From the NCBI RefSeq assembly GCF_036250735.1, contig NZ_CP109430.1:9982001-10046000 (forward strand): a DNA stretch of 64,000 bases, written 5' to 3'. The stretch comes from Streptosporangium sp. NBC_01495 (GTDB taxonomy: Bacteria > Actinomycetota > Actinomycetes > Streptosporangiales > Streptosporangiaceae). Under the pieces are notes generated by a model. It worked only from the letters and a program-made list of their open reading frames with translations. It was not told where the DNA came from and did no database searches. The position numbers and the translations under genes were made by a program. This document shows, piece by piece, positions 1 through 64,000 of the stretch (positions within the stretch are counted from its first letter, which is position 1; each line of letters starts with the position of its first letter).

Positions 1-664
1 CCCACCTGTTCTGCACGCCCCCGGCACCGCCCGCGCCGGGCACGGGGGGCGCGCCGCGGTCGAAGGAGTCGGGCTCGGGCCGCGGCGGGGACGGCTGCGC
101 GGTGTAGCCGCGGCCGTATCCGCCGCCCTGCTCCCCCTGAGAGGGGGGCTGCGACGGCTCCGCGGGGGGTGACTCCTCGCCCTGCTGGTACGGGTAGGAG
201 AAAGGCTGCGCCTGTGGATAGTCGGTGGACGGCTGCGCGGCCTGGCCGCTCCCCGGATAGGGGTGCTGGAGCCCGGAACTCCCGTGGTGCTGGCCCTGAG
301 CGGGCTGTGCATAACCCTGCTGGGCCCCGCCCGCCTGTGTATAACCCGGCGGCTGGGCCTGGGGATAAGTGTCCTGACGGGGAGCGAGCCCGGACTCGGG
401 ACCCGCCGCGCTGGGGTCGACCATGACCGCCACCCGCATCGGGCGGCCGAACTCCTGGGAGAGCGCCTGACTGATAAGCGGACGAAGCTTACTTTCCAGG
501 ACATCTCTGGCGAAATCCGTGGGTGCGGCGAGCACCACGGTGTCGTTCATCAGGCCGAAGGGCCGGGTCATGTTGAGCCAGACCCGCTGCTGGGACGGGA
601 CGTTCTCGTTCAGGGAGTTCTCAAGGGCCCTCGCCCAGACCGCGTTGAGGTCTGTTCCATCCAT
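1..664 (-). CDS. dnaA: Chromosomal replication initiator protein DnaA, N-terminal part (runs off the window)
   Basis: DnaA binds DnaA boxes and opens the replication origin. The minus-strand frame starts at ATG 664 (MDGTDLNAVWARAL...) after a strong ribosome binding site (GGGAGGAGGGGAG) and stays open to base 1, giving 221 codons. Residues 1 to about 85 look like DnaA domain I, the DnaB/partner interaction domain (VWLNMTRPFGLMNDTVVLAA, then DFARDVLESKLRPLIS). The rest is a long Gln/Gly/Pro/Tyr-rich linker typical of actinomycete DnaA domain II. The AAA+ and DNA-binding domains lie outside the window. Divergence from rpmH across a DnaA-box-rich gap is the standard actinobacterial arrangement and suggests autoregulation. 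The 3' end is missing only because of the window edge. Confidence 0.93.
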   Translation of the reverse strand, partial: MDGTDLNAVWARALENSLNENVPSQQRVWLNMTRPFGLMNDTVVLAAPTDFARDVLESKLRPLISQALSQEFGRPMRVAVMVDPSAAGPESGLAPRQDTYPQAQPPGYTQAGGAQQGYAQPAQGQHHGSSGLQHPYPGSGQAAQPSTDYPQAQPFSYPYQQGEESPPAEPSQPPSQGEQGGGYGRGYTAQPSPPRPEPDSFDRGAPPVPGAGGAGGVQNRW

Positions 665-1196
665 GATCCGGCTCCCCTCCTCCCGACGCGGCCCCGCTGG
701 CCTACCGCGATCTGTTTATCCACAATGGTGGCCGCCGGGCGCACCGGATCTCGTCGTTGTCCACATGCAGGGAGTCCCGTGGCCCCTTCGTGGGCGCCAT
801 ACGAAATCCACATCGAATCCACAGGCTGTGCACAGCCTGTTACCTGCGGTCCGACGCGTCCTCGCAGCGGAGAGAGGGTCTGGAAGGGCCGACAGTAGCC
901 CTGTCCACAGCTGTGTACAAGACGTTGTCCACAGCCTAGTGGCGTACGAGGGGGACGGAGTGCACATCCTGTGGACGGCGAGGCGCCGGTGGATAACGTG
1001 CCTGTGGAAACGTGGATAACCTGTGTGTGCGTGCTTCGGGGACACTCTCCGGTTTGACCTGGGACACGCCTGACCCGTAACGTACGACGGTCGGCTTGCC
1101 ACGCGGCGGCTATTTCGCATGCCCCGCATCCGGTAAGCCAGCCACTGTCGAGCGTCCCCATGTGCTGGGGATGCGTCTTGAGCCTGGAGCCCACTC
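665..1196. promoter_or_regulatory. dnaA-rpmH intergenic region with dense DnaA-box cluster
   Basis: This 532-bp gap has three exact DnaA boxes: TTATCCACA at 716-724, TTGTCCACA at 757-765 and TTGTCCACA at 925-933. One-mismatch boxes lie at 901-909 (CTGTCCACA), 912-920 (reverse of TTGTACACA), 988-996 (reverse of TTATCCACC) and 1011-1019 (reverse of TTATCCACG). More degenerate matches lie near 804-812 and 970-978. It must hold the divergent promoters of dnaA and rpmH. In Streptomyces and mycobacteria the functional oriC is the dnaA-dnaN gap, which is outside this window. The cluster here is therefore most simply a DnaA autoregulatory region, possibly an origin-accessory region. Confidence 0.75.
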
Positions 1197-1334
1197 GTGA
1201 GCAAGCGTACTTTCCAGCCGAACAACCGCCGTCGTGCGAAGACCCACGGCTTCCGGCTCCGCATGCGCACCCGCGCCGGCCGCGCCATCCTTGCCGCTCG
1301 CCGTCGCAAGGGCCGCGCCGAGATCTCCGCCTGA
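1197..1334 (+). CDS. rpmH: 50S ribosomal protein L34
   Basis: L34 is a small basic protein of the large ribosomal subunit. The 45-codon frame starts at GTG 1197, read as [20 protein letters not shown], and ends in a basic [11 protein letters not shown] tail. This is the L34 signature at the usual length (44-47 aa). A GGAG element about 8 nt upstream (near 1186) supports the GTG start. It is the first gene of the rpmH-rnpA-yidD-yidC-khpB-rsmG series diverging from dnaA, the most conserved gene order near bacterial origins. The frame was read directly because the gene is short and does not begin with ATG. Confidence 0.95.
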
Positions 1335-1373
1335 CGCATCCGTTGTGCCCGGTCCGCCGGGCCTAGGCAGTAG

Positions 1374-1415
1374 CGCCCGTCGCCCGCCGGCATCGCTGTC
1401 GGCGGGCGACGGGCG
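1374..1415 (+). terminator. Strong 16-bp hairpin between rpmH and rnpA
   Basis: A perfect inverted repeat with arms 1374-1389 (CGCCCGTCGCCCGCCG) and 1400-1415 and a 10-nt loop. No T-run follows it. It probably acts as an attenuator, processing signal or mRNA stabiliser that lets rpmH be expressed far above rnpA. Confidence 0.6.
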
Positions 1416-1443
1416 TACCTGCCCAGGGTGACCAAGATCTCTC

Positions 1444-1818
1444 GTGCTGCCGTCCGGGTCCCGCATGCGCCGGGGCGACGAGTTCGCCGGCGCGATCAGA
1501 AGGGGAAGCCGAGTAGGCCGCCCCACCCTGGTCGCGCACTTCGGCATGCGCTCTGACAGGGATACTCCCCCCCTGGTTGGATTCGTGGTGAGCCGTGCCG
1601 TAGGAGGCGCGGTCATCAGAAATCGGGTTAAACGTCAGTTGAGACACCTCATGCGAGACCGTCTCGACCGGCTTCCGAGAGGTAGCCTGCTGGTTGTACG
1701 CGCCAATCCACCGGCCGCGTCCGCGCGAAGCGAGCGCATTGCCGCCGAACTCGACGTCGCGCTGGATCGTTTACTCAGGCGGCTGGAGCCCCCCGGGGCT
1801 CGCATGGATGGGCGATGA
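1444..1818 (+). CDS. rnpA: Ribonuclease P protein component
   Basis: RnpA is the basic protein cofactor of RNase P, which cuts the 5' leader from pre-tRNA. The 124-residue product has the family core [20 protein letters not shown] around residues 46-65, including the RNR motif (RNRVKRQLR), and a basic N-terminus ([16 protein letters not shown]). Length is normal for the family (110-130 aa). Translation starts at GTG 1444. The stop overlaps the yidD start (ATGATGA at 1815), so the two are probably translationally coupled. Confidence 0.95.
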
Positions 1819-2096
1819 TGACGGCGCAGCAGACCGCTGGAATTTCTCCGGCTGCCAGGATCCTGATGGCTCCGATCCGGTTCTACCGGGCCTTCGTGAG
1901 CCCTCTGCTGGGTCCCCGTTGCCGCTTCCACCCCTCGTGCAGTGCCTACGGCCTCGAAGCCGTGGCCGTTCACGGCGCGCTGCGCGGCACATGGTTGACG
2001 ATCCGGAGAATCGGGCGTTGCCACCCATTCCATCCCGGAGGCTTTGACCCGGTGCCCCCGCGCCCGGGCCGGTCCGACGAAACGCAAGGGAGCTAG
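1815..2096 (+). CDS. yidD: Membrane protein insertion efficiency factor YidD
   Basis: YidD is a small membrane-associated protein that assists YidC in inserting proteins. The 93-residue product contains the family core [20 protein letters not shown] around residues 23-42, then [12 protein letters not shown] and [17 protein letters not shown]. This gives the conserved Cys and His positions of DUF37/YidD. The start overlaps the rnpA stop by 4 bp, and yidC follows 4 bp after its stop. The C-terminal tail is slightly long but within family variation. Confidence 0.93.
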
Positions 2097-2100
2097 CTCG

Positions 2101-3048
2101 GTGGAGCTGTCCTGGCTGAACTGGCTGTACACAGCCGTCGCCCAAGTAATCACCTGGATTCACCAGGGCTACAGCACCTTCATCCCGAAGGACAACGGGC
2201 TCAACTGGGCGCTGACCATCATCACGCTCACCGTGCTGATGCGGCTGTTGATCTTCCCGCTCTTCCTCAAGCAGATGCGCTCGTCGAAGAAGATGCAGGA
2301 ACTCGCGCCCAAGGTCCAGGAGATCCGCAAGCGGTACAAGAACGACAAGCAGCGCATGAACCAGGAGGTCATGGCGCTGTACCAGGGACAGGGAGCCAAC
2401 CCGCTGGGTGGCTGCCTGCCGATCCTGGCGCAGTTCCCGATCTTCATCTCGATGTTCACCGTGCTGCAGGCCATGGCCGCGGGTCACGCCAAGTTCGGGA
2501 TGACGCAGGATCTCGTCAACAGCGCGCGGGCCGCGCACATCTTCGGCGCCCCGATCCCGGCGACGTTCTTCACGAGCTCGGCCGACATCATCAAGCTGGA
2601 CGCCGACCCGATCATCACCAAGGTCGTGCTCGCGATCTTCGTGGCGGTCAGCTCGCTGACGACCTTCCTCACCGTCCGGCAGAGCGTGACCCGCTCGATC
2701 GCCCAGATGCCGGACAACCCGATGGCGCAGCAGCAGAAGATCCTGATGTACGTCTCGCCGCTGTTCGCGATCTTCTCGCTGAACTTCCCCCTCGGTCTGA
2801 TCCTCTACTGGGTCACCACGAACCTCTGGACCCTCGGCCAGCAGCACTGGTTCTACAGCCGCAACCCCACCCCGGTGGTCGACGCCAAGGGCAACATCAC
2901 GACTCCCGAGCCCAAGCCGAGCCTGCTGAGCAAGGTCAAGAAGACCACCCCCGAGCCTGAGGCGCCGCCCGTACCGGAGGCCAAGGTGATCCGACAGCAG
3001 CCCACCCGCCAGCCCCGCAGCAAGCGGACCGGTAGCAAGAAGTCCTGA
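2101..3048 (+). CDS. yidC: Membrane protein insertase YidC
   Basis: YidC inserts and folds inner-membrane proteins, alone or with SecYEG. I place the start at GTG 2101, 8 nt after an AAGGGAG site, giving 315 aa. A longer frame from 2044 would overlap yidD and lacks a binding site. Hydrophobic segments lie at about 35-57, 103-128, 170-192 and 215-250. The conserved groove arginine is Arg48 in the first (TVLMRLLIFP). It is followed by a cytoplasmic hairpin rich in Lys/Arg (KKMQELAPKVQEIRKRY). The C-terminal tail is long, basic and Pro-rich (QQPTRQPRSKRTGSKKS), as in other Gram-positive YidC proteins, and may bind ribosomes. Confidence 0.95.
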   Translation: MELSWLNWLYTAVAQVITWIHQGYSTFIPKDNGLNWALTIITLTVLMRLLIFPLFLKQMRSSKKMQELAPKVQEIRKRYKNDKQRMNQEVMALYQGQGANPLGGCLPILAQFPIFISMFTVLQAMAAGHAKFGMTQDLVNSARAAHIFGAPIPATFFTSSADIIKLDADPIITKVVLAIFVAVSSLTTFLTVRQSVTRSIAQMPDNPMAQQQKILMYVSPLFAIFSLNFPLGLILYWVTTNLWTLGQQHWFYSRNPTPVVDAKGNITTPEPKPSLLSKVKKTTPEPEAPPVPEAKVIRQQPTRQPRSKRTGSKKS

Positions 3049-3083
3049 CGTCTCATCCCGACAGCACGAAGGAGTGGCCGGAC

Positions 3084-3587
3084 GTGACCGAGGCCGAGGC
3101 CGAGAAGGAGCCCGCGAAGGCGGCTCCCGATCTCGCCGCCCTGGAGCAGGAAGGCGAGATCGCGGCGGACTACGTCGAGGGTCTGCTCGACATCGCCGAC
3201 ATCGACGGTGACATCGACATGGATGTCGAAGGCGATCGCGCCGTGGTGTCGGTCGTCGATATCAAGGGCGGCGACCTGGTCGGCCCCAACGGCGAGATCC
3301 TGGAGGCCATCCAGGAGCTGACCCGCCTCGCGGTCCACCGCCAGACGGGTGAGCGGTCGCGCCTGATGCTCGACATCGGCGGCTACCGCGACCGTCGCCG
3401 GAGCGAGCTGAGCGAGCTCGGCACCAAGATCGCGGCGGACGTCAAACGGAACGGCGAGCCCAAGTCGCTGCAGCCGATGACCCCGTTCGAGCGGAAGATC
3501 GTGCATGACGCCGTCGCCGCGGCGGGCCTGCGGAGCGAGTCCGAGGGCGAGGAGCCCCGTCGTTTCGTGGTGGTCCTTCCCGTTTAG
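3084..3587 (+). CDS. khpB: RNA-binding protein KhpB/Jag (KH-R3H)
   Basis: The family, also called Jag or SpoIIIJ-associated protein, is a cytoplasmic RNA-binding protein linked to cell-envelope control. The 167-residue protein starts at GTG 3084 after GAAGGAG. It has a KH-like segment with a GxxG loop (LVGPNGEILEAIQEL, about 66-80) and a C-terminal R3H region (PMTPFERKIVHDAV, then RRFVVVLP). The acidic N-terminus (about 25 residues) appears disordered and replaces the usual Jag-N domain. It sits 35 bp after yidC in the conserved order. A rho-independent-type hairpin follows, so the rpmH-to-khpB transcript probably ends here. Confidence 0.93.
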   Translation: MTEAEAEKEPAKAAPDLAALEQEGEIAADYVEGLLDIADIDGDIDMDVEGDRAVVSVVDIKGGDLVGPNGEILEAIQELTRLAVHRQTGERSRLMLDIGGYRDRRRSELSELGTKIAADVKRNGEPKSLQPMTPFERKIVHDAVAAAGLRSESEGEEPRRFVVVLPV

Positions 3588-3616
3588 CACCCCTTAGCGC
3601 GCGGCACGGGCTGACA

Positions 3617-3656
3617 GAGGCCGCCGCCCCGGCTCCCCGGGGACGGCGGCCTTTCT
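3617..3656 (+). terminator. Rho-independent-type terminator after khpB
   Basis: GC-rich stem: 3619-3632 pairs with 3637-3651 (14 bp with one bulged A) around a 4-nt loop, followed by TTTCT. It stands 30 bp after the khpB stop. Confidence 0.75.
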
Positions 3657-3906
3657 CATGGTCTTCTTGTGGCCTTCTCATGACCTTCTCGCGGCCTTTC
3701 TCGCGGCCCGCCCACATGGCCGCCGCCTGCCCCGGCCCTCGCCCTCCCCCGATCTCGCCGTATACGCGTCGTACGGCGTCGTGGCTCCGCGCCCTACGAC
3801 CTACGACGGCGCCGTCAACCCCCGTGCTGTACGACGGCGTCGAAGCGGGCCGTTAGCCTTGAGACCGGCCTGACCCCGATATTTCCGAGGGAAGAGTGAG
3901 CGTCGA
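3657..3906. other. Intergenic region before rsmG
   Basis: With the terminator, the khpB-rsmG gap is 319 bp. The part after the hairpin contains short direct repeats of TACGACGGCG type (near 3770-3840) but no convincing gene. The rsmG promoter probably lies close to 3840-3895; I cannot assign its boxes. Confidence 0.4.
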
Positions 3907-4602
3907 GTGAGTGACCAGATCCCCGAACCGCCCGAGGTCGCGCGCGAGGTGTTCACCGGCGACGCCTGGGCGAGAGCGGAGGCCTTCGCGGAGCTGCTGG
4001 CCGGTCCCGGGGTGGTGCGCGGGCTGCTCGGCCCGCGGGAGGTACCGCGCATCTGGGACCGCCACCTGCTCAACTGCGCGGTGATCGCCGAGGTCGTGCC
4101 CGCCGACGTGCGCCTGGTCGACATCGGTTCCGGCGCCGGCCTGCCGGGCCTGGTCCTGGCGATCGTACGGCCCGACATCACCGTCACCCTCCTGGAGCCG
4201 CTCCTACGCAGAACGGTCTTCCTGGAGGAGTGCGTGGAGTCGTTGAAACTCGGCAACGTCGAGGTGCTGCGCGGCCGGGCCGAGGAGTTCGCGGGCCGGC
4301 GGGAGTTCGACGTCGCCTCCGCCCGCGCGGTGGCGCCGCTCGACCGCCTGCTGAAATGGTCGCTGCCCCTCCTGCGTGAGGGGGGTGAGCTGCTGGCCAT
4401 GAAGGGCGAGCGTGCCGCGGAGGAACTGGCGGACGCCGAGCCGCAATTGCGGTCGAGTGGGGTGCAAACCGCCGAGCTTACATCGGTCGGGCACGGTAAG
4501 GTCGAGCCGCCCGCAACTCTCATCCGGGTGGTCGCCGGTCGAGCTCCCGAAGGAGCGCGGAAGGCCTCTCGCCGGAAGGATCGTGCCTCGCGGGACAGGT
4601 AA
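3907..4602 (+). CDS. rsmG: 16S rRNA (guanine(527)-N(7))-methyltransferase RsmG
   Basis: RsmG (GidB) methylates G527 of 16S rRNA using S-adenosylmethionine; its loss gives low-level streptomycin resistance. The 231-residue product has the conserved RIWDRHLLNC motif at 48-57 and the SAM-binding loop DIGSGAGLPG at 72-81. RAVAPLDRLLKWSLPLL follows further on. The C-terminus is extended by a basic tail (RRKDRASRDR), common in actinomycetes. Start is GTG 3907, about 10 nt after a GAGGGAAGAG stretch. It lies directly before parA, as usual near origins. Confidence 0.95.
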   Translation: MSDQIPEPPEVAREVFTGDAWARAEAFAELLAGPGVVRGLLGPREVPRIWDRHLLNCAVIAEVVPADVRLVDIGSGAGLPGLVLAIVRPDITVTLLEPLLRRTVFLEECVESLKLGNVEVLRGRAEEFAGRREFDVASARAVAPLDRLLKWSLPLLREGGELLAMKGERAAEELADAEPQLRSSGVQTAELTSVGHGKVEPPATLIRVVAGRAPEGARKASRRKDRASRDR

Positions 4603-4799
4603 GCGCGAGGCCACCAGATAAACCGAGCAAAGCGAGTACGAGGCCAGTGAACGACCGTTCGAGTGCGATCACCAGCGCGAGGAGCGGTCTCGGCTGGCCC
4701 GAGGTTCCCGCCGTTTTGCCCCATGGACGCCTTTCCGGTCTGGGCTGGCCGGCACCGGCTCCCGGCGCCGTAGTCAGGCCGGTTGAAAGGAAGACGACC

Positions 4800-5726
4800 G
4801 TGACCCAGACCCCCCTTAACCCCGGCGACTCGCCGCTGGTACGAGAGGCACTCAGCTCAGTGGTTTCACGTGAAACATCGGCCCAGAAGACCGCCGCCGC
4901 TCCCGGAGGTTCCGCCGGAGTCCGGGATGGAGACTGGCCTCGCCCTGCCAAAACCCGGATTTTCACCGTCGCCAACCAGAAGGGCGGCGTCGGCAAGACC
5001 ACCACGTCGGTCAACCTGGCGGCGGCGCTGTCCATGCACGGCCAGCGGGTGCTCGTGGTCGACCTCGACCCCCAGGGCAACGCATCGACGGCCCTGGCCG
5101 TCGAGCACCGCGGTGACGTACCGGACATGTACAAGGTGCTCGTGGAGGACCTGCCGCTCGCGGAGGCCGTGAAGGAGGTCCCGGACATGCCGGGCCTCTA
5201 CTGCGCCCCCGCCACGATCGACCTGGCCGGCGCCGAGATCGAGCTGGTCTCCATGGTCGCCCGCGAGGCCCGCCTGCAGCGCGCGCTGACCGCCTACGAC
5301 GCCGTCGAGTTCGACTACATCCTCATCGACTGCCCTCCCTCGCTCGGCCTGCTGACGGTCAACGCGCTGATGGCCGCGAACGAGCTGCTGATCCCCATCC
5401 AGTGCGAGTACTACGCGCTGGAAGGTCTTGGCCAGCTGCTGAGGAACGTGGATCTGGTCCGCGCGCACCTGAACCCCACGCTTGACCTCTCCACCATCCT
5501 CATGACGATGTACGACGGGCGCACCCGGCTCGCCTCTCAGGTCGCCGACGAGGTCCGTTCCCACTTCGGCGCGACGGTGTTGAGCACGCTGATCCCCCGA
5601 AGCGTGCGCGTCTCCGAGGCACCGAGTTACGGTCAGTCGGTCATGACGTACGACCCGGGCTCCAGCGGCGCGATGGCCTACATGGACGCCGCCCGCGAGA
5701 TCGCCTATCGCGGTGCGGCCGTATGA
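4800..5726 (+). CDS. parA: Chromosome partitioning ATPase ParA (Soj)
   Basis: ParA is the Walker-type ATPase that drives segregation of ParB-parS complexes and, in sporulating actinomycetes, organises septation. From GTG 4800, preceded by GAAAGGAAG, the protein is 308 aa. A frame open from 4647 has no binding site and is not favoured. Deviant Walker A KGGVGKTT is at 61-68, followed by VVDLDPQGNAS and DYILIDCPPSLGLLT. The first 50 residues are a variable extension. A parS site (4863-4876) lies within the coding sequence and encodes VVSRET. parB begins 71 bp downstream. Confidence 0.95.
   Translation: MTQTPLNPGDSPLVREALSSVVSRETSAQKTAAAPGGSAGVRDGDWPRPAKTRIFTVANQKGGVGKTTTSVNLAAALSMHGQRVLVVDLDPQGNASTALAVEHRGDVPDMYKVLVEDLPLAEAVKEVPDMPGLYCAPATIDLAGAEIELVSMVAREARLQRALTAYDAVEFDYILIDCPPSLGLLTVNALMAANELLIPIQCEYYALEGLGQLLRNVDLVRAHLNPTLDLSTILMTMYDGRTRLASQVADEVRSHFGATVLSTLIPRSVRVSEAPSYGQSVMTYDPGSSGAMAYMDAAREIAYRGAAV
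4863..4876. promoter_or_regulatory. parS site 1, inside parA
   Basis: Exact palindrome GTTTCACGTGAAAC, the actinobacterial parS core bound by ParB. It lies in codons 22-26 of parA. Confidence 0.93.
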
Positions 5727-5797
5727 GCACCGGGAAGCCCGTGGCCGCGGCCACGGGTATGTCAGTGAGTGCGACACCTTGAGTCTCGGGAGGGGCA

Positions 5798-6781
5798 GTG
5801 AGTAAGCAGCCGAGAGGGCTGGGCAGGGGGCTGGGGGCGCTCATCCCGACAGGTCCGGCCGTCGTCACGGAAACGCCCGTGTCGATGACCGTGACCATGG
5901 CCGCCCCGGAGCCGGTGGTGGTGCCGGAGCAGCCCGGCCCCGCGCCGGTCGCGGGCGCCTACTTCCTTGAGATCCCCGTCGACGACATCGCGCCCAACCC
6001 GCGCCAGCCGCGCGACATCTTCGACGAGGAGGCCCTGAAGGAACTGGCCACCTCGATCGGTGAGGTCGGCCTGCTCCAGCCGATTGTGGTGCGCGCCACG
6101 GGCGAGGGACGCTATGAGCTGATCATGGGCGAGCGCCGCTGGCGCGCTTCCAAGGCCGCCGGGCTCTCCGAGATCCCCGCGATCGTGCGGGAGACCCAGG
6201 AGGACAAGCTCCTGCTCGACGCGCTCATCGAGAACCTCCAGCGCGAGCAGCTCAACGCCCTGGAGGAGGCGGCGGCCTACCAGCAACTGCTTGACGATTT
6301 CGGCGCGACCCACGAGCAGCTCGCCACCCGCATCGGTCGTTCCCGATCGCACGTGACCAACACGGTGCGCCTGCTGAAGTTGCCGCCCGGTGTGCAGCGC
6401 AAGGTCGCGGCCGGAACGATCAGCGCGGGCCATGCCCGAGCCCTGCTCCGCCTGGACGACCCCGCCGCCCAGGAACACCTCGCCAACCGGATCTCGGCCG
6501 AGCTGCTGTCGGTCCGCGCGGTCGAGGAGATCGTCGCTGTGGGCGACGCCAGGGCCGCTCCGGACGCGGCCCCCGCTCCGCGTGCTCCCCGGGCGAAGCC
6601 CGACGAGGAGCCCGCCCTTCGGCATCTGGCCGACCGCCTCTCCGACCGCTTCGAGACCCGGGTGAAGGTCGACTTCGGCCGTCGCAAGGGGCGCATCGTG
6701 GTGGAGTTCGCGACCATCGACGATCTGGAGCGCATCATCGGCACGATGGCTCCGGGGTCGCTGCAGGCGATGGAAGGATGA
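5798..6781 (+). CDS. parB: Chromosome partitioning protein ParB
   Basis: ParB is the CTP-dependent clamp that loads at parS and spreads to form the centromere complex. The 327-residue protein begins MSKQPRGLGRGLGALIP at GTG 5798 after GGGAGGGGC. The basic N-terminus, which contacts ParA, is typical. The ParB/Srx CTP-binding motif GERRWRA is at 111-117. The helix-turn-helix that reads parS spans about 171-195 (HEQLATRIGRSRSHVTNTVR). The C-terminal dimerisation region (VKVDFGRRKGRIVVEF) follows a Pro/Ala linker. It is cotranscribed with parA and followed by a 66-bp palindrome centred on parS. Confidence 0.95.
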   Translation: MSKQPRGLGRGLGALIPTGPAVVTETPVSMTVTMAAPEPVVVPEQPGPAPVAGAYFLEIPVDDIAPNPRQPRDIFDEEALKELATSIGEVGLLQPIVVRATGEGRYELIMGERRWRASKAAGLSEIPAIVRETQEDKLLLDALIENLQREQLNALEEAAAYQQLLDDFGATHEQLATRIGRSRSHVTNTVRLLKLPPGVQRKVAAGTISAGHARALLRLDDPAAQEHLANRISAELLSVRAVEEIVAVGDARAAPDAAPAPRAPRAKPDEEPALRHLADRLSDRFETRVKVDFGRRKGRIVVEFATIDDLERIIGTMAPGSLQAMEG

Positions 6782-6914
6782 TCTCACCGGCTCCGGAGGC
6801 CCGTGAACGCGGGCCCGTGGCGCACCCCGCCGAGCCGGTGAATCTCCCCCGAGGCCCCTTCCGGGGTGGCTGCCTTCCGGGATGACCCCCGGCGGCCGGC
6901 CTTCCCGGACGGTT

Positions 6915-6980
6915 CCCCGGATACGAAGAGCGGCCTCCCTGTTTCACGTGAAACAGGGAGGCCGCTCTTCGTATCCGGGG
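6915..6980. repeat. Perfect 66-bp palindrome centred on a parS site
   Basis: The 33-nt arm 6915-6947 is the exact reverse complement of 6948-6980 with no spacer. The central 14 bp (6941-6954) are the parS core GTTTCACGTGAAAC. As RNA it would form a long hairpin behind parB and so could terminate transcription. As DNA it is ParB's target. No T-run follows on either side. Confidence 0.95.
6941..6954. promoter_or_regulatory. parS site 2, behind parB
   Basis: Exact GTTTCACGTGAAAC at the centre of the 66-bp palindrome. Confidence 0.93.
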
Positions 6981-7396
6981 CCAGGTAGACCGTTCTCGCT
7001 CTGGTAGCACGACTCTCAGCTTTGGCGGCACCGTCGCTTCCCGTTCGCCCCCCTGTGCTCGCCTTACGGCGTTGCGATGATCGAAGGGCCCCGTACCTTC
7101 CGGCGCGCCTCGTGGGTACGCGTGCACGGTCTCAGGGCCGTATGTCCGGTGTATGACGCGACTGCAGTGAAGGGAGGGGAGAGACGCCGGGAGAGGGGAG
7201 GCGCCGTGCCCCGTGCTCCAGCGGCGAGGGGCTTTTTGCGAGGCGCCTCGCGACCCACACCGTGTGGCGGCTGGTCAAGCGAGAACGCCGAGCCTCCGGG
7301 CGGGACCGTCGAGCGAGCGTCAACCGCGCCGATCTCAAGCCCCACCGCCCTCGACCCCAGCGTGGCGCAAGCCTCCAGCTGTGCAAGCCTTAGGAG

Positions 7397-8257
7397 ATGG
7401 ACCGGCATGCACTTGGATCCTTCCTCAGGACGAAGCGAGAACAGCGCGACGCGACTGCCCTCGGGTATGGCACCGAGGGTCGCCGCACCCCCGGACTACG
7501 GCGCTCCGAGGTCGCCGAATTGGCGCACATCTCGGTCGAGCACTATACGAACCTCGAGCAGGCGCGCGGAGCGCGTCCCTCTCGTGACGTGCTCGTCTCG
7601 GTGTCGCGTGCGTTGGAGCTCACGCGTGACGAGGAGACACACCTGTTCGAGCTTGGCGGGCACGCGCGTCCCCGGCCCGCGCATCCCGCCATGGAGGTGG
7701 CCGACAGCATTCTCCAGCTCATTCACAGCCTGCCATCCACCGCAGCCCTCGTTCTCAGCGCCCGGTACGACGTGCTCGCCTGGAACCGGCTCGCGGAAGT
7801 GCTCCTGGAGGACTTCTCCCAGTGTGGATGGGAGCGTAGAAACCTTATTCGGCGCCATTTCCTCCTGGACTCCCTGTCGGGTCAGGGACACTTCAACATG
7901 GACGGGTACTTCGACTTCTCACGCTTCTCCGTCGGCCGGCTGCGAAGCACATTGGCCCGGTACCCCGACGACCACGACACAGTCCGCCTTGTCGAAGAGC
8001 TCCGCGCCCGCAGTGAAGAGTTCGATGCGATGTGGCGCGGTCAAGACGTCAACGTTGATACGCACACGTCAAAGCTCATGAAGCACGAGAAGCTGGGCAA
8101 TCTTCTCCTGGTGTGCGACGTCTTGCAGGTGCCGGACCGTGACCAGCATGTCGTTCTGCTCTCGGCGCCCGACGGTTCGGATACCGCCGAGATTCTGCGA
8201 AGCGCTACGGACGGATCGCTCCCGGCGACCGGGCCGTTCGTCGCTGATCTGGCTTGA
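7397..8257 (+). CDS. XRE-family regulator with MmyB-like ligand-binding domain
   Basis: A cytoplasmic DNA-binding regulator of unknown signal. Residues 1-85 form an XRE helix-turn-helix (LGSFLRTKREQRD, then RRSEVAELAHISVEHYTNLE). The rest (about 105-285) matches the MmyB-type ligand-binding domain common in actinomycetes (VLAWNRLAEVLLEDF, FDFSRFSVGRLRSTLARYP, KLGNLLLVCDVLQVPDRDQH), which has a PAS-like fold. ATG 7397 follows AGGAG with almost no spacing, so the start is not certain. Such regulators usually control an adjacent enzyme gene; the SnoaL-like gene 376 bp downstream is the obvious candidate. This pair separates parB from the parS cluster. Confidence 0.85.
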   Translation: MDRHALGSFLRTKREQRDATALGYGTEGRRTPGLRRSEVAELAHISVEHYTNLEQARGARPSRDVLVSVSRALELTRDEETHLFELGGHARPRPAHPAMEVADSILQLIHSLPSTAALVLSARYDVLAWNRLAEVLLEDFSQCGWERRNLIRRHFLLDSLSGQGHFNMDGYFDFSRFSVGRLRSTLARYPDDHDTVRLVEELRARSEEFDAMWRGQDVNVDTHTSKLMKHEKLGNLLLVCDVLQVPDRDQHVVLLSAPDGSDTAEILRSATDGSLPATGPFVADLA

Positions 8258-8633
8258 CCCCTCACCCGGTGGCGGGTGGAGCCCGCACGGGTACCGATGC
8301 GTCTCCTCGCGCGGCGACGAGACGCGCTGAGCACGCGTCGCGCTGAGCACGCGTCGCGCTGAGCACGCGTCGCGAAACCAGGGTCTCGTGCCAACAGTGC
8401 GCGGTCGCGATCAGCTCTTGGCCTGTTCCCGTCGAAGGGGGTACTCCTTGTGCGTGCCAGAGAGAGGGGGTCTTCGGGCTGAATGGTTGACGAAAGCACC
8501 CGGTGCCGACTTCGCCCGTCCACGTGCGTGCAGTCCATGAGCGCTGGAGCCTCGGCACGTTCGAGCGGTTCCTCGGAATGACAGCGCGGGCACCGACACA
8601 CGGCTTTCTCGGCACAACAGAAGGAGACAGCCC
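8258..8633. other. Gap with 16-bp tandem repeats before SnoaL-like gene
   Basis: 376 bp without a convincing gene. It contains three exact tandem 16-bp units (8325-8372, described separately). The promoter of the downstream gene should lie in the second half. Confidence 0.4.
8325..8372. repeat. Three tandem copies of a 16-bp repeat
   Basis: The unit CGCTGAGCACGCGTCG occurs at 8325-8340, 8341-8356 and 8357-8372 without variation. ACGCGT within it is palindromic. It may be a repeated operator or a slippage product. Confidence 0.9.
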
Positions 8634-9092
8634 ATGACCACCCCCAACGCCCTGGTGATCGCCCAGACATACGTTCGAGCAGTGGAGAGCAAAAACCGTG
8701 ACGGCGTCGCGGCGACACTGGCCGATACCGTCCGGCATATCTTCCCGATCTCCTACGGTCCCGTGGAACACCCGCAGGCGGTGTTCGAGGGCAAGGACGA
8801 GGTGCTCGCCTACATCGACTCGCTCTTCAACAAGTTCTCGTCGATGCGCTGGCCGGCGCCTGACTGGACGGTCTCGGCGGACGGCAGCCGGGCCTTCCTG
8901 GAAGGCAAGGGCGATGGCGTCGTAGCGCACTCCCGGTCGCCCTACCGGAACACCTACATGATTCGCTTCGATCTCGAAAACGGTCTGATCGTGCGGGTCA
9001 CCGAGTACGCGAACTCGGAGTACTACGTCGCTCAGAACATCCCGCCGGTGGAGGTTGAGATCCGCGCCGCCGAGCGGGCGGCCGCCCTGTAA
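8634..9092 (+). CDS. SnoaL-like / NTF2-like domain protein
   Basis: A 152-residue single-domain protein with the alpha+beta cone pattern of SnoaL/ketosteroid-isomerase-like proteins. It opens with a helix (ALVIAQTYVRAVESKNRDGV) and LADTVRHIFPIS. The strands GSRAFLEGKGDG and YMIRFDLENGLIVRVTEYANSEYY, with a C-terminal helix, follow. The family includes cyclases, hydroxylases and isomerases as well as non-enzymatic binders, so the substrate is unknown. ATG 8634 follows AGAAGGAGA at good spacing. The upstream XRE/MmyB-like regulator may control it. Confidence 0.75.
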   Translation: MTTPNALVIAQTYVRAVESKNRDGVAATLADTVRHIFPISYGPVEHPQAVFEGKDEVLAYIDSLFNKFSSMRWPAPDWTVSADGSRAFLEGKGDGVVAHSRSPYRNTYMIRFDLENGLIVRVTEYANSEYYVAQNIPPVEVEIRAAERAAAL

Positions 9093-9130
9093 CGGTCAAT
9101 CCGCGAGCGCCGGGAAGCACTGGCGGCATC

Positions 9131-9144
9131 GTTTCACGTGAAAC
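9131..9144. promoter_or_regulatory. parS site 3
   Basis: Exact GTTTCACGTGAAAC, first of three in a 210-bp intergenic cluster downstream of the SnoaL-like gene. Confidence 0.93.
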
Positions 9145-9288
9145 ATCGGGCGGCAGGACATGCGGTCGGCCCTCGCGAGGCGTGAACTCTCGACGAGGAG
9201 GACGGGCGCAGCGGGAGCGGCGAGATCGCCCGCGGAACGCCTGGGATCTTGTGCGCGGGAGAGGGGCGGCCCGAGGATGGCGGCCGGT

Positions 9289-9302
9289 GTTTCACGTGAA
9301 AC
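9289..9302. promoter_or_regulatory. parS site 4
   Basis: Exact GTTTCACGTGAAAC; with its flanks it gives the full 16-mer TGTTTCACGTGAAACA at 9288-9303. Confidence 0.93.
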
Positions 9303-9326
9303 AGTCACCGTTCCTGAGGGAAGGCC

Positions 9327-9340
9327 GTTTCACGTGAAAC
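9327..9340. promoter_or_regulatory. parS site 5
   Basis: Exact GTTTCACGTGAAAC, 38 bp from site 4 and ending 9 bp before the stop codon of the convergent threonine aldolase gene. Confidence 0.93.
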
Positions 9341-9349
9341 AGATGTCAC

Positions 9350-10408
9350 TCAGGAGCCGACGGCCTCCTGGACGGCGAGACGGATGTCGGCGACGAAAGT
9401 GTCGACATGCTCGGGAGTGGTGTCGAAGGCGGTCACCCAGCGGACCACGTTCTCGGCCGCGTCCCAGACATGGAAGAGATAGCGCTGCTGCAGTTCCGCG
9501 ATGGCCTTCTCTGGGAGGGCGGGGAAGACGGCGTTGGACTGCACGGGATAGCGCAGGGAGACGCCCGGAAGATCGGCGATCCCCTCGGCCAGGCGGTGGG
9601 CCATGACGTTGGCGTGGGCGGCGTTCTCGCGCCAGAGCTCCTCGGTGAGGAGGGCGGTCAGCTGGGCGGAGACGAAGCGCATCTTGGAGGCGAGCTGCAT
9701 CCCCTGCTTGCGTAGGAACGACGCCGGGGCGTCCAGCTCCGGGCGGAGAACCACGAGCGCCTCGGCACCCATGGCGCCGTTCTTGGTACCCCCGAAGCTG
9801 AGCAGGTCCACGCCCGCGTCCGTGGTGAGGGAGCGGAGCGAGCAGCCGAGCTCGGCCGCCGCGTTGGCCAGCCGGGCGCCGTCCATGTGCAGGAAGAGGT
9901 TGTGCGCGTGCGCGAACTCCGCGAGCTCGGCGATCTCGTCGGCGGTGTAGCAGGTGCCGCACTCGGTCACCTGGGAGATGGAGACGACCCTGGGCTGGGA
10001 GTGGTGCTCATCCCCCAGCACGGACAGTTGGCCACGGATGTCGTCCACGGAGATCTTGCCGTCCCCCGTGGGAAGGGTGACCAGCTTGGCGCCCAGCACG
10101 CGTTCGGCGGCACCGCACTCGTTGGTGTTGATGTGGGCGGTGGCCGGGCAGAGCACCGCGTCGTACGCCCGGAGTACGAGCCCGAGGCCCACGACGTTGG
10201 CGCCGGTGCCGTTGAACATCGGGTAGGCGGTCGCGTGGGCGCCGAACTCGGCGCGGAAGGTGTCCTTCATCGCGGTGGTCCAGGCATCCCCGCCGTAGGC
10301 GAGGGCGTCTCCGGCGTTCGCTTCGAGGATGGCGGTGAGAACCGCAGGGTGCACGCCCGCGTGGTTGTCGCTGGCGAAGCTCTTGGGGAATGGGGTGGAG
10401 GTCAGCAC
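9350..10408 (-). CDS. Low-specificity L-threonine aldolase
   Basis: A pyridoxal-phosphate enzyme that splits L-threonine or L-allo-threonine into glycine and acetaldehyde. The 352-residue product shows the fold-type I pattern: FASDNHAGVHP at 11-21, FNGTGANVVGL around 65-75, the HMDGARL motif at 174-180 and the PLP lysine in SFGGTKNGAMG (Lys209). Start is GTG 10408. Its 3' end abuts the parS cluster, so ParB spreading could cover it. Family members also act on other beta-hydroxy amino acids, so substrate choice is not fixed by sequence. Confidence 0.88.
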   Translation of the reverse strand: MLTSTPFPKSFASDNHAGVHPAVLTAILEANAGDALAYGGDAWTTAMKDTFRAEFGAHATAYPMFNGTGANVVGLGLVLRAYDAVLCPATAHINTNECGAAERVLGAKLVTLPTGDGKISVDDIRGQLSVLGDEHHSQPRVVSISQVTECGTCYTADEIAELAEFAHAHNLFLHMDGARLANAAAELGCSLRSLTTDAGVDLLSFGGTKNGAMGAEALVVLRPELDAPASFLRKQGMQLASKMRFVSAQLTALLTEELWRENAAHANVMAHRLAEGIADLPGVSLRYPVQSNAVFPALPEKAIAELQQRYLFHVWDAAENVVRWVTAFDTTPEHVDTFVADIRLAVQEAVGS

Positions 10409-10865
10409 ACGGCCAGCGTAAGGGGAAGCCCGACCTGTTCACCGACCCGGCCCGCCCGCCCGCCCCACGATTCGATCCGGCCGTCCGCCCGCCGACCTGG
10501 CCCGCCCGCCCGTAGGCCCGGCCCGTCCACCCGCCGATTCGATCCGGCCTGTCACTCGCCCGCCCGTCGACCCGGTCCGTCCACCGGAATCGTCCTCGTT
10601 CGCCGGCTCGGTTCCCGTACGGGAAGGCCGGCCTTGATCGGGCCCGTTCGGCGACTCGACTCGGCATGGGCCCGATCCGTCCACCGTGGATCGCCTCGCT
10701 CGTCGGCTCGGTCCCCATACCGGGAAAGCCGACCCCTGTCCGGCCCGTTCGGCGACTCGACACGGGCCCGATCCGTCCACGGGGATCACCTCGCCGGCCC
10801 GGTTCCCGTACGGGAAGGCCGCTCCCGTCCACCGGTGCGGCCCTCGCGGGAGAGCCGGGCGGGGA
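10409..10865. repeat. Intergenic region of imperfect ~100-bp repeats
   Basis: A 457-bp, extremely C-rich gap. From about 10566 to 10821, roughly three imperfect tandem units can be aligned through the motif GGTTCCCGTACGGGAAGGCC, seen at 10610, in degenerate form at 10710, and at 10801. The phrase GGCCCGTTCGGCGACTCGAC also recurs at about 10641 and 10742. TTCCCGTACGGGAA (10612-10625 and 10803-10816) is a perfect 14-bp palindrome. I see no gene. The gap holds the aldolase promoter and the 3' flank of the ligase gene. Confidence 0.7.
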
Positions 10866-11819
10866 TCAGGCCCCGCGGATGGCGGCCTGTTCCAGGAGGA
10901 CCCGGCAGAGGGTGCCGAGGTCGTCCCCGGCGGCCTCCGCGGCCATGGGGAGGAGGGACGTCTCGGTCATCCCCGGGGCGACGTTCACTTCGAGGAAGTG
11001 GGGCAGGCCGTCCGCGTCGACGATCAGGTCGGTACGGGAGATGTCCCTGAGGCCGAGGGCCGTGTGCGCGGTCACGGCCATCTCGGCGCAGGCCGCCGAC
11101 GCCTCGGGCGAGAGGCGTGCCGGGGCGAAGAACTCGGTGTGCCCGGCGGTGTAGCGGGCCGCGTAGTCGTACACGCCCTCGTTGGCGACGATCTCCACGG
11201 GGGGCAGTGCCACCGGCCCGCTCCCGAGGTCGACCACGGAGACGGCGACCTCGACCCCTTCGACACAGCGCTCGATCAGCGCGGTGTCACCGTAGGCGAA
11301 GCAGCCGACCATGGCGGCGGGGAACTCCTCGGCGCTGCGGACGATCGACGCGCCGAGCGCCGAGCCGCCGCGGGACGGCTTGACGAACAGGGGAAGGCCG
11401 AGGCGGTCCACGATGCGGGCCAGCACCGCGGAGGCGCCGAGGTCGTGGAAGGTCTCCTTGGGCAGCGTCACCGACTCGGGGGTGCGCAGCCCGACGGAGC
11501 GGACGACGGTCTTGGCGGTGGGCTTGTCGTAGGCGACCCGGCAGGCGTCGGGGCCGGCGCCGACGTACGGGACGGAGAGGAGTTCGAGGACCGAGCGGAT
11601 GGCGCCGTCCTCGCCCGCTCCGCCGTGAAGGGTGACGAAGACCGCGTCCGGCGGGTCCGCGAGCACGGAGGGAACCAGTGTCGCGTCGGTGTCCCGGGTC
11701 TCCACGGAGACCCCCGCCGCCCGCAGCACCTCGCTCACCCGCCGGCCCGAACGCAGCGAGACCTCCCGCTCGTAGGAGAGCCCGCCCGCCAGGACGAGCA
11801 CATGGCCCAGGTCACTCAT
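10866..11819 (-). CDS. ddl: D-alanine--D-alanine ligase
   Basis: An ATP-grasp ligase that joins two D-alanines for the peptidoglycan stem peptide. The 317-residue protein has SYEREVSLRSGRRV (equivalent of the EHEVS motif) at about 15-28 and VFVTLHGGAGEDG for the first substrate loop. FVKPSRGGSALGAS is the ATP-grasp region, and HFLEVNVAPGMTETS carries the metal and Mg-ATP ligands near the C-terminus. It is a little shorter than typical Ddl enzymes, and the motif usually read as EVNTLPGMT is EVNVAPGMT. It could therefore be a second Ddl or a related D-ala-D-X ligase. The start near 11819 gives MSDLGHVLVLAGG. Confidence 0.8.
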   Translation of the reverse strand: MSDLGHVLVLAGGLSYEREVSLRSGRRVSEVLRAAGVSVETRDTDATLVPSVLADPPDAVFVTLHGGAGEDGAIRSVLELLSVPYVGAGPDACRVAYDKPTAKTVVRSVGLRTPESVTLPKETFHDLGASAVLARIVDRLGLPLFVKPSRGGSALGASIVRSAEEFPAAMVGCFAYGDTALIERCVEGVEVAVSVVDLGSGPVALPPVEIVANEGVYDYAARYTAGHTEFFAPARLSPEASAACAEMAVTAHTALGLRDISRTDLIVDADGLPHFLEVNVAPGMTETSLLPMAAEAAGDDLGTLCRVLLEQAAIRGA

Positions 11820-12015
11820 CCGACATACCTCTCGTCAAGGCCCGCTCCGAGCCTGTCCTGTCGCTCTCGTCACGCGCGGCCCGGTTGTCCCGACGGATCA
11901 GGATCGATCACCGCGCACCGGCGCAGGAAGTCACCGTACGGCACCGGAGGGAGGAGCTCATGCCGGAGGTGCCCCGTGGCACGGGACACCTGCCGGGGGG
12001 CGGGACGTGGCGGGG

Positions 12016-13344
12016 TTACGCGAGGTCGGGGCCCGGGGTGTCGATACCGGCGCGTTCGGCGGGCGAGCCGGTCCCGAAGGTGTCGCGGACACGGAGCTCC
12101 TGCCCGATCACCCCGGCCAGGCGGCGGACGCCCTCGCGGATGCGGTCGGGCTCGGGATAGCAGTAGGAGAGCCGCATGTGCCGCGCGCCGCCGCCGTCGG
12201 CGAAGAAACCGGTGCCCGGTACGAAGGCCACCCGCTCCGCGACCGCGCGGGGCAGGAGCGCCTTGGAGTCGAGCCCCTCGGGGAGGGTGGCCCAAACAAA
12301 GAACCCGCCACCGGGGCGGGTCCAGGTGACGCCGTCGGGCATCAGGGCCTCCAGCGAGGAGAGCATGGTGTCGCGGCGCTCGCGGTAGAGCTCCCTGAAC
12401 GACTTGATCTGCTCGCGCCAGGGCTGGGTGGCGAGATACTGGCCGACGGCCAGCTGGGTGAAGGAGGAGTGCGACAGGACCGCGGACTCCATCGCCAGCA
12501 CCAGTTTCTCGCGGATGGCGTGCGGGGCGAGGGCCCAGCCGACCCGGAAACCGGGGGCCAGGGTCTTGGAGAACGAGCCGAGGTAGACGACGCCGTCGGC
12601 GTTGTCGGCGCGCAGCGTCCGCATGGGCTCGCCGTCGAAGCCGAGCATGCCGTACGGGTTGTCCTCGACGATCAGCACGTCGGCCCGCTGGCAGATCTCC
12701 AAAACCTGCTGCCTGCGCGCGACGCTGAGCGTCACGCCCGCGGGGTTCTGGAAGGTGGGGATCGTGTAGAGGAACTTGATCCGGTTGCCCGCGCTCTTCA
12801 GGGCGTAGATGGTCTGGGCCAGCGACTCGGGGACGATGCCCTCGCTGTCCATCGCGATATGGATGACCTTGGCCTGGTAGGCGGAGAAGGTGCCCAGGGC
12901 TCCGACGTAGGAGGGTCCCTCGGCGAGCACGACGTCACCCGGGTCGATGAAGATCCGGGTGATCAGGTCGAGGGCCTGCTGGGAGCCGACGGTCACGACG
13001 ACATCGTCCGAGTTGGCCTCGATCCCCTCCATCCGCATGACGTCGCAGATCTGCTCGCGCAGGTGCGGGTCGCCCTGTCCCGAGCCGTACTGGAGCGCGA
13101 CGGGGCCGCGTTTGGCGATCAGGTCGGCGACCAGCTCTCCCACCACGTCCAGGGGGAGGGCGGTGACGTACGGCATGCCGCCGGCGAGCGAGACCACCTC
13201 GGGCCTCGACGCGACGGAGAAGAGAGCTCGCACCTCGGAGGCGACCATCCCGGTTGCCCGTGCCGCGTAACGGTCGACGTAGGCGTCGATGCGCGACCCT
13301 TGGGTCGGGGCGATGGTCTGACCGTGATCGTTGTCCTGGGGCAC
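12016..13344 (-). CDS. PLP-dependent aminotransferase (class I/II)
   Basis: A fold-type I aminotransferase of the 2-aminoadipate/LysN-like group. From GTG 13344, 7 nt after an AGGAGG site, the protein has 442 residues; the longer frame from 13374 is not needed. Signatures are VVSLAGGMPYV near the N-terminus, VTVGSQQALDLITRIF, YTIPTFQNPAGVTLS, VEDNPYGML and the PLP lysine in GSFSKTLAPGFRVGW. FVPGTGFFADGGGARHMRLS is the C-terminal substrate-binding region. The real amino donor is unknown. Aminotransferases of this type sit between parB and trxA in many actinomycetes. Confidence 0.85.
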   Translation of the reverse strand: MPQDNDHGQTIAPTQGSRIDAYVDRYAARATGMVASEVRALFSVASRPEVVSLAGGMPYVTALPLDVVGELVADLIAKRGPVALQYGSGQGDPHLREQICDVMRMEGIEANSDDVVVTVGSQQALDLITRIFIDPGDVVLAEGPSYVGALGTFSAYQAKVIHIAMDSEGIVPESLAQTIYALKSAGNRIKFLYTIPTFQNPAGVTLSVARRQQVLEICQRADVLIVEDNPYGMLGFDGEPMRTLRADNADGVVYLGSFSKTLAPGFRVGWALAPHAIREKLVLAMESAVLSHSSFTQLAVGQYLATQPWREQIKSFRELYRERRDTMLSSLEALMPDGVTWTRPGGGFFVWATLPEGLDSKALLPRAVAERVAFVPGTGFFADGGGARHMRLSYCYPEPDRIREGVRRLAGVIGQELRVRDTFGTGSPAERAGIDTPGPDLA

Positions 13345-13547
13345 GGTCCACCTCCTAGGTTGTGTGGAGCACAAAAGCGCTCATACCAGAGAAACCAGGG
13401 TACGTCAGGGGCTGTAGTCGTCTGCGTGTGGGGACGGGACCTCCTGAAACCAAGACCCGCACTGGGCTACGATGCCAGCTGGAGACGCCGTTTTCGCGCG
13501 TTTTTCGCCATGGCTTGCACTCGTCTCGCCAGGATTGGGGCCAACAG

Positions 13548-14168
13548 GTGTCGCGTCGGCTGGCAAACGTCACCCTCGACAATCTCGACGACCTGCCGCG
13601 CCGCTGCCGCCGGTGCGTCTTCTGGGAGCTCGATCCCGTCAACGCGGACCGGGCCGTGAAGGCCGGTGATCCGGGACTTGAGAAGGAGGCCTGGATCTCC
13701 TCGACCCTGCTGGAGTGGGGAAGCTGCGGCAAGATCGTCTATGTGGACGGGGTGGCGGCCGGATTCGTGCTCTACGCGCCGCCCCACTACGTGCCGCGCT
13801 CGGTGGCCTTCCCGACCTCCCCGGTCAGCGCGGACGCGGTGCTGCTGATGACCGCGCACATCATCCCGGAGTTCTCCGGGGGCGGCCTGGGCCGGATGCT
13901 GGTCCAGGGCGTGGCAAAGGACCTGACCCGGCGCGGGGTGCGGGCGATCGAGGCGTTCGGCGACCTGAAGTGGGAGCAGCCGGGCGCGTGCCTGATGCCC
14001 GCCGACTACCTGCTCTCCGTGGGTTTCAAGACGGTACGTCCGCACCTGCGCTTCCCCCGCCTCCGCCTGGAGCTCAAGAACGCCGTCTCGTGGCGTGAGG
14101 ACGTCGAGGTGGCACTGGAGAGGCTCCTCGGGTCGATGAGTCCCGAGAGGGCACTGCGGCCCGTCTGA
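13548..14168 (+). CDS. GNAT-family N-acetyltransferase
   Basis: A probable acetyl-CoA-dependent acyltransferase of unknown substrate. The conserved part begins LANVTLDNLDDLPRRCRRC. I place the start at GTG 13548, giving 206 aa, although upstream sequence stays open to 13362 and the binding site is weak. The acetyl-CoA loop is the stretch IIPEFSGGGLGRMLVQGV, similar to the GNAT Q/RxxGxG/A motif. A short Cys pair (RRCRRC) near the N-terminus, followed by FWELD, resembles related actinobacterial proteins. The gene runs towards trxA, with a shared bidirectional terminator. Confidence 0.75.
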   Translation: MSRRLANVTLDNLDDLPRRCRRCVFWELDPVNADRAVKAGDPGLEKEAWISSTLLEWGSCGKIVYVDGVAAGFVLYAPPHYVPRSVAFPTSPVSADAVLLMTAHIIPEFSGGGLGRMLVQGVAKDLTRRGVRAIEAFGDLKWEQPGACLMPADYLLSVGFKTVRPHLRFPRLRLELKNAVSWREDVEVALERLLGSMSPERALRPV

Positions 14169-14308
14169 GACCCTCTGGAGCCCGTACGCCACGCTCTGGG
14201 GCCGAACGGGCCTTCCCCGGAGCCGAACGCGTCCTCCGGGGGCCGTGAGCCCGCTTCCGGGGATCTCGTGAGCCCGCCCGGCGCACGGCGGGGAAGCCCC
14301 GCGCATGT

Positions 14309-14340
14309 GAAAGCCCCCCGCGGTGAGACGGGGGGCTTTC
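14309..14340. terminator. Bidirectional terminator between GNAT gene and trxA
   Basis: Stem 14309-14320 (GAAAGCCCCCCG) pairs perfectly with 14329-14340 around an 8-nt loop. The A/T ends of the stem allow it to serve both converging genes. Confidence 0.75.
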
Positions 14341-14412
14341 AGTGGGTGGGTGTGCCGCTCGGAAGCGGGTGATACGGGCGGACGCCGTGGGGGGCGGCCG
14401 ACCGCAGGGGGC

Positions 14413-14736
14413 CTAAATGATGCCCTCAAGCTCGCGAAGCAGCATGGCCTTCGGCTTGGCGCCGATGATCTGCTTCACAACCTCTCCGTTCTTATAGACG
14501 TTCAAAGTAGGAATCTGGAGTACGCCGTAGTTTGTCGCCGTTGCCGGATTCTCGTCGACGTTGAGCTTGACGACGGTGAGCTTCTCGGCGTTCTCGCCGG
14601 CGATCTCCTCCAGGATGGGCGCGACCTGGCGGCACGGGCCGCACCACTCGGCCCAGAAGTCGACGATGACGGGCTTGTCGCTCTTGAGGACGTCGGCCTC
14701 GAAGCTGGCGTCGGTCACGTGCTTGATGGTGCCCAA
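14413..14736 (-). CDS. trxA: Thioredoxin
   Basis: A 107-residue cytoplasmic disulfide reductase. The active site is W31-C-G-P-C35 and the cis-proline loop is QIPTLNVYKNGE. The opening MGTIKHVTDASFEADVL is typical. It is on the same strand as trxB, 254 bp downstream of it, and probably supplies the enzyme that TrxB reduces. In Streptomyces the equivalent pair belongs to an oxidative-stress sigma regulon; whether that holds here is inference. Confidence 0.96.
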   Translation of the reverse strand: MGTIKHVTDASFEADVLKSDKPVIVDFWAEWCGPCRQVAPILEEIAGENAEKLTVVKLNVDENPATATNYGVLQIPTLNVYKNGEVVKQIIGAKPKAMLLRELEGII

Positions 14737-14990
14737 GGTTCCTGCTCTCCCTCTTGCCTGAAGACTTGCCTGAGGACTGTTACCCGATGACGGTGCCGAT
14801 GGGTGCGCACCCGGCGCTCACCGGGTGCGCGTCCGGTGCGCGTCTGACGCGCTGTCGTCCGACGGCGTGCCGACGCCGTGTCCAGCTGTGTCCGGCGGCG
14901 TGTGACGGCGTGTGACGGCGCTTGAGGCGCTTGGGCCCTTGAGGCCCGTCCTGTCGGGCGGCGATCCCGCTCGCCGTCACCCGCCGGTCG

Positions 14991-15923
14991 TCACGCGCTC
15001 TCGTGCTCGGCCAGCCAGCGCTCGGAGTCGAGCGAGGCGGCGCAGCCGGTGCCCGCGGCGGTGATCGCCTGACGGTAGGTGTGGTCGACGACGTCGCCCG
15101 CGGCGAAGACGCCGTCCAGGTTGGTGCGGGTCGAGGGCGCGTCCACCTTGATGTAACCCTCGTCGTCCAGCTCCACCTGGCCCTTGACCAGCTCGGTGCG
15201 GGGGTCGTGCCCGATCGCGATGAACAGGCCGGTGGCCGCCAGCTCGCTCTCCGCGCCGGTCTTGAGGTTGCGTACCCGCACCCCGCTCACCTTGCTCTCG
15301 CCCAGCACGTCGACGACCTCGCTGTCCCACAGGAAGCGGATCTTCTCGTTGGCGAACGCCCGATCCCGCATGATCTTGCTGGCGCGCAGCTCGTCCCGAC
15401 GGTGCACGACCGTCACCGACGCCGCGAACCGGGTCAGGAAGGTCGCCTCCTCCATCGCGGTGTCGCCGCCGCCGACGACCACGATGTCCTGGCCGCGGAA
15501 GAAGAACCCGTCACAGGTGGCGCACCAGGACACGCCGTGTCCCGACAGCCGCTTCTCGTTCGGCACGCCCAGCTCGCGGTAGCCCGACCCGGTGGCCAGG
15601 ATGACGGACCTGGCGTAGTAGGTGTCGGTGGCGGTCTTGACGACCTTGGGGGTGGCGGCCAGGTCGACTTCGAGCACGTCGTCGGCGACCAGCTCGGCGC
15701 CGAACCGCTCGGCCTGCTTACGCAGCCCGTCCATCAGGTCCGGGCCCATGATCCCGTCGGGGAAACCGGGGAAGTTCTCCACCTCGGTGGTGTTCATCAG
15801 AGCGCCACCCGCGGTGACCGACCCCTCGAAGACCAGCGGGTTGAGGTCGGCACGCGCGGAGTACACCGCCGATGTGTAACCGGCGGGACCCGATCCGATG
15901 ATGATCACATTCCGGACGTCCAT
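14991..15923 (-). CDS. trxB: Thioredoxin reductase (NADPH)
   Basis: A flavoprotein that passes electrons from NADPH to thioredoxin. I start at ATG 15923 ([15 protein letters not shown], 310 aa), with GAGGGAGAGG upstream; a TTG at 15965 would add 14 residues. The FAD-binding GSGPAG is at 10-15, the redox disulfide CATC at 134-137 and the NADPH-binding GGGDTA at about 150. [15 protein letters not shown] near the C-terminus is the second FAD motif. The gap to trxA contains short GTGTGACGGCG direct repeats but no gene. Confidence 0.95.
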
Positions 15924-16028
15924 CTGCGCTCGCGCCTCTCCCTCTGTCGATGCCACCGGCGTCAACAGATCCTAGGCGCCGGTGATTCCCGCCCGGCGCG
16001 GTGACGGATCCACCGGTGGAACGGGAAA

Positions 16029-16056
16029 GCCCGGCACGGACGAATCCATGCCGGGC
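16029..16056 (-). terminator. Hairpin downstream of the anti-sigma gene
   Basis: GCCCGGCA (16029-16036) pairs with TGCCGGGC (16049-16056) over a 12-nt loop, between the anti-sigma stop and trxB. Read on the minus strand it is followed by TTTCCC, so it is a moderate terminator candidate. Confidence 0.45.
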
Positions 16057-16175
16057 ACCCACGAAAAAGGACGAGGGCTTTGGGAGCGGATTACCCGCCA
16101 CCGATCACCCCGGGTGTCTCACCACCGGTCGCCCCGGATGGCCTGTCGAGGTCATCCGGGGCCACTTCGTCCCGG

Positions 16176-17093
16176 TCACTCCCAGCTTGCGAAGTCTGGC
16201 TTGCGCACGTCGTCACACTGCGGGCCCACGACGTGGACGCGCACCGTGTTCTTGGCCTGGTTCTGCCAGAAGAGCAGGATGTTGGCCTCCTGCCCGTTGT
16301 AGAACCCCTGGTCCACGGCGAAGGGCGACTTGCCGACCTGCGCCGAGACCTGCCGGACACACTTGTCGATCCTGGAGTTGTCGGTCGTTCCGACGATGGT
16401 CCCAGGGCCGATGTAGCCGAGCAGCGAGCCGCGGAGCTCGGCGTCGGTGTAGTTCCAGTTGCTGTCGGTCAGCGTGTACTGGATCGTGTCCGCCGGCGCG
16501 GGCTGCGCGATCGAGGGCAGGCGGTCGGGCCCGGACGCCGACAGCGTCCCGGTCGCCAGCACGGTCGCGCCGATCACCGCCGCCGCCACGCCCGCCGCCG
16601 CGGCGGGCATCGCCCACCGGCGCCGCCGGTTCGCGCCGCGCCGCCTGGCCGGGACCACCGGGACCACGGTGCCGTCGTCGCCGACGACCCCCAGCCGCAC
16701 GGCGGGCTCAAGCTCGGGCTCCTGTTCGGGGAGCGGGGCCCTCTGGGGGGTCGTCTCCCATGGCGCCGGTTCTGCGGGAGAGGACGTCTCCCACGGCGCG
16801 TCGCGCATTATGTCGTCCCAGGCCGGTGCTTCCACCAGGCCCACTCCACCTCCACGGAAGCTCTCGGCCTCGGCGGCCAGCGCGCGGTCGATCCTCAGCG
16901 CGACTCCCATCGGCATCGCCGGTGTGGGGGTCGCCGCCAGGACCTCACGGACCGCTGCGAGGTCGGCGAGGCTCTCGCCACAGGGATCGCAGATCGCGAG
17001 ATGCTCGCGTACCCGCATGGCCGTGGCGGCGTCGAGGAGCCCCTCGGCCAGTTCGGCCAAGATCTCCAGGTCGTAGTGCGTATCACCCGTCAC
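16176..17093 (-). CDS. Zinc-finger anti-sigma factor, membrane-anchored
   Basis: The cytoplasmic N-terminus has the ZAS zinc motif HxxxCxxC (H31-LAI-C35-DP-C38), which binds and holds an ECF sigma factor. A long Pro/Glu-rich linker leads to a transmembrane segment (WAMPAAAAGVAAAVIGATVL, about 150-170). The extracytoplasmic C-terminal domain of about 120 residues (QYTLTDSNWNYTDAE, VRVHVVGPQCDDV) is not one I recognise. The GTG start at 17093 overlaps the end of the sigma gene by 11 bp, so the two should be co-translated. By position it corresponds to the SigM anti-sigma factor of Streptomyces/mycobacteria. Confidence 0.85.
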   Translation of the reverse strand: MTGDTHYDLEILAELAEGLLDAATAMRVREHLAICDPCGESLADLAAVREVLAATPTPAMPMGVALRIDRALAAEAESFRGGGVGLVEAPAWDDIMRDAPWETSSPAEPAPWETTPQRAPLPEQEPELEPAVRLGVVGDDGTVVPVVPARRRGANRRRRWAMPAAAAGVAAAVIGATVLATGTLSASGPDRLPSIAQPAPADTIQYTLTDSNWNYTDAELRGSLLGYIGPGTIVGTTDNSRIDKCVRQVSAQVGKSPFAVDQGFYNGQEANILLFWQNQAKNTVRVHVVGPQCDDVRKPDFASWE

Positions 17094-17730
17094 GAAGTTC
17101 TGCTCCCTTCGCGGATGAGACGCGAGACAGGTCTGATCGGTTCCGTAAATGGGAAAGAATCGGGGCGAGTTTCGCCCGTCCGCGCGCGCATCGGCTCTTC
17201 ACCGTGCCGCTCGGTACCTCCAGCACCTGGGCCGCGTCCTCGACCGAGTAGCCCATCATGTCCACGAGCACCAGCGCGGCGCGCTGGTCGGAGGGCAGCA
17301 GCTTCAGGGCCGCCGAAACCTCCATGGACACCTCGCGCTCGGCCGTCTGGTCGAGCACCGGGGTCTCGCGCTCCGCGGCCTCGACGAGCTCGTCGTCGGC
17401 CACCGGGCGCACAGATTTCCTGCGCATGCGGTCGAGGCAGGCGTTGACCACGATGCGGTGCAGCCACGTGGTCACGGCCGCCTCGCCGCGGAAACTCCCG
17501 GCCTTGCGGTAGGCCGAGACGAAGGCGTCCTGAACGGCGTCGGCCGCCTCGTCGGGATCGCCCAGCGTGCGCAGGGCGACCGCCCACATGCGGTCTCGAT
17601 GTCGCTTGACTATTTCACTGAAGGCGTGCGGATCCCCGGCGATGTGCCGGGTGAGCAGGTCGGCGTCGGACACGGGGGCCTTCGCCGTCTGCTCGTCCGC
17701 CGCTGGCGGGGTCTCGGGTGGGGAATTCAC
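17083..17730 (-). CDS. sigM: ECF RNA polymerase sigma factor, SigM-like
   Basis: A group 4 sigma factor of 215 residues from GTG 17730. Sigma2 spans about 25-95 (DPHAFSEIVKRHRDRMWAVA, DEAADAVQDAFVSAYRKAGS, TWLHRIVVNACLDRMRRK). Sigma4 spans about 140-190 (LPSDQRAALVLVDMMGYSVE, VPSGTVKSRCARGRAKL). A longer open frame reaches 17832, but the N-terminal addition looks unconserved. The overlapping downstream anti-sigma gene and the nearby trxB-trxA genes match the sigM locus of Streptomyces. Control of thiol/oxidative stress genes is therefore likely, but inferred. Autoregulation from the 17731-17844 gap is likely. Confidence 0.88.
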   Translation of the reverse strand: MNSPPETPPAADEQTAKAPVSDADLLTRHIAGDPHAFSEIVKRHRDRMWAVALRTLGDPDEAADAVQDAFVSAYRKAGSFRGEAAVTTWLHRIVVNACLDRMRRKSVRPVADDELVEAAERETPVLDQTAEREVSMEVSAALKLLPSDQRAALVLVDMMGYSVEDAAQVLEVPSGTVKSRCARGRAKLAPILSHLRNRSDLSRVSSAKGAELRDG

Positions 17731-17844
17731 AAGGAGAGTCCTGCTATACCGATCCGGGGAGAACACCTCTACGGGATAGATGGTGCCACGGATTCTCCGA
17801 TGATCTGCAAGAAGCCATGTAAAACAGATCAAATCGCACCGGTG

Positions 17845-19374
17845 TCACTTGGTCGCGAGGACCTTCATGTCCAGCACCTGCCCGCGGTACTTTCCCTGGT
17901 AGGTGGGCATCTTGGTGAACCAGACGAGCACGTAGCGACCCTTTTTCGGGGTTTCCGCGGTGAACGTCTTCTTGCCCGAGAGCCCGCTGAACTTCTCGAC
18001 CACGTCCAGGGCTTCGAGCTCCGCCGAGTCGCCGACCCTGAGCTCCGCGGTGCCGCCCGAGGTGCCGCCGAACTCGATCGAGACCTGTTTGACCGGGATG
18101 CTCTTGCCCATGTCCAGCAGCAGGCCCACACCCGTCTTGAGCCGCCCGAAGTCGGCGGAGTCGTACGACTCGGAGTGCCAGTCGGTGGATTCCTTGCCGT
18201 CGACGGCGTAGCCGGCCAGCTCGCCGCGCTCCTCCCTGTCGGTGCTCAGCGGGTCGAAGCCGGTCACCGAGGAGGGCTTCACCTCCCGGGGGGCGGCTTC
18301 CACGGTCGGCGTGGGCGTGGTGCTCTCCTCGCCGGCCGTCGGGGTGCCGGCATTGCCGATGCTGCGGCCGAGGGTCCAGGCGCCCAGGCCGACGGCCACC
18401 ATCACCAGCAGCACGACGACGGTCATGGCGACCTTGTTGACCATGCCGCCCGACTGCTGGGGCATCGGGCGGTGCTGGTGCTGGTGCTGGGTCTGCTGGG
18501 GAGGGGGCGTGTGGCGCTGGGGCGCCGCGGTGTCGATGCCCTCGGAGCGCGAGGCCGCCACCGGCAGCGCCGTCATGGGCATCGGCGTCGGCATCGGCAG
18601 GGGACTGGGCCGCGACACCGAGGCCAGGGCCTCGGCGACCTCGGCGGGCGTGGTCAGCGGGTCGAGCCCGCGCCGGGTCTCCGGCAGCATCGCCCGGCAG
18701 ACGATGGCGTCCAGGTAGCCGGGAACGCCCGCGATGACCTGGCGTGGCGTGCAGAAGTGCCCGTCGCCCATGGGCGCGACGGGCAGGCCGCCGCTGTCCT
18801 GCTCGTCCCCCGGCCAGTGGCCGGTCAGCCCGGCGTACAGCAGGCGGCCGAGGCCCTCGGCGTCCTCGCGGGCGGGGTCGTCACTCGTCACGTCGTCCAG
18901 GACGGCGTCGACTCCCAGGCCGAGCAGCTTGACCGTGCTGCCCGCCGTCCACACCAGGTGCTCGGGGGTGAGACAGAGGTGGGCGAGGTTCGCCTCGTGC
19001 GCGTGGGCCAGCGCCTCCGCGGCCTCGGCGACCATCGCGGCGGCCCGCTCGGGGTCGAGCGGGCCGCCCGCGATCATGTCGCTGAAGGATTCGCCGCTCA
19101 CCCACTCGCTGACGACGTAGGAGTGGCCGTCGTCCTCGGTCGCGTCGAAGACCTGGGTGAGGCGGGGGTCGGTCAGCCGGCTGGCCACCCTGGCCGCCGT
19201 GACGACCTCGTTCAGGCGGGGGAAGTCGGGGTCGAAGGTGTGGACGGCGACGGGTCTGGCGAGCACCTCGTCGATGGCCTTCCACAGGGTGGCCCCGCCC
19301 GACTCGTGGACACGGTCTTCGAGCCGGAAGCGCTCGGCCAGCTTGGTGCCGGGCTCGACGGCGGGGGAACTCAC
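17845..19374 (-). CDS. Membrane-anchored pseudokinase with discoidin-like extracellular domain
   Basis: A 509-residue protein coded just downstream of murJ. Residues 10-275 have a protein-kinase fold but the catalytic residues are lost. The beta3 VAVK lysine is His45 (VAVH), the HRDxKxxN loop reads HLCLTPEH (132-139), and DFG is replaced by LGLG (151-154). A Pro/Gln/His-rich linker, a transmembrane helix (about 311-335, VAMTVVVLLVMVAVGLGAWT) and a beta-rich outer domain (IPVKQVSIEFGGTSGGTAEL) follow. In mycobacteria the same pseudokinase and outer domain are fused to MviN/MurJ and bind the phosphopeptide reader FhaA. Here they are a separate gene. GTG 19374 is the likely start. Confidence 0.85.
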   Translation of the reverse strand: MSSPAVEPGTKLAERFRLEDRVHESGGATLWKAIDEVLARPVAVHTFDPDFPRLNEVVTAARVASRLTDPRLTQVFDATEDDGHSYVVSEWVSGESFSDMIAGGPLDPERAAAMVAEAAEALAHAHEANLAHLCLTPEHLVWTAGSTVKLLGLGVDAVLDDVTSDDPAREDAEGLGRLLYAGLTGHWPGDEQDSGGLPVAPMGDGHFCTPRQVIAGVPGYLDAIVCRAMLPETRRGLDPLTTPAEVAEALASVSRPSPLPMPTPMPMTALPVAASRSEGIDTAAPQRHTPPPQQTQHQHQHRPMPQQSGGMVNKVAMTVVVLLVMVAVGLGAWTLGRSIGNAGTPTAGEESTTPTPTVEAAPREVKPSSVTGFDPLSTDREERGELAGYAVDGKESTDWHSESYDSADFGRLKTGVGLLLDMGKSIPVKQVSIEFGGTSGGTAELRVGDSAELEALDVVEKFSGLSGKKTFTAETPKKGRYVLVWFTKMPTYQGKYRGQVLDMKVLATK

Positions 19375-19569
19375 GAGGACCCCGTACCTGAGAACACGAC
19401 AGCACCATGCCCGGTCAGCACATCAAGACACATCACATGATGCTGGGTGGATCCGCCCACGCCCTCCTGCTTCCATTAGCCGCATGTCACCACACGCGTC
19501 GCACCATGGTAGTCCCGCGCCGGTTCCGCCCGTGTTCGTCTTGTCAGACGTTTGAGACAAGTCTTTGGG

Positions 19570-21174
19570 TTACCGGCCTACCCGTCCTGCCACCATTCCA
19601 ACGATCGAACTCACCTCGGGGATGCGCATCCGGTGGGCGATCGCCAAGTAAAGAACCATACCGAGTCCGCCGCCCGCCGCCAGCATGATGGCGGCGCTCA
19701 GCGCGTCCAGCCCGGTGAGCTCCTGGGTGAGCCACAGCACGCCGAGCGCGAGCGCCGCCGCCGGGAGCGCGGCCAGGTACATCCGGGACAGCCCTGCGGC
19801 CACCCTGCGCCCCGCCAGGCCCCCCACGCGGCGCGCGGCCAGGATCCAGGCGGCCGCGGCGCCGACCACGTAGGCGACGGTGAACGCGGAGGCCAGGCCC
19901 ATCACGATGTACCGGGCGGGCAGGGTGTAGTAGGCCACGAGGCTGAGCGTGGCGTTCACCGCCAGGTTGCCGAGGGCGAGGAACACCGGGGTGCGGGTGT
20001 CGCCGAAGGAGTAGAAGACCCGCAGCAGCAGCTGGAAGATCGAGAACGGCACCAGCGCCAGCCCGAAGACCTGGAGCACGTTGCCGATGTAGACCGCCGA
20101 GTCGACGGTCATGTTGCCCCACGAGAAGACCAGCACGGTCACCGCGGGGCCGAGCACCATCAGCAGCAGCCCGGCGGGCACCAGCAGCACCGACACCAGC
20201 CGCACCCCCGAGGAGAACTCCTCACGGACCGTGTCGAGTTGCCCGTCGGCCACCCCCCGGCTCATCCTGGGCAGCATCGCGGTGATCACCGAGACCGCGA
20301 TGATCCCGTACGGGAGCTGGAAGAGCTGGTAGGCGTAGGCATAGGCGGCGTTACCCGCGCCGGGTGCCCGCTGGCCCGCGCCGGTCGCGAGCCTGGTGGT
20401 GATCAGAAAGGTGATCTGGCCGATCCCGACGTAGGCGAAGGTCCAGACCGCGGTGCGGCCCATCTCGCCGAGCCCGGCGTTGCGCAGGTCGAACCGGGGC
20501 CGGAAGCGGAAGCCGACCCGGTGGAGCGCGATGACCAGCACCACGCACTGCGCCACGATGCCGGCGGTGGTGCCGAGCCCGAGCAGGGCCAGATCGGCGT
20601 CGGTGATCGTGTCGACGTCCGTGCCCGCGCCGCCCAGCTTCAGGTAGTAGACGACGGCGACGGCGATCATCACGATGTTGTTGAGCACGGGCGCCCACAT
20701 CGGGGCGGCGAACCTGTCCCGGGTGTTGAGGATCGCCCCGGCGATCGCGCCGATCCCGAAGAAGGCGATCATCGGCAGGATGTACTGGGCCAGCCTGACC
20801 GCCACCTCGGTCTGCCGAGGGCCCCAGTCGGTGCTGTACAGACCGATCAGCGGCTTGGCCAGCAGGACCGAGACCACCGCGATCACCGTCAGCGCGAGCA
20901 CCCCGAGCGTCATCAGCCGCTGCTCGTAGGCTCGGCCCCCGTCGGGGTCGCTCCGCTGCCGCCGGATGATCATCGGCACCACGACGCTGCTCAGGATCCC
21001 GCCGAGGAGGGAGTCGAACAGGATGAACGGGATCGTGTACGCCACGTTGTAGGCGTCGCCCAGCGCGAAGGTTCCGATGGCCGCCGCGAGCACCGCCGTC
21101 CGGACGAAGCCGGTGACGCGGGAGACCATCGTTCCCGCAGCCATGATCGCGCTCGCGCGCAGGACCCTGCTCAT
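19570..21174 (-). CDS. murJ: Lipid II flippase MurJ (MviN)
   Basis: MurJ moves lipid II across the cytoplasmic membrane for peptidoglycan synthesis. The 534-residue, mostly hydrophobic protein starts MSRVLRASAIMAAGTMVSRV at ATG 21174 after GAAGGAAA. It shows the MOP-superfamily pattern of about 14 membrane segments (GFVRTAVLAAAIGTFALGDA, IPFILFDSLLGGILSSVVVP, LLVLRVFYSFGDTRTPVF-like region). It lacks the C-terminal pseudokinase found fused in mycobacterial MviN; that part is the next gene. A 195-bp gap separates them. The DUF6049-type gene lies 37 bp upstream, suggesting an operon. Confidence 0.93.
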   Translation of the reverse strand: MSRVLRASAIMAAGTMVSRVTGFVRTAVLAAAIGTFALGDAYNVAYTIPFILFDSLLGGILSSVVVPMIIRRQRSDPDGGRAYEQRLMTLGVLALTVIAVVSVLLAKPLIGLYSTDWGPRQTEVAVRLAQYILPMIAFFGIGAIAGAILNTRDRFAAPMWAPVLNNIVMIAVAVVYYLKLGGAGTDVDTITDADLALLGLGTTAGIVAQCVVLVIALHRVGFRFRPRFDLRNAGLGEMGRTAVWTFAYVGIGQITFLITTRLATGAGQRAPGAGNAAYAYAYQLFQLPYGIIAVSVITAMLPRMSRGVADGQLDTVREEFSSGVRLVSVLLVPAGLLLMVLGPAVTVLVFSWGNMTVDSAVYIGNVLQVFGLALVPFSIFQLLLRVFYSFGDTRTPVFLALGNLAVNATLSLVAYYTLPARYIVMGLASAFTVAYVVGAAAAWILAARRVGGLAGRRVAAGLSRMYLAALPAAALALGVLWLTQELTGLDALSAAIMLAAGGGLGMVLYLAIAHRMRIPEVSSIVGMVAGRVGR

Positions 21175-21211
21175 GCGCTTTCCTTCGCTAGGTGCTGGGA
21201 GCGCCAGGCGC

Positions 21212-23335
21212 TCAGGACTCGGTGCCGGCGGGTTCGCGCTCGCGCTTCGGCGGCGGGGCGGCCGCGGGGCGGCGGCCTCCCCTGCGGCGCAGGACGCGCA
21301 GGACGACGGCGGCCAGCATCACCACGAGGGCGGCCCCCACGATCACCAGGGCGACCCCGGTGTAGCCGGTGGTCCGCACGGTCAGCTCGACCGGCTTGCC
21401 GTAGTTGCGTTCGTCGTCGGTGGTGAGCTGGACCGTCACGGTCGTCTGGCCGCTGGCCGTGGAGGTCATCGGGATCCGGATGGTCTGGTTCTGGCCGCCG
21501 AGGATCTCCAGCTTGTCCTCGTACGGCTCGATCTTGAGCAGATCGGGCTGGTCGGAGGTCACCTTGAGCCGGACCGCGATCCGGCTGGCCTCGCCGCTCA
21601 GCTCGTTGCGCACGCTGATCGGCACGTCGCCGTTGCTGCCGGCCAGGGTGCGCAGCCGCGACTGCTCGCTGCCGGTGATGTTGACCTTGGCGATCCGGCC
21701 GTCGATCGCCTCGGCGACCTGCTGGACGTACGGTGCCGCGCCGCCGGTTCTGCCCCGCCACGCCGAGGAGGTCAGGCGCAGCAGCGCCAGGTCGAAGACG
21801 TCGAGGTCCTGGGCGGTGGTGATCGCGGCGGTCAGGTCCGCGCGGGCGCCGACTCTCTTGACACCCGTCAGGTACTGCTTGGCGAGCTCCAGCTTCCGGT
21901 CCTGGTCGGTGTAGGTCAGTCCGGCCCGGGGGACCGGGACGCCCTTGCCGCGCTTGACCGCGTCGAGCGTGACGGGTGCCAGCCAGGGCAGGGTGGCGGC
22001 CGTCTCGACCAGGTCGGTGACGTACTCGGGGTCGGGGTCCCAGCGGCGGTGCGGGACGGCGATCACCGTTCTGGCGGTGGTGACGGGCTCCGAGCTGATC
22101 ATCGCGGTCTCCGCGATGAACCGCTGGCGGTTCGTCAGCGCCGCGCCGGGGGCGGAGGTGTCGGCGCCGACGGTCTCGCTCAGCACCGCGTCGGCGACCA
22201 GGGCGGTGAGCGGGCCGTTCACGCTCTCCAGGGTCGCCGAGGCGTCGGGGGTGGTGACCGGGGGCGTCGTCACCGGCGGCAGGTTCAGCACGTTCAGCAG
22301 CACGGTGTTGACGCCGCCGGTGGCCAGCAGGTCCAGCCCGTCGTAGTCGATCAGGCCGCCCACCGGCCAGTTCACGTTGGTGATCACGTCGCGGCCGAGG
22401 GTCTCCCTGGCGACGATCGCGGCGGCGGCGATCCCGGTCCCGGTGGCGTCGTCGACGCCGTTGTGGGCGAGGGCCGCCACGTCGGGGTCGCCGTACGGGG
22501 TGGCCACCACCGGGTGGTCGGCGACGGCCTCGCGGAAGTCGCTCAGCCACTGGGCGGTCTCGGGGGTCGCGGGGCGCTCCTGGGCGCGGTCCTTGACCCT
22601 GACCGTGTGCGGCCTGCCCATGGCCCGCGCGTCGTCGAGCAGGGCGGGGTCGACCACCCAGGTGAGGCCCTTGGCGGACGAGGTGTCCTGGGCGATCTTG
22701 AGCAGGTCGCCCAGGCGCTTGCCGGGGGCCATGGCCGCGGGCAGGCCCTCGTCGGCGAAGGTGGTGTCGCCGGACCGGCGCGGCTGGTCGACGATGGGCA
22801 GCACCGTGGCGAGCCGGGTGCGGGCCACCTTGGTCTCCCTGGGCATGTAGGTCACCATGGTTCGCATGGTGGCGACCTGCTCCCCGTAGGCGTCGCGCAC
22901 CTCGACCATGACCGGGTAGACGCCGAAGCGGGAGAACCCCCGCTCCTGCGGCGTGAAGGAGAACTCCCACGGCAGCTTGCCCGAGGCGGCGATCGGCGCC
23001 TGGAGGAAACTCTCGCAGCACCACGAGAGCTGGGGGCCCTGCCCGGCCAGGTAGGTCTCCAGGTCGGTGCGCCTGGCGAACGGCTGGGGCGAGAAGTGCA
23101 TCCGGATGCGCAGCCCGTTCAGGGGCTCGGTGCCCGAGTTGACCAGGGAACCGGACAGCTTGATCTCGGTGGTCGGGTCACGGGGGGCGTCGGGGCCGAT
23201 CGCCTCCAGCACGACCTGGAGGCCCGCCCGGCTCACCGAGGCCGTCCGGGCGTTCGCCGTACCCGGAACGACCACGGCCGCGGGTACGAGCAGCGTGGTG
23301 GCGAGCAGGGCGAGCAGCGCGGCTTTGTGGATCAC
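21212..23335 (-). CDS. Secreted, C-terminally anchored DUF6049-type protein
   Basis: A 707-residue exported protein of unknown function. Residues 1-29 are a Sec signal peptide (HKAALLALLATTLLVPAAVV). The large outer part contains a beta-rich N-terminal region (LSGSLVNSGTEPLNGLRI) and an alpha/beta middle (LTWVVDPALLDDA, VVATPYGDPDVAAL). A late Ig-like region (ISVRNELSGEASRIAVRLKV) is followed by a transmembrane helix (GVALVIVGAALVVMLAAVVL) and a basic tail (RRRGGRRP). From general knowledge, such DUF6049 proteins sit beside murJ in many actinobacteria, suggesting a role in envelope assembly. Start at GTG 23335 has a weak binding site. Confidence 0.85.
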   Translation of the reverse strand: MIHKAALLALLATTLLVPAAVVVPGTANARTASVSRAGLQVVLEAIGPDAPRDPTTEIKLSGSLVNSGTEPLNGLRIRMHFSPQPFARRTDLETYLAGQGPQLSWCCESFLQAPIAASGKLPWEFSFTPQERGFSRFGVYPVMVEVRDAYGEQVATMRTMVTYMPRETKVARTRLATVLPIVDQPRRSGDTTFADEGLPAAMAPGKRLGDLLKIAQDTSSAKGLTWVVDPALLDDARAMGRPHTVRVKDRAQERPATPETAQWLSDFREAVADHPVVATPYGDPDVAALAHNGVDDATGTGIAAAAIVARETLGRDVITNVNWPVGGLIDYDGLDLLATGGVNTVLLNVLNLPPVTTPPVTTPDASATLESVNGPLTALVADAVLSETVGADTSAPGAALTNRQRFIAETAMISSEPVTTARTVIAVPHRRWDPDPEYVTDLVETAATLPWLAPVTLDAVKRGKGVPVPRAGLTYTDQDRKLELAKQYLTGVKRVGARADLTAAITTAQDLDVFDLALLRLTSSAWRGRTGGAAPYVQQVAEAIDGRIAKVNITGSEQSRLRTLAGSNGDVPISVRNELSGEASRIAVRLKVTSDQPDLLKIEPYEDKLEILGGQNQTIRIPMTSTASGQTTVTVQLTTDDERNYGKPVELTVRTTGYTGVALVIVGAALVVMLAAVVLRVLRRRGGRRPAAAPPPKREREPAGTES

Positions 23336-23381
23336 GTGCCGGCCAGGGGTCGAGTACGGCGCACGCCGGTAATGCTATGGC

Positions 23382-23903
23382 CTAACCGGCGAGGGGAAAG
23401 GTCGCCGGTTCCCCGCGGGAGCCCTGCCGGGTCAGGTTGACGATCTTTCCTGATACCAGTGTGAGCAGATGGTCGGCACGGATCAGGAGTGCCGTCCGGC
23501 GCTCTCCGGTGGGTACGTAAACGGGTGTGGCGCTGCGGGTGAGTCGCTCGTCCACCAGCACGGTGAGCGTGGCGGGCAGCAGCAGCGGGCAGACCAGGCC
23601 GGAGGCGTAGTCGGTGGCGGAGTTGACGGTGAAGGCCGAGGCCGGCCTGACCCGCCGGGCCCCCAGGATGCCGCCGATCACGCCGGGGCGGGGCGGGGAT
23701 CCGACGGAGGTGACGACCGCCACGGGCTCGCGGCCGATCCGCGTCGTGACCTCGAAGACCGTGACTCCCACGCAGATCTCGGGACTCGCCGACAGCACCT
23801 CGGGGAGTTCGTCCGAGCATGTCATCGCGCGCGGAAGGCGTACGATCTCATGATGGACCTGGTGTGCGAGGAGCCAGCGGTGGATCGCGAGCGCATCCTT
23901 CAT
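23382..23903 (-). CDS. YbaK/EbsC-like aminoacyl-tRNA deacylase domain protein
   Basis: The 173-residue product begins MKDALAIHRWLLAHQVHHEI at ATG 23903, 9 nt after AAGGAG; an open frame up to 23996 lacks such a site. The pattern (LLAHQVHHEIVRLPR, then VNSATDYASGLVCPLLLPA and VYVPTGERRTALLIRADHLL) matches YbaK/prolyl-tRNA-editing folds, whose members hydrolyse mischarged tRNAs. I cannot see the key YbaK lysine with certainty, so it may be a divergent or non-catalytic member. It diverges from cca, another tRNA gene, with a 120-bp gap. Confidence 0.65.
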   Translation of the reverse strand: MKDALAIHRWLLAHQVHHEIVRLPRAMTCSDELPEVLSASPEICVGVTVFEVTTRIGREPVAVVTSVGSPPRPGVIGGILGARRVRPASAFTVNSATDYASGLVCPLLLPATLTVLVDERLTRSATPVYVPTGERRTALLIRADHLLTLVSGKIVNLTRQGSRGEPATFPLAG

Positions 23904-24023
23904 GTGTGTGCTCCTTGCCTCGACGCACAGTCCCCGAGGTTCCCTGACCGACCGTAACCTGGTGATCGCTTCAGGTGTATCCCCGCAGGGGAACATGTTC
24001 CGTAACCGAAGGACCTACCCGGC

Positions 24024-25532
24024 TTGTCCCTTTCAAATCTGACCCAGAGCCAGCGCCACGGCATGAGCGAGTTGTTCCGGAAGATCGCACCCGTGGCGGA
24101 CGAGCTCGGCGAGCTTTTCGCCGCCAGGGGATACCAGATCGCCCTCGTCGGCGGCTCCGTACGCGACGTCTTCCTGGGCAGGATCGGCAACGATCTCGAC
24201 CTGACCACGGACGCGAGGCCCGAGACGGTCCTGGAGCTCGTCCGCGACTGGGCCGACTCCATCTGGACGATCGGCATCGACTTCGGCACCGTCGGCGTCC
24301 GCAAGGGCGGGTGGCTGCTGGAGATCACCACCTATCGCAGCGAGTCGTACGACCCCAAGTCGCGCAAGCCCGACGTGGCCTACGGCGACACGCTGGAGGG
24401 CGACCTGGCCCGGCGCGACTTCGCGGTCAACGCGATGGCGCTGCGGCTGCCGTCCCGCGAGTTCGTCGACCCGCACGGCGGCCTCGACGACCTGCACGCG
24501 AAGGTGCTGCGCACCCCCGGCCCCCCCGAGCGCTCCTTCGGCGACGACCCGCTGCGGATGCTCCGCGCCGCCAGGTTCGCCAGCCAGCTCGGCTTCACCG
24601 TCGACCCGGCGGCGCTCGCCGCGATGGGCGCGATGGCCGACAGGATCGACATCGTCTCCGCCGAGCGCATCCGCGACGAGCTGGACAAGCTCATCGGCGG
24701 CGACCACCCCCGCGCCGGCCTGCGGCTCCTCGTCGACTCCGGGCTCGCCGACCACGTGCTGCCCGAACTGCCCAAGCTTCGTCTGGAGATCGACGAGCAC
24801 CACCGGCACAAGGACGTCTACGAGCACTCGCTGATCGTGCTGGAGCAGGCGATCGACCTGGAGGAGAACGGCCCCGACCGGATCCTGCGCTGGGCCGCGC
24901 TCCTGCACGACGTGGGCAAGCCGAAGACCCGCCGCCACGAGCCCGGCGGCCGGGTCTCCTTCCACCACCACGAGGTGGTCGGCGCCCAGCTCACGAAGAA
25001 GCGCATGGCGGAGCTGAAGTTTTCCAAGGACGTGGTGGCCGACGTCTCCCGCCTGGTGGAGCTGCACCTGCGCTTCCACGGGTACGGCACGGGCGAGTGG
25101 ACCGACTCGGCCGTACGCCGCTACGTCCGCGACGCCGGACACCTGCTGGAGCGCCTGCACAGGCTGACCCGCGCCGACTGCACCACCCGCAACCGGCGCA
25201 AGGCCCAGGCCCTGTCACAGACCTACGACCAGCTGGAGGAGCGCATCTCCCGGCTGGCCGAGGAGGAGGAGCTCGGCAAGATCCGCCCCGAGCTCGACGG
25301 CAACGAGATCCAGGAGCTCCTCGGCGTCCCGCCGGGCCCCCTCGTGGGCCGCGCCTACAGGTTCCTGCTGGAGATGCGCCTCGACCGGGGCGTCCTCGGC
25401 AAGGAGGCCGCCGCGGACGCCCTCCGCGAGTGGGCGCGGGCGAACGGGGCGGGCGGCGCCGACAAGGCGGGCGATGCCGGCGAGGCCGACGAAAAGGTGG
25501 GCGGCGAGGTGGACTCTGAACGGCTCTCCTGA
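24024..25532 (+). CDS. cca: CCA-adding tRNA nucleotidyltransferase with HD domain
   Basis: Adds or repairs the 3' CCA of tRNAs using CTP and ATP. Motifs are GGSVRD at 43-48 and the metal-binding [14 protein letters not shown] at about 56-69. [14 protein letters not shown] and [17 protein letters not shown] follow. A C-terminal HD phosphohydrolase domain ([17 protein letters not shown], about 290-310, [15 protein letters not shown]) may trim the tRNA end. A TTG at 24024 with GAAGGA upstream gives 502 residues; ATG 24063 ([11 protein letters not shown]) is the alternative. The 3' end overlaps bioA by 59 bp, suggesting coupled translation. Confidence 0.92.
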
Positions 25533-26802
25533 TCTGGACGGCCTTGACGCTCCCGGCAGCCCCGGCCGCCTCGATGAGGCGGCCGAGATCGCCCTGCTCG
25601 ACCGTGAGCACGTGTGGCACCCCTACGCGGCCACGCCCCAGCCGGTGGCGCCACACGTGGTCTCCCGCGCGGACGGGGTGCGGCTGACGCTCGCCGACGG
25701 GCGCGAGCTGGTCGACGGCATGTCGTCCTGGTGGGCGGCCATCCACGGCTACAACCACCCCCGGCTCAACCGGGCGCTGAAGGACCAGCTGGAGGACATG
25801 GCGCACGTCATGTTCGGCGGGCTCACCCACGAGCCCGCCGTGCGGCTGGCCGCCACGCTCGCCGCGATGACCGGGCTGCCGAAGGTGTTCCTCGCCGACT
25901 CGGGGTCGGTCGCCGTCGAGGTCGCGATCAAGATGGCGTTCCAGTTCACCGGCAGGGGACGGCTGCTCACGGTCAGGGGCGGCTACCACGGCGACACCTT
26001 CGGGGCGATGTCGGTCTGCGACCCGGTCAAGGGCATGCACCACCTGTTCTCCGGCGTGCTGCCCGAACACGTGTTCGCCGACCGGCCGCCGCGCGAGTAC
26101 GACGAGGGCTACGCGACCCGGCTGGCGGACCTGGTCGCCCGGCACGCCCGCGAGCTGGCCGCGATCATCGTGGAACCCGTCGTCCAGGGGGCGGGCGGCA
26201 TGCACTTCTACCACCCGGCCTACCTGCGGCTGCTCCGCGAGCTGGCCGACGAGCACGGCGTCCTGCTGATCGCCGACGAGATCGCCACCGGGTTCGGCAG
26301 GACCGGGGAGCTGTTCGGCTGCGACCACGCCGGGATCAGGCCCGACATCATGTGCCTGGGCAAGGCCCTGACCGGCGGCTACCTGTCGATGGCCGCGACG
26401 CTGTGCACCGATCGGGTGGCCGGGGGCGTCGGCGTGCTGGCGCACGGGCCGACCTTCATGGGCAACCCGCTGGCCGCGGCCGTCGCGAACGCCTCCCTGG
26501 AACTCCTGCGGGAGCGCCCGTGGCGCGAGGAGGTCGGCCGGATCGAGGCCGGTCTCCTCGCGGGCCTGGCCGGGGCCTCGGGGGTGCCCGGGGTGAGGGA
26601 CGTGCGGGTCCTCGGCGCGATCGGGGTGATCGAGGCTCGCGAGCCCGTCGACGTCCCCGCCGTCCAGGACCTCGTCATGCGGCACGGCGTCTGGCTCCGC
26701 CCGTTCGGACGGCTGATCTACGCGATGCCGCCCTACTCGATCGGCGACGGCGACCTGGAGAGGGTCACGACGGCGATGACGGCAGCGGCTCGATCACTGT
26801 GA
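25474..26802 (+). CDS. bioA: Adenosylmethionine-8-amino-7-oxononanoate aminotransferase
   Basis: A class III PLP aminotransferase in biotin synthesis: it makes 7,8-diaminononanoate using S-adenosylmethionine as amino donor. Signatures are [71 protein letters not shown] and the PLP lysine in [12 protein letters not shown]. Length 442 aa with a 40-residue N-terminal extension. I keep ATG 25474 because no better in-frame start lies before the conserved DREHVWHPY; it overlaps cca. No bioF/bioD/bioB is in this window. The last codons lie in a 41-bp tandem repeat shared with the MFS gene. Confidence 0.92.
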
Positions 26803-26881
26803 GGGTCACGACGGCGACGAGGGCAGCGGCTCGACGACTGTGAGGGTCACGACGGCGACGAGGGCAGCGGCTCGACGACTC
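26761..26881. repeat. Three tandem 41-bp repeats at the bioA / MFS gene ends
   Basis: Units 26761-26801, 26802-26842 and 26843-26881 (last one cut short by 2 bp) begin AGGGTCACGACGGCGA. Units 2 and 3 are identical for about 38 bp; unit 1 differs at a few bases. Unit 1 encodes the BioA C-terminus and unit 3 the C-terminus of the opposing MFS protein. Confidence 0.93.
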
Positions 26882-28145
26882 GGGTCGGCGTGACGATCCG
26901 ATAGATCACCGCGCCCACGACGTATCCGGCGGCGATGACCACCAGCACGAGCAGCGACCTGCCGTCCGGCGGGAGCAGCGCCGCGGCCAGGGCCGCGGCC
27001 AGCACGTAGCTGCCGTTGAAGAGCATGTCGTAGATGGAGAAGGCCCGGCCGAGGTAGGCGTCCTGGAGGTCCCGCTGGACGGCGGTGTCGGCGCAGATCT
27101 TGATGCTCTGCCCGGCGATGCCGAGGACGAAGCCCGCGGCCGCGAACCCCCACTGCTGGAACGGCGCGCAGAGCGCCAGCGTCAGCACCCCGGCGGTGAC
27201 CAGCATGGCCGGGACCCACCGCTCGATGCCGAAGCGCTCGGTGGCCCACGGCGTGACCAGGATGGCCAGGAAGTAGCCGACCCCCGAGGTGGCGACCACG
27301 ATGGAGACCGCGTTCAGCGCGTCCTCGGCGTTCTCGGCGAAGTAGTAGCGCGACAGCAGCACGAGCATCGCCGTGCACATGCCGTACATGAACCGGTGGG
27401 TGGCCATCGCGCCCATCGCCGCCGCGGCGGCCCGGTGCCGGGCGAGGTGCCGCGCGCCGTCGGCCAGGCCGGTGAGCACGTGGCGTACGGCCTTGCGGGC
27501 CTGCGGCCGGTCGGGGTCGTCGGCGGGGCCGAGCAGCTGCCTGCCCATGGTCCTGGCGATGAGCGCGCTGAGCCCGAAGACGAGCCCGGAGACGACCAGC
27601 AGCACCGCCGTGCCCGGGTGACCGGAACCGAAGACCGCCCGCAGCAGGTAGCCGGCGCCGATGCCCACGAAGGTGAGCACGGTGCCCGAGGTCGGGGTGA
27701 CCGCGTTGGCCACCATCAGCCGGTCGGCCGGCACGACGTGCGGGAGCGAGGCCCCCAGCGCGGCCAGGAAGAACCGGTTCACCCCGAGCACGCCGAGCGC
27801 GGCGGCGTAGAAGACCGCGTCGGGGGCGTCCGCGGCGACGAGCGCCGCCGCCACGAGCAGCAGCGCCCCGCGGACCAGCGGCGCGATGACCAGGATCTGC
27901 CGTCGTGACCAGCGGTCGATGAACACCCCGACGAAGGGGCCCAGGATCGAGTAGGGGAGCAGCAGCACGGCCAGCCCGGCGGCGATCTCCACCGCGCTGG
28001 TGCTCTGCTCCGGGCTGAAGAACGCGAATCCGGCCACGCCGAACTGGAAGATCCCGTCGGAGAACTGCGAGACCAGGCGGGTCGCGTACAGCCTCCGGAA
28101 GTCCCGACCTTCCAGGACCACGCGTAGATCGGATACAAATGACAC
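26847..28145 (-). CDS. MFS transporter
   Basis: A 432-residue major facilitator with about 12 membrane segments. It contains the DHA-type loop motif FVGVFIDRWSRRQILV after segment 2 (about 78-93) and a cytoplasmic middle loop (PADDPDRPQARKAVR). The family exports small molecules; the substrate is unknown. It starts at GTG 28145 (MSFVSDLRVVLEGRDFRRLY), whose short N-terminus leads into segment 1. It diverges from idi across 135 bp and converges on bioA at the 41-bp repeats, which encode its last residues (EPLPSSPS). Confidence 0.85.
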   Translation of the reverse strand: MSFVSDLRVVLEGRDFRRLYATRLVSQFSDGIFQFGVAGFAFFSPEQSTSAVEIAAGLAVLLLPYSILGPFVGVFIDRWSRRQILVIAPLVRGALLLVAAALVAADAPDAVFYAAALGVLGVNRFFLAALGASLPHVVPADRLMVANAVTPTSGTVLTFVGIGAGYLLRAVFGSGHPGTAVLLVVSGLVFGLSALIARTMGRQLLGPADDPDRPQARKAVRHVLTGLADGARHLARHRAAAAAMGAMATHRFMYGMCTAMLVLLSRYYFAENAEDALNAVSIVVATSGVGYFLAILVTPWATERFGIERWVPAMLVTAGVLTLALCAPFQQWGFAAAGFVLGIAGQSIKICADTAVQRDLQDAYLGRAFSIYDMLFNGSYVLAAALAAALLPPDGRSLLVLVVIAAGYVVGAVIYRIVTPTRVVEPLPSSPS

Positions 28146-28280
28146 GCGCTCAGCCTATGTGCAGCCACCCTGGGCGGGCATCGGGAACATCCCTGATTAG
28201 GTAGACGGGCATTTACCACCTTTGCCTACGTATCGCTTAGGGGGCGCGGTAAACCGACATGATCACGTACCCTCGGTCGA

Positions 28281-28862
28281 GTGACACCTGATGAACACGT
28301 TGTGCTCGTCGACACCGAGGGAAACGCGATCGGCACGGCGGCCAAGGCCACGGTGCACGGTCTCGACACTCCCCTCCACCTGGCCTTCTCCAGTTACGTG
28401 TTCGACGAGCAGGGGCGGGTCCTCCTCTCCCGCCGCGCACTGCACAAGATCACCTGGCCGGGGGTGTGGACCAACAGCTGCTGTGGCCACCCCCTGCCCG
28501 GCGAGCCGCTCCCCGAGGCGGTGACCCGCAGGCTCTCCCACGAGCTCGGCCTCGCGGCCGGCCAGGTCGATCTCCTCCTGCCACGCTTCTCCTACCGCGC
28601 GGTCATGGACAACGGCACCGTCGAGCGGGAGCTGTGCCCGGTCTACCGGGTGCTCGTGACCGCGGAGGCCGCGCCCAACCCCGACGAGGTCGACGACGTG
28701 CGCTGGATGCCGTGGAAGGAGTTCACCGACGGGGTGCTCGGCGACCGTCTGGCGATCTCCCCATGGTGCCGCGAGCAGGTCCCCCAGCTGGCCGAGCTCG
28801 GCGCCGACCCGCTCGCCTGGCGGGCCGCCGATCCCGCCGACCTGCCGCCCGCCGCCCGCTGA
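28281..28862 (+). CDS. idi: Isopentenyl-diphosphate delta-isomerase, type 1
   Basis: Interconverts isopentenyl and dimethylallyl diphosphate for isoprenoid synthesis in the cytoplasm. The Nudix-fold 193-residue protein has conserved metal and catalytic positions: H26, H33, the Cys pair C67/C68 in TNSCCGHPLPGE, H70, and the glutamates of TVERELCPVY at about 114-118. WMPWKEFTDG near 145 is also characteristic. GTG 28281 is the start; the binding site is weak. A hairpin at 28903-28925 follows. Confidence 0.93.
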   Translation: MTPDEHVVLVDTEGNAIGTAAKATVHGLDTPLHLAFSSYVFDEQGRVLLSRRALHKITWPGVWTNSCCGHPLPGEPLPEAVTRRLSHELGLAAGQVDLLLPRFSYRAVMDNGTVERELCPVYRVLVTAEAAPNPDEVDDVRWMPWKEFTDGVLGDRLAISPWCREQVPQLAELGADPLAWRAADPADLPPAAR

Positions 28863-28902
28863 CCCACCCGCCGCCCGCCGAAGCGGTGATCTCCCGTCCC
28901 GG

Positions 28903-28925
28903 CGGTGTGAGGGTCTCTCACACCG
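28903..28925 (+). terminator. Hairpin downstream of idi
   Basis: Perfect 9-bp stem CGGTGTGAG / CTCACACCG around GGTCT, 40 bp after the idi stop. No long T-run; probably a terminator for idi and for the converging small gene. Confidence 0.55.
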
Positions 28926-28983
28926 TCGGCCATTCCACGGCGAGCCCCTCGGCCCGGCGCCTTTCCGCGTGTCCGGATGTCGG

Positions 28984-29307
28984 CTACCGTGCCTGCCCGG
29001 TCAGCAGCCGGAGCCATATCTCGCGGGCCTCGCGGTGCGTCCACCGCCCGGCGAAGGCGTGCTCTGTCGGCCTGCCCTGGATCACCCTGTGGATCATGTA
29101 GGTGCCGCCGCAGGCGATCAGCTCGAAGTAGACCGCCCGGCAGGCGCACGTGTGCTCCAGCACGCGGTACGATCCCGGCGCCAACGCCTCCCAACCGAGC
29201 GCCCGGCGGCCCGGGGCGACGCGTACGGGGTGCGGGCTGATGCCGGGGCAGGTCCATTCACCTCGGGCGTCCAGATCACTGCCCGGGGCGTCGGGGGTGG
29301 TTGGCAT
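28984..29307 (-). CDS. Small protein of unknown function, last gene of the XRE-linked cassette
   Basis: I do not recognise this 107-residue protein. ATG 29307 (MPTTPDAPGSDLDARGEWTC) is favoured by AGAGGAGC 6 nt upstream; the frame is open to 29397 but without a binding site. The core is strand-rich: GSYRVLEHTCACRAVYFELI with a CxC pair, followed by ACGGTYMIHRVIQGRP. A basic helix at the end reads WTHREAREIWLRLLTG. No signal peptide or membrane segment. It lies 150 bp after the 109-residue gene and may share its transcript. Confidence 0.65.
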   Translation of the reverse strand: MPTTPDAPGSDLDARGEWTCPGISPHPVRVAPGRRALGWEALAPGSYRVLEHTCACRAVYFELIACGGTYMIHRVIQGRPTEHAFAGRWTHREAREIWLRLLTGQAR

Positions 29308-29457
29308 CCGGAGCTCCTCTCTGGGGATGCGGGGAGCCTGGCGACGACTCCCGGCCCCCCGCGTCTCGCCCCGCCTCGGCCCCTGCTCGCGCACCACCGC
29401 CTGCGGGGAGGGTGAGCGCGACGGCGCGGGAGGCCACTCGCCGCGCCGCCGCGCCGC

Positions 29458-29787
29458 TCATGGGGCCGTGGTCGGCTCGGTGTAGTGCTCGCCGAGTCGC
29501 TGGGCGATCTGACGTGCGACCCTCGGCACGTCGTCGGCCCGAGCGGACTCGGCGGGCTCCTCCATATAGACGGCTCCCCACACGAAGAACTCGCCCTCGC
29601 GGTCGGCCCACACGGTCAGGTCGGCGCTGATGACGAGGCGCGGCTGCCCCTCGTCGTAGGAGATCGCCGGGTAGATCCGGTGGTCGTGCAAAGCCGTGCG
29701 CAGGTGCCGCAGGGCGGTGATGGCGCCGGGCCGCCAGGTGGCCGCGCCGAGCCGGTCGCCTGCCGGTGCGCCAGGTGATGGGATCAC
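29458..29787 (-). CDS. Small unknown protein, paralogue of its upstream neighbour
   Basis: 109 residues from GTG 29787, 6 nt after AAGGAGG. Layout: a first helix (ITALRHLRTALHDHRI), a hairpin of strands ending RLVISADLTVWADREGEFFV, and a final helix with HY (VARQIAQRLGEHY). The same order and the aligned WADREGEFFVWG / YTDGERFWWTG stretch are seen in the gene at 29802-30221, so the two look like diverged duplicates. Function is unknown. The 14-bp gap to the upstream gene supports one operon. Confidence 0.65.
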   Translation of the reverse strand: MIPSPGAPAGDRLGAATWRPGAITALRHLRTALHDHRIYPAISYDEGQPRLVISADLTVWADREGEFFVWGAVYMEEPAESARADDVPRVARQIAQRLGEHYTEPTTAP

Positions 29788-29801
29788 GACTGCCTCCTTC
29801 C

Positions 29802-30221
29802 TCAGACCGGTCCTGCGTGATCGGTCATGAATTCGTCGGCGAGCGGCGGCATGGCGGTGAGGCTCCTGCCGCGCAGGATCGCGTAGTGCCCGGCGAGTTG
29901 TTCGGCGGCGGCGGGCAGCGTCAGCTCGGAGCTGAGCACGGATGCGCCGGAGTCGCTGAGCCTGGGACCGGTCCACCAGAACCTCTCGCCGTCGGTGTAG
30001 GCCAGGAGCCCGTGATGGAGGGACACGACGGCGTTGCCGGAGCGCAGCGTGTGGACGTCGGCCGAGATGCCGTACACCTCGCTGAGTACGAGGGTCAGCT
30101 CCTTGGCCCGCGCGACGGCCTGGCTCTCGGTGTCGGCCGACGGCGCGGCGGCGCATGTTTGGGAAGGAGACACGCCGCCGCGCCTGCTCATGGGGTCACC
30201 CTGCGGTGGGATCGCGTTCAT
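29802..30221 (-). CDS. Small unknown protein of the XRE-linked cassette
   Basis: 139 residues. ATG 30221 overlaps the stop of the preceding gene (ATGA at 30218-30221), which marks translational coupling. After a disordered N-terminus of about 35 residues comes a helix (VARAKELTLVLSEVYGI). Strands with AYTDGERFWWTGP follow, then a helix ending EQLAGHYAILRG. It resembles the following gene (29458-29787) in order and in the aromatic strand. There is no signal peptide. I know of no named family for it. Confidence 0.65.
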   Translation of the reverse strand: MNAIPPQGDPMSRRGGVSPSQTCAAAPSADTESQAVARAKELTLVLSEVYGISADVHTLRSGNAVVSLHHGLLAYTDGERFWWTGPRLSDSGASVLSSELTLPAAAEQLAGHYAILRGRSLTAMPPLADEFMTDHAGPV

Positions 30222-30859
30222 GCCGCGACCTCCCGCCGGGGCTCGTGCCGTCGTGCTGGAGGGGCGTCCGGGGAGCGGCCCCGGCCGGGGGCGACGGCGG
30301 GCCCCGGCCGGAGGGTCTGGTGGTCGAGGAGGGAGAGCGGCGGCCGGGCGTTCGAGAGGACGGTGCCCGGAGGCGGGGCGCCGTGTTCGTGTATGCGGGC
30401 GACGGTGCGGGCCCGGCGGTGGGCGAGGGGATCGCGGGCGAGCGCCAGGCGGACCGCGCGGCTCTCCCGCGTCTCGACCGGCCGGTACGGGCGGGCGGCG
30501 GGGGTTGCCGGGCGGCGGGTGTCGGTGCGTCCGGCGGGTCGGGTGCGCGGCGTCGCTTCGGGTTCGGCCTGGCGGGGCGCGGGCACCAGCGGAATCGGCT
30601 GCGCCGGGATCTCGCGGGCGGGCTCGAAGGTCGGCAGGGTGCGGCCGAGTCCGAGGCGGCGGCGCGCGTCGAGGCGCCCGGCCATCAGCGCGCCGGTCGG
30701 CTGCGCGTACTCGTGGCCGGCGACCTGGCCGGGGCAGCCGTGCGCGTAGGGGGCGTGTCCGCAGTCGGCGCAGCCCATCGGCAGGGGCGGGGCCTCGGCG
30801 AAGCAGGCGCAGCCGCTCTCTGTGGTTCGGTCGAGAACCGGAGCATTAGGGTTGTTCAC
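30218..30859 (-). CDS. Cys-rich, largely disordered protein; first gene of the XRE-linked cassette
   Basis: 213 residues from GTG 30859. The N-terminus holds clustered cysteines (GCACFAEAPPLPMGCADCGH, then YAHGC), spaced as in a small metal-binding site. The remainder is rich in Arg, Pro and Ala (RPYRPVETRESRAVRL, HEPRREVAA) and probably disordered or nucleic-acid binding. It is the promoter-proximal gene of four on this strand. It diverges from the XRE-TPR regulator at 31040 over a 180-bp gap, so that regulator is its likely controller. The reading is supported by the ATGA coupling to the next gene, not by family knowledge. Confidence 0.55.
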   Translation of the reverse strand: MNNPNAPVLDRTTESGCACFAEAPPLPMGCADCGHAPYAHGCPGQVAGHEYAQPTGALMAGRLDARRRLGLGRTLPTFEPAREIPAQPIPLVPAPRQAEPEATPRTRPAGRTDTRRPATPAARPYRPVETRESRAVRLALARDPLAHRRARTVARIHEHGAPPPGTVLSNARPPLSLLDHQTLRPGPAVAPGRGRSPDAPPARRHEPRREVAA

Positions 30860-31039
30860 GGGTCAGGAGTGCCTTCCTGATCAAGGGGCCCGTCCCGGCG
30901 CGCAATGCCGTGGCGGGCTCCGCCTTTTGTGGATGCCATGTCACCGACACGACGGATCCATCAGAACGCGGCGCATTCGCTATCCGGTAGAGGAGGATGG
31001 AGGAGGAAAGCGGAGTCCTCCTACGTCCGCGAGGTGATC

Positions 31040-32263
31040 ATGGGTTTGCCGACCTGGGCCGCGCGCTTGAAGGCCGCACGCCATGGCGAATGCTGGACGC
31101 AGAAGGAGGTGGCCCGACGCCTCACCGAGGCGGCTCGTGAGCATGCCGGTATCCGCATACCGGGCAGGGAATCTCTGACCCGGATGCTCAGGGACTGGGA
31201 GACCGGCAGGGCCCGGCCTCGCTCCCCCTACCCGCAGTTGCTCGCGCTGGTCTTCGGCCTCGACGAAGCGGTCTTGTTCGATGACAATGCCCTGCATGTT
31301 TTGAATAGTTCAACACTGGGCGACATGAGTGTCCTTAATTCGTTCGCCGTGAACGGCCGACCTGCCGACATGGATTACGTGACGATGCTCCGGCAAACCA
31401 TTCAGGCACTCGTCGCGCTGGACGGCGCGCATGGTGGAAACGAGGTCTTCCCTCTTTCTCTGCGGGTTTTCCGAACCGCCAGTGCCAAGCTCGCCGAGGG
31501 AAACTTCACGGCCGGAATCGAGCGAGATCTGGAAGCCGTCGCCGGAGAGGCCGGAGAGGTCGCCGCCTGGATGGCGTACGACGCCGATCGTCAGGATGCC
31601 TCGCGCCAGATCATCCAGGAGGCGTTGATGCTCTCCCGCCTCGCTGGAGATCGCGGTATGGAGCTGTTCGAGCTGGGTCACCTGTCGATGCTGTCCTTGT
31701 ATCGGCGTCGCCCGCACGAGGCGCTGCGCATCGCCGACGATGTACTCACCAACGGTGGCCTTCCCCCTCGCGTGGCGGCGATATTCGATGTGCGGCGCGG
31801 ACGTGCGCTCGCCACCATGGGCGATAAGGCGCGAGGATTCGATGCGCTTCAGCGGGCGCGGTCCGCCCTCACTGAAAGCATCAGTGCGCGCGATCCCTAC
31901 TGGACATGGTGGATGGACGAGGCCGAGCTGTCCTGGCATCAGGGCATGGCTCACGCGGAGCTGGGCGAGTGGCGGCAGGCTGTCGCCCCGATCGCAGAAG
32001 CCTTCGTCGGGCGATCCGTCCGGGGACGTTCTCGTTACCAGTACGCCGCCCAGTTGCTCAATGCCCTTGTGCACGCGCAGGCGTGGCGTGAGGCCGAGCC
32101 GGTCATCGTAGATGTGATGGGGCAGGCGAATGAGATCGGCTCCGCACGTACGGCCAACCTGCTGCTTCGCGTCACCGACCGCATCGAGCGTGCCGGGACG
32201 GGCCCGACATCGACGCTCGCGGACTCCGCTCAGGATCTACGTTGCATGCTGGCTTCCTCGTGA
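31040..32263 (+). CDS. XRE-type regulator with TPR-like sensory region
   Basis: A 407-residue cytoplasmic regulator. ATG 31040 (MGLPTWAARLKAARHGECWT) follows GAGGTG closely; an open frame reaches 30905 but looks non-coding. The N-terminal helix-turn-helix covers about residues 5-75 (TQKEVARRLTEAAREH, LTRMLRDWETGRARPRSPYP). Residues 130-400 are all helical with repeated ~35-residue pairs (LEAVAGEAGEVAAWMAYDAD, ALRIADDVLTNGGLPPRVAA, QAVAPIAEAFVGRS), as in TPR-containing XRE proteins. Such domains bind peptides or partner proteins. Divergent orientation points to control of the four small genes at 28984-30859. Confidence 0.8.
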   Translation: MGLPTWAARLKAARHGECWTQKEVARRLTEAAREHAGIRIPGRESLTRMLRDWETGRARPRSPYPQLLALVFGLDEAVLFDDNALHVLNSSTLGDMSVLNSFAVNGRPADMDYVTMLRQTIQALVALDGAHGGNEVFPLSLRVFRTASAKLAEGNFTAGIERDLEAVAGEAGEVAAWMAYDADRQDASRQIIQEALMLSRLAGDRGMELFELGHLSMLSLYRRRPHEALRIADDVLTNGGLPPRVAAIFDVRRGRALATMGDKARGFDALQRARSALTESISARDPYWTWWMDEAELSWHQGMAHAELGEWRQAVAPIAEAFVGRSVRGRSRYQYAAQLLNALVHAQAWREAEPVIVDVMGQANEIGSARTANLLLRVTDRIERAGTGPTSTLADSAQDLRCMLASS

Positions 32264-32307
32264 AGTCCACGAACGGCGACGCCTCGCTGGTCAGTTGACC
32301 GACGGGC

Positions 32308-32427
32308 ATGGAGCGGATCCGCGAGGTGCGGCGAGCCCTGGAACAGTGGAACGATCTCGACTGCGTCACACAACTGGATGATCAGCTGTACGAGTGGCGT
32401 ACGACCCTCATCGCGCTGCAGCGTTGA
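32308..32427 (+). CDS. Possible small ORF behind the XRE-TPR regulator
   Basis: A 39-codon frame starting MERIREVRRALEQWNDLDCV and ending TTLIALQR. It is amphipathic and helix-like and lies 44 bp after the regulator. It overlaps the 3' end of the opposing HAD gene by 20 bp. It has no clear binding site. It may be a real small protein or a degraded piece of a larger one. Confidence 0.3.
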   Translation: MERIREVRRALEQWNDLDCVTQLDDQLYEWRTTLIALQR

Positions 32428-33070
32428 ACGTGCGCACCTTGTCCAGCAACTCGGCCAGGGAGTCGATACGTAGCGAAGGCACGCGATCGGCGTCCGGGTC
32501 GGCCTGCTGGATTACCCCCCATGGGCCGCGCCGGATCAGCGCGGCGCGCATCCCGGCTGCAATTGCCGGGAGGACGTCGTTGTCCAGGCGGTCGCCGACG
32601 TACAGGATCTCGTGTGCCTCAAAGGGGACGACTTCGGCGACCCGCTTGAAGAACTCCGGATCCGGCTTGGAGGCCCCCCAGTCGTCGGAGGTGCCGATGA
32701 GGTCGACATCCGGCGTGAAGAGCTCGCGCAGGATCCGGCCCGCGCGGACGGTCTGATTGCCTGCGATCCCGAGCCAGAGTCCATCGCCGCGCAGGGCGGC
32801 AAGGGCCGGCCGTACGTCGGCGTACAGGTCCTCCTCGTTGAAGGTCTCCGGCTGCCCGGCGGCGGCGCGCTTCTCGCGCTCCTTGTGGAGGTCGAAGCCA
32901 GGCCGGAACACCTGGAACGTCTCGCGGTAGTCGAGGCCGCGGGCGATGGTCGCGCCGAAGACGGCGCTGAAGGTGTGGCGGGGGACGTTGAGCCAGTCGG
33001 CCCAGGTGCCGTACTCGCGGCTTTCGTCCACGAGGCACTCGCCGACGTCGAAGACCACAGCGCGGATCAT
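32408..33070 (-). CDS. HAD-family hydrolase
   Basis: A 220-residue haloacid-dehalogenase-superfamily hydrolase, probably a small-molecule phosphatase. Motif I reads FDVGECLVDE (residues 7-16): the nucleophile Asp8 is present but the second Asp is Gly, as in the FDVGETLVDE subgroup. The cap domain is helical (about 18-85). Motif II-like is GIAGNQ, motif III lysine is in GASKPDPEFF, and motif IV is LYVGDRLDNDVLPAIAAGM. The substrate is unknown. ATG 33070 is the start. Confidence 0.82.
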   Translation of the reverse strand: MIRAVVFDVGECLVDESREYGTWADWLNVPRHTFSAVFGATIARGLDYRETFQVFRPGFDLHKEREKRAAAGQPETFNEEDLYADVRPALAALRGDGLWLGIAGNQTVRAGRILRELFTPDVDLIGTSDDWGASKPDPEFFKRVAEVVPFEAHEILYVGDRLDNDVLPAIAAGMRAALIRRGPWGVIQQADPDADRVPSLRIDSLAELLDKVRTFNAAAR

Positions 33071-33219
33071 GACAGGAGCCTATTGGGGCTCCAGGTGCGT
33101 CGGCCAGTCCGCTCGTGGTCACGGCGGCGCACGCCTGGGAAGGGAGCCGCCGCGCTCCGGCCAGATCTGGGGCACGACCCGGCGGCTGGACACCGTGACC
33201 ACCGGGTAGGCGATCGGGC

Positions 33220-33693
33220 ATGACCCGAACCGACTACTACAACGATCCCAACGCCCCCGCACCGAACTCCGTCGTGCCCGGAGGTTCCGCGGTAGTGATC
33301 GACGACTTGGGGCGTGTTCTTTTGCACCGCCGACGCGACAGCGGGCTGTGGGCCCTGCCCGGCGGAGTGATGGACCTGGGTGAGACCATCGCCGACGCCG
33401 TGGCCCGCGAGGTCCGCGAGGAGACCGGCGTGACCGTGGAGATCACCAGCGTCGTCGGTATTTACAGCGACCCTCAGCACGTGATCGCCTACAGTGACGG
33501 CGAGGTCCGCCAGCAGTTCAACGTCTGCCTCCGCGCCCGGCCGGTGTCGGGCACGGCTCACGCGACGGACGAGGCGAGCGAAGTACGGTGGGTGTCTCCC
33601 GCGGAACTCGACGCACTCGACATGCACCCCACGCAGCGACTGCGCATCGGTCACGCTCTCGACGAGTCTCGCGTTCAGCCGTTCCTCGGTTGA
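33220..33693 (+). CDS. Nudix hydrolase
   Basis: 157 residues with a complete Nudix box, starting [18 protein letters not shown] and continuing REETGV (about 48-71), which binds the metal and cleaves a nucleoside diphosphate linked to another group. The N-terminus ([20 protein letters not shown]) is typical of actinobacterial members. The C-terminal [20 protein letters not shown] completes the fold. The substrate cannot be set from sequence. It is divergent from the HAD gene and followed by an IS30-type remnant on the other strand. Confidence 0.88.
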
Positions 33694-33914
33694 ACGATCC
33701 GGCGCCACATCGATACCTTCTTCCGCATCCGGTCGGCGATGTGGACGTGCTCATCTTCCTGCGAGTGGCGGTACCCCCTTCTTGTCGGCCTCGTTCGCGC
33801 CCGGCCGTTGCGTCACCGCTTGCCGGTACGCCCGCCGATCCCGACGATCCGGCACGTCTCACAACTTCGGACGTATCCCTCCCGCTCCGCGGTCAGTTCC
33901 TTCCGCCCCTGAAG
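33694..33914 (-). pseudogene. IS30-type transposase N-terminal remnant with internal stop
   Basis: Reading the minus strand in one frame from about 33905 gives GRKELTAEREGYVR, then CETCRIVGIGGRTGKR, a TGA at 33813-33815, then RNGRARTRP and SQEDEHVHIADRMRKKVS down to about 33700. IS30-family transposases of actinomycetes have ELTAEREAYVR, EACRIVGINRRTGKRWRNGR and SEDERVRIADLLR in this order. The stop stands exactly where W of GKRWRNGR is expected (TGG to TGA), and a few residues are missing before CETCRIVG. No catalytic DDE region or inverted repeats are seen. This fills most of the Nudix-ino1 gap. Confidence 0.65.
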
Positions 33915-33978
33915 GGAGCGGATCCCGAAGTCCGTCGTACTCCCCGAGCCGGGATGTCGCGACGACCGCCAGAAGGGC

Positions 33979-34008
33979 GAGCCCCCGGACCGTGTGGTCC
34001 GGGGGCTC
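33979..34008. terminator. Terminator hairpin downstream of ino1
   Basis: Perfect 13-bp stem GAGCCCCCGGACC / GGTCCGGGGGCTC around GTGT, 28 bp beyond the ino1 stop on the minus strand. Confidence 0.75.
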
Positions 34009-34036
34009 TCGCCGTTCACCGCTCGACGCCGACGGG

Positions 34037-35116
34037 TTAGCGCTCGACCTCGCCGCGGATGAACTTCTCCACGTAGTCGCGTGCCTCGTCGTCGGAGTAC
34101 TGCTCCGGCGGTGACTTCATGAAGTACGAGGAGGCGGACAGGATCGGCCCGGCGATGCCCCGGTCAAGAGCGATCTTGGCGGCGCGTACCGCGTCGATGA
34201 TGATGCCGGCGGAGTTGGGGGAGTCCCAGACCTCCAGCTTGTACTCCAGGTTGAGGGGAGTGTCGCCGAAGGACCTGCCCTCCAGGCGCACGTACGCCCA
34301 CTTGCGGTCGTCGAGCCACGGCACGTGGTCCGACGGGCCGATGTGCACGTCGGCCTTCTGCATCTCGTGCGGGATCTGCGAGGTGACCGACTGGGTCTTG
34401 GAGATCTTCTTGGACTGCAGGCGCTTGCGCTCCAGCATGTTCATGAAGTCCATGTTGCCGCCGAAGTTCAGCTGGTAGGTGCGGAGCAGCTCGACACCGC
34501 GGTCCTCGAACAGCTTGGCCATCACGCGGTGCGTGATGGTCGCCCCGACCTGCGACTTGATGTCGTCGCCGACGATCGGGACCCCGGCGTCGACGAACTT
34601 CTGGGCCCACGTGGGGTCGGAGGCGATGAACACCGGCAGCGCGTTGACGAACGCGACCTTCGCGTCGAGGGCGCACTGGGCGTAGAAGCGGTCGGCCTCC
34701 TCCGAGCCCACCGGCAGGTAGGAGACGAGGACGTCCACCTTGCTGTCCTTGAGGACCTGGACGACGTCGACCGGCGTCTCGTCGGACTCCTCGACCATCT
34801 CCCGGTAGTACTCGCCGAGGCCGTCGAAGGTGGGGCCACGCTGCACCGTGATGCCGAGCGGCGGCACGTCGCAGATCTTGATCGTGTTGTTCTCCGAGGC
34901 CACGATCGCCTCGGACAGGTCACGCCCGACCTTCTTGGCGTCCACGTCGAACGCCGCGACGAACTCCACGTCGCCGACGTGGTAGTCGCCGAACTTGACG
35001 TGCATCAGGCCCGGCACCCGGGCACCGGGGTCGGCGTCCCGGTAGTAGTGCACGCCCTGAATGAGCGACGTGGCACAGTTGCCTACACCGACAATGGCTA
35101 CGCGCACCGAACCCAT
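34037..35116 (-). CDS. ino1: Inositol-3-phosphate synthase
   Basis: NAD-dependent conversion of glucose-6-phosphate to 1L-myo-inositol 1-phosphate, the entry to phosphatidylinositol and mycothiol. The 359-residue protein opens with the nucleotide-binding [12 protein letters not shown] (10-21). It carries [25 protein letters not shown] and [18 protein letters not shown], all signatures of the short bacterial enzyme. ATG 35116 follows GGGGAG. It lies 30 bp after the PadR regulator on the same strand, so both are likely repressed from the operator at 35842-35868. Confidence 0.95.
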
Positions 35117-35146
35117 GGCACTCGCTCCCCTTTGTTCTCTCAGTGA

Positions 35147-35821
35147 TCAGTTCTCTTCCGGGGTGGCGTGCCGCCCCGTCGTACCCGTCCCTGGCGCGGG
35201 CGCCCTGGACGTCTCATCTCGCGCGGGTCGCCGTTCCCCCTCCGGCGGCGACGCTCGCCGTTCGGTGGCGATCAGCTCATTCAACCAGCGCACTTCGCGT
35301 TCGACCGACTCCAGGCCGTGACGTTGGAGCTCGAGGGTGTAGCTGTCCAGCCGCTCGCGCGTACGGGCGAGTGCCGTGCGCACGCCGTCCAGACGCTCCT
35401 CGAGCCGGCTGCGGCGGCCTTCGAGGATGCGCAGGCGCACCTCGGCCTCGGTGTGCCTGAAGAAGGCGAAGTGCACGCCGAAGCTCTCGTCCTCCCAGGC
35501 GGACGGACCGGCCTGGGTGAGGAGCTCCTGCAGGCGTTCCTTGCCCTCCGCGGTCAGTTTGTAGACGATCTTCGAACGGCGGCCGGGGAGCACGATGGCG
35601 CTGTCGGCGGCCGTGGTGGCCGCGGCGGCCTCGCCGTCTTCGACGATCAGCCCGTCGGTGAGCAACTGACGGAGGCAGGGGTAGAGCGAGCCGTAGGAGA
35701 ACGCCCGAAACATACCGAGCAGGGCATTGAGCCGTTTGCGCAGCTCATAGCCGTGTAGCGGGGTCTCGTGCAACGACCCGAGCACGGCCAGCTCCAGCAC
35801 GCCGCCACGTCCGCCGGCCAC
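35147..35821 (-). CDS. PadR-family transcriptional regulator
   Basis: 224 residues from GTG 35821 after GAGAGGTGG. The N-terminal winged helix (LELAVLGSLHETPLHGYELR, FSYGSLYPCLRQLLTDGLIV, KIVYKLTAEGKERLQELL) is classic PadR. The C-terminal part (about 115-195) is a long helical dimerisation region (LEGRRSRLEERLDGVRTALA). A disordered tail follows. Between wing strands there is an Ala/Thr-rich insertion. It heads the operon with ino1 and probably represses both through the perfect inverted repeat in front of it. The inducer is unknown. Confidence 0.88.
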   Translation of the reverse strand: MAGGRGGVLELAVLGSLHETPLHGYELRKRLNALLGMFRAFSYGSLYPCLRQLLTDGLIVEDGEAAAATTAADSAIVLPGRRSKIVYKLTAEGKERLQELLTQAGPSAWEDESFGVHFAFFRHTEAEVRLRILEGRRSRLEERLDGVRTALARTRERLDSYTLELQRHGLESVEREVRWLNELIATERRASPPEGERRPARDETSRAPAPGTGTTGRHATPEEN

Positions 35822-35841
35822 TGGAAACCACCACCTCTCGC

Positions 35842-35868
35842 GTCGATGTATCGAACCGATACATCGAC
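35842..35868. promoter_or_regulatory. Inverted-repeat operator before the PadR-ino1 operon
   Basis: Arms GTCGATGTATCG (35842-35853) and CGATACATCGAC (35857-35868) are perfect over 12 bp with an AAC spacer. It is 21 bp upstream of the PadR start codon. The ATGTATC/GATACAT core fits PadR-type operators. Confidence 0.8.
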
Positions 35869-36200
35869 AGGATACGTCCATCCAACATAAGGCTGCAATC
35901 AGCGACTTTCCCAAGAGGTTGGGAGCAAACGAAAAAAAGCCGTAGTCTGACGCTTATGTGGTCACAGCAGGCGGTGGTGGGACACGGCCCCCACGCGGCG
36001 TGGACCGCTTTTCAATACCGGGAATCCCACGTCAACGTGGGAGAGGTCTGCCAAGGTTGTTGCTGGAACCACCTGACGATCTCGTTCGTCCCCGGGAATG
36101 GAGATCCACCCGAATAGGCCGGCTACCAGTGAGCCAAGGCGGCGAGATCTCCGGTGATCAGGAGGTAGTCTCGCCCGCCTGCACGCCGTCGTAGACCCCG
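35869..36200. other. Divergent promoter region between PadR and PBP genes
   Basis: Non-coding and locally AT-richer (35870-35960). Apart from the PadR operator I find no repeated element. It should contain the promoters for both directions. Confidence 0.4.
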
Positions 36201-39197
36201 ATGACCAAACGAGGACGCGTGAGTTACAGCCACAGCAATGACCCGGAGTCGGACGGGCGCCAGGAGGGCGCCGATGGGTCGGCTCGCCAGGGGCGGCGCC
36301 GTCGCTCAAGCCCAGGAGCCGCTCCCCGTGCAGTTCCCCCTTCGCAAAACCCCCAAACCGGCGCGAGCTGGGATTCTCCCCGGCAGGCACCGCAGGCCCG
36401 GCCGCCGCAGGCGGCGGGAGCCGATCCCCGGACCGCGATGATGCCTCAGGGCGGGATGCCCTATCCCGGTGGCGCGTCCCAGCAGCCTGGCGGACCGCCC
36501 CGGCGCGACGCGGGCGCCCCCGGTGGCATGCCTCCACGCGGCCCCGAACAGCGCGGCCCCGAACAGCGCGGCCCCGAACAGCGTGGGGCCGAACAGCGGG
36601 GCGGCGAACAGCGTGGGGCCGAGCAGCGCGGCGGCGAGATACGCCGCCGCGACACCGACCCGACCGGCCGCCGCGCCGAGGCCGCCTTCGAGGACACCCA
36701 GGCGATGCTCGCCGCCCAGGCGGGCGGCGGGCGTTCCGCCGGCCCGAGACCGGGCGAGGGCGGGCGCAGGCGTCGCGGGCGCGGGGCGAGCGGTCCCGCC
36801 GCGGGTGGACCCGGCGGCCCCGAGGGGCCCGGGGGACCTGGGGGACAGGGTCCCGATGACGGCGACGACGAGCCCCAGGTCAAGAGATGGACGCGCTTCC
36901 TGCCCAACTGGAAGATCGTCATGGCCAGCTTCGTGGTTCTCAGCGCGGGCGTCTTCGGCATGATCGCGGTGGCCTACGCCAACACGCCCATCCCCTTGTC
37001 CACGCAGGCCAGCGTGGACGACCGGGGCAGCGTCATCTACTACCGCGACAAGAAGACCCCGATCGCGCGCCTGGGCATCCAGCGCACCCCGGTGAAGCTC
37101 TCACAGGTTCCCAAGCACGTCCAGGACGCGGTGATCGCCCTGGAGAACCAGACCTTCCGCACCGACAGCGGCATCGACATCGCGGGCATGGCCCGCTCGC
37201 TCTGGAGCACCGTCAGCGGCACCCAGCTTCAGGGCGCCTCGACCATCACCCAGCAGATGGCGCGCGGCTACTACGACGGTCTCAGTGCGGAGGTCTCGAT
37301 CCAGCGAAAGATCAAGGAGATCTTCGTCGCGGTCAAGATCAGCAAGACGCTGGAGAAGGACCAGATCCTCGAGGAGTACTTCAACCTCGTCTACTTCGGT
37401 CGTAACGCGTACGGCATCCAGGCCGCGGCGAAGGCGTACTTCGGCAAGAACGTCGGCGAGCTGACCGTGCCGGAGGGCGCCTACCTGGCCGGCCGGATCC
37501 AGAACCCGACCACCTTCGACAACCAGGAGAAGGCCGGCAACTACGCCGCGACCAAGGAGCGGTTCGAGGCCGCGATCAGGAACATGGCGGAGCTCGATCC
37601 CGCCGCGTACGGCAAGTACGCGGGAAGCTCCTTCGAGGACCTGAAGTTCGAGAAGGTCAAGGTCGCGCAGACCTTCAAGGGTCTCAAGGGCTACATGCTC
37701 AACATCGTCTTCCGGGAGCTCAAGGCGCGGCACATCGAGCAGAGTGAGCTGGAGACCGAGGGCTACAAGGTCTACACCACCTTCGACAAGGGCATGATGG
37801 AGCAGGCGTACAAGGCGGTGAAGGCCCGCACCTCCGGCCTGGAGCCGACCATCCACGCCAGGGTGGCCTCGGTGGACCCGAAGAACGGCCGGGTGCTCGC
37901 CTTCTACAGCGGCGACGACTTCGTCAACGACTACAACAACCGCGCGTTCGACTCCACCAAGCAGGCGGCGTCGGCGTTCAAGCCCTACGTGCTCGCGGCC
38001 TGGCTGGAGAGCGGCAAGTCGCTCGACAGCCTGGTCGACGGCATGCGGACGATCAAGATGCCCGGCACCACCCCGATCAGCAACTCGGGGAACGCGGCGT
38101 TCGGGCCGATCGACATGGTCAAGGCCATGGCCAGCTCGGTCAACACTGTCTTCGTGCAGATGGGCGATGAGGTGAAGCTCGAAGAGGTGGCGAGGATCGC
38201 CAAGGAGGCGGGGGTCGGCGAGACGGCCAAGTACGACCCCCGCTACCAGGGCAAGAACGCGGTCGACTACGCGGTCGCCGAGCAGAAGTACCAGGTCACC
38301 ATCGGCAGTGCCTCGGTCACCGCGGTCGAGCAGGCCGCCGGTTACGGGATCTTCGCCAACGAGGGCAAGCACTTCAACTGGCACACCGTCACCAAGGTGA
38401 CCAAGGTCGACGGCACTCCCGTGCTGGACGAGCAGATCCACGAGAACCAGGTCATCACCGCCGAGTCCGCCGCCGACGCGACCGTCGCGCTCCAGGCCGT
38501 CGTCAGGGGCGGCACCGGTGGCGCCGCCAACATCGGCACCCGGCCGGTGGCAGGCAAGACCGGCACGAACAACGGCTACAAGGACGCCTGGTTCGTCGGC
38601 TTCACCCCGCAGCTCGTCACCGCGGTCGGCATGTCCAAGGATGTGCCCTACAACAAGGCCGGGACGCGCAAGCTCAAGGTCGACAAGTACGGCCTGCCGA
38701 ACCGGAAGCTCGACGACTCCAAGATCCTCTGGAAGGAGGAGCCCATGCCCTCCTTCATCGGGGGCGGCGGCACCCCGACCCAGATCTGGCACGACTACAT
38801 GCAGGCCGTGACCGCCAAGGACGAGGTCCTGCAGTTCCCGCCGAGGGCCAACAGCGGGGTACGGAACAACCTGGCCACGCCCAGCCCGACGCCCACCCCG
38901 ACGCCGACGATGGATGACACCAACCCCTTCCCCGACGAGAACGGTGACGACGGCGGCTGGCCGAACGACAACCCCGACGGCGGCGGCGAGACGGACCAGC
39001 CCGAGGGCCGCGAGTGCCTGCCCTGGGACGGCTCGTGCGACGTCGGCAACGACGGCGGCGGAGGCGACGGCGGTTCGGGCGACGAGCCGCCGATCGGCGA
39101 GATCGGGCAGGGCGGCGCGCCGGGCGCGGTCGGCGCCCCCGGCACGCCGGCCGCGGCCCTCGTGCCGACACCCACGGCGAGCGGACGACGTCCCTGA
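36201..39197 (+). CDS. Bifunctional penicillin-binding protein (glycosyltransferase-transpeptidase)
   Basis: A class A PBP of 998 residues. A long cytoplasmic N-terminus contains seven RG[PAG]EQ-type pentapeptides (113-147). A transmembrane helix follows at about 235-257 (IVMASFVVLSAGVFGMIAVA). The GT51 domain has ALENQTFRTDSGIDIAG and GASTITQQMARGYY. The transpeptidase has SxxK in QAASAFKPY, SxN in SSVNT and KTG in GKTGTNNGYKDAW. A Pro/Thr/Gly/Asp-rich tail ends the protein. ATG 36201 lacks a binding site; GTG 36219, after GAGGA, is a fair alternative. It is followed by two glycosyltransferases, the usual actinobacterial order. Confidence 0.93.
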   Translation: MTKRGRVSYSHSNDPESDGRQEGADGSARQGRRRRSSPGAAPRAVPPSQNPQTGASWDSPRQAPQARPPQAAGADPRTAMMPQGGMPYPGGASQQPGGPPRRDAGAPGGMPPRGPEQRGPEQRGPEQRGAEQRGGEQRGAEQRGGEIRRRDTDPTGRRAEAAFEDTQAMLAAQAGGGRSAGPRPGEGGRRRRGRGASGPAAGGPGGPEGPGGPGGQGPDDGDDEPQVKRWTRFLPNWKIVMASFVVLSAGVFGMIAVAYANTPIPLSTQASVDDRGSVIYYRDKKTPIARLGIQRTPVKLSQVPKHVQDAVIALENQTFRTDSGIDIAGMARSLWSTVSGTQLQGASTITQQMARGYYDGLSAEVSIQRKIKEIFVAVKISKTLEKDQILEEYFNLVYFGRNAYGIQAAAKAYFGKNVGELTVPEGAYLAGRIQNPTTFDNQEKAGNYAATKERFEAAIRNMAELDPAAYGKYAGSSFEDLKFEKVKVAQTFKGLKGYMLNIVFRELKARHIEQSELETEGYKVYTTFDKGMMEQAYKAVKARTSGLEPTIHARVASVDPKNGRVLAFYSGDDFVNDYNNRAFDSTKQAASAFKPYVLAAWLESGKSLDSLVDGMRTIKMPGTTPISNSGNAAFGPIDMVKAMASSVNTVFVQMGDEVKLEEVARIAKEAGVGETAKYDPRYQGKNAVDYAVAEQKYQVTIGSASVTAVEQAAGYGIFANEGKHFNWHTVTKVTKVDGTPVLDEQIHENQVITAESAADATVALQAVVRGGTGGAANIGTRPVAGKTGTNNGYKDAWFVGFTPQLVTAVGMSKDVPYNKAGTRKLKVDKYGLPNRKLDDSKILWKEEPMPSFIGGGGTPTQIWHDYMQAVTAKDEVLQFPPRANSGVRNNLATPSPTPTPTPTMDDTNPFPDENGDDGGWPNDNPDGGGETDQPEGRECLPWDGSCDVGNDGGGGDGGSGDEPPIGEIGQGGAPGAVGAPGTPAAALVPTPTASGRRP
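36537..36641. repeat. Seven 15-bp tandem repeats in the PBP gene
   Basis: Units such as CGCGGCCCCGAACAG encode RGPEQ three times, then RGAEQ, RGGEQ, RGAEQ and RGGEI, in the cytoplasmic tail. The in-frame period permits length variation without frameshift. Confidence 0.88.
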
Positions 39198-40504
39198 TGA
39201 AGAACCTCCTGTCGCCGCGGAGTTCGCTGCCCGAGTTCGGCATCCGGGCCATCCCGTACGTGCCCCTGGCCCTGTTCGCGGGGCTGGGGGCGGTCCTGGC
39301 CTGGTTCTGGAAGTGGCCGTGCCGCGTCGGCGGGGCGTGGAACCACGGGACCCTGCAGTTCACGAACTTCTGTTACACCGACATCTATCCCCTGTGGTGG
39401 AACGAGAAGCTCAACGAGGGCAAGGTCCCCTACTTCGACTATCCGGTCGAGTACCCCGTCGGCATCGGCGGGATCATGGAGTTCTTCCGCCGGATCGTCA
39501 CCAACATGAGCGACCCGGGGACGGCGTTCTACGACCTCACCGTCATCCTCATGGCGCTCTGCCTGGTCGTCGGCGTGCTGCTGATGGCCACGCTGGCCGG
39601 TCCCGCCAGGCGCTGGGACGCGCTCTGGTACGCCCTGGCCCCCGCGCTGATCCTCACCGCGTACATCAACTGGGACCTGGCGGCCAACGCCCTCGCGCTG
39701 GGCGCGCTGCTGGCCTGGTCGAAGCGGAAGCAGTGGCTCGCGGGCATCCTGCTGGGCCTGGCGATCGCCACCAAGTTCTACCCGCTGATGTTCCTCGGCC
39801 CGCTGTTCCTGCTGACGCTGCGCACCGGCAGATGGGTGCCGTTCCTCAAGACGATCGGCGGGGTCGCGGGCGCCTGGCTCGTCGTCAACGTGCCGATCAT
39901 GTACTTCGCCTTCGACGGCTGGAAGAGGTTCTACGTCTTCAGCCAGGAGCGGCCGGCCGACTGGGGCTCCATCTGGTACTTCTTCAACCAGAAGCAGTGG
40001 CCGATCCTGGGTGACTCCGAGCTCCTCGACAAGCTGGGCGTCGTCTCGCTCGCCGCGTTCTGCCTGGCGATCGCGGTGATCACCCTGACGGCCAAGACCC
40101 GTCCCCGCCTGATGCAGCTGTGCTTCCTCACCCTGGCGGCGTTCATGCTGACCAACAAGGTGTGGTCGCCGCAGTACGTGCTCTGGCTGATTCCCTTCGC
40201 GGTGCTGGCCAGGCCGGGCTGGAAGCCGATCGCGCTCTGGCAGCTCGCCGAGTGCTGGTACTTCTTCGCGATCTGGCTCTATCTCGTCGGCATCCAGCCG
40301 GGCAACGAGGCCCTGGGCATCGCGGGCGACACCTACTTCACCGCCGTGTGGGCCCGCGCGATCACCATCCTGATCATGATGGCGTTCGTCGTCCGGGACA
40401 TCTTCGTCCCGGACAGGGACGTGGTCCGCCAGGACGGGACCGACGACCAGGCGGGCGGCGTCTTCGACGGGGCACCCGACCGCTTCCGGCTCGCGCTCTC
40501 CTAG
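39197..40504 (+). CDS. GT87-type membrane mannosyltransferase
   Basis: A 435-residue polytopic membrane protein (about 10 segments) of the GT-C fold. ATG 39197 overlaps the PBP stop (TGATG). After the first segment comes a loop with FDYPVEYPVGIGGIMEFF carrying acidic residues. Segments such as LTAYINWDLAANALALGALL and IATKFYPLMFLGPLFLLTL follow, and VWSPQYVLWLIPFAVLARP is the GT87/PimE-like signature. Such enzymes use polyprenyl-phosphate-mannose outside the membrane to decorate phosphatidylinositol mannosides or proteins. The actual acceptor is not deducible. ino1 nearby makes the inositol for that lipid family. Confidence 0.82.
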   Translation: MKNLLSPRSSLPEFGIRAIPYVPLALFAGLGAVLAWFWKWPCRVGGAWNHGTLQFTNFCYTDIYPLWWNEKLNEGKVPYFDYPVEYPVGIGGIMEFFRRIVTNMSDPGTAFYDLTVILMALCLVVGVLLMATLAGPARRWDALWYALAPALILTAYINWDLAANALALGALLAWSKRKQWLAGILLGLAIATKFYPLMFLGPLFLLTLRTGRWVPFLKTIGGVAGAWLVVNVPIMYFAFDGWKRFYVFSQERPADWGSIWYFFNQKQWPILGDSELLDKLGVVSLAAFCLAIAVITLTAKTRPRLMQLCFLTLAAFMLTNKVWSPQYVLWLIPFAVLARPGWKPIALWQLAECWYFFAIWLYLVGIQPGNEALGIAGDTYFTAVWARAITILIMMAFVVRDIFVPDRDVVRQDGTDDQAGGVFDGAPDRFRLALS

Positions 40505-40552
40505 CGCCTCAGGAAGCGTCCGGCGGTCCGCCGAGATGACAGGGGGCACAGG

Positions 40553-41740
40553 GTGGGGCTGTTCAGCGAACGTCCGAGTCTGGCGGGCCGCCGAGGTGAT
40601 CCGGGACAATCCGACCTTGTGATCACTCCTCCCGCTCCTCCGCGCGACACCGCGACGGAAGGGCTGCTGCTCTGGCTGGCCTCCAGGCTGGGAATCGTCA
40701 TCCTGGTCGTCGTCGGTGCTCAGGCGCTGATGGAGGGGGACGCCGTACCGAAGCCGTTCCTGGAGCGCTGGCGCAACTGGGACGCCGGGCTTCTCATCAC
40801 CATCGCCGAGCACGGCTACGACGGCGCCCCGGGCAGCGAGCCCGACAAGGGGTTGCCCGCCTTCTTCCCCGGAATGCCGCTGATGCTCCGCGCGGTGCAT
40901 CTCGTGATCGACGACTGGACGCTCGCCGGGCTGCTGATCTCCTTCGTGGCCGGTGCCGTCGCGATGACGGCGCTCGCCAGGCTGGCCGAGTTCGAGGGAT
41001 CGCCGGAGGCCGGCCGGTGGGCGGTGCTGGCGCTGCTGCTCTGGCCGATGGCGGTGTTCCTGTTCGCGGGCTACAGCGAGTCGCTCTTCCTGGCCTTCGC
41101 CGTCCCCGCCTGGCTCGCGGCGCGTCAGGGCCGCTGGCCGCTCGCCGCGGCCCTGGCCGCGGGCGCCTCCTGCGTACGCATCACCGGCCTGTTCCTGGCC
41201 CTCGCGCTGCTCGTGGAGTTCGTCGCGCGCAGGCAGCCCGTACGGCGGGCGGGGTGGCTGCTCCTCCCGTTCGTGCCGCTCGCGCTCTACTCCGCCTACC
41301 AGTACTCCCGTACGGGCGACTGGCTGGCCTGGAAGACCGCGCAGGAGGCCGGCTGGGGGCGTCACATGGTGTGGCCCTGGGAGTCGCTGATCACGACCTG
41401 GAACGCGGCCATGGGCGAGGGGCGGTTCGCCTGGGCGTTCCGGTTGGAGATCGCGGGGGCGGTTGTCGGGATCGCACTCGTGCTGGTCCTGCTCTGTCTG
41501 CGGAGGTGGAGCGAGTTCGTCTACGTGGGGCTCCAGGTGGGCGCCCTGCTGTGCTCCGCCTACTACCTGTCGGTGCCGCGCTCGGCGCTGCTGTGGTGGC
41601 CGCTCTTCATCCTGATCGCCAAGGCGAGCAGCGGGCCGGCGCCGTGGCGACGATGGATCATCATCGTCTACGCCCTGGTGGTGGGCCCGTTGATGGCGCT
41701 CAACACGTTGATCTTCACCGACGGCGCCTGGGTGGGCTGA
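40553..41740 (+). CDS. PIG-V-like membrane mannosyltransferase
   Basis: 395 residues with about 9 membrane segments. ERWRNWDAGLLITIAEHGYD in the first outer loop (with the WD motif typical of PIG-V-type GT-C enzymes) and LPAFFPGMPLMLRAVH identify the family. MAVFLFAGYSESLFLAFAVP is also typical. The probable role is transfer of mannose from a polyprenyl carrier to an envelope glycolipid or protein. Start at GTG 40553; a second GTG at 40619 would give MITPPAPP. It is 48 bp after the GT87 gene and probably co-transcribed. Confidence 0.8.
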   Translation: MGLFSERPSLAGRRGDPGQSDLVITPPAPPRDTATEGLLLWLASRLGIVILVVVGAQALMEGDAVPKPFLERWRNWDAGLLITIAEHGYDGAPGSEPDKGLPAFFPGMPLMLRAVHLVIDDWTLAGLLISFVAGAVAMTALARLAEFEGSPEAGRWAVLALLLWPMAVFLFAGYSESLFLAFAVPAWLAARQGRWPLAAALAAGASCVRITGLFLALALLVEFVARRQPVRRAGWLLLPFVPLALYSAYQYSRTGDWLAWKTAQEAGWGRHMVWPWESLITTWNAAMGEGRFAWAFRLEIAGAVVGIALVLVLLCLRRWSEFVYVGLQVGALLCSAYYLSVPRSALLWWPLFILIAKASSGPAPWRRWIIIVYALVVGPLMALNTLIFTDGAWVG

Positions 41741-41791
41741 GCCGTGGGGACTCCCCCTTACCCACTCTTCGGAAAAAGTAATCCCATGAAG

Positions 41792-41812
41792 TTATCCACA
41801 GGCTGTGGATCA
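41792..41812. promoter_or_regulatory. Isolated DnaA-box pair
   Basis: Exact TTATCCACA at 41792-41800 and a reverse, two-mismatch copy (TGTGGATCA) at 41804-41812 in the gap between two convergent genes. Confidence 0.5.
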
Positions 41813-41939
41813 ATGTCCGCCGATGGGTCCGTCTCACCTCGGAGCCTCATCCGGGGTCTCGTCCCGGGAACCCCGTCCGGTGGCCCCTCCGGAACCTCGC
41901 GTGCGGCCTCGCCCTGGATTCCGAACGTGAACCCTCGTC

Positions 41940-42698
41940 CTAGAGCTTCGTCCTGAGGAAGGCGATGTCCTCGGCCTGGCCGTCGAAGGGGGTCTCCACC
42001 ACGATCGGCGCGTTCGCGCTCCGGCACACGCCCAGGATGAGCTCGGGGTCGATCTGGCCCGCGCCGAGACTCGCGTGCCGGTCGGCGCCGGAGTCGAAGG
42101 CGTCGCGCGAGTCGTTGCAGTGGACCAGGTCGATCCTGCCGGTGATCGCCATGACCCGCTCGACCACGTCCGCCAGGTCCTCGCCGCCCGCGTGGGCGTG
42201 GCAGGTGTCAAGACAGAAGCCCACGTCGAAGCCATCGAGCGCGTCCCACAGCCGGGCGACGCGCTCGAGCTTGCGCGCCATCGCGTTGCCGCCGCCCGCG
42301 GTGTTCTCGATGAGAACGGGGACCTCGTGCTCCTCCAGGCGCTCGAACACCTTGCGCCAGTTGTCGAAGCCCTTCTGCGGGTCGTCCCCGGCGTTCACGT
42401 GCCCGCCGTGGACGATCAGCCCCCGGGCGCCCAGCTCGGCCGCCGCCGCGAGGTGCGAGCTCAGCAGCTTGCGGCTGGGGATGCGCACCCGGTTGTTGGC
42501 GGTCGCCACGTTGATCACGTAGGGGGCGTGGACGTAGACCTCCACGTCCGAGTCCTTGATCTCCCGGGTCTTCTCGCCGATGACCGGGGCCTTCCACCCC
42601 TTCGGGTCACCGAGGAAGAACTGCACGACCTCGGCGCCGCGCGCCCTGGCATGCGCCAGCGGGTCGTCCTGGTCGACATGAGCTCCGATAAGCGGCAT
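41940..42698 (-). CDS. nfo: Endonuclease IV (AP endonuclease)
   Basis: A TIM-barrel zinc enzyme that nicks DNA 5' to abasic sites. From ATG 42698 (MPLIGAHVDQDDPLAHARAR) the protein is 252 residues. Zinc ligands fall in GLIVHGGHVNAGDDPQ, VLIENTAGGGNAMARK, VGFCLDTCHAHAGGED, IDLVHCNDSRDAFDSGADRH and IVVETPFDGQAEDIAFLR, all of which are in the right order. The frame is open to 42794, but the N-terminal extension is not conserved. It diverges from a small membrane protein gene. Confidence 0.9.
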   Translation of the reverse strand: MPLIGAHVDQDDPLAHARARGAEVVQFFLGDPKGWKAPVIGEKTREIKDSDVEVYVHAPYVINVATANNRVRIPSRKLLSSHLAAAAELGARGLIVHGGHVNAGDDPQKGFDNWRKVFERLEEHEVPVLIENTAGGGNAMARKLERVARLWDALDGFDVGFCLDTCHAHAGGEDLADVVERVMAITGRIDLVHCNDSRDAFDSGADRHASLGAGQIDPELILGVCRSANAPIVVETPFDGQAEDIAFLRTKL

Positions 42699-42794
42699 GT
42701 ATCCGAGAGTAGCCGTTTCAACGCCGAGGGCAGGGGCAGTCGCAGGTCGCGCCCCACCGCCCGCCCCCACGGGCCGACCCCCAAGGAGTTCCAA

Positions 42795-42980
42795 GTGGCT
42801 GCTCGCTATCGCAGAGGGATCAGTCTCATCGGCCTCATCTACATCCTGATCGGGATCTACGTCGCCTGGGTGTACGACTACATCACCCCCGCGCTCCTGA
42901 AGGACATCGCGGAGGCCCTGCTCGCCGTCTTCCTGTGGTTCCTCATCCTGCTGGGCGTGGACCTGCGTCTGGCCGGCTAG
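42795..42980 (+). CDS. Small membrane protein of unknown function
   Basis: 61 residues from GTG 42795, 5 nt after AAGGAG. It has two predicted membrane helices (GISLIGLIYILIGIYVAWVY and LLAVFLWFLILLGVDL) separated by DYITPALLKDIAEA. The N-terminus is basic (AARYRRG), placing it inside the cell. No named function; small two-helix proteins of this kind are common in actinomycetes. Confidence 0.7.
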   Translation: MAARYRRGISLIGLIYILIGIYVAWVYDYITPALLKDIAEALLAVFLWFLILLGVDLRLAG

Positions 42981-43090
42981 CCGTTCCCCGCCCGCGTGCC
43001 CCGCGCCGGTCCGGCCTTCAGGGTCTTCGGCGCCCTCACGGTCCTCACGGTCCGGTCTTCGCCGGTGTGGCCCTCGTCAGGTTCGGGACC

Positions 43091-43408
43091 CTACGGGAGG
43101 AAACCCCCGTGGCGGATGCCGAAGGCCACACCGACGAACGAGGCCACGATGCCCACGATGTTCAGCGCGCGCTCCGGCGTCGTCGCGGAGACGTACTGGG
43201 AGTAGAGGCCTCCGCAGAACCCCAGCACCCCCAGCCACGACGCGACGGAGTGCGCGGAGGGAACGAGCCCGGCCGCGAAGGCGATCAGCCCGCAGAGGAT
43301 CGTGCAGACGCTCAGCGCGTTCTCCAGGGGGTGGCGCCGCCCGTCGCTGTTCAGTCTGAACCGGAAACGCCTGCTCCGGTGGTGTCCGGACACATGAGGC
43401 ATCCTCAC
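43091..43408 (-). CDS. Small membrane protein of unknown function
   Basis: 105 residues from GTG 43408 or ATG 43402 (MPHVSGHHRSRRFRFRLN). A basic, Arg/His-rich N-terminus of 30 residues precedes three hydrophobic segments (ALSVCTILCGLIAFAAGLVP, SWLGVLGFCGGLYSQYV, IVGIVASFVGVAFGIRHGGF). AAGGGGG upstream supports the start. It diverges from rpsF. Function unknown. Confidence 0.65.
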   Translation of the reverse strand: MRMPHVSGHHRSRRFRFRLNSDGRRHPLENALSVCTILCGLIAFAAGLVPSAHSVASWLGVLGFCGGLYSQYVSATTPERALNIVGIVASFVGVAFGIRHGGFLP

Positions 43409-43670
43409 CGCCCCCTTCCCCCGTGAGGTTCACCATGAGGGCGTGTCCTCGTGAGGGCGAACCCGTCTCTTCTGTGGGGACGTGCCCGGCGAGGTGACGG
43501 CCCAACCCTTGACGGGCTGGTAGGCTGGCACGGCTACGTCGAATGGGTGTGTCATGGCCCACCCTCCACCCCGAGCGCCGAAATGGGAGTCCGGGGTGAA
43601 GTACGTCAGCGTCCTCCTGTCACGGCACGGTGTCGTGACCGCAAGAGTCCAGAGGAGGTTGGAAGTCAGC

Positions 43671-43961
43671 ATGCGCCGTTACGAAGTGATGGTCATTCTT
43701 GACCCCTCGCTCGATGAGCGTACGGTCGCCCCTTCCCTCGACCAGTTCCTCACGGTCGTCCGCAACGACGGCGGCACCGTGGAGAAGGTCGACGTGTGGG
43801 GTCGCCGCAGGCTGTCCTACGACATCGCGAAGAAGCCCGAGGGCATCTACGCCGTCATCGACCTGAGCGCCGAGCCCGCCACGGTCAAGGAGCTCGACCG
43901 GCAGATGAACCTCAACGAGGGAATCCTGCGCACCAAGGTCCTGCGCCCGGACGTGCACTAA
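43671..43961 (+). CDS. rpsF: 30S ribosomal protein S6
   Basis: 96 residues from ATG 43671 after GAGGAGG. It opens [20 protein letters not shown] and shows [20 protein letters not shown] and [14 protein letters not shown], the standard S6 pattern. The frame is open further upstream to 43554 but without coding character. First gene of the rpsF-ssb-rpsR-rplI operon. Confidence 0.96.
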
Positions 43962-44038
43962 TCTCCGGCATTTTGTCGGACGGCAGCCGTACTCTGAGCC
44001 GATAACCAGCGAAGGCCGCAGGAAGGGCAGCGCTAGCC

Positions 44039-44611
44039 ATGGCAGCAGGCGACACCACGATCACCATCGTCGGCAACCTCGTCGACGATCCGGAGCTGCG
44101 CTTCACCCCCACGGGGCAAGCGGTGGCCCGGTTTCGCATCGCGTCCACTCCGAGGTTCCTCGACAAGACGACCAACGAGTGGAAAGACGGCGAAGGCCTG
44201 TTCCTGACCTGCAACGTGTGGCGGCAGGCGGCGGAGAACGCCGCCGAGAGCCTCCAGCGCGGCATGCGGGTCATCGTTCAGGGACGGCTCCGCCAGAGGT
44301 CTTACGAGACCAAGGAAGGCGAGAAGCGCACCGTCTACGAGGTTGAGGTCGACGAGGTCGGCCCCTCCCTGAGAAACGCGACCGCCAAGGTCAACAAGAC
44401 CGCCCGTCAGGGCGGTGGCGGCGGTGGTGGCGGCTTCGGCGGCGGCCCCGCCAACGACCCGTGGGCCTCCGCGGCGCCGGCCGCACCGCAAGGTGGCGGT
44501 TTCTCCGGCGGCGGCGGCAACAACTACGGCGGCGGTGGCGGCGGCGGCGGTCAGCAGCAGGGTGGCGGCGGCTTCGGCGGCGGCGACTTCAGCGACGAAC
44601 CGCCTTTCTAG
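44039..44611 (+). CDS. ssb: Single-stranded DNA-binding protein
   Basis: 190 residues: an OB fold at 1-115 ([60 protein letters not shown]). A Gly-rich flexible linker with runs of Gly follows, ending in the acidic tip DFSDEPPF that recruits other repair and replication proteins. ATG 44039 is the usual start, with AAGGGCAG upstream. The Gly-rich repeat (about 130-175) is typical of actinomycete SsbA. It sits between rpsF and rpsR. Confidence 0.96.
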
Positions 44612-44711
44612 GGACGCTCCTCCGGGACGGCCGCGACCGCGCCCGACATCCCAGTCCATATCCGCAGCGACCATTCCCGCCTGACGGCGGGGCTCTGAAA
44701 GGAGCACCACG

Positions 44712-44948
44712 ATGGCCAAGCCGGCATTGCGCAAGCCCAAGAAGAAGGTTTGCCTGTTCTGCCACGACAAGATCTCCTACGTCGACTACAAGGACACGGC
44801 GCTGCTTCGGAAGTTCATCTCCGACCGCGGCAAGATCCGTGCCCGCCGGGTGACGGGTAACTGCACCCAGCACCAGCGTGACGTGGCGACCGCTATCAAG
44901 AACGCTCGTGAGATGGCGCTCCTGCCGTACATGAGCACCGCGCGCTAA
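44712..44948 (+). CDS. rpsR: 30S ribosomal protein S18
   Basis: 78 residues from ATG 44712 after [28 protein letters not shown] carries the CxxC pair of zinc-type S18. [20 protein letters not shown] is the rRNA-binding core. S18 contacts S6 in the 30S platform, matching its place beside rpsF. The CxxC pair suggests the zinc-containing paralogue type; a zinc-free second copy may exist elsewhere. Confidence 0.95.
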
Positions 44949-44962
44949 GGAGGTCCGGACAG

Positions 44963-45409
44963 ATGAAGCTCATTCTCACCAGTGAGGTCACCGGCCTCGG
45001 CACCCCCGGCGACATCGTCGAGGTCAAGAGTGGCTACGGCCGCAACTACCTGCTTCCCCGCGGTTTCGCGATCCTCTGGACGCGCGGCGGCGAGAAGCAG
45101 ATCTCCTCGATCAAGAAGGCCCGCGACGCTCGCGAGATTCGCGACCTTGGCACCGCCAAGGAAGTCGCCGGTCAGCTGCGGGCCCTGAAGGTGGTCCTGA
45201 AGACGAAGGCCGGCGAGTCCGGCCGCCTCTTCGGTTCCATCACCACGGGTGACGTCGCCGAGGCCGTCAAGGCCGCCGGTGGCCCCCTGCTCGACCGCCG
45301 TCGCATCGAGATCGCCTCCGCGATCAAGAGCCTCGGCTCTCACCGGGTCAGCGTCAAGCTGCACCCGGAGGTCTCCGCGTCCCTCGATGTCGAGGTCGTC
45401 GCGGCCTGA
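44963..45409 (+). CDS. rplI: 50S ribosomal protein L9
   Basis: 148 residues from ATG 44963, after AAGGAGG. It opens MKLILTSEVTGLGTPGDIVE, has VKSGYGRNYLLPRGFAI as the N-domain rRNA-binding signature and ends in the C-domain (VSVKLHPEVSASLDVEVVAA). It closes the rpsF-ssb-rpsR-rplI operon, followed by a strong 17-bp hairpin terminator. Confidence 0.96.
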   Translation: MKLILTSEVTGLGTPGDIVEVKSGYGRNYLLPRGFAILWTRGGEKQISSIKKARDAREIRDLGTAKEVAGQLRALKVVLKTKAGESGRLFGSITTGDVAEAVKAAGGPLLDRRRIEIASAIKSLGSHRVSVKLHPEVSASLDVEVVAA

Positions 45410-45422
45410 CAGGCCCCGTGAG

Positions 45423-45465
45423 ACAAGGGCCCCTCCCCGTTCGCGGGGAGGGGCCCTTGTTCTTT
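45423..45465 (+). terminator. Rho-independent-type terminator after rplI
   Basis: Perfect 17-bp stem (45423-45439 with 45444-45460) capped by TTCG, followed by TCTTT. One of the strongest hairpins in the window. Confidence 0.88.
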
Positions 45466-45505
45466 CCCGGTCCTCCGGCGGGTCCTGGAGGACGGGGAAA
45501 AGCCC

Positions 45506-45523
45506 CTTTCCCCCCGGGGAAAG
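45506..45523. promoter_or_regulatory. Palindrome upstream of the amino-acid ABC operon
   Basis: CTTTCCCC / GGGGAAAG with a 2-nt centre, about 85 bp before the lipoprotein start. A repressor site is possible; no regulator gene is adjacent. Confidence 0.4.
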
Positions 45524-45606
45524 TTCATATGCTGGTACCCCGTTACCCCAGGTCACTGCGAATACATACAATTCGGGAATCGTTGCTTCGCCCTGGAGGT
45601 TTTGTC

Positions 45607-46494
45607 ATGGTCCGTCCCTCGACGCTGTTCGCGCTCGGTGCCCTCGCGGCGACCGCGGTGGCCTGTGCGCCGGCCTCGGAAACGACGACCCAGGCGAGCC
45701 CCGCGTCCTCAAGCGCCTCCGGCGCCTCCACGGCTCCCAGCGCCTGCGCCAAGGACAGTCCCGCGCTGAAGACCCCCGGAAAGCTGACCATCGGCACCGA
45801 CAAGCCCGCCTACGAGCCGTGGTTCAGCGACGACGACCCGTCCAACGGCAAGGGCTTCGAGAGCGCGGTCGCCTATGCCGTCGCGGGGCAGCTGGGCTTC
45901 GCCAAGGGCGACGTCACCTGGGCCACGGTGAAGTTCGACTCCGCGTTCGCGCCGGGCGCCAAGCAGTTCGACTTCGACGTCAACCAGGTCTCGGTGACCC
46001 CCGACCGGGCCAAGGTCGTCGACTTCAGCAAGGGGTACTACACGGTCAAGCAGGCCGTGGTCGCGCTGGACGGCTCCAAGGTCGCCTCCGCCACCGACCT
46101 GGCGGGCCTGAAGGACGCCAAGATCGGTGTGCAGGTCGGCACCACCTCGCTGCAGGCGGTCAAGGACGTCATCCAGCCCTCGTCCGAGCTCAACGTCTAC
46201 AACGAGCAGATCGACGCCGTCAACGCGCTGAAGAACAAGCAGGTCGACGCCGTGGTGGTGGACCTGCCCACCGCCTTCTACGTGACCGCCGCACAGGTCG
46301 AGAACTCCAAGATCGTCGGCCAGTTCGGCGCGGCCTCCGGGGAGCCCGAGGTCTTCGGCGCTGTCTTCGAGAAGGGCAGCCCGCTGGTGGGCTGCGTCGA
46401 CGAGGCCATCGACAAGCTGACCGCCTCCGGTGAGCTGGCGAAGATCGAGACCGAGTGGCTCGGCTCCGCCGCGGGCGCACCGGAGCTGAAGTGA
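45607..46494 (+). CDS. ABC transporter substrate-binding lipoprotein, polar amino-acid type
   Basis: 295 residues from ATG 45607 after GGAGG. Residues 1-20 are a lipoprotein signal ending AATAVAC with Cys20 as lipid anchor. A Ser/Thr-rich spacer follows. The SBP_bac_3 core is clear: LTIGTDKPAYEPWFSDDDPS, FDFDVNQVSVTPDRAKVVDF, LKDAKIGVQVGTTSLQAVKD and VDAVVVDLPTAFY. It captures an amino acid outside the membrane for the permease and ATPase encoded next. Substrate choice is unknown; the aspartate-rich DDDPSNGKGF loop is unusual. Confidence 0.9.
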   Translation: MVRPSTLFALGALAATAVACAPASETTTQASPASSSASGASTAPSACAKDSPALKTPGKLTIGTDKPAYEPWFSDDDPSNGKGFESAVAYAVAGQLGFAKGDVTWATVKFDSAFAPGAKQFDFDVNQVSVTPDRAKVVDFSKGYYTVKQAVVALDGSKVASATDLAGLKDAKIGVQVGTTSLQAVKDVIQPSSELNVYNEQIDAVNALKNKQVDAVVVDLPTAFYVTAAQVENSKIVGQFGAASGEPEVFGAVFEKGSPLVGCVDEAIDKLTASGELAKIETEWLGSAAGAPELK

Positions 46495-46597
46495 CTCTGG
46501 AGTACCCTCCGACGTCACCCATGTCCAGGGCCGGAACCGGGGCCGGGGTCCCGCCGCGGGCGCGGAGCGCGTACGGTCCGCGCCACGGCGGCGCTCG

Positions 46598-47464
46598 ATG
46601 AAGGACGACGAGCGCCTGCGGGTTCCCGACGGCTGGGCGAAGAGCGAGCGGCAGCTCGAGCGGGAGCGGCTCCGCAGGAGGTCGTCGATCCGTTCGGGCT
46701 CCGTCGCGTCGGTCTCGACGATCCTCGTGATCGTCCTGCTGCTCTGGCTCTTCACGGCCTCTCCCGGCTGGCCCAGGGTGCGGGAGACGTTCTTCGACCT
46801 CGACCAGTTCACCGAGGCGCTGCCGGACGTGCTGAGCGGGTTCCTGCTCAACATCAAGATCTTCCTGATCGCCGAGCCGCTGATCCTCGTCGTGGGACTG
46901 CTCGTCGCGCTGGCCCGCAACCTCACGGCGCCGGTGTTCTTCCCGCTGCGCGCCCTGGCGGTGATCTACACCGACGTCTTCCGCGGCGTGCCCACGATCC
47001 TCGTCATCTATCTCGTCGGCTTCGGCCTGCCCGCGCTCGGCCTGCAGGGTACGCCGACGGACCTCGCGACGCTGGGCATCATCGCGCTCACCCTCTCGTA
47101 CGGCGCGTACGTGGCGGAGGTCTTCCGGGCGGGCATCGAGTCGGTGCACCCCAGCCAGCGGGCCGCGGCCCGGTCGCTCGGGCTGAGCCACGGCCAGACC
47201 ATGCGCTACGTGGTGGTGCCGCAGGCCGTGCGCAGGGTGGTGCCGCCGCTGCTCAACGACTTCGTCTCGCTGCAGAAGGACACCGCGCTCGTCGCCACGA
47301 TCGGCCCCCTGGAGGCGCTGCGCCAGGCGCAGATCCACGTCGCCAGCACCTTCAACTACACCCCCTACCTGGCGGCGGCGCTGCTGTTCATCCTGCTCAC
47401 CATCCCGATGGCCCGCTTCACCGACTACCTGGCGGCCCGATCGCAGAGGCGGCGGGGCCAGTGA
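46598..47464 (+). CDS. ABC transporter permease, polar amino-acid (HisM-like) type
   Basis: 288 residues. A long charged cytoplasmic N-terminus (SERQLERERLRRRSSIRS) precedes about six membrane segments. The EAA loop contact region reads GAYVAEVFRAGIESVHPSQR, then AAARSLGLSHGQTM. FRGVPTILVIYLVGFGLPAL is the family's segment 3. Start ATG 46598 lies 103 bp after the lipoprotein gene, but the gap has no terminator. Works with its neighbours as an importer. Confidence 0.88.
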   Translation: MKDDERLRVPDGWAKSERQLERERLRRRSSIRSGSVASVSTILVIVLLLWLFTASPGWPRVRETFFDLDQFTEALPDVLSGFLLNIKIFLIAEPLILVVGLLVALARNLTAPVFFPLRALAVIYTDVFRGVPTILVIYLVGFGLPALGLQGTPTDLATLGIIALTLSYGAYVAEVFRAGIESVHPSQRAAARSLGLSHGQTMRYVVVPQAVRRVVPPLLNDFVSLQKDTALVATIGPLEALRQAQIHVASTFNYTPYLAAALLFILLTIPMARFTDYLAARSQRRRGQ

Positions 47465-47534
47465 GCGGGCGAAGCGGGGCGTACGGCGGTAGCGTGCCAC
47501 CGCCCGGTGAGACGGTGGCGCGGAAGGAGAGGGC

Positions 47535-48278
47535 ATGAGCCTGCTGTCCATCGAGGGCCTGTGGAAGAACTACCGCGGTCACAGCGTGCTGCGCGGGATC
47601 GACCTGGAGGTCGAGCCGCACGAGGTGGTCTGCCTGATCGGCGCCTCCGGCTCCGGCAAGTCCACCCTGCTGCGCTGCGTCAACCTGCTGGAGACCGCCG
47701 ACGACGGCACGATCACCCTGGACGGTGAGGAGATCACCGACGCCGGGACCGACCCCGACGACGTGCGCAAGCGCATGGGCATCGTGTTCCAGGCGTTCAA
47801 CCTGTTCCCGCACATGAGCGTGCTCGACAACATCACGCTGGCCCCGCGCAAGGTCCACAAGGTGGGCGGGAGACAGGCCGAGTCGCAGGCTCGCGACCTG
47901 CTGGCCAGGTTCGGCCTGGCGGACAAGGCGGACGCCTATCCCGACCAGCTCTCCGGCGGCCAGCAGCAGCGTGCCGCCATCATCAGGGCCCTGGCCACCC
48001 GGCCCCGCCTGATGCTGCTGGACGAGGTCACCTCCGCTCTGGACCCGGCGCTGGTCAAGGAGGTGCTCGGGATCATCCGAGAGCTCAAGGAGGGGGGCAT
48101 GACCATGATCCTGACCACCCACGAGATGGGTTTCTGCCGCGAGATCGCCGACACCGTCTGCTTCCTCGACGGCGGTGTCCTCCTGGAACGTGGCACCCCC
48201 GAGCAGATCTTCACCGATCCTCGCGAGCCCCGCACCAGGGAGTTCGTGCAGAGCGTGATCGACGCCCGGCGACTCTGA
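47535..48278 (+). CDS. ABC transporter ATP-binding protein, polar amino-acid type
   Basis: 247 residues from ATG 47535 after GGAGAG. Walker A GASGSGKS is at 36-43, the signature LSGGQQQRAAI near 140, and Walker B LMLLDEVTSALDP near 160. The switch His lies in LTTHEMGFCREIAD. Length and motifs match GlnQ/HisP-type ATPases. Third gene of the importer operon. It ends 28 bp from the converging APC permease. Confidence 0.93.
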   Translation: MSLLSIEGLWKNYRGHSVLRGIDLEVEPHEVVCLIGASGSGKSTLLRCVNLLETADDGTITLDGEEITDAGTDPDDVRKRMGIVFQAFNLFPHMSVLDNITLAPRKVHKVGGRQAESQARDLLARFGLADKADAYPDQLSGGQQQRAAIIRALATRPRLMLLDEVTSALDPALVKEVLGIIRELKEGGMTMILTTHEMGFCREIADTVCFLDGGVLLERGTPEQIFTDPREPRTREFVQSVIDARRL

Positions 48279-48306
48279 CGGGCCTTCGAGGCCTCAGCGG
48301 ACGGCC

Positions 48307-49926
48307 TCAGCGCCGGTGCCTGCCGCGGGGCCCGGCGGCGGACCCGGTGCCGGGGCCGATGCCGGGGCCGCCGGGCGGAGGAGGCGGAGGGCCGTGGTAC
48401 GGCCCCGGGGCGGGACCGGCGGGAGTCTCGGGGACGGGGGGCCGCGTCATCGCGGCGAGCACGCTGTTGCGCCTCCCGTACACCAGGTAGACCAGCACGC
48501 CGAAGGCCATCCAGATGATGAAGTACAGCCAGGTGATGAGCTGGAGGTTCACCATGAGCCACAGACAGGCGAGGATCGAGGCGATCGGCACGCCGGGAGA
48601 GAAAGGGGTGCGGAACCCCCGCGGCAGGTCCGGCATCGTCTGCCGCATCCTGATCACCCCGCCGGCCACGACGATGAACACGAACAGGGCACCGATCACG
48701 ACCAGCGGTTCGAGCGTCAGCACGTCCACGAACTCGGCCAGCAGGATCGCGAGGAAGCCGATGATCAGCGTGACCCTCGTCGGGCTGCGGTAGCTGCGGT
48801 TGATCTTGGAGAGCGAGCGGGGGATCAGCCCGTCGCGCGCCATGGAGAACATCACGCGGGTCAGGCCGACGAGCAGCACCAGGACGACGGTGGTGAGGCC
48901 GAGCACCGCCCCGATGTTGATGACGTGCACCATGAAGCCCTCGCCCGCGTCGCGGAAGGCACTGGCGAGCGGCGCACCCGCGTCGATCCTGTCGTACGGG
49001 ATCATCCCGACCATGACCACCGCGACCGCGATGTAGATGACCGTGGTGAGCACCAGCCCGCGGATGATGCCCTTCGGGATCGACCGCGGGGCGTCCTCGG
49101 CCTCCTCCGCGGCGGTGGCCACGACGTCGAAGCCGATGTACGCGAAGGTGATGGCCGCCGAGGCGGCGAAGATGCCGAACCAGCCGAACGCGCCCGTCTG
49201 GCCGAAGAGGATGCCGAGCAACGGGGAGTGCAGGGTGTCCTCGGCCTGTCCGGCGGGTGCCGCCGGCACCGGGATGGCCGCGAGGTTGCGCTGGTCGAAG
49301 TGGAGGGCGCCGACCACGATGACCGCGCCGATGGCCAGCAGCTTGGCGACCACGATGATCCACAGGGTGCGCAGTCCGACGCGGGCGCCCAGGGCCACCA
49401 CGGCGGTGAGGGCCGCCAGGATGAACAGCGTGAACAGGTCGAAACCCGTGCTCTGGCCAACCATGCCCGCGACCGTCTCGGGAAGGTTCACGCCGAGGTC
49501 GGTGAGCATCTGGGCGGCGTAATGCGACCAGGCGCGGGCCACCACCGCCGCGGCCAGGAGGAGTTCCAGAATCAGAGCCCAGCCCACGACCCAGGCCCAG
49601 ACCTCGCCGAAGATGACATAGGCGAAGGTGTAGGCGCTTCCCGAGGTCGGCATGGCGGAGGACAGCTCGGCGAAGCAGAAGGCCACGAGCAGGCTGGTGA
49701 TTCCAGCGATCATGAAGGAGAGGATCACGCCGGGTCCGGCCATGCTCGCCGCCTGGCGCCCGGCGAGACCGAAGATGCCCGCGCCGATCATGACACCGAC
49801 GCCGAGGACGACGAGGTCCGCCCCGCGATAGGCCGTGGGAAGGCCGTGGCGCGCACCGGTCCATCGGTCGGTGGCATGGCTCGGCGGCATGCGGCGAACG
49901 ATCGAGGGGGAAGGGCCTTCGGACAC
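48307..49926 (-). CDS. APC-superfamily amino-acid permease, cationic type
   Basis: 539 residues with about 12-14 membrane segments from GTG 49926. The first segment contains GVGVMIGAGIFGLAGRQAAS, the unwound G-x-G motif for substrate and Na+/H+ binding in APC proteins. FAELSSAMPTSGSAYTFAYV and TFAYIGFDVVATAAEEAEDA are typical of the cationic amino-acid transporter group. The C-terminus is Pro/Gly-rich. The cargo is unknown; adjacency to an amino-acid ABC importer suggests a shared transport island between rplI and the MATE/dnaB block. Confidence 0.87.
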   Translation of the reverse strand: MSEGPSPSIVRRMPPSHATDRWTGARHGLPTAYRGADLVVLGVGVMIGAGIFGLAGRQAASMAGPGVILSFMIAGITSLLVAFCFAELSSAMPTSGSAYTFAYVIFGEVWAWVVGWALILELLLAAAVVARAWSHYAAQMLTDLGVNLPETVAGMVGQSTGFDLFTLFILAALTAVVALGARVGLRTLWIIVVAKLLAIGAVIVVGALHFDQRNLAAIPVPAAPAGQAEDTLHSPLLGILFGQTGAFGWFGIFAASAAITFAYIGFDVVATAAEEAEDAPRSIPKGIIRGLVLTTVIYIAVAVVMVGMIPYDRIDAGAPLASAFRDAGEGFMVHVINIGAVLGLTTVVLVLLVGLTRVMFSMARDGLIPRSLSKINRSYRSPTRVTLIIGFLAILLAEFVDVLTLEPLVVIGALFVFIVVAGGVIRMRQTMPDLPRGFRTPFSPGVPIASILACLWLMVNLQLITWLYFIIWMAFGVLVYLVYGRRNSVLAAMTRPPVPETPAGPAPGPYHGPPPPPPGGPGIGPGTGSAAGPRGRHRR

Positions 49927-50116
49927 GATGTGACCAATCGTGGTGGGCTGATAACCCTATATTGTGGGACTCGTTTCACAGTGCCGCAGGGGAGTTCCGC
50001 AGGACAAGGGCTATCCGATCACGTCGTGGACACCACAGTGTCACGTCCGGATCACCTGTCCGGGCACCGCCCGTCACCTGTGAACCACCCGCCGCCCCGG
50101 CGGGCACCCGGCCGTC

Positions 50117-51472
50117 TCAGCCGCCGACCACCAGCCACGCCGTGCCGTACGCCCGCGTCGACAGGGTGACCAGCCGGGCCGCCATCCACAGCCCGAGCGC
50201 CAGCCAGAGCGCGACCAGGCCGCCGCCCTGGAGGTCCACCAGGAACGCGGCGGGCAGGTAGGCGATCGTCGTCCACACCCCCGCCCAGGCGAGGTAGCGC
50301 CGGTCTCCGGCACCGATCAGCACGCCGTCCAGCACGAAGACCACCCCGGCGACGGGCTGCAGGGCGGCCACCACCCAGAGCAGGTCGAGCAGCTCCGCGG
50401 TGACGACGGGGCCGGCGTCGAACACCGTGGGCACGAACGGCCTGGCCAGCACCACGAGGAGGCCGAGCAGCACGCCCGAGCCGACCCCCCAGGTCACCAT
50501 CCTCCCGGTCGCTCCGCGGGCTCCCGCCACGTCGCCGGCGCCCAGCGCGCGGCCGGTGATCGCCTGCCCGGCGATGGCGATCGCGTCCAGGGCGAACGCC
50601 AGCAGGGTCCAGATCCTGATGGCGACGGTGTGCGCCTCGATCTGCTGCTCTCCCATGTGAGTGGCCGCGGCGGTCGCGACGGCCAGCACCACCTGAAGGC
50701 ACGCCGTACGGATGATCAGAGCGATCCCGGCCGAGCCCGCCGCCCGTACGCCCGCCAGGTCGGGACGGAACGGCGCGCGGTACCGGACGAGGATCAGGAG
50801 GAGGTAGACGGCGGCGGCGAGCGACTGGGCCAGCACCGTGCCCCAGGCCGAACCCGCGATCCCCCAGCCCAGTCCCAGGACGAACACGACGTTGAGCACC
50901 GCGTTCAGCGCGAAGGCCCCCACCGACACCAGCAGCGGGGTCGCGGTGTCCTGCATGCCGCGCAGCACGCCCGTGCCCGCGAGCACCAGCAGCATGGCCG
51001 GGACGCCCAGCAGGCTGATCCGCAGGTAGGTCACCGCCTGCCGGGCGAGCTCGCCCTCGGCGCCGAGCAGGTGGACCAGCGAGGGCGCCAGGGGCCAGAC
51101 GACCACGATGATCGCCACTCCCACCCCGGCGGCCAGCCAGAGACCGTCCACCCCCTGCCGCAGTGCCCGCCCGGTCTCGCCCGCCCCGATCTGCCGGGCC
51201 ACCGCCGCGGTCGTGCCGTACGCCAGGAAGACGCAGAGCCCCACCAGGAAGCTCAGCACCGTGCTCGCCACTCCCAGGGCGCCGAGCGCGGGGGCGGGCA
51301 GGCGGCCGACGACGACGGTGTCGGTCAGCAGGAACAGCGGTTCGGCCACCAGAGCGCCGAACGCGGGCAGCGCCAGCCGCAGGATCTGCCTGTCGTGGTC
51401 GCGACCGGATCGACCGGATCGGCCTGGCCGATCAGACCGGCCGGGCCGAGCGGATCGAGGGGTAAGAGGCAC
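50117..51472 (-). CDS. MATE-family efflux transporter
   Basis: 451 residues with about 12 membrane segments. The N-lobe begins ILRLALPAFGALVAEPLFLL, TDTVVVGRLPAPALGALGVA and LVGLCVFLAYGTTAAVARQI; the second repeat has TACLQVVLAVATAAATHMGE. This is the DinF-like branch of Na+- or H+-driven exporters. The basic N-tail contains repeated RSGRSGR/RPGRSDR units. GTG 51472 lies inside a perfect 12-bp inverted repeat that could control translation. It is found before dnaB in many actinomycetes. Confidence 0.88.
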   Translation of the reverse strand: MPLTPRSARPGRSDRPGRSGRSGRDHDRQILRLALPAFGALVAEPLFLLTDTVVVGRLPAPALGALGVASTVLSFLVGLCVFLAYGTTAAVARQIGAGETGRALRQGVDGLWLAAGVGVAIIVVVWPLAPSLVHLLGAEGELARQAVTYLRISLLGVPAMLLVLAGTGVLRGMQDTATPLLVSVGAFALNAVLNVVFVLGLGWGIAGSAWGTVLAQSLAAAVYLLLILVRYRAPFRPDLAGVRAAGSAGIALIIRTACLQVVLAVATAAATHMGEQQIEAHTVAIRIWTLLAFALDAIAIAGQAITGRALGAGDVAGARGATGRMVTWGVGSGVLLGLLVVLARPFVPTVFDAGPVVTAELLDLLWVVAALQPVAGVVFVLDGVLIGAGDRRYLAWAGVWTTIAYLPAAFLVDLQGGGLVALWLALGLWMAARLVTLSTRAYGTAWLVVGG

Positions 51473-51493
51473 CTGTTCATTGTGCCTCTTACC
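51461..51493. promoter_or_regulatory. Perfect inverted repeat over the MATE start codon
   Basis: GGTAAGAGGCAC (51461-51472) and GTGCCTCTTACC (51482-51493) pair perfectly over a 9-nt loop. The GTG start of the MATE gene is the last three bases of one arm, so a hairpin in the mRNA would hide it. It may instead be an operator. Confidence 0.7.
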
Positions 51494-51806
51494 GCCGGGT
51501 GGATCTTCGGCGGGATGAACCCGTCAGGGCATGCCATCTGGGGCGACTTTCGGCGTGTCGCCCCAACTTTCTTTTCTCCACAGGCGGTGGATGACGTTTT
51601 CCCTGGTCAGAGGGTTATGCACAGCTGTGGACAAGAGTTATCCACAGAACTGTCCCCAGGGTGCCCACACCTCTGGGGAAGAAGTGCACAGCTTATCCAC
51701 ACCTCTGTCTACAGGCCGCGTTGCCAGCTGGGCGCGGAGCCGCGAAACTGTCACACCGATCGGCTACAAATAGAGATAGCGTAACTGTGTTCGAAAGAGG
51801 GGGTGT
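51473..51806. promoter_or_regulatory. MATE-dnaB divergent region with DnaA-box cluster
   Basis: 334 bp. Exact boxes are TTGTCCACA (reverse, 51626-51634), TTATCCACA (51638-51646) and TTATCCACA (51693-51701), with TTATGCACA (one mismatch) at 51615-51623. All lie within 87 bp, 106 bp in front of dnaB. The inverted repeat on the MATE start also borders the region. Confidence 0.85.
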
Positions 51807-53165
51807 GTGGTGAGCATCGCGGAACCGCCGGTCTTCGAGCCGAGATTCGAGCGCACCCCACCGAACAACATCGAGGCCGAGCAGTCGGTCCTGGGCGGCA
51901 TGCTGCTGTCCAAGGACGCTATCGCCGACGTGGTCGAGATCCTGCGGTCCGACGACTTCTACCGCCCGGCCCACCAGATCATCTACGACATCATCACCGA
52001 TCTCTACGGCCGGGGCGACCCCGCCGACGCCGTCACCATCCTCGACGAGCTGCAGAAGCGAGGCGAGGTCGCCAGGATCGGCGGCGGCGCCTACCTCCAC
52101 ACGCTGACCGCCGTCGTCCCGACCGCGGCCAACGCCGGTTACTACGCGAGGATCGTCCGCGAGCAGGCCATCCTCCGCCGCCTGATCGAGGCCGGCACCC
52201 GCATCGTCTCCTACGGCTACGGCGGCCAGGACGAGGAGGTCGACGACCTCGTCGACCGCGCCCAGGCGGAGATCTACAAGGTCACCGAGCGCCGCACCTC
52301 CGAGGACTACATCCCCCTGGCCGACATCATGCCGGGTGCCCTCGACGAGCTGGAGGCCATCGGCGGCCGGAGCGGCCAGATGGTCGGAGTCCCCACCGGC
52401 TTCCAGGACCTCGACTCCCTCACCAACGGCCTGCACCCCGGCCAGATGATCGTTGTGGCGGCCCGTCCCGCCATCGGCAAGTCGACTTTGGGACTGGATT
52501 TCGCGAGATCTGCTGCTATCAAGCACGGCATGACGACCGTGGTGTTCTCGCTGGAAATGTCGCGTAATGAGATCACGATGCGTCTGCTGTCGGCCGAGGC
52601 GCGGGTGTCGCTGCAGGCCATGCGCTCGGGCACGATGAGCGACGACGACTGGGCCAAGCTGGCCCGGCGGATGGGCGAGGTGGCCGAGGCCCCGCTGTTC
52701 ATCGACGACTCGCCCAACATGTCGATGATGGAGATCAGGGCCAAGTGCCGCCGTCTCAAGCAGCGCAACGACCTGCGGTTCGTCATCATCGACTACCTGC
52801 AGCTGATGTCCTCGCCGAAGAAGACCGAGAGCCGTCAGAACGAGGTCTCCGAGATCTCCCGGGCCATCAAGCTCCTCGCCAAGGAGCTGGAGGTCCCGGT
52901 GATCGCGATTTCCCAGCTCAACCGTGGCCCCGAGCAGCGGACGGACAAAAGGCCCATGGTTAGTGACCTTCGCGAATCCGGAAGCATCGAGCAGGATGCC
53001 GACATGGTCATCCTTCTCCACCGGGAGGACGCCTACGAGCGCGAGTCGCCCAGGGCGGGCGAGGCCGACCTGATCGTGGCCAAGCACCGTAACGGCCCCA
53101 CCGCCACGGTCACCGTGGCGTTCCAGGGCCACTACAGCCGTTTCGTCGACATGGCCCCTCACTAG
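51807..53165 (+). CDS. dnaB: Replicative DNA helicase
   Basis: 452 residues, a hexameric 5'-3' helicase of the replisome. The N-terminal domain begins NIEAEQSVLGGMLLSKDAIA. The RecA-like core has the Walker A-like ARPAIGKSTLGLDFAR near 220, VFSLEMSRNEITMRLLSAEA, FVIIDYLQLMS (Walker B) and IEQDADMVILLHREDAY. QLNRGPEQRTDKRPMVSDLR is the conserved DNA-binding loop. No intein interrupts it. GTG 51807 or the next GTG at 51810 starts translation after AAAGAGGGGG. It lies behind four DnaA boxes. Confidence 0.96.
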   Translation: MVSIAEPPVFEPRFERTPPNNIEAEQSVLGGMLLSKDAIADVVEILRSDDFYRPAHQIIYDIITDLYGRGDPADAVTILDELQKRGEVARIGGGAYLHTLTAVVPTAANAGYYARIVREQAILRRLIEAGTRIVSYGYGGQDEEVDDLVDRAQAEIYKVTERRTSEDYIPLADIMPGALDELEAIGGRSGQMVGVPTGFQDLDSLTNGLHPGQMIVVAARPAIGKSTLGLDFARSAAIKHGMTTVVFSLEMSRNEITMRLLSAEARVSLQAMRSGTMSDDDWAKLARRMGEVAEAPLFIDDSPNMSMMEIRAKCRRLKQRNDLRFVIIDYLQLMSSPKKTESRQNEVSEISRAIKLLAKELEVPVIAISQLNRGPEQRTDKRPMVSDLRESGSIEQDADMVILLHREDAYERESPRAGEADLIVAKHRNGPTATVTVAFQGHYSRFVDMAPH

Positions 53166-53570
53166 ACCTCGCGGTTGTAGGGTCTCGCGCCGCGTGTCGC
53201 TTTCTCACCAGTGATGACACCTGGATCGCACAAGTGTGGGATGGTCCGGCGCGACAACACGACCTTTGGTGTTTCCGCAGGTCGCGGTGACCATCCACAC
53301 AGGGAACCGGTCGACGCCGCCAAGGCGGTGGCCGCCGGGATCGGGCCTGGCGGGGCATCACGTGCACCACGTCGACGTCGGGGCTGCCAGAGGTTCGGGA
53401 TGCCTGACAGCCGGCGCCGCGATGTGCCCACCGATGGACGGGATCTCCCCGGTCTCGGGTCGGGCGGCGAGCTCGGGTGTCTACAAGTTGGTTCGAGATC
53501 ATTGACGATCCCTTGTAATGATCCTTATGGTTTGCCCAGATTGATCATTATTTGAGACGGGGGCGTTCTC
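53166..53570. other. Intergenic region before the RHS gene
   Basis: 405 bp without a plausible gene. It contains an inverted repeat GATCATT (53497-53503) / AATGATC (53517-53523) close to the RHS start, which is a possible operator, and a GAGACGGGGG binding site before ATG 53571. Confidence 0.45.
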
Positions 53571-56500
53571 ATGCGGGTGATCGTGGGTTTAGTCGTTGCT
53601 GCCTTGGTCGCGAGTCTGGCACCTCCCTCACCTGCCGCACCACCGCGGGCCACCACCGCGGGCGCGGTTCCGGTCGCCGCCACGACGCGGACGCAGGCCG
53701 CGGAGAAACCCGTCACCAAGGGGCAGGCGCCCGCGCAGAGCGCCGACGTGACGTACGCGCACGATGCCAACGGCCGCGTGACCGGCGTGTTCGCCCAGCC
53801 GGGCGACGGCTCGAAGATCAGCCATGATTCCGCGGGCAACATCACGGAGGTCCGCGACCTGCCTGCCGGCACGCTGGCGGTCGCCCAGGTCTCCCCGCCC
53901 AACGCCGCTCCGGGCACCGGCGTGACGATCTACGGCACCGCGTTCGGCACGGACAAGTCCGCGGTGACGGTCTCCTTCGGCGGCACCACCGCGGCCCCCA
54001 GCGCCGTCACCGACCACACCATCACCGTGAAGGTCCCCGGTGGAGCCGCCTCGGGCGACGTCACCGTGACCGTCGGCGGCAAGTCCGCCGCCTGGAAGGG
54101 TTTCAAGGTCACCGGAGCCCCGCCCAAGCCCGATGTCTCCCTGACCGGCATCACGGTCGGCGACGCGGGAGCCGAGTTCGCCGTGTCCGGCGGCGGCTTC
54201 GACGAGGACAAGATGCGCAACGTCGCCTCGCTCAACGGATCGAAGATCCAGGTGACGCATGCCACCACGGGCGACCTGAAAGTCAAGCTTCCGCCGGGTC
54301 CCGCGTTCGGGCACCTGAAGGTCGTCAACCCCGGCGGTAGCGCGGTCTCCGCCGGTGACGTGGTCGTCCCGCCCGCGCCCTACCTGGCCGCCAACATCGG
54401 CACCGGTGGCGCGGTTCGGCTGGCCCAGCACACCCTCACCGCGGTCCAGGTCGGCGCGGCGGAGCAGATCGCGATGGCGCTGTTCGAGGTGGAGGCCGGC
54501 AAGCGCGCCATGCTCTACATGTCCGGCAGGACCTTTTCCGACTGCCTTCCCCTTACCGTGTACGGCCCCGGCGGAGCCACACTGCACAGCCAGAACATGT
54601 GCACGACCACGTGGGAATGGGAGTTGCCGGAAGGCTCGAAGGCCGGGACCTACGCCGTGCTGATCGACCCGAAGGACGCCCAGACCGGCAAGGTGGACGT
54701 TCTGGCCTCCGCCGTCGACGACGCCACGGCCGCGCTCGCCCTGGACGGGGCGCAGGGATCCCTCACCACGAGCCTCCCCGGCCAGCAGGCCGCCTTCACC
54801 TTCACCGGAACGGCCGGCCAGCGGGTCTTCACCAAGCTCGGCATGCCGGCCGGCACGAAGGTCTGCGACGTGACCGTCAGTGTGCGCGCCCCCGACGGCA
54901 CCGATCTGGCGAAGGACACGTGCGTGTACGCGGCCGACTCCTTCCTCGACAACGTCACGCTGCCGGCAGCCGGCACGTACCGTGTGGTCGTCGATCCCAA
55001 GGGCCTGGTCACCGGCACATACAAGGCGGCGGTGCTGAGTGTGCCCGCGGATGTGGTGGTGGCGACCTCGCCGGACGCGGCTGCGGCCTCGGTGGCGATC
55101 GTCAAGCCGGGTCAGAACGGGGCGGTGACGTTCACCGGTACGGCGGGGCAGCGGGTCTTCACCAAGCTGACCGTTCCGGCGGGCGCGCCCTCCTGCGCCC
55201 TGGACGTGCGGCTGCTCAAGCCGGACGGCACCGAGTTGGTCAAGAACGCCTGCCTTTACCAGGCGACCGACTACTTCGACACGGTCACTCTGCCCGCCGA
55301 CGGCGCCTACCGGTTCACGGTCAACCCCAAGGACGCCTGGACGGGCACGCCGACGCTGCAGGTGCTGAGTGTGCCCGCTGATGTGGTGGTGGCGACCTCG
55401 CCGGACGCGGCTCCGTCTTCGATGGCGATCGTCAAGCCGGGTCAGAACGGGGCGGTGACGTTCACCGGTACGGCGGGGCAGCGGGTCTTCACCAAGCTGA
55501 CCGTTCCGGCGGGCGCGCCCTCCTGTGCCCTGGACGTGCGGCTGCTCAAGCCGGACGGCACCGAACTGGAGGGGAGCTCCTGCGTCTACCAGGCGGCCGA
55601 CTACTTCGACACGGTCACTCTGCCCGCCGACGGTACCTACCGGTTCACGGTCAACCCCAGGGATGCCTGGATCGGCACGCCGACGCTGCAGGTGCTGAGC
55701 GTGCCCGCTGATGTGGTGGTGGCGACCTCGCCGGACGCGGCCCCGTCCTCGGTGGCGATCGTCAAGCCGGGCCAGAACGGGACGGTGACGTTCACCGGTA
55801 CGGCGGGGCAGCGGGTCTTCACCAAGCTGACCGTTCCGGCGGGCGCGCCCTCCTGCGCCCTGGACGTGCGGCTGTTCAAGCCGGACGGCACCGAGTTGGT
55901 CAAGGACACCTGCGTCTACCAGGCGACCGACTACTTCGACACGGTCACTCTGCCCGCCGACGGCGTCTACCGGTTCACGGTCAACCCCGAGGACGCCTGG
56001 ACGGGCACGCCGACGCTGCAGGTGCTGAGCGTGCCCGCCGACGTGCAGAAGACGGCGACCGTCGGCGGGCCGGACGTCGTCGTCACCACGACCAAGGCCG
56101 GACAGGACTCGGTGGTCACCTTCACCGGCACCGCCGGGCAGAGCGTCAAGTTCACCATGGTGGACGAGACCTACACGAGCTGCCTCACCACGGAGCTGTT
56201 GCCGCCCACCGGTGCGCGCCTGTGGTCCGCGTGCCTGTCCAAGAACGGCAACCGCACCACCACCCTGACGGTTGCCGGCGCCTACACCCTCAGGATCAGT
56301 CCCAAGGACGCCGAGACGGGGTCGGCCACCATCCGCGTCGCGTCCGCGGCCACCGTCGCGCGTGCCGGCAAGCAGGCCGCGAAACCCGCCAAAACGGACC
56401 AGGAGGCACTACCCGACGGAGTCGAGCGCGGCGCGCCCGTGGCGACGTTCACCGCGAAGAGGTCCAAGGCGGCGAGCCTCACCGGGGTCGTGAAGACCAC

Positions 56501-59500
56501 CGCGGGGCTGCCGCTGCCCGGCGTCACACTGCGCGCCGACGGCCGCGAGGCCCGCACGGACGCCAAGGGCGCCTTCCGCCTCACCGACCTGCGCCAAGGC
56601 GTGCGCCTCCTGCGAATCGACGGCCGTAGCGCCTCGACGGGCAAGCTCACGTACGGCGTGTTCGACGTGCAGGTGCCGCTCAAGGCGGGCGGCAACGAGT
56701 TGTTCTACACGCCGTACCTGCCTGCCCTGGACACCGACTACGAGATCGAAATTCCCTCGCCGACCACCGAGGAGGTCGTGCTCTCCAACCCGGGCGTGCC
56801 CGGCCTGGAGGTGCGCATCCCGGCGGGCGTGACGATCGAGGACGCCGACGGCAAGCCCGTACGGCGGGTCGGCGTCACACCGATCCCGGTGGACCGCACG
56901 CCTATCCCCATGCCGGACGGCGTGCGCGTACCCGTCTACTACACGGTCCAGCCCGCGGGAGGCCGTCTGGTGGGCGGGACCGCCCGGATCGTCTACCCGA
57001 ACTACCTGAAGCTCCCGGCGGGGCAGCGGGTCAACTTCTGGCACTACGACAAGAGCGGCGAGGGCTGGGAGATCTTCGGCGCGGGCAAGGTCGATCAGGC
57101 CGCCCGGCAGGTCGTCCCCGATGCGGGCACGGCCATCTCCGACTTCGACGGCGCAATGATCAACGTGCCGGGCAACGAGGAGCCGTTGGGGAAATGGCTG
57201 CTGAAGTTCATGAACTCCGCGGGCGACCCCGTCGACCTCGGCAGCGGACTGTTCACCCTGAGCCAGACCGATCTCATGGTGGACGATGTCATGCCGCTGA
57301 CCGTCAACCGCGGCTACAACCCGGGCGACACCCGCAAGCGCTCCATGGGCATCGGGAGCAACGACCTGTACAACATGTACCTGTCGTCGCGTAAGCAGTA
57401 CGAGGAGGCCGACCTCAACTTCCCCGACGGGTCCCAGGTGCACTACGTGCGGACCTCGCCGGGCACCGGGTTCTGCGACGCGGTCTTCGAGGCACGCGAC
57501 ACCTCGCCGGAGTTCACCGGGTCCGGCTTCCGCTATGTGGGCGAGTGCAACAGGGGCTTCTGGCATCTCAAACTGCGCAACGGCATGACCTACGTCTTCG
57601 GCGACGAGGCGCCGTTGCAGGAGATCCGTGACGCGCAGGGCAACACCGTCAAGATCCTGCGCAAGTACAAGAACAGCTTCGGCAGCTACCTCGGGCCGAT
57701 CACGGAGGTCCGCTCGCCGAACGGGTTCTGGCTCAGCTACTCGCACGACGCCGCCGACCGGGTCACCAAGGTGGAGGACAACGCGGGCCGTTCGGTGACG
57801 TACGACTACGAGGGCGACCGGCTCAGGACCGTGACCGGCCCGACCGGCCACGCCACCACCTACGGCTACGACACCGCGGGCCGGATGAACGCCATCACCG
57901 ACGCCCGCGACCACACCTACCTGACCAACGTCTACGACGCCAACGGCAGGGTCGCCACCCAGACGATCCTCGGTCAGGGCACCTACGTCTTCGCCTACAC
58001 CCTCGACGGCTCGCGAGTCGTCGCCACCCAGGTCACCGAGCCGGACGGCGCCGTACGCAAGACCACCTACGACAACCTCGGTTACCTGGTCACCGACACC
58101 CAGGCGGCGGGCACCGGCCGCGAGCACACCATCAGGATCACCCGCGACCCGGACAGCGACCTGCCCAGGACGATCGACGACGGCCTCGGCCGCACCACGA
58201 CGATGACCTACGACCCCGCGGGCAACCCCTCGGAGCTCAAGGGCGTGGCAGGGTCGGCCACCGTGACGGGCCGGGCCACCTACCAGGGCACTCCGTACGG
58301 CAGGCCGGACACGCTGACCGACCCCACGGGAGCCGTCACCCGCTTCGAGTACGACGCGCACGGCAACCCGGAGAAGATCACCGACGCGAACGGCCGTACC
58401 TGGAAGACCAGCTACAACACCCAGGGCCGTCCGCGCACCCAGACCACCCCGCAGGGGCGCGTCACCACCTACGACTACATCGACGGTGCTCTGAGCACGG
58501 TGACCGACCCGGAGGGACGCAAGACCCGCTTTATCCGGGACGCGGCCAATCGCGTGATCGAGACGATCGCCCCTGACGGGACCTCCACCGAGCGGGTCTA
58601 CGACGCGGCCGACATGCTCAGGTCGGTCACCGACGCGGGCGGCGACGAGACGGCCTTCGACTACGACGAGAACGGCAACATCACCTCGGTCGAGGACGCC
58701 CGCGGAAAGATCACCTCCTACCGCTACGACACCGCCGACAGGCTGCTCGAACGCATCGACCCGCTCGGTGCGAAGGACACCTTCGCCTACGACGGCATGA
58801 ACCGCCTGTCCACGGTCACCGACCGGCGCGGCAAGATCACCGAGTACCGCTACGACGAGCTCGGCCGCGCGACCTTCACCGGCTTCGGCAAGAACGGCCA
58901 GGGCTTCGAGTCGACGCAGAGCGTCCAGTACGACGACAGGGGTCGCATCCGCGAGCTGACCGACAGTACCGCCGGCGCGGGGAAGATCACCTACGGCTAC
59001 GACGACCTCGACCACCTGACCTCCGAGACCAGCTCGGCGGGGAGCGTCGGTTACACCTACGACGCGGCCGGGCGCCTGAAGTCCATGATCGCCTCGGGCC
59101 AGCCGGCGGTCGGTTACGACTACTTCCCCAACGGCCTGCTCAAATCGGTCACCCGAGGCGCGGTCAGCACCGTGTACGGCTACGACGACGACGCGAGGAT
59201 GACCTCCAAGTCACTGCCCGGCGGGATCACGGCCGCCTACGGCTACGACGACTCGGGCCTGCTGACCTCGATCGGCTACAAGCGGGGCACCGCCGGCGTC
59301 GGCGACGTGGCCTACGAATACGACCAGGTCGGGCGCCGGACCCGGATGCACGGCGCCCTCGTGCGCGCCCAGCTCCCCGCGCCCGCGACCGGCCTCACCT
59401 ACGACGACGCCAACCGGCTGACCGGCAACGGCGGCAGGACCCTGGGCTACGACCCGGCCGGCAACCTGACCTCCGACGGAGTCTTCACCTACACCTGGAA

Positions 59501-60968
59501 CGCCCGCGGCGAGCTCGTGTCGGTGTCGGACGGCAGCGTCACCACGACCCTGGGCTACGACCCGGCAGGGCGCAGGGTCGGCAGTACCACGGGCTCCGAC
59601 ACCACCCGCTTCCGCTTCGACGGCGACGCCCTCATCGGTCAGAGCGGGCCGGGCGGGGCGGAGGTCTCCTTCCTCAACGGCTTCGGCCAGGACGAGGCCC
59701 TCGCCAGGATCAGCGGCGACGGTCAGGTCCAGGGACTGCTGCCCGACGCGCTCGGTTCCACACTGGCCCTGACCGACGGCTCGGGCCAGATCACCACCAC
59801 CTACGGCTACGACCTGTTCGGCGCCACCACGTCTTCCACGGCCAACGACCCCAACACCGTGCGCTGGACCGGCCGGGTCTCCGGCCCGCCGATCCCCGGC
59901 GGGCTGCAGGACAACAGATCCCGCCTGTACTCCCCGTCGCTGCGTCGTTTCGTCTCCGAGGACACCATCGGCTTCGGTGGCGGCTACAACCTCTACGAGT
60001 ACGCGCTGGGCAACCCGGTCGACTACACCGACCCCGACGGCACGATCCCGCCGCAGCTGGTCGCCGCCGCGGGCGCATGCGTCGGCAACGGCCTGATCAA
60101 CACCATCGCCGGTGCGCTGCTCGGCCGCAAGCACTCCTTCGGCGACTACGCCCGGGGCTTCGGCAAGGGCTGCCTGGAAGGCGCCCTGGGCTCGATCACC
60201 TTCGGCGGCACCAAGTTCGCCCGCTTCGGCAAGTACGGCGACGAGGCGGTGGAAAGCGTCGGCAAGACCTGCCGCCTGACCAGCAGCTTCGTGCCAGGCA
60301 CCAAGGTGCGGATGGCCGACGGCAGCGCCAGGGCCATCGAGGAGGTGGCCGTCGGAGACCGGGTCCTGGCGACCGACCCCGCCACCGGGCAGACGAGCTC
60401 GCAGCCGGTCGTGGCCACCATGACCAGCCAGGGCGCCAAGGACCTGGTCAAGGTGGGCATCGCGGGCGGGGTGCTGGTCGCCACCGACAACCACCCGTTC
60501 TGGGTGCCCGCGCTGAAGACCTGGCTGCCCGCCTCCGCGCTGCGGCCGGGCATGTGGCTGCGTACCTCGGCGGGCACCCTCGTCCAGGTGTCGGCGGTGG
60601 AGACCGAGCATCGCGACAGTCAGCGTGTCCACAACCTCAGCGTGGACGGTCCGAACACCTACCACGTGGTCCAGGGCGGGACCGACGTCCTCGTCCACAA
60701 CAGCCCGCGTCCCAAGTACCCCTGCGGTTGGCTGTCCCCGTCGGAGTGGGCCAACTCCGTCAAGCGCGAGATCCGCGACAGGTACCGTGGCGACACCGGC
60801 TTCGAGAGCGGGCGGCACGGCGAAGGCTTCAAGGCCGCCGCCAGGGATCTCGAACGCTTCATCAGGGAGCACCCGGGTATGCTGCCTGAGGTCGAGAGGG
60901 AGCTGCGCGCCACCGCCAAGCGCTGGATGGCCAACGGCAGATCCACCGGCCACTCCGGAGGATGGTGA
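53571..60968 (+). CDS. Secreted RHS/YD-repeat polymorphic toxin with HINT domain
   Basis: 2465 residues. Order: signal peptide (1 to about 23); short YD-like stretch; IPT/TIG Ig fold (105-182); five to six beta domains of about 110 residues, of which 488-597, 598-707 and 708-817 are nearly identical; a carboxypeptidase-regulatory-like fold (about 970-1040); a DUF6531-like entry (DPVDLGSGLFTLSQTDLMVD); many YD repeats (about 1390-2080); and the RHS core GLQDNRSRLYSPSLRRFVSE (about 2110). A HINT domain follows (Ser2239 in SFVPGTKVRMADG, block B TDNHPFW, ending VLVHNS at 2378), then an unrecognised C-terminal domain (2379-2465). Autocleavage by HINT should release this tip as a toxin. Sec export is implied by the leader. 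Confidence 0.88.
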   Translation: MRVIVGLVVAALVASLAPPSPAAPPRATTAGAVPVAATTRTQAAEKPVTKGQAPAQSADVTYAHDANGRVTGVFAQPGDGSKISHDSAGNITEVRDLPAGTLAVAQVSPPNAAPGTGVTIYGTAFGTDKSAVTVSFGGTTAAPSAVTDHTITVKVPGGAASGDVTVTVGGKSAAWKGFKVTGAPPKPDVSLTGITVGDAGAEFAVSGGGFDEDKMRNVASLNGSKIQVTHATTGDLKVKLPPGPAFGHLKVVNPGGSAVSAGDVVVPPAPYLAANIGTGGAVRLAQHTLTAVQVGAAEQIAMALFEVEAGKRAMLYMSGRTFSDCLPLTVYGPGGATLHSQNMCTTTWEWELPEGSKAGTYAVLIDPKDAQTGKVDVLASAVDDATAALALDGAQGSLTTSLPGQQAAFTFTGTAGQRVFTKLGMPAGTKVCDVTVSVRAPDGTDLAKDTCVYAADSFLDNVTLPAAGTYRVVVDPKGLVTGTYKAAVLSVPADVVVATSPDAAAASVAIVKPGQNGAVTFTGTAGQRVFTKLTVPAGAPSCALDVRLLKPDGTELVKNACLYQATDYFDTVTLPADGAYRFTVNPKDAWTGTPTLQVLSVPADVVVATSPDAAPSSMAIVKPGQNGAVTFTGTAGQRVFTKLTVPAGAPSCALDVRLLKPDGTELEGSSCVYQAADYFDTVTLPADGTYRFTVNPRDAWIGTPTLQVLSVPADVVVATSPDAAPSSVAIVKPGQNGTVTFTGTAGQRVFTKLTVPAGAPSCALDVRLFKPDGTELVKDTCVYQATDYFDTVTLPADGVYRFTVNPEDAWTGTPTLQVLSVPADVQKTATVGGPDVVVTTTKAGQDSVVTFTGTAGQSVKFTMVDETYTSCLTTELLPPTGARLWSACLSKNGNRTTTLTVAGAYTLRISPKDAETGSATIRVASAATVARAGKQAAKPAKTDQEALPDGVERGAPVATFTAKRSKAASLTGVVKTTAGLPLPGVTLRADGREARTDAKGAFRLTDLRQGVRLLRIDGRSASTGKLTYGVFDVQVPLKAGGNELFYTPYLPALDTDYEIEIPSPTTEEVVLSNPGVPGLEVRIPAGVTIEDADGKPVRRVGVTPIPVDRTPIPMPDGVRVPVYYTVQPAGGRLVGGTARIVYPNYLKLPAGQRVNFWHYDKSGEGWEIFGAGKVDQAARQVVPDAGTAISDFDGAMINVPGNEEPLGKWLLKFMNSAGDPVDLGSGLFTLSQTDLMVDDVMPLTVNRGYNPGDTRKRSMGIGSNDLYNMYLSSRKQYEEADLNFPDGSQVHYVRTSPGTGFCDAVFEARDTSPEFTGSGFRYVGECNRGFWHLKLRNGMTYVFGDEAPLQEIRDAQGNTVKILRKYKNSFGSYLGPITEVRSPNGFWLSYSHDAADRVTKVEDNAGRSVTYDYEGDRLRTVTGPTGHATTYGYDTAGRMNAITDARDHTYLTNVYDANGRVATQTILGQGTYVFAYTLDGSRVVATQVTEPDGAVRKTTYDNLGYLVTDTQAAGTGREHTIRITRDPDSDLPRTIDDGLGRTTTMTYDPAGNPSELKGVAGSATVTGRATYQGTPYGRPDTLTDPTGAVTRFEYDAHGNPEKITDANGRTWKTSYNTQGRPRTQTTPQGRVTTYDYIDGALSTVTDPEGRKTRFIRDAANRVIETIAPDGTSTERVYDAADMLRSVTDAGGDETAFDYDENGNITSVEDARGKITSYRYDTADRLLERIDPLGAKDTFAYDGMNRLSTVTDRRGKITEYRYDELGRATFTGFGKNGQGFESTQSVQYDDRGRIRELTDSTAGAGKITYGYDDLDHLTSETSSAGSVGYTYDAAGRLKSMIASGQPAVGYDYFPNGLLKSVTRGAVSTVYGYDDDARMTSKSLPGGITAAYGYDDSGLLTSIGYKRGTAGVGDVAYEYDQVGRRTRMHGALVRAQLPAPATGLTYDDANRLTGNGGRTLGYDPAGNLTSDGVFTYTWNARGELVSVSDGSVTTTLGYDPAGRRVGSTTGSDTTRFRFDGDALIGQSGPGGAEVSFLNGFGQDEALARISGDGQVQGLLPDALGSTLALTDGSGQITTTYGYDLFGATTSSTANDPNTVRWTGRVSGPPIPGGLQDNRSRLYSPSLRRFVSEDTIGFGGGYNLYEYALGNPVDYTDPDGTIPPQLVAAAGACVGNGLINTIAGALLGRKHSFGDYARGFGKGCLEGALGSITFGGTKFARFGKYGDEAVESVGKTCRLTSSFVPGTKVRMADGSARAIEEVAVGDRVLATDPATGQTSSQPVVATMTSQGAKDLVKVGIAGGVLVATDNHPFWVPALKTWLPASALRPGMWLRTSAGTLVQVSAVETEHRDSQRVHNLSVDGPNTYHVVQGGTDVLVHNSPRPKYPCGWLSPSEWANSVKREIRDRYRGDTGFESGRHGEGFKAAARDLERFIREHPGMLPEVERELRATAKRWMANGRSTGHSGGW
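55032..56021. repeat. Three near-identical 330-bp tandem repeats in the RHS gene
   Basis: Starts at 55032, 55362 and 55692, each 330 bp (110 codons, VLSVPADVVVATSPDAA...). Only scattered substitutions separate them. More diverged copies lie before and after. Amino-acid-changing differences concentrate in KNACLYQAT / EGSSCVYQAA / KDTCVYQAT. Confidence 0.95.
60285..60704 (+). other. HINT (self-splicing-type) domain of the RHS toxin
   Basis: Codons 2239-2378. Block A Ser2239 with FVPGTKVRMADGSARAIEEV, GDRVLATDP, block B TDNHPFWVPALKTW and C-terminal HNS (encoded up to 60704) match the pretoxin HINT type, which cleaves rather than splices. The nucleophile is Ser instead of Cys. Confidence 0.85.
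60705..60965 (+). other. C-terminal toxin candidate domain, unrecognised
   Basis: 87 residues after the HINT cleavage point: PRPKYPCGWLSPSEWANSVK, then REIRDRYRGDTGFESGRHGE, FKAAARDLERFIREHPGMLP and a basic end KRWMANGRSTGHSGGW. Charged residues R, H, E and K are frequent, and two His-containing turns (GRHGEG, TGHSGG) could be catalytic. I cannot assign a family. Confidence 0.7.
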
Positions 60969-60971
60969 GCG

Positions 60972-61586
60972 GTGCCCGCTGACACCCCGGTCACCGGGCC
61001 GGCCTCGATCGCCGAGCTGATCGAGGCGGCGGAGGACGGGCCGGACGTTCCCGGGACGTTCGGGCGGTTGCTGCACGAGAGCGAGCGGCTGCTGAAGGAG
61101 GCTCCCGGCTCGGCCGACGCCCACTACGTGCGGGGCTACACGCTCTACCTGCTGGGTGCCCGCGCCGAGGCACGGGCTGCCTTCGAGCGGGCGGAGCTGC
61201 TGCGGCGCGGGCATCAGTGGGCGCTGTTCCACCTCGTCGTGCTCGCCTACCGCGACGGTGACCATGGTGCGGTGCTCGGCGCCTTCTCCCGGCTGGAGCG
61301 CGCCTTTTTTGAGAGCGAGGACAAGCTCTGGCGCTATCTGGTGGCCTGGGAGTACGAGCTGTGCTCGGCGGTCCGGCTCGGATTGGACGAGCACGTCGCC
61401 GTCCGCCTGCCGGAGCTGATCGCCGAGTACACCGACCGCCAGGACGACCCCGAGGAGATCCTGGAGCGGCCGGGCAGGCTGCTCCAGCTCTATGGCGAGC
61501 AGCCCGCCGGGCCGCTGCGCGACCTGCTGCGCGAACAGCTCGCCCGGCTGGTACCCGGCGGCTGGGTCCAGCCGGACGAGCTCTAG
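60972..61586 (+). CDS. Candidate immunity protein for the RHS toxin
   Basis: 204 residues from GTG 60972, 3 bp after the RHS stop, with GGAGG inside the end of the toxin gene; translation is probably coupled. It is all helical: SIAELIEAAEDGPDVPGTFG, HESERLLKEAPGSADAHYVR and GYTLYLLGARAEARAAFERA resemble two TPR-like hairpins. A further pair of helices lies at 95-190 (LWRYLVAWEYELCSAVRLGL). No signal peptide, so it should act in the cytosol of the producer. Position and length fit an immunity gene; direct evidence is lacking. Confidence 0.65.
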   Translation: MPADTPVTGPASIAELIEAAEDGPDVPGTFGRLLHESERLLKEAPGSADAHYVRGYTLYLLGARAEARAAFERAELLRRGHQWALFHLVVLAYRDGDHGAVLGAFSRLERAFFESEDKLWRYLVAWEYELCSAVRLGLDEHVAVRLPELIAEYTDRQDDPEEILERPGRLLQLYGEQPAGPLRDLLREQLARLVPGGWVQPDEL

Positions 61587-61614
61587 CCTTCCAGCCCGGC
61601 ACGGGTGGGCTTTT

Positions 61615-62811
61615 CTAGCCCAGCAGCGTGTCGCCCCAGTGCCCGCCGGGAGACACGCCGGGTGGACATGCCCACAGCCCCGACCCCACATGCCGGATGT
61701 AGGTCGAGAGCCGGTCCTCGGCGGACAGCCTGCGCTGCACGGGCACGTACTGGCGGCGCGGGTCGCACTGGTAGGCGAGAAAGAACAGGCCCGCGTCGAG
61801 GCGTCCCTGTGTGTCACTGCCGTCCACGAAGGAGTAGCCGCGCCGCATCAGCCGTACGCCGCCGTTGGCCGAGGGATGGGCCAGGCTCACATGGGAGTCG
61901 GCGGGGAGCGCGGCCGGGTCGAAGCCGTCGCGCTCGCCTTTGCCACCGAGCGGGGCGCCCTCGGTCTTCGTACGGCCGATCGTGGCCTCCTGGTCCTGCC
62001 GGGAGAGTTGGTCCCACGACTCCAGGTGCATGCGGATCCGCCGCGCGACCAGGTAGCTGCCGCCCGCCATCCACGCCGGCCCGTCGGCGGCACCCACCCA
62101 GACGTGCTGGTCGAGCGCGGCGTGGTCGTCGTGCGGGATGTTGTCGGTGCCGTCCTTGAAGCCCATGAGGTTGCGCGGGGTGAGCTGGGTGGGCGTGGTC
62201 GAGGAGGTTTTGCCGTACCCGAGCTGCGACCATCGCACGCTCACCCGGCCCAGCCCGATGCGGGCCAGCGTGCGGATGGCGTGCACCGCGACCTGCGGGT
62301 CGTCGGCGCATGCCTGGACGGCGATGTCGCCGCCACCGCGTGCCGGGTCGAGCTTCTCACCGGGGAAGGGGGGTAGGTCGGCCAGCGCGGGAGGCCGCGA
62401 GGCGGCCAGGCCGAAGCGATCTTCCCCCGCACGCTCGAACAGCGTGGGCCCGAATCCGACGGTCAGCGTCAAGCTGGAGGCGGGCAGGTCAAGGGCCTCG
62501 CCGGAGTCGTCGGCGGCGCTGACACGACCCGCCGTCATCAACTCGGCGGCCCTGGTCCAGGAGACCAGGAGGGAGATCAGCTCCTCGCGCGTGCCCACGG
62601 TCACGTCGAAGGCCGCGAAGTGGAGGCGGTCCTGTACGGGCGTCGCGATGCCCGCCTGGTGTGGCCCATGAAAGTCCACGACCGGTGCCGGGGCCGCGCT
62701 CGTCGACGGCTCCGGCTCACCCAGCAGAAAGGCGCCCGCCGTCGCCGCCGCACCGGCCACCACGCCCGCGCCAGAGGCGGTCAGCAGCCCGCGCCTGCTC
62801 AGTCTCCCCAC
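61615..62811 (-). CDS. Tat-exported DyP-type heme peroxidase (EfeB-like)
   Basis: 398 residues from GTG 62811. MGRLSRRGLLTASGAGVVAG is a twin-arginine signal (RRGLL). The mature part has GFKDGTDN (the DyP GxxDG motif with the catalytic Asp), MAGGSYLVARRIRMHLESWD, and FFLAYQCDPRRQYVPVQRRL near the C-terminus. A proximal heme His is expected in the RLMRRGYSFVDGS surroundings. Homologues act as deferrochelatase/peroxidase with EfeU and EfeO, but neither is seen here. It converges on the immunity gene. Confidence 0.88.
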   Translation of the reverse strand: MGRLSRRGLLTASGAGVVAGAAATAGAFLLGEPEPSTSAAPAPVVDFHGPHQAGIATPVQDRLHFAAFDVTVGTREELISLLVSWTRAAELMTAGRVSAADDSGEALDLPASSLTLTVGFGPTLFERAGEDRFGLAASRPPALADLPPFPGEKLDPARGGGDIAVQACADDPQVAVHAIRTLARIGLGRVSVRWSQLGYGKTSSTTPTQLTPRNLMGFKDGTDNIPHDDHAALDQHVWVGAADGPAWMAGGSYLVARRIRMHLESWDQLSRQDQEATIGRTKTEGAPLGGKGERDGFDPAALPADSHVSLAHPSANGGVRLMRRGYSFVDGSDTQGRLDAGLFFLAYQCDPRRQYVPVQRRLSAEDRLSTYIRHVGSGLWACPPGVSPGGHWGDTLLG

Positions 62812-63145
62812 CGGACCCCCTCCGAAGATCTTGACTTTATCCTGCCGCGTTTTCGTACATGAACATTTATTGCATCTTGCTCACGCGTACCTCCATCTGG
62901 GTGATCTCTGACAGGGTTTATCAACTTTTTACTAATTTTGACCGTTATATCAGGTTTTGCATGGTATTCATCACTTTGGGCTTATCGTCCGTTTGGAATA
63001 AACCGTAGGAACCGTGCAGAAAACTGCATGGTTCCACCCCTGTGCGGGCCGTTAGCGTCGCACCGCGTGGGGGTTCCGTGAGCCTCCCGCAGGGCTGGGG
63101 TCAGCCAAGACAGGTCGTTTGCCTTCCCAAAGGATGATCATCACC
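62812..63145. promoter_or_regulatory. AT-rich divergent region before the ThuA gene
   Basis: 334 bp, AT-rich from 62830 to 63000 in contrast to the GC-rich surroundings. A near-perfect hairpin GGAACCGTGCAG (63008-63019) / CTGCATGGTTCC (63024-63035, one G-T pair) lies 110 bp before the gene start. No gene seen. Divergent promoters and regulator sites are likely here. Confidence 0.5.
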
Positions 63146-63871
63146 GTGCGAGTCACAATCTGGAACGAAGGCCTCCACGAGCGCACCAAACCGGAGATGG
63201 CCGAGATCTATCCGGACGGAATCCACGGCGCGATCGCCGACGGTCTCCGCGCGGCCCTGCCGGGCTCCCAGGTCCGGACGGGCACGCTTGAGCAGCCCCA
63301 TCAAGGACTGTCCCCGGAGCTGCTCGAGCAGACCGACGTTCTCCTCTGGTGGGGTCACACGGCGCACGATCAGGTCGACGACGGCCTGGTCGAGCGGGTC
63401 GCGTCCCGGGTGCTCGGCGGGATGGGCCTCATCGTGCTCCACTCCGGGCACTACTCGAAGATCTTCCGCAAGCTCATGGGGACGACCTGCTCCCTCGCGT
63501 GGCGAAACGACGGAGAGCGCGAACTGGTCTGGACGATCGCTCCGGGCCATGCGATCGCGGCCGGGGTCGACCAGCCCATCGTCATCGGCGAGCAGGAGAT
63601 GTACGGGGAACCCTTCGACATCCCCGATCCCGACGAGATCGTCTTCATCAGTTCCTTCGCCGGCGGCGAGGTCTTCCGCTCCGGCGTGACGTACCGCCGT
63701 GGCCGGGGCCGCGTCTTCTACTTCGGTCCCGGCGATGAGGCCTACCCCGTCTATCGCCACCCGCAGGTCCGGCTCGTCCTCGCGAACGCCGTGCGCTGGG
63801 CGATGCCCGGCTCCGCCGTGGTGCCCCCGGCCTCGGCGTACCGGCAACCGCTGACCGACTGGGACGCCTGA
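63146..63871 (+). CDS. ThuA-like trehalose-utilisation domain protein
   Basis: 241 residues from GTG 63146 ([20 protein letters not shown]); AAAGGA upstream supports this start over TTG 63119 or ATG 63134. The class I glutamine-amidotransferase-like fold shows [52 protein letters not shown] and [20 protein letters not shown]. ThuA proteins are found in sugar catabolism operons and have no reliably known reaction. The next gene (28 bp on) starts an alcohol-dehydrogenase-like protein, the usual partner type. Confidence 0.85.
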
Positions 63872-63898
63872 GCCCTCCAAATAAACAGAGAGGCAGTA

Positions 63899-64000
63899 AT
63901 GAACAAAGTGGTGAGCTTCACCGCCTCGCGCGTCGCCGAGGTGGTCGAGGAGCCGGTACGCCCGATGACCGAGCACGACGTCCGCGTACGCACCCTTTTC
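63899..64000 (+). CDS. Zinc-type alcohol dehydrogenase-like protein, N-terminal part
   Basis: 34 codons, open at the window end, from ATG 63899 after AGAGAGG. The sequence MNKVVSFTASRVAEVVEEPV, then HDVRVRTLF, matches the N-terminus of zinc-dependent medium-chain dehydrogenases (typically VVRFTGPRxVEVVEEPxPxPGPGEVLVRTL). It probably forms an operon with the ThuA gene. The catalytic part is not visible. Confidence 0.6.
   Translation, partial: MNKVVSFTASRVAEVVEEPVRPMTEHDVRVRTLF

Follow-up and report, generated by a model that had tools for sequence, protein, structure and literature searches.

A putative intrinsic terminator built around parS behind parB in Streptosporangium and its relatives

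The parAB locus and its palindrome

The window, i.e., the whole 64,000-nucleotide stretch of DNA analysed here, comes from the genome of Streptosporangium sp. NBC_01495, a soil actinobacterium. In its par region, the order is rsmG, parA, parB, a long palindrome, a MmyB-like regulator gene, a SnoaL-like gene, three parS sites and a convergent aldolase gene (Table 1). Exact copies of the 14-bp parS were found at five positions of the genome, all of them in the window, within 4.5 kb and clustered beside parAB. Like the chromosomal parS of ParABS systems, the site studied here has the exact 16-bp consensus and lies near parAB. The parS in parA had flanks (cagtgGTTTCACGTGAAACa) that were nearly the same across the genus and in several other genera, so that one stretch encodes protein and presumably also binds ParB.

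Table 1. Features of the par region, in coordinates of the window.
Feature	Coordinates	Strand	Basis
parA	4800..5726	+	Pfam AAA_31/CbiA
parS in the 5' coding part of parA, arms 7 nt	4863..4876 (14-mer)	.	parS match
parB, last gene of the parAB pair	5798..6781	+	ORF; Pfam ParB_N, HTH_ParB, ParB_C; TIGR00180 above cut-off
Perfect 66-bp palindrome	6915..6980	.	repeat search, reverse-complement script
Left outer arm, putative lineage-specific perfection of the palindrome	6915..6928	+	perfect counterpart absent from G008 and G003
Stem-loop core, 19-nt arms, homologous to parS-centred hairpins of other Streptosporangium	6929..6966	+	alignment, covariation, fold
parS, 16-bp consensus, at the palindrome centre and predicted RNA hairpin apex	6940..6955	.	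consensus match; fold with 4-nt loop
Right outer arm, where relatives carry a T-rich tail; pairs with 6915-6928	6967..6980	+	alignment with G008 and G003
MmyB-like HTH regulator	7397..8257	+	ORF, domain match
SnoaL-like gene	8634..9092	+	ORF, domain match
Three more parS (9130-9145, 9288-9303, 9326-9341), palindromic arms <9 nt, beside the convergent aldolase gene	9130..9341	.	parS match
PLP-dependent aldolase, convergent	9350..10408	-	ORF, domain match

The closest named relative was S. amethystogenes, with a ParB 92% identical to that of the window. In this species, the aldolase gene, convergent to parB, comes immediately after the par region, and the two plus-strand genes that split the par intergenic region of the window (7397-9092) are absent from that place. 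The MmyB-like and SnoaL-like genes thus look like an insertion between parB and the parS cluster with the aldolase gene. Two smaller repeats were also noticed in the region: a perfect 20-bp palindrome with arms of 10 nt at 5738-5757, just past the parA stop codon and between parA and parB, and a 16-nt unit (GCGCTGAGCACGCGTC) present in three tandem copies at 8324-8371.

The palindrome behind parB was identical to its own reverse complement over 66 bp, with 33-nt arms (6915-6947 and 6948-6980) that were 100% complementary and had no spacer; the bases bounding it, T and C, do not pair. Its centre, 166 nt 3' of the parB stop codon, coincided with the 16-bp parS consensus TGTTTCACGTGAAACA without a mismatch. 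The initial annotation, which had described spacerless 33-nt arms around a complete parS behind parB, was therefore borne out. In an 11.1-Mb genome with the base composition of the window, about 1e-11 palindromes of this kind would be expected, and a chance origin was ruled out. Zero-spacer palindromes with arms of at least 9 nt occurred only twice more in the window, both times with 10-nt arms, and the other four exact parS sites of the genome had arms shorter than 9 nt. When folded as RNA with a 4-nt loop, the core (6929-6966) reached -35.0 kcal/mol and the full palindrome -68.3 kcal/mol, and the fold of the region 6900-7000 had a z-score of -13.0. An Rfam search of the window gave no family at the gathering threshold, and a known structured RNA was rejected on this ground as the identity of the palindrome. 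The element was not listed by a simple promoter/terminator scan either, which counts against a role as terminator.

Conservation and strand-specific signals in relatives

A perfect parS-centred palindrome with arms of 16-33 nt was found 28-166 nt 3' of the parB stop codon in 15 of the 16 Streptosporangium genomes (that of the window and 15 others). In the other genus members, the palindromic unit measured 32-46 bp and the perfect arms 16-23 nt. The exception (locus L016 of genome G007) carried a hairpin whose pairing is imperfect (G.U pairs, one mismatch) and also a separate hairpin-plus-T site. Arms of at least 13 nt were present in 21 of the 23 members of a group picked by its order in the drawn tree rather than by a clade test, which comprises Streptosporangium, its Planomonospora/Planobispora relatives and G029.

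All 23 members of this group, long-armed or not, were placed in a gap-free alignment and analysed for covariation. Paired cells made up 96.6% of the total (77.8% after shuffling), and sliding the alignment by 1-3 columns lowered the paired share to 42-50%. Changes on both sides were found in 12 of 18 pairs, the number of double-changed cells was 79 against 21.4 expected, and the covariation score was 0.542 as compared with 0.166 in shuffled data; none of the 500 shuffles reached any of these values, the share of paired cells included. When the right arms were re-dealt among the species, the Watson-Crick pairs at positions 8-16 averaged 132, with a maximum of 155 in 1000 draws, instead of the observed 201 of 207. 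The co-varying arms and the effect of re-dealing them indicate that pairing, rather than arm sequence, is maintained, the arms outside parS having diverged. The initial annotation had proposed to look for such covariation in related genomes.

Most of the parS sites surveyed were short-armed: among 307 parS-centred sites whose arms measured at least 7 nt, 253 had arms of 7-8 nt. In the 80 named loci, the parS listed on the 5' side of parB, as a rule inside parA or close to it, had arms of exactly 7 nt. Unlike most parS of this survey, the long-arm sites described here have arms of 13-33 nt and, in most relatives, an added tail. The 824,539 bases of the 80 named loci contained 25 zero-spacer perfect palindromes with arms of at least 13 nt centred on parS and only one other. 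The latter, in Thermocatellispora tengchongensis (L088), was located 41 nt after parB and had 19-nt arms around the centre GTTCCACGTGGAAC, i.e., a parS changed symmetrically on both sides. Repeated parS arrangements were also seen after parB: four parS at an exact 187-bp spacing with identical flanks, a tandem duplication of a parS-bearing unit (L024 of G026), and, about 1 kb after the gene, four parS spaced by 29 bp, of which the first three lie in units that are almost identical (L023 of G023).

The sequence following the stem differed between the strands. The number of T residues in the first 8 nt was 3.2 on the parB strand and 1.1 on the other for 36 long palindromes (27 higher, 5 lower; Wilcoxon 1.9e-5), 3.8 and 0.5 for 16 palindromes of the genus (one of them the second palindrome of L018), and 1.3 and 1.1 for 47 short-arm parS, values which are meaningful only between strands and against short-arm sites, as the loci were chosen partly for their long palindromes. 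Of the 15 palindromes located after parB in the genus, 13 had at least three T in 8 nt. Counting against a terminator, the window copy had one T in the 8 nt past the full stem, and four other loci (L055, L238, L244 and L250) had 0-2. In the accessible text of two studies of Streptomyces, mapped terminators are described as very stable hairpins followed directly by 10 nt with 3-4 U (PMC12207403), and at least three U in 8 nt is counted as U-rich in a Term-seq analysis (PMC8269248). By these figures, the tails of the relatives would be ordinary for such bacteria.

Departures from Watson-Crick pairing at stem positions 8-17, read on the parB strand in the 23 group members and L066, comprised seven G.U, no A.C and four others, with three species supplying the G.U evidence. 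As G.U pairs in RNA from the parB strand correspond to A.C in the other strand, these departures point to parB-strand RNA. In Sinosporangium siamense (L119), a hairpin with 17-nt arms and the tail TGCTTGTTTG was kept, while the parS centre was mutated to CACGCG, a change that falls within the RNA loop. The one-strand tail, the G.U departures and the stem of L119 without its parS centre point to RNA from the parB strand, not to symmetric DNA. Another decayed centre (CACAAG) was found at L289 (G219), 208 nt after parB, in a hairpin with an intact stem of 15-nt arms and no T-rich tail.

In an alignment of the window with G008 and G003, the relatives nearest to it, all three had the inner arms in common, and the extra 14 nt per arm were not shared by the two relatives. 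The right outer arm of the window (CTTCGTATCCGGGG) aligned with the tails of G008 and G003 (TCTCGTGTTCCCGA and TCTCGTACTCCCGG, respectively), and the left flank of G003 already held CCCCGGAT. Judged by this alignment, the palindrome has been extended by 14 nt per arm over the ancestral tail, specifically in this lineage. In this one case, an existing quasi-palindrome was probably perfected in the window lineage by a later event, perhaps a template switch, which would have extended the arms across the old tail to their present 33 nt. Because the old tail now lies inside the stem, the window copy has no free T-rich tail and was missed by the simple terminator scan; termination by this copy may be less efficient or take place at the inner stem. 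The view that the survival of an unstable palindrome, a target of SbcCD, reflects selection found no support, given the 32-46 bp unit of the genus and the lack of the extra 14 nt in the two nearest relatives. Moreover, 66 bp is short for an argument from palindrome instability.

Distribution downstream of parB and beyond the family

The family survey comprised 207 loci, of which 173 were unique and at least two (L028 and L033) came from other families. Among the unique loci, a parS lay within 200 nt after parB in 116 and none within 500 nt in 37. A parS-type palindrome with arms of at least 13 nt within 500 nt after parB was found in 38 of the 173, that of the window being the longest. Such long cases were located within 60 nt of the parB stop codon in 28 of 38 instances, as compared with 47 of 169 short-arm sites.

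The 260 nt after parB were scanned for terminator-like sites, defined by a contiguous stem of at least 7 and at least four T in 8 nt, a combination found in 2.5% of shuffles. In loci of the long-arm class, the match fell on parS in 15 of 37 and elsewhere in two of 37; a share of 15 in 37 under this strict test counts against the terminator reading. No match fell on parS in the classes with arms of 9-12 and 7-8 nt, where matches elsewhere were found in 3 of 21 and 12 of 65 loci, respectively, and loci in none of these classes had a match in 7 of 50. Of the unique loci that lack a long palindrome (136 in all), 22 had a conventional hairpin-plus-T site no further than 260 nt from the stop codon, against the 2.5% of shuffles. 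On the ParB tree (FastTree, unrooted), the long state requires at least 18 changes, a minimum that cannot separate gain from loss. Away from the parB end, the family loci contained 19 parS palindromes whose arms measured at least 11 nt; by our count, six of them had at least three T in 8 nt on either side, so some such palindromes do not look like terminators.

ParB was reported in 156 of 158 genomes of the class, and the survey of parB ends covered 100 regions, 12 from the family of the window (f1) and 88 from other families. All 12 f1 regions and none of the 88 others had an exact parS no more than 200 nt from the parB stop codon, and no long parS palindrome was found within 500 nt in these 88 regions. 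A covariance model was built from the hairpins of the 23-member group; it scored the window site at 66.6 bits and a plain parS at 22.5 bits. At E <=0.001, it matched 50 of 246 genomes of the class: 16 of the family, including that of the window, 23 of f20/g41 and 11 of other families, so that 34 of the 50 lay outside the family. Because the model that selected these loci was one of long palindromes, no frequencies can be derived from them, and some of the scored matches were not read as palindromes. The f20/g41 group looks Streptomyces-like, and the five genomes of it that were searched had 7-30 exact parS each.

Among the matches listed, 32 loci were read (3 own and 29 others), with arms of at least 16 nt in 27 and of at most 8 nt in five. 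Genes in the loci beyond the family and away from parB were called from our own ORFs with a GC3 rule. The neighbours of the 27 long-arm loci among the matches listed were convergent in 12 cases, both on the plus strand in seven and both on the minus strand in five, with one neighbour missing in three; none of the loci was between divergent genes or inside a called gene. Two of the five short-arm loci among these matches were inside called genes. For the 12 co-directional loci among the matches listed, two of which were parB ends of the family, the number of T in 8 nt was 3.4 on the gene strand and 1.25 on the other (Wilcoxon 0.004).

A further sample consisted of 364 kb around parS with 73 parS sites from six genomes chosen for their strong hits. 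Here, 1 of 17 sites with arms of at least 13 nt, 3 of 12 with arms of 9-12 nt and 20 of 44 with arms of at most 8 nt were inside called genes (Fisher 0.003 for the extremes). The long-arm cases examined thus sit almost only at the 3' ends of genes. In this Streptomyces-like sample, the T count in 8 nt at long arms was 2.2 on the strands of ending genes (24) and 1.75 on other strands (4), and at short arms 0.8 (23) and 1.25 (16), respectively. The tail signal was weak in this sample, which counts against the terminator reading.

A proposed terminator with parS at its apex

The initial annotation had suggested that termination of parAB transcription and a ParB site are combined in one element. 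The core of this idea is supported at the sequence level by the co-varying arms, the one-strand T tail of the relatives and the placement at the 3' end, to which the palindrome itself, the identity of parS, its conservation and the G.U-type departures can be added. In the favoured reading, to which a probability of roughly 0.8 was given, transcription of parAB ends at the element by intrinsic (Rho-independent) termination, the hairpin of this terminator being built around a parS apex. As DNA, the central 14-16 bp would be the loading site of ParB, whereas as RNA, the same bases would supply the ACGU loop and the upper part of the stem. The added GC-rich arms, together with the downstream T-rich tail on the parB strand, would make the terminator: the parB transcript would fold at the hairpin, and the polymerase would be released in or near the tail. 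Both the stop of RNA polymerase at the element and the binding of ParB to its parS are inferred from sequence.

The perfect symmetry of the DNA could also be explained by an extended ParB site, whose long arms would be read as DNA by ParB or a partner for better loading or spreading with no role of RNA. In line with this, none of the 41 sites with strict arms of at least 13 nt extends further when G.U or mismatches are allowed to bridge. However, the other four exact parS of the genome lack such arms, the arm sequence is not conserved, the T-rich tail of the relatives is on one strand only, the departures on the parB strand are G.U and not A.C, and the stem of L119 outlived its parS centre; with the diverged arms, the one-strand tail, the G.U departures and L119 against it, this very improbable explanation was rejected. 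A cruciform or recombination element, or the remnant of a mobile element, would account for a long perfect palindrome with so strong a single-strand fold. The conserved place, the co-varying arms, the strand-specific tail of the relatives and the lack of an Rfam family at threshold in the window speak against it, and it was discarded, on account of place, covariation and tail, as extremely unlikely. Extrusion of a cruciform, which the initial annotation had also considered, is required by none of the observations. By reasoning, it would split the parS duplex between the two arms, each with one half, which would remove the duplex site of ParB and make extrusion compete with ParB binding. As to the outermost 14 nt of each arm, the chance that they are an assembly artefact is small: the perfect arms of other genus members do stop at 16-23 nt, but the alignment of the right outer arm with the tails of relatives and the CCCCGGAT in the left flank of G003 offer a natural source for both sides, and the genome is assembled in 2 contigs.

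A different matter is whether the two functions of the proposed terminator affect each other. ParB on the parS apex might alter termination of its own operon, as a roadblock or a read-through switch, and transcripts ending at parS might shield the partition complex and the zone of ParB/SMC loading from RNA polymerase; this coupling is put forward tentatively and is rather doubtful. According to the alternative, which was given slightly better than even odds and which, being compatible with a terminator, rivals only the coupling, a terminator and an intergenic parS merely share the small space after parB, the hairpin having grown from a ready-made short palindrome, with neither function affecting the other. 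Many parS near parB are indeed short-armed, with a separate terminator-like site in the 12 of 65 such genomes noted above, and the at least 18 changes of the long state on the ParB tree are as expected for easy gain and loss. The retention of long arms in 21 of 23 members of one group despite divergence of the arms speaks for coupling, but selection for a terminator alone would give the same. Sharing of place without coupling fits the sequence data equally well.

The proposed terminator resembles the intrinsic terminators of GC-rich actinobacteria in that its stem is long, stable and rich in GC, its loop is short, it follows a coding sequence and, in the relatives with a T-rich tail, its U content is modest (3-4 in 10 nt), as far as these are described in the accessible text of PMC12207403 and PMC8269248. 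It differs from them in that the loop and upper stem are a complete parS and the DNA is perfectly palindromic without a spacer. In the available text on neisserial DNA uptake sequences (DUS), a short DNA recognition sequence likewise doubles as part of a Rho-independent terminator (PMC2397512); there, two inverted DUS copies make the repeat, whereas here one self-palindromic parS makes the apex. Sharing of bases or place between parS and a transcription signal is also described, in the text available, for parS near or overlapping promoters, at the Mycobacterium gidB promoter (PMC2346475) and at P. aeruginosa parS3/4 (PMC7022226), which are upstream, promoter-side cases, unlike the transcript end considered here. 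Dual-use DNA signals in terminators and parS at promoters are thus already known from these sources, and no description of parS inside a terminator was found in the open-access literature searched.

Two unrelated functions seem to reside in one short sequence, and the same fusion seems to occur in many related bacteria. If the terminator reading is true, a bacterial centromere sequence would have been repeatedly reused as the core of a terminator, linking segregation and gene expression in one element of 32-66 bp. If the coupling is also true, selection for it would be reflected in the repeated evolution of the element, at parB as well as at other genes. The parS-centred hairpins of actinobacteria may, as a caution, be terminators, and the element would be a simple and testable system in which to study how the same DNA is used by ParB clamps and RNA polymerase.
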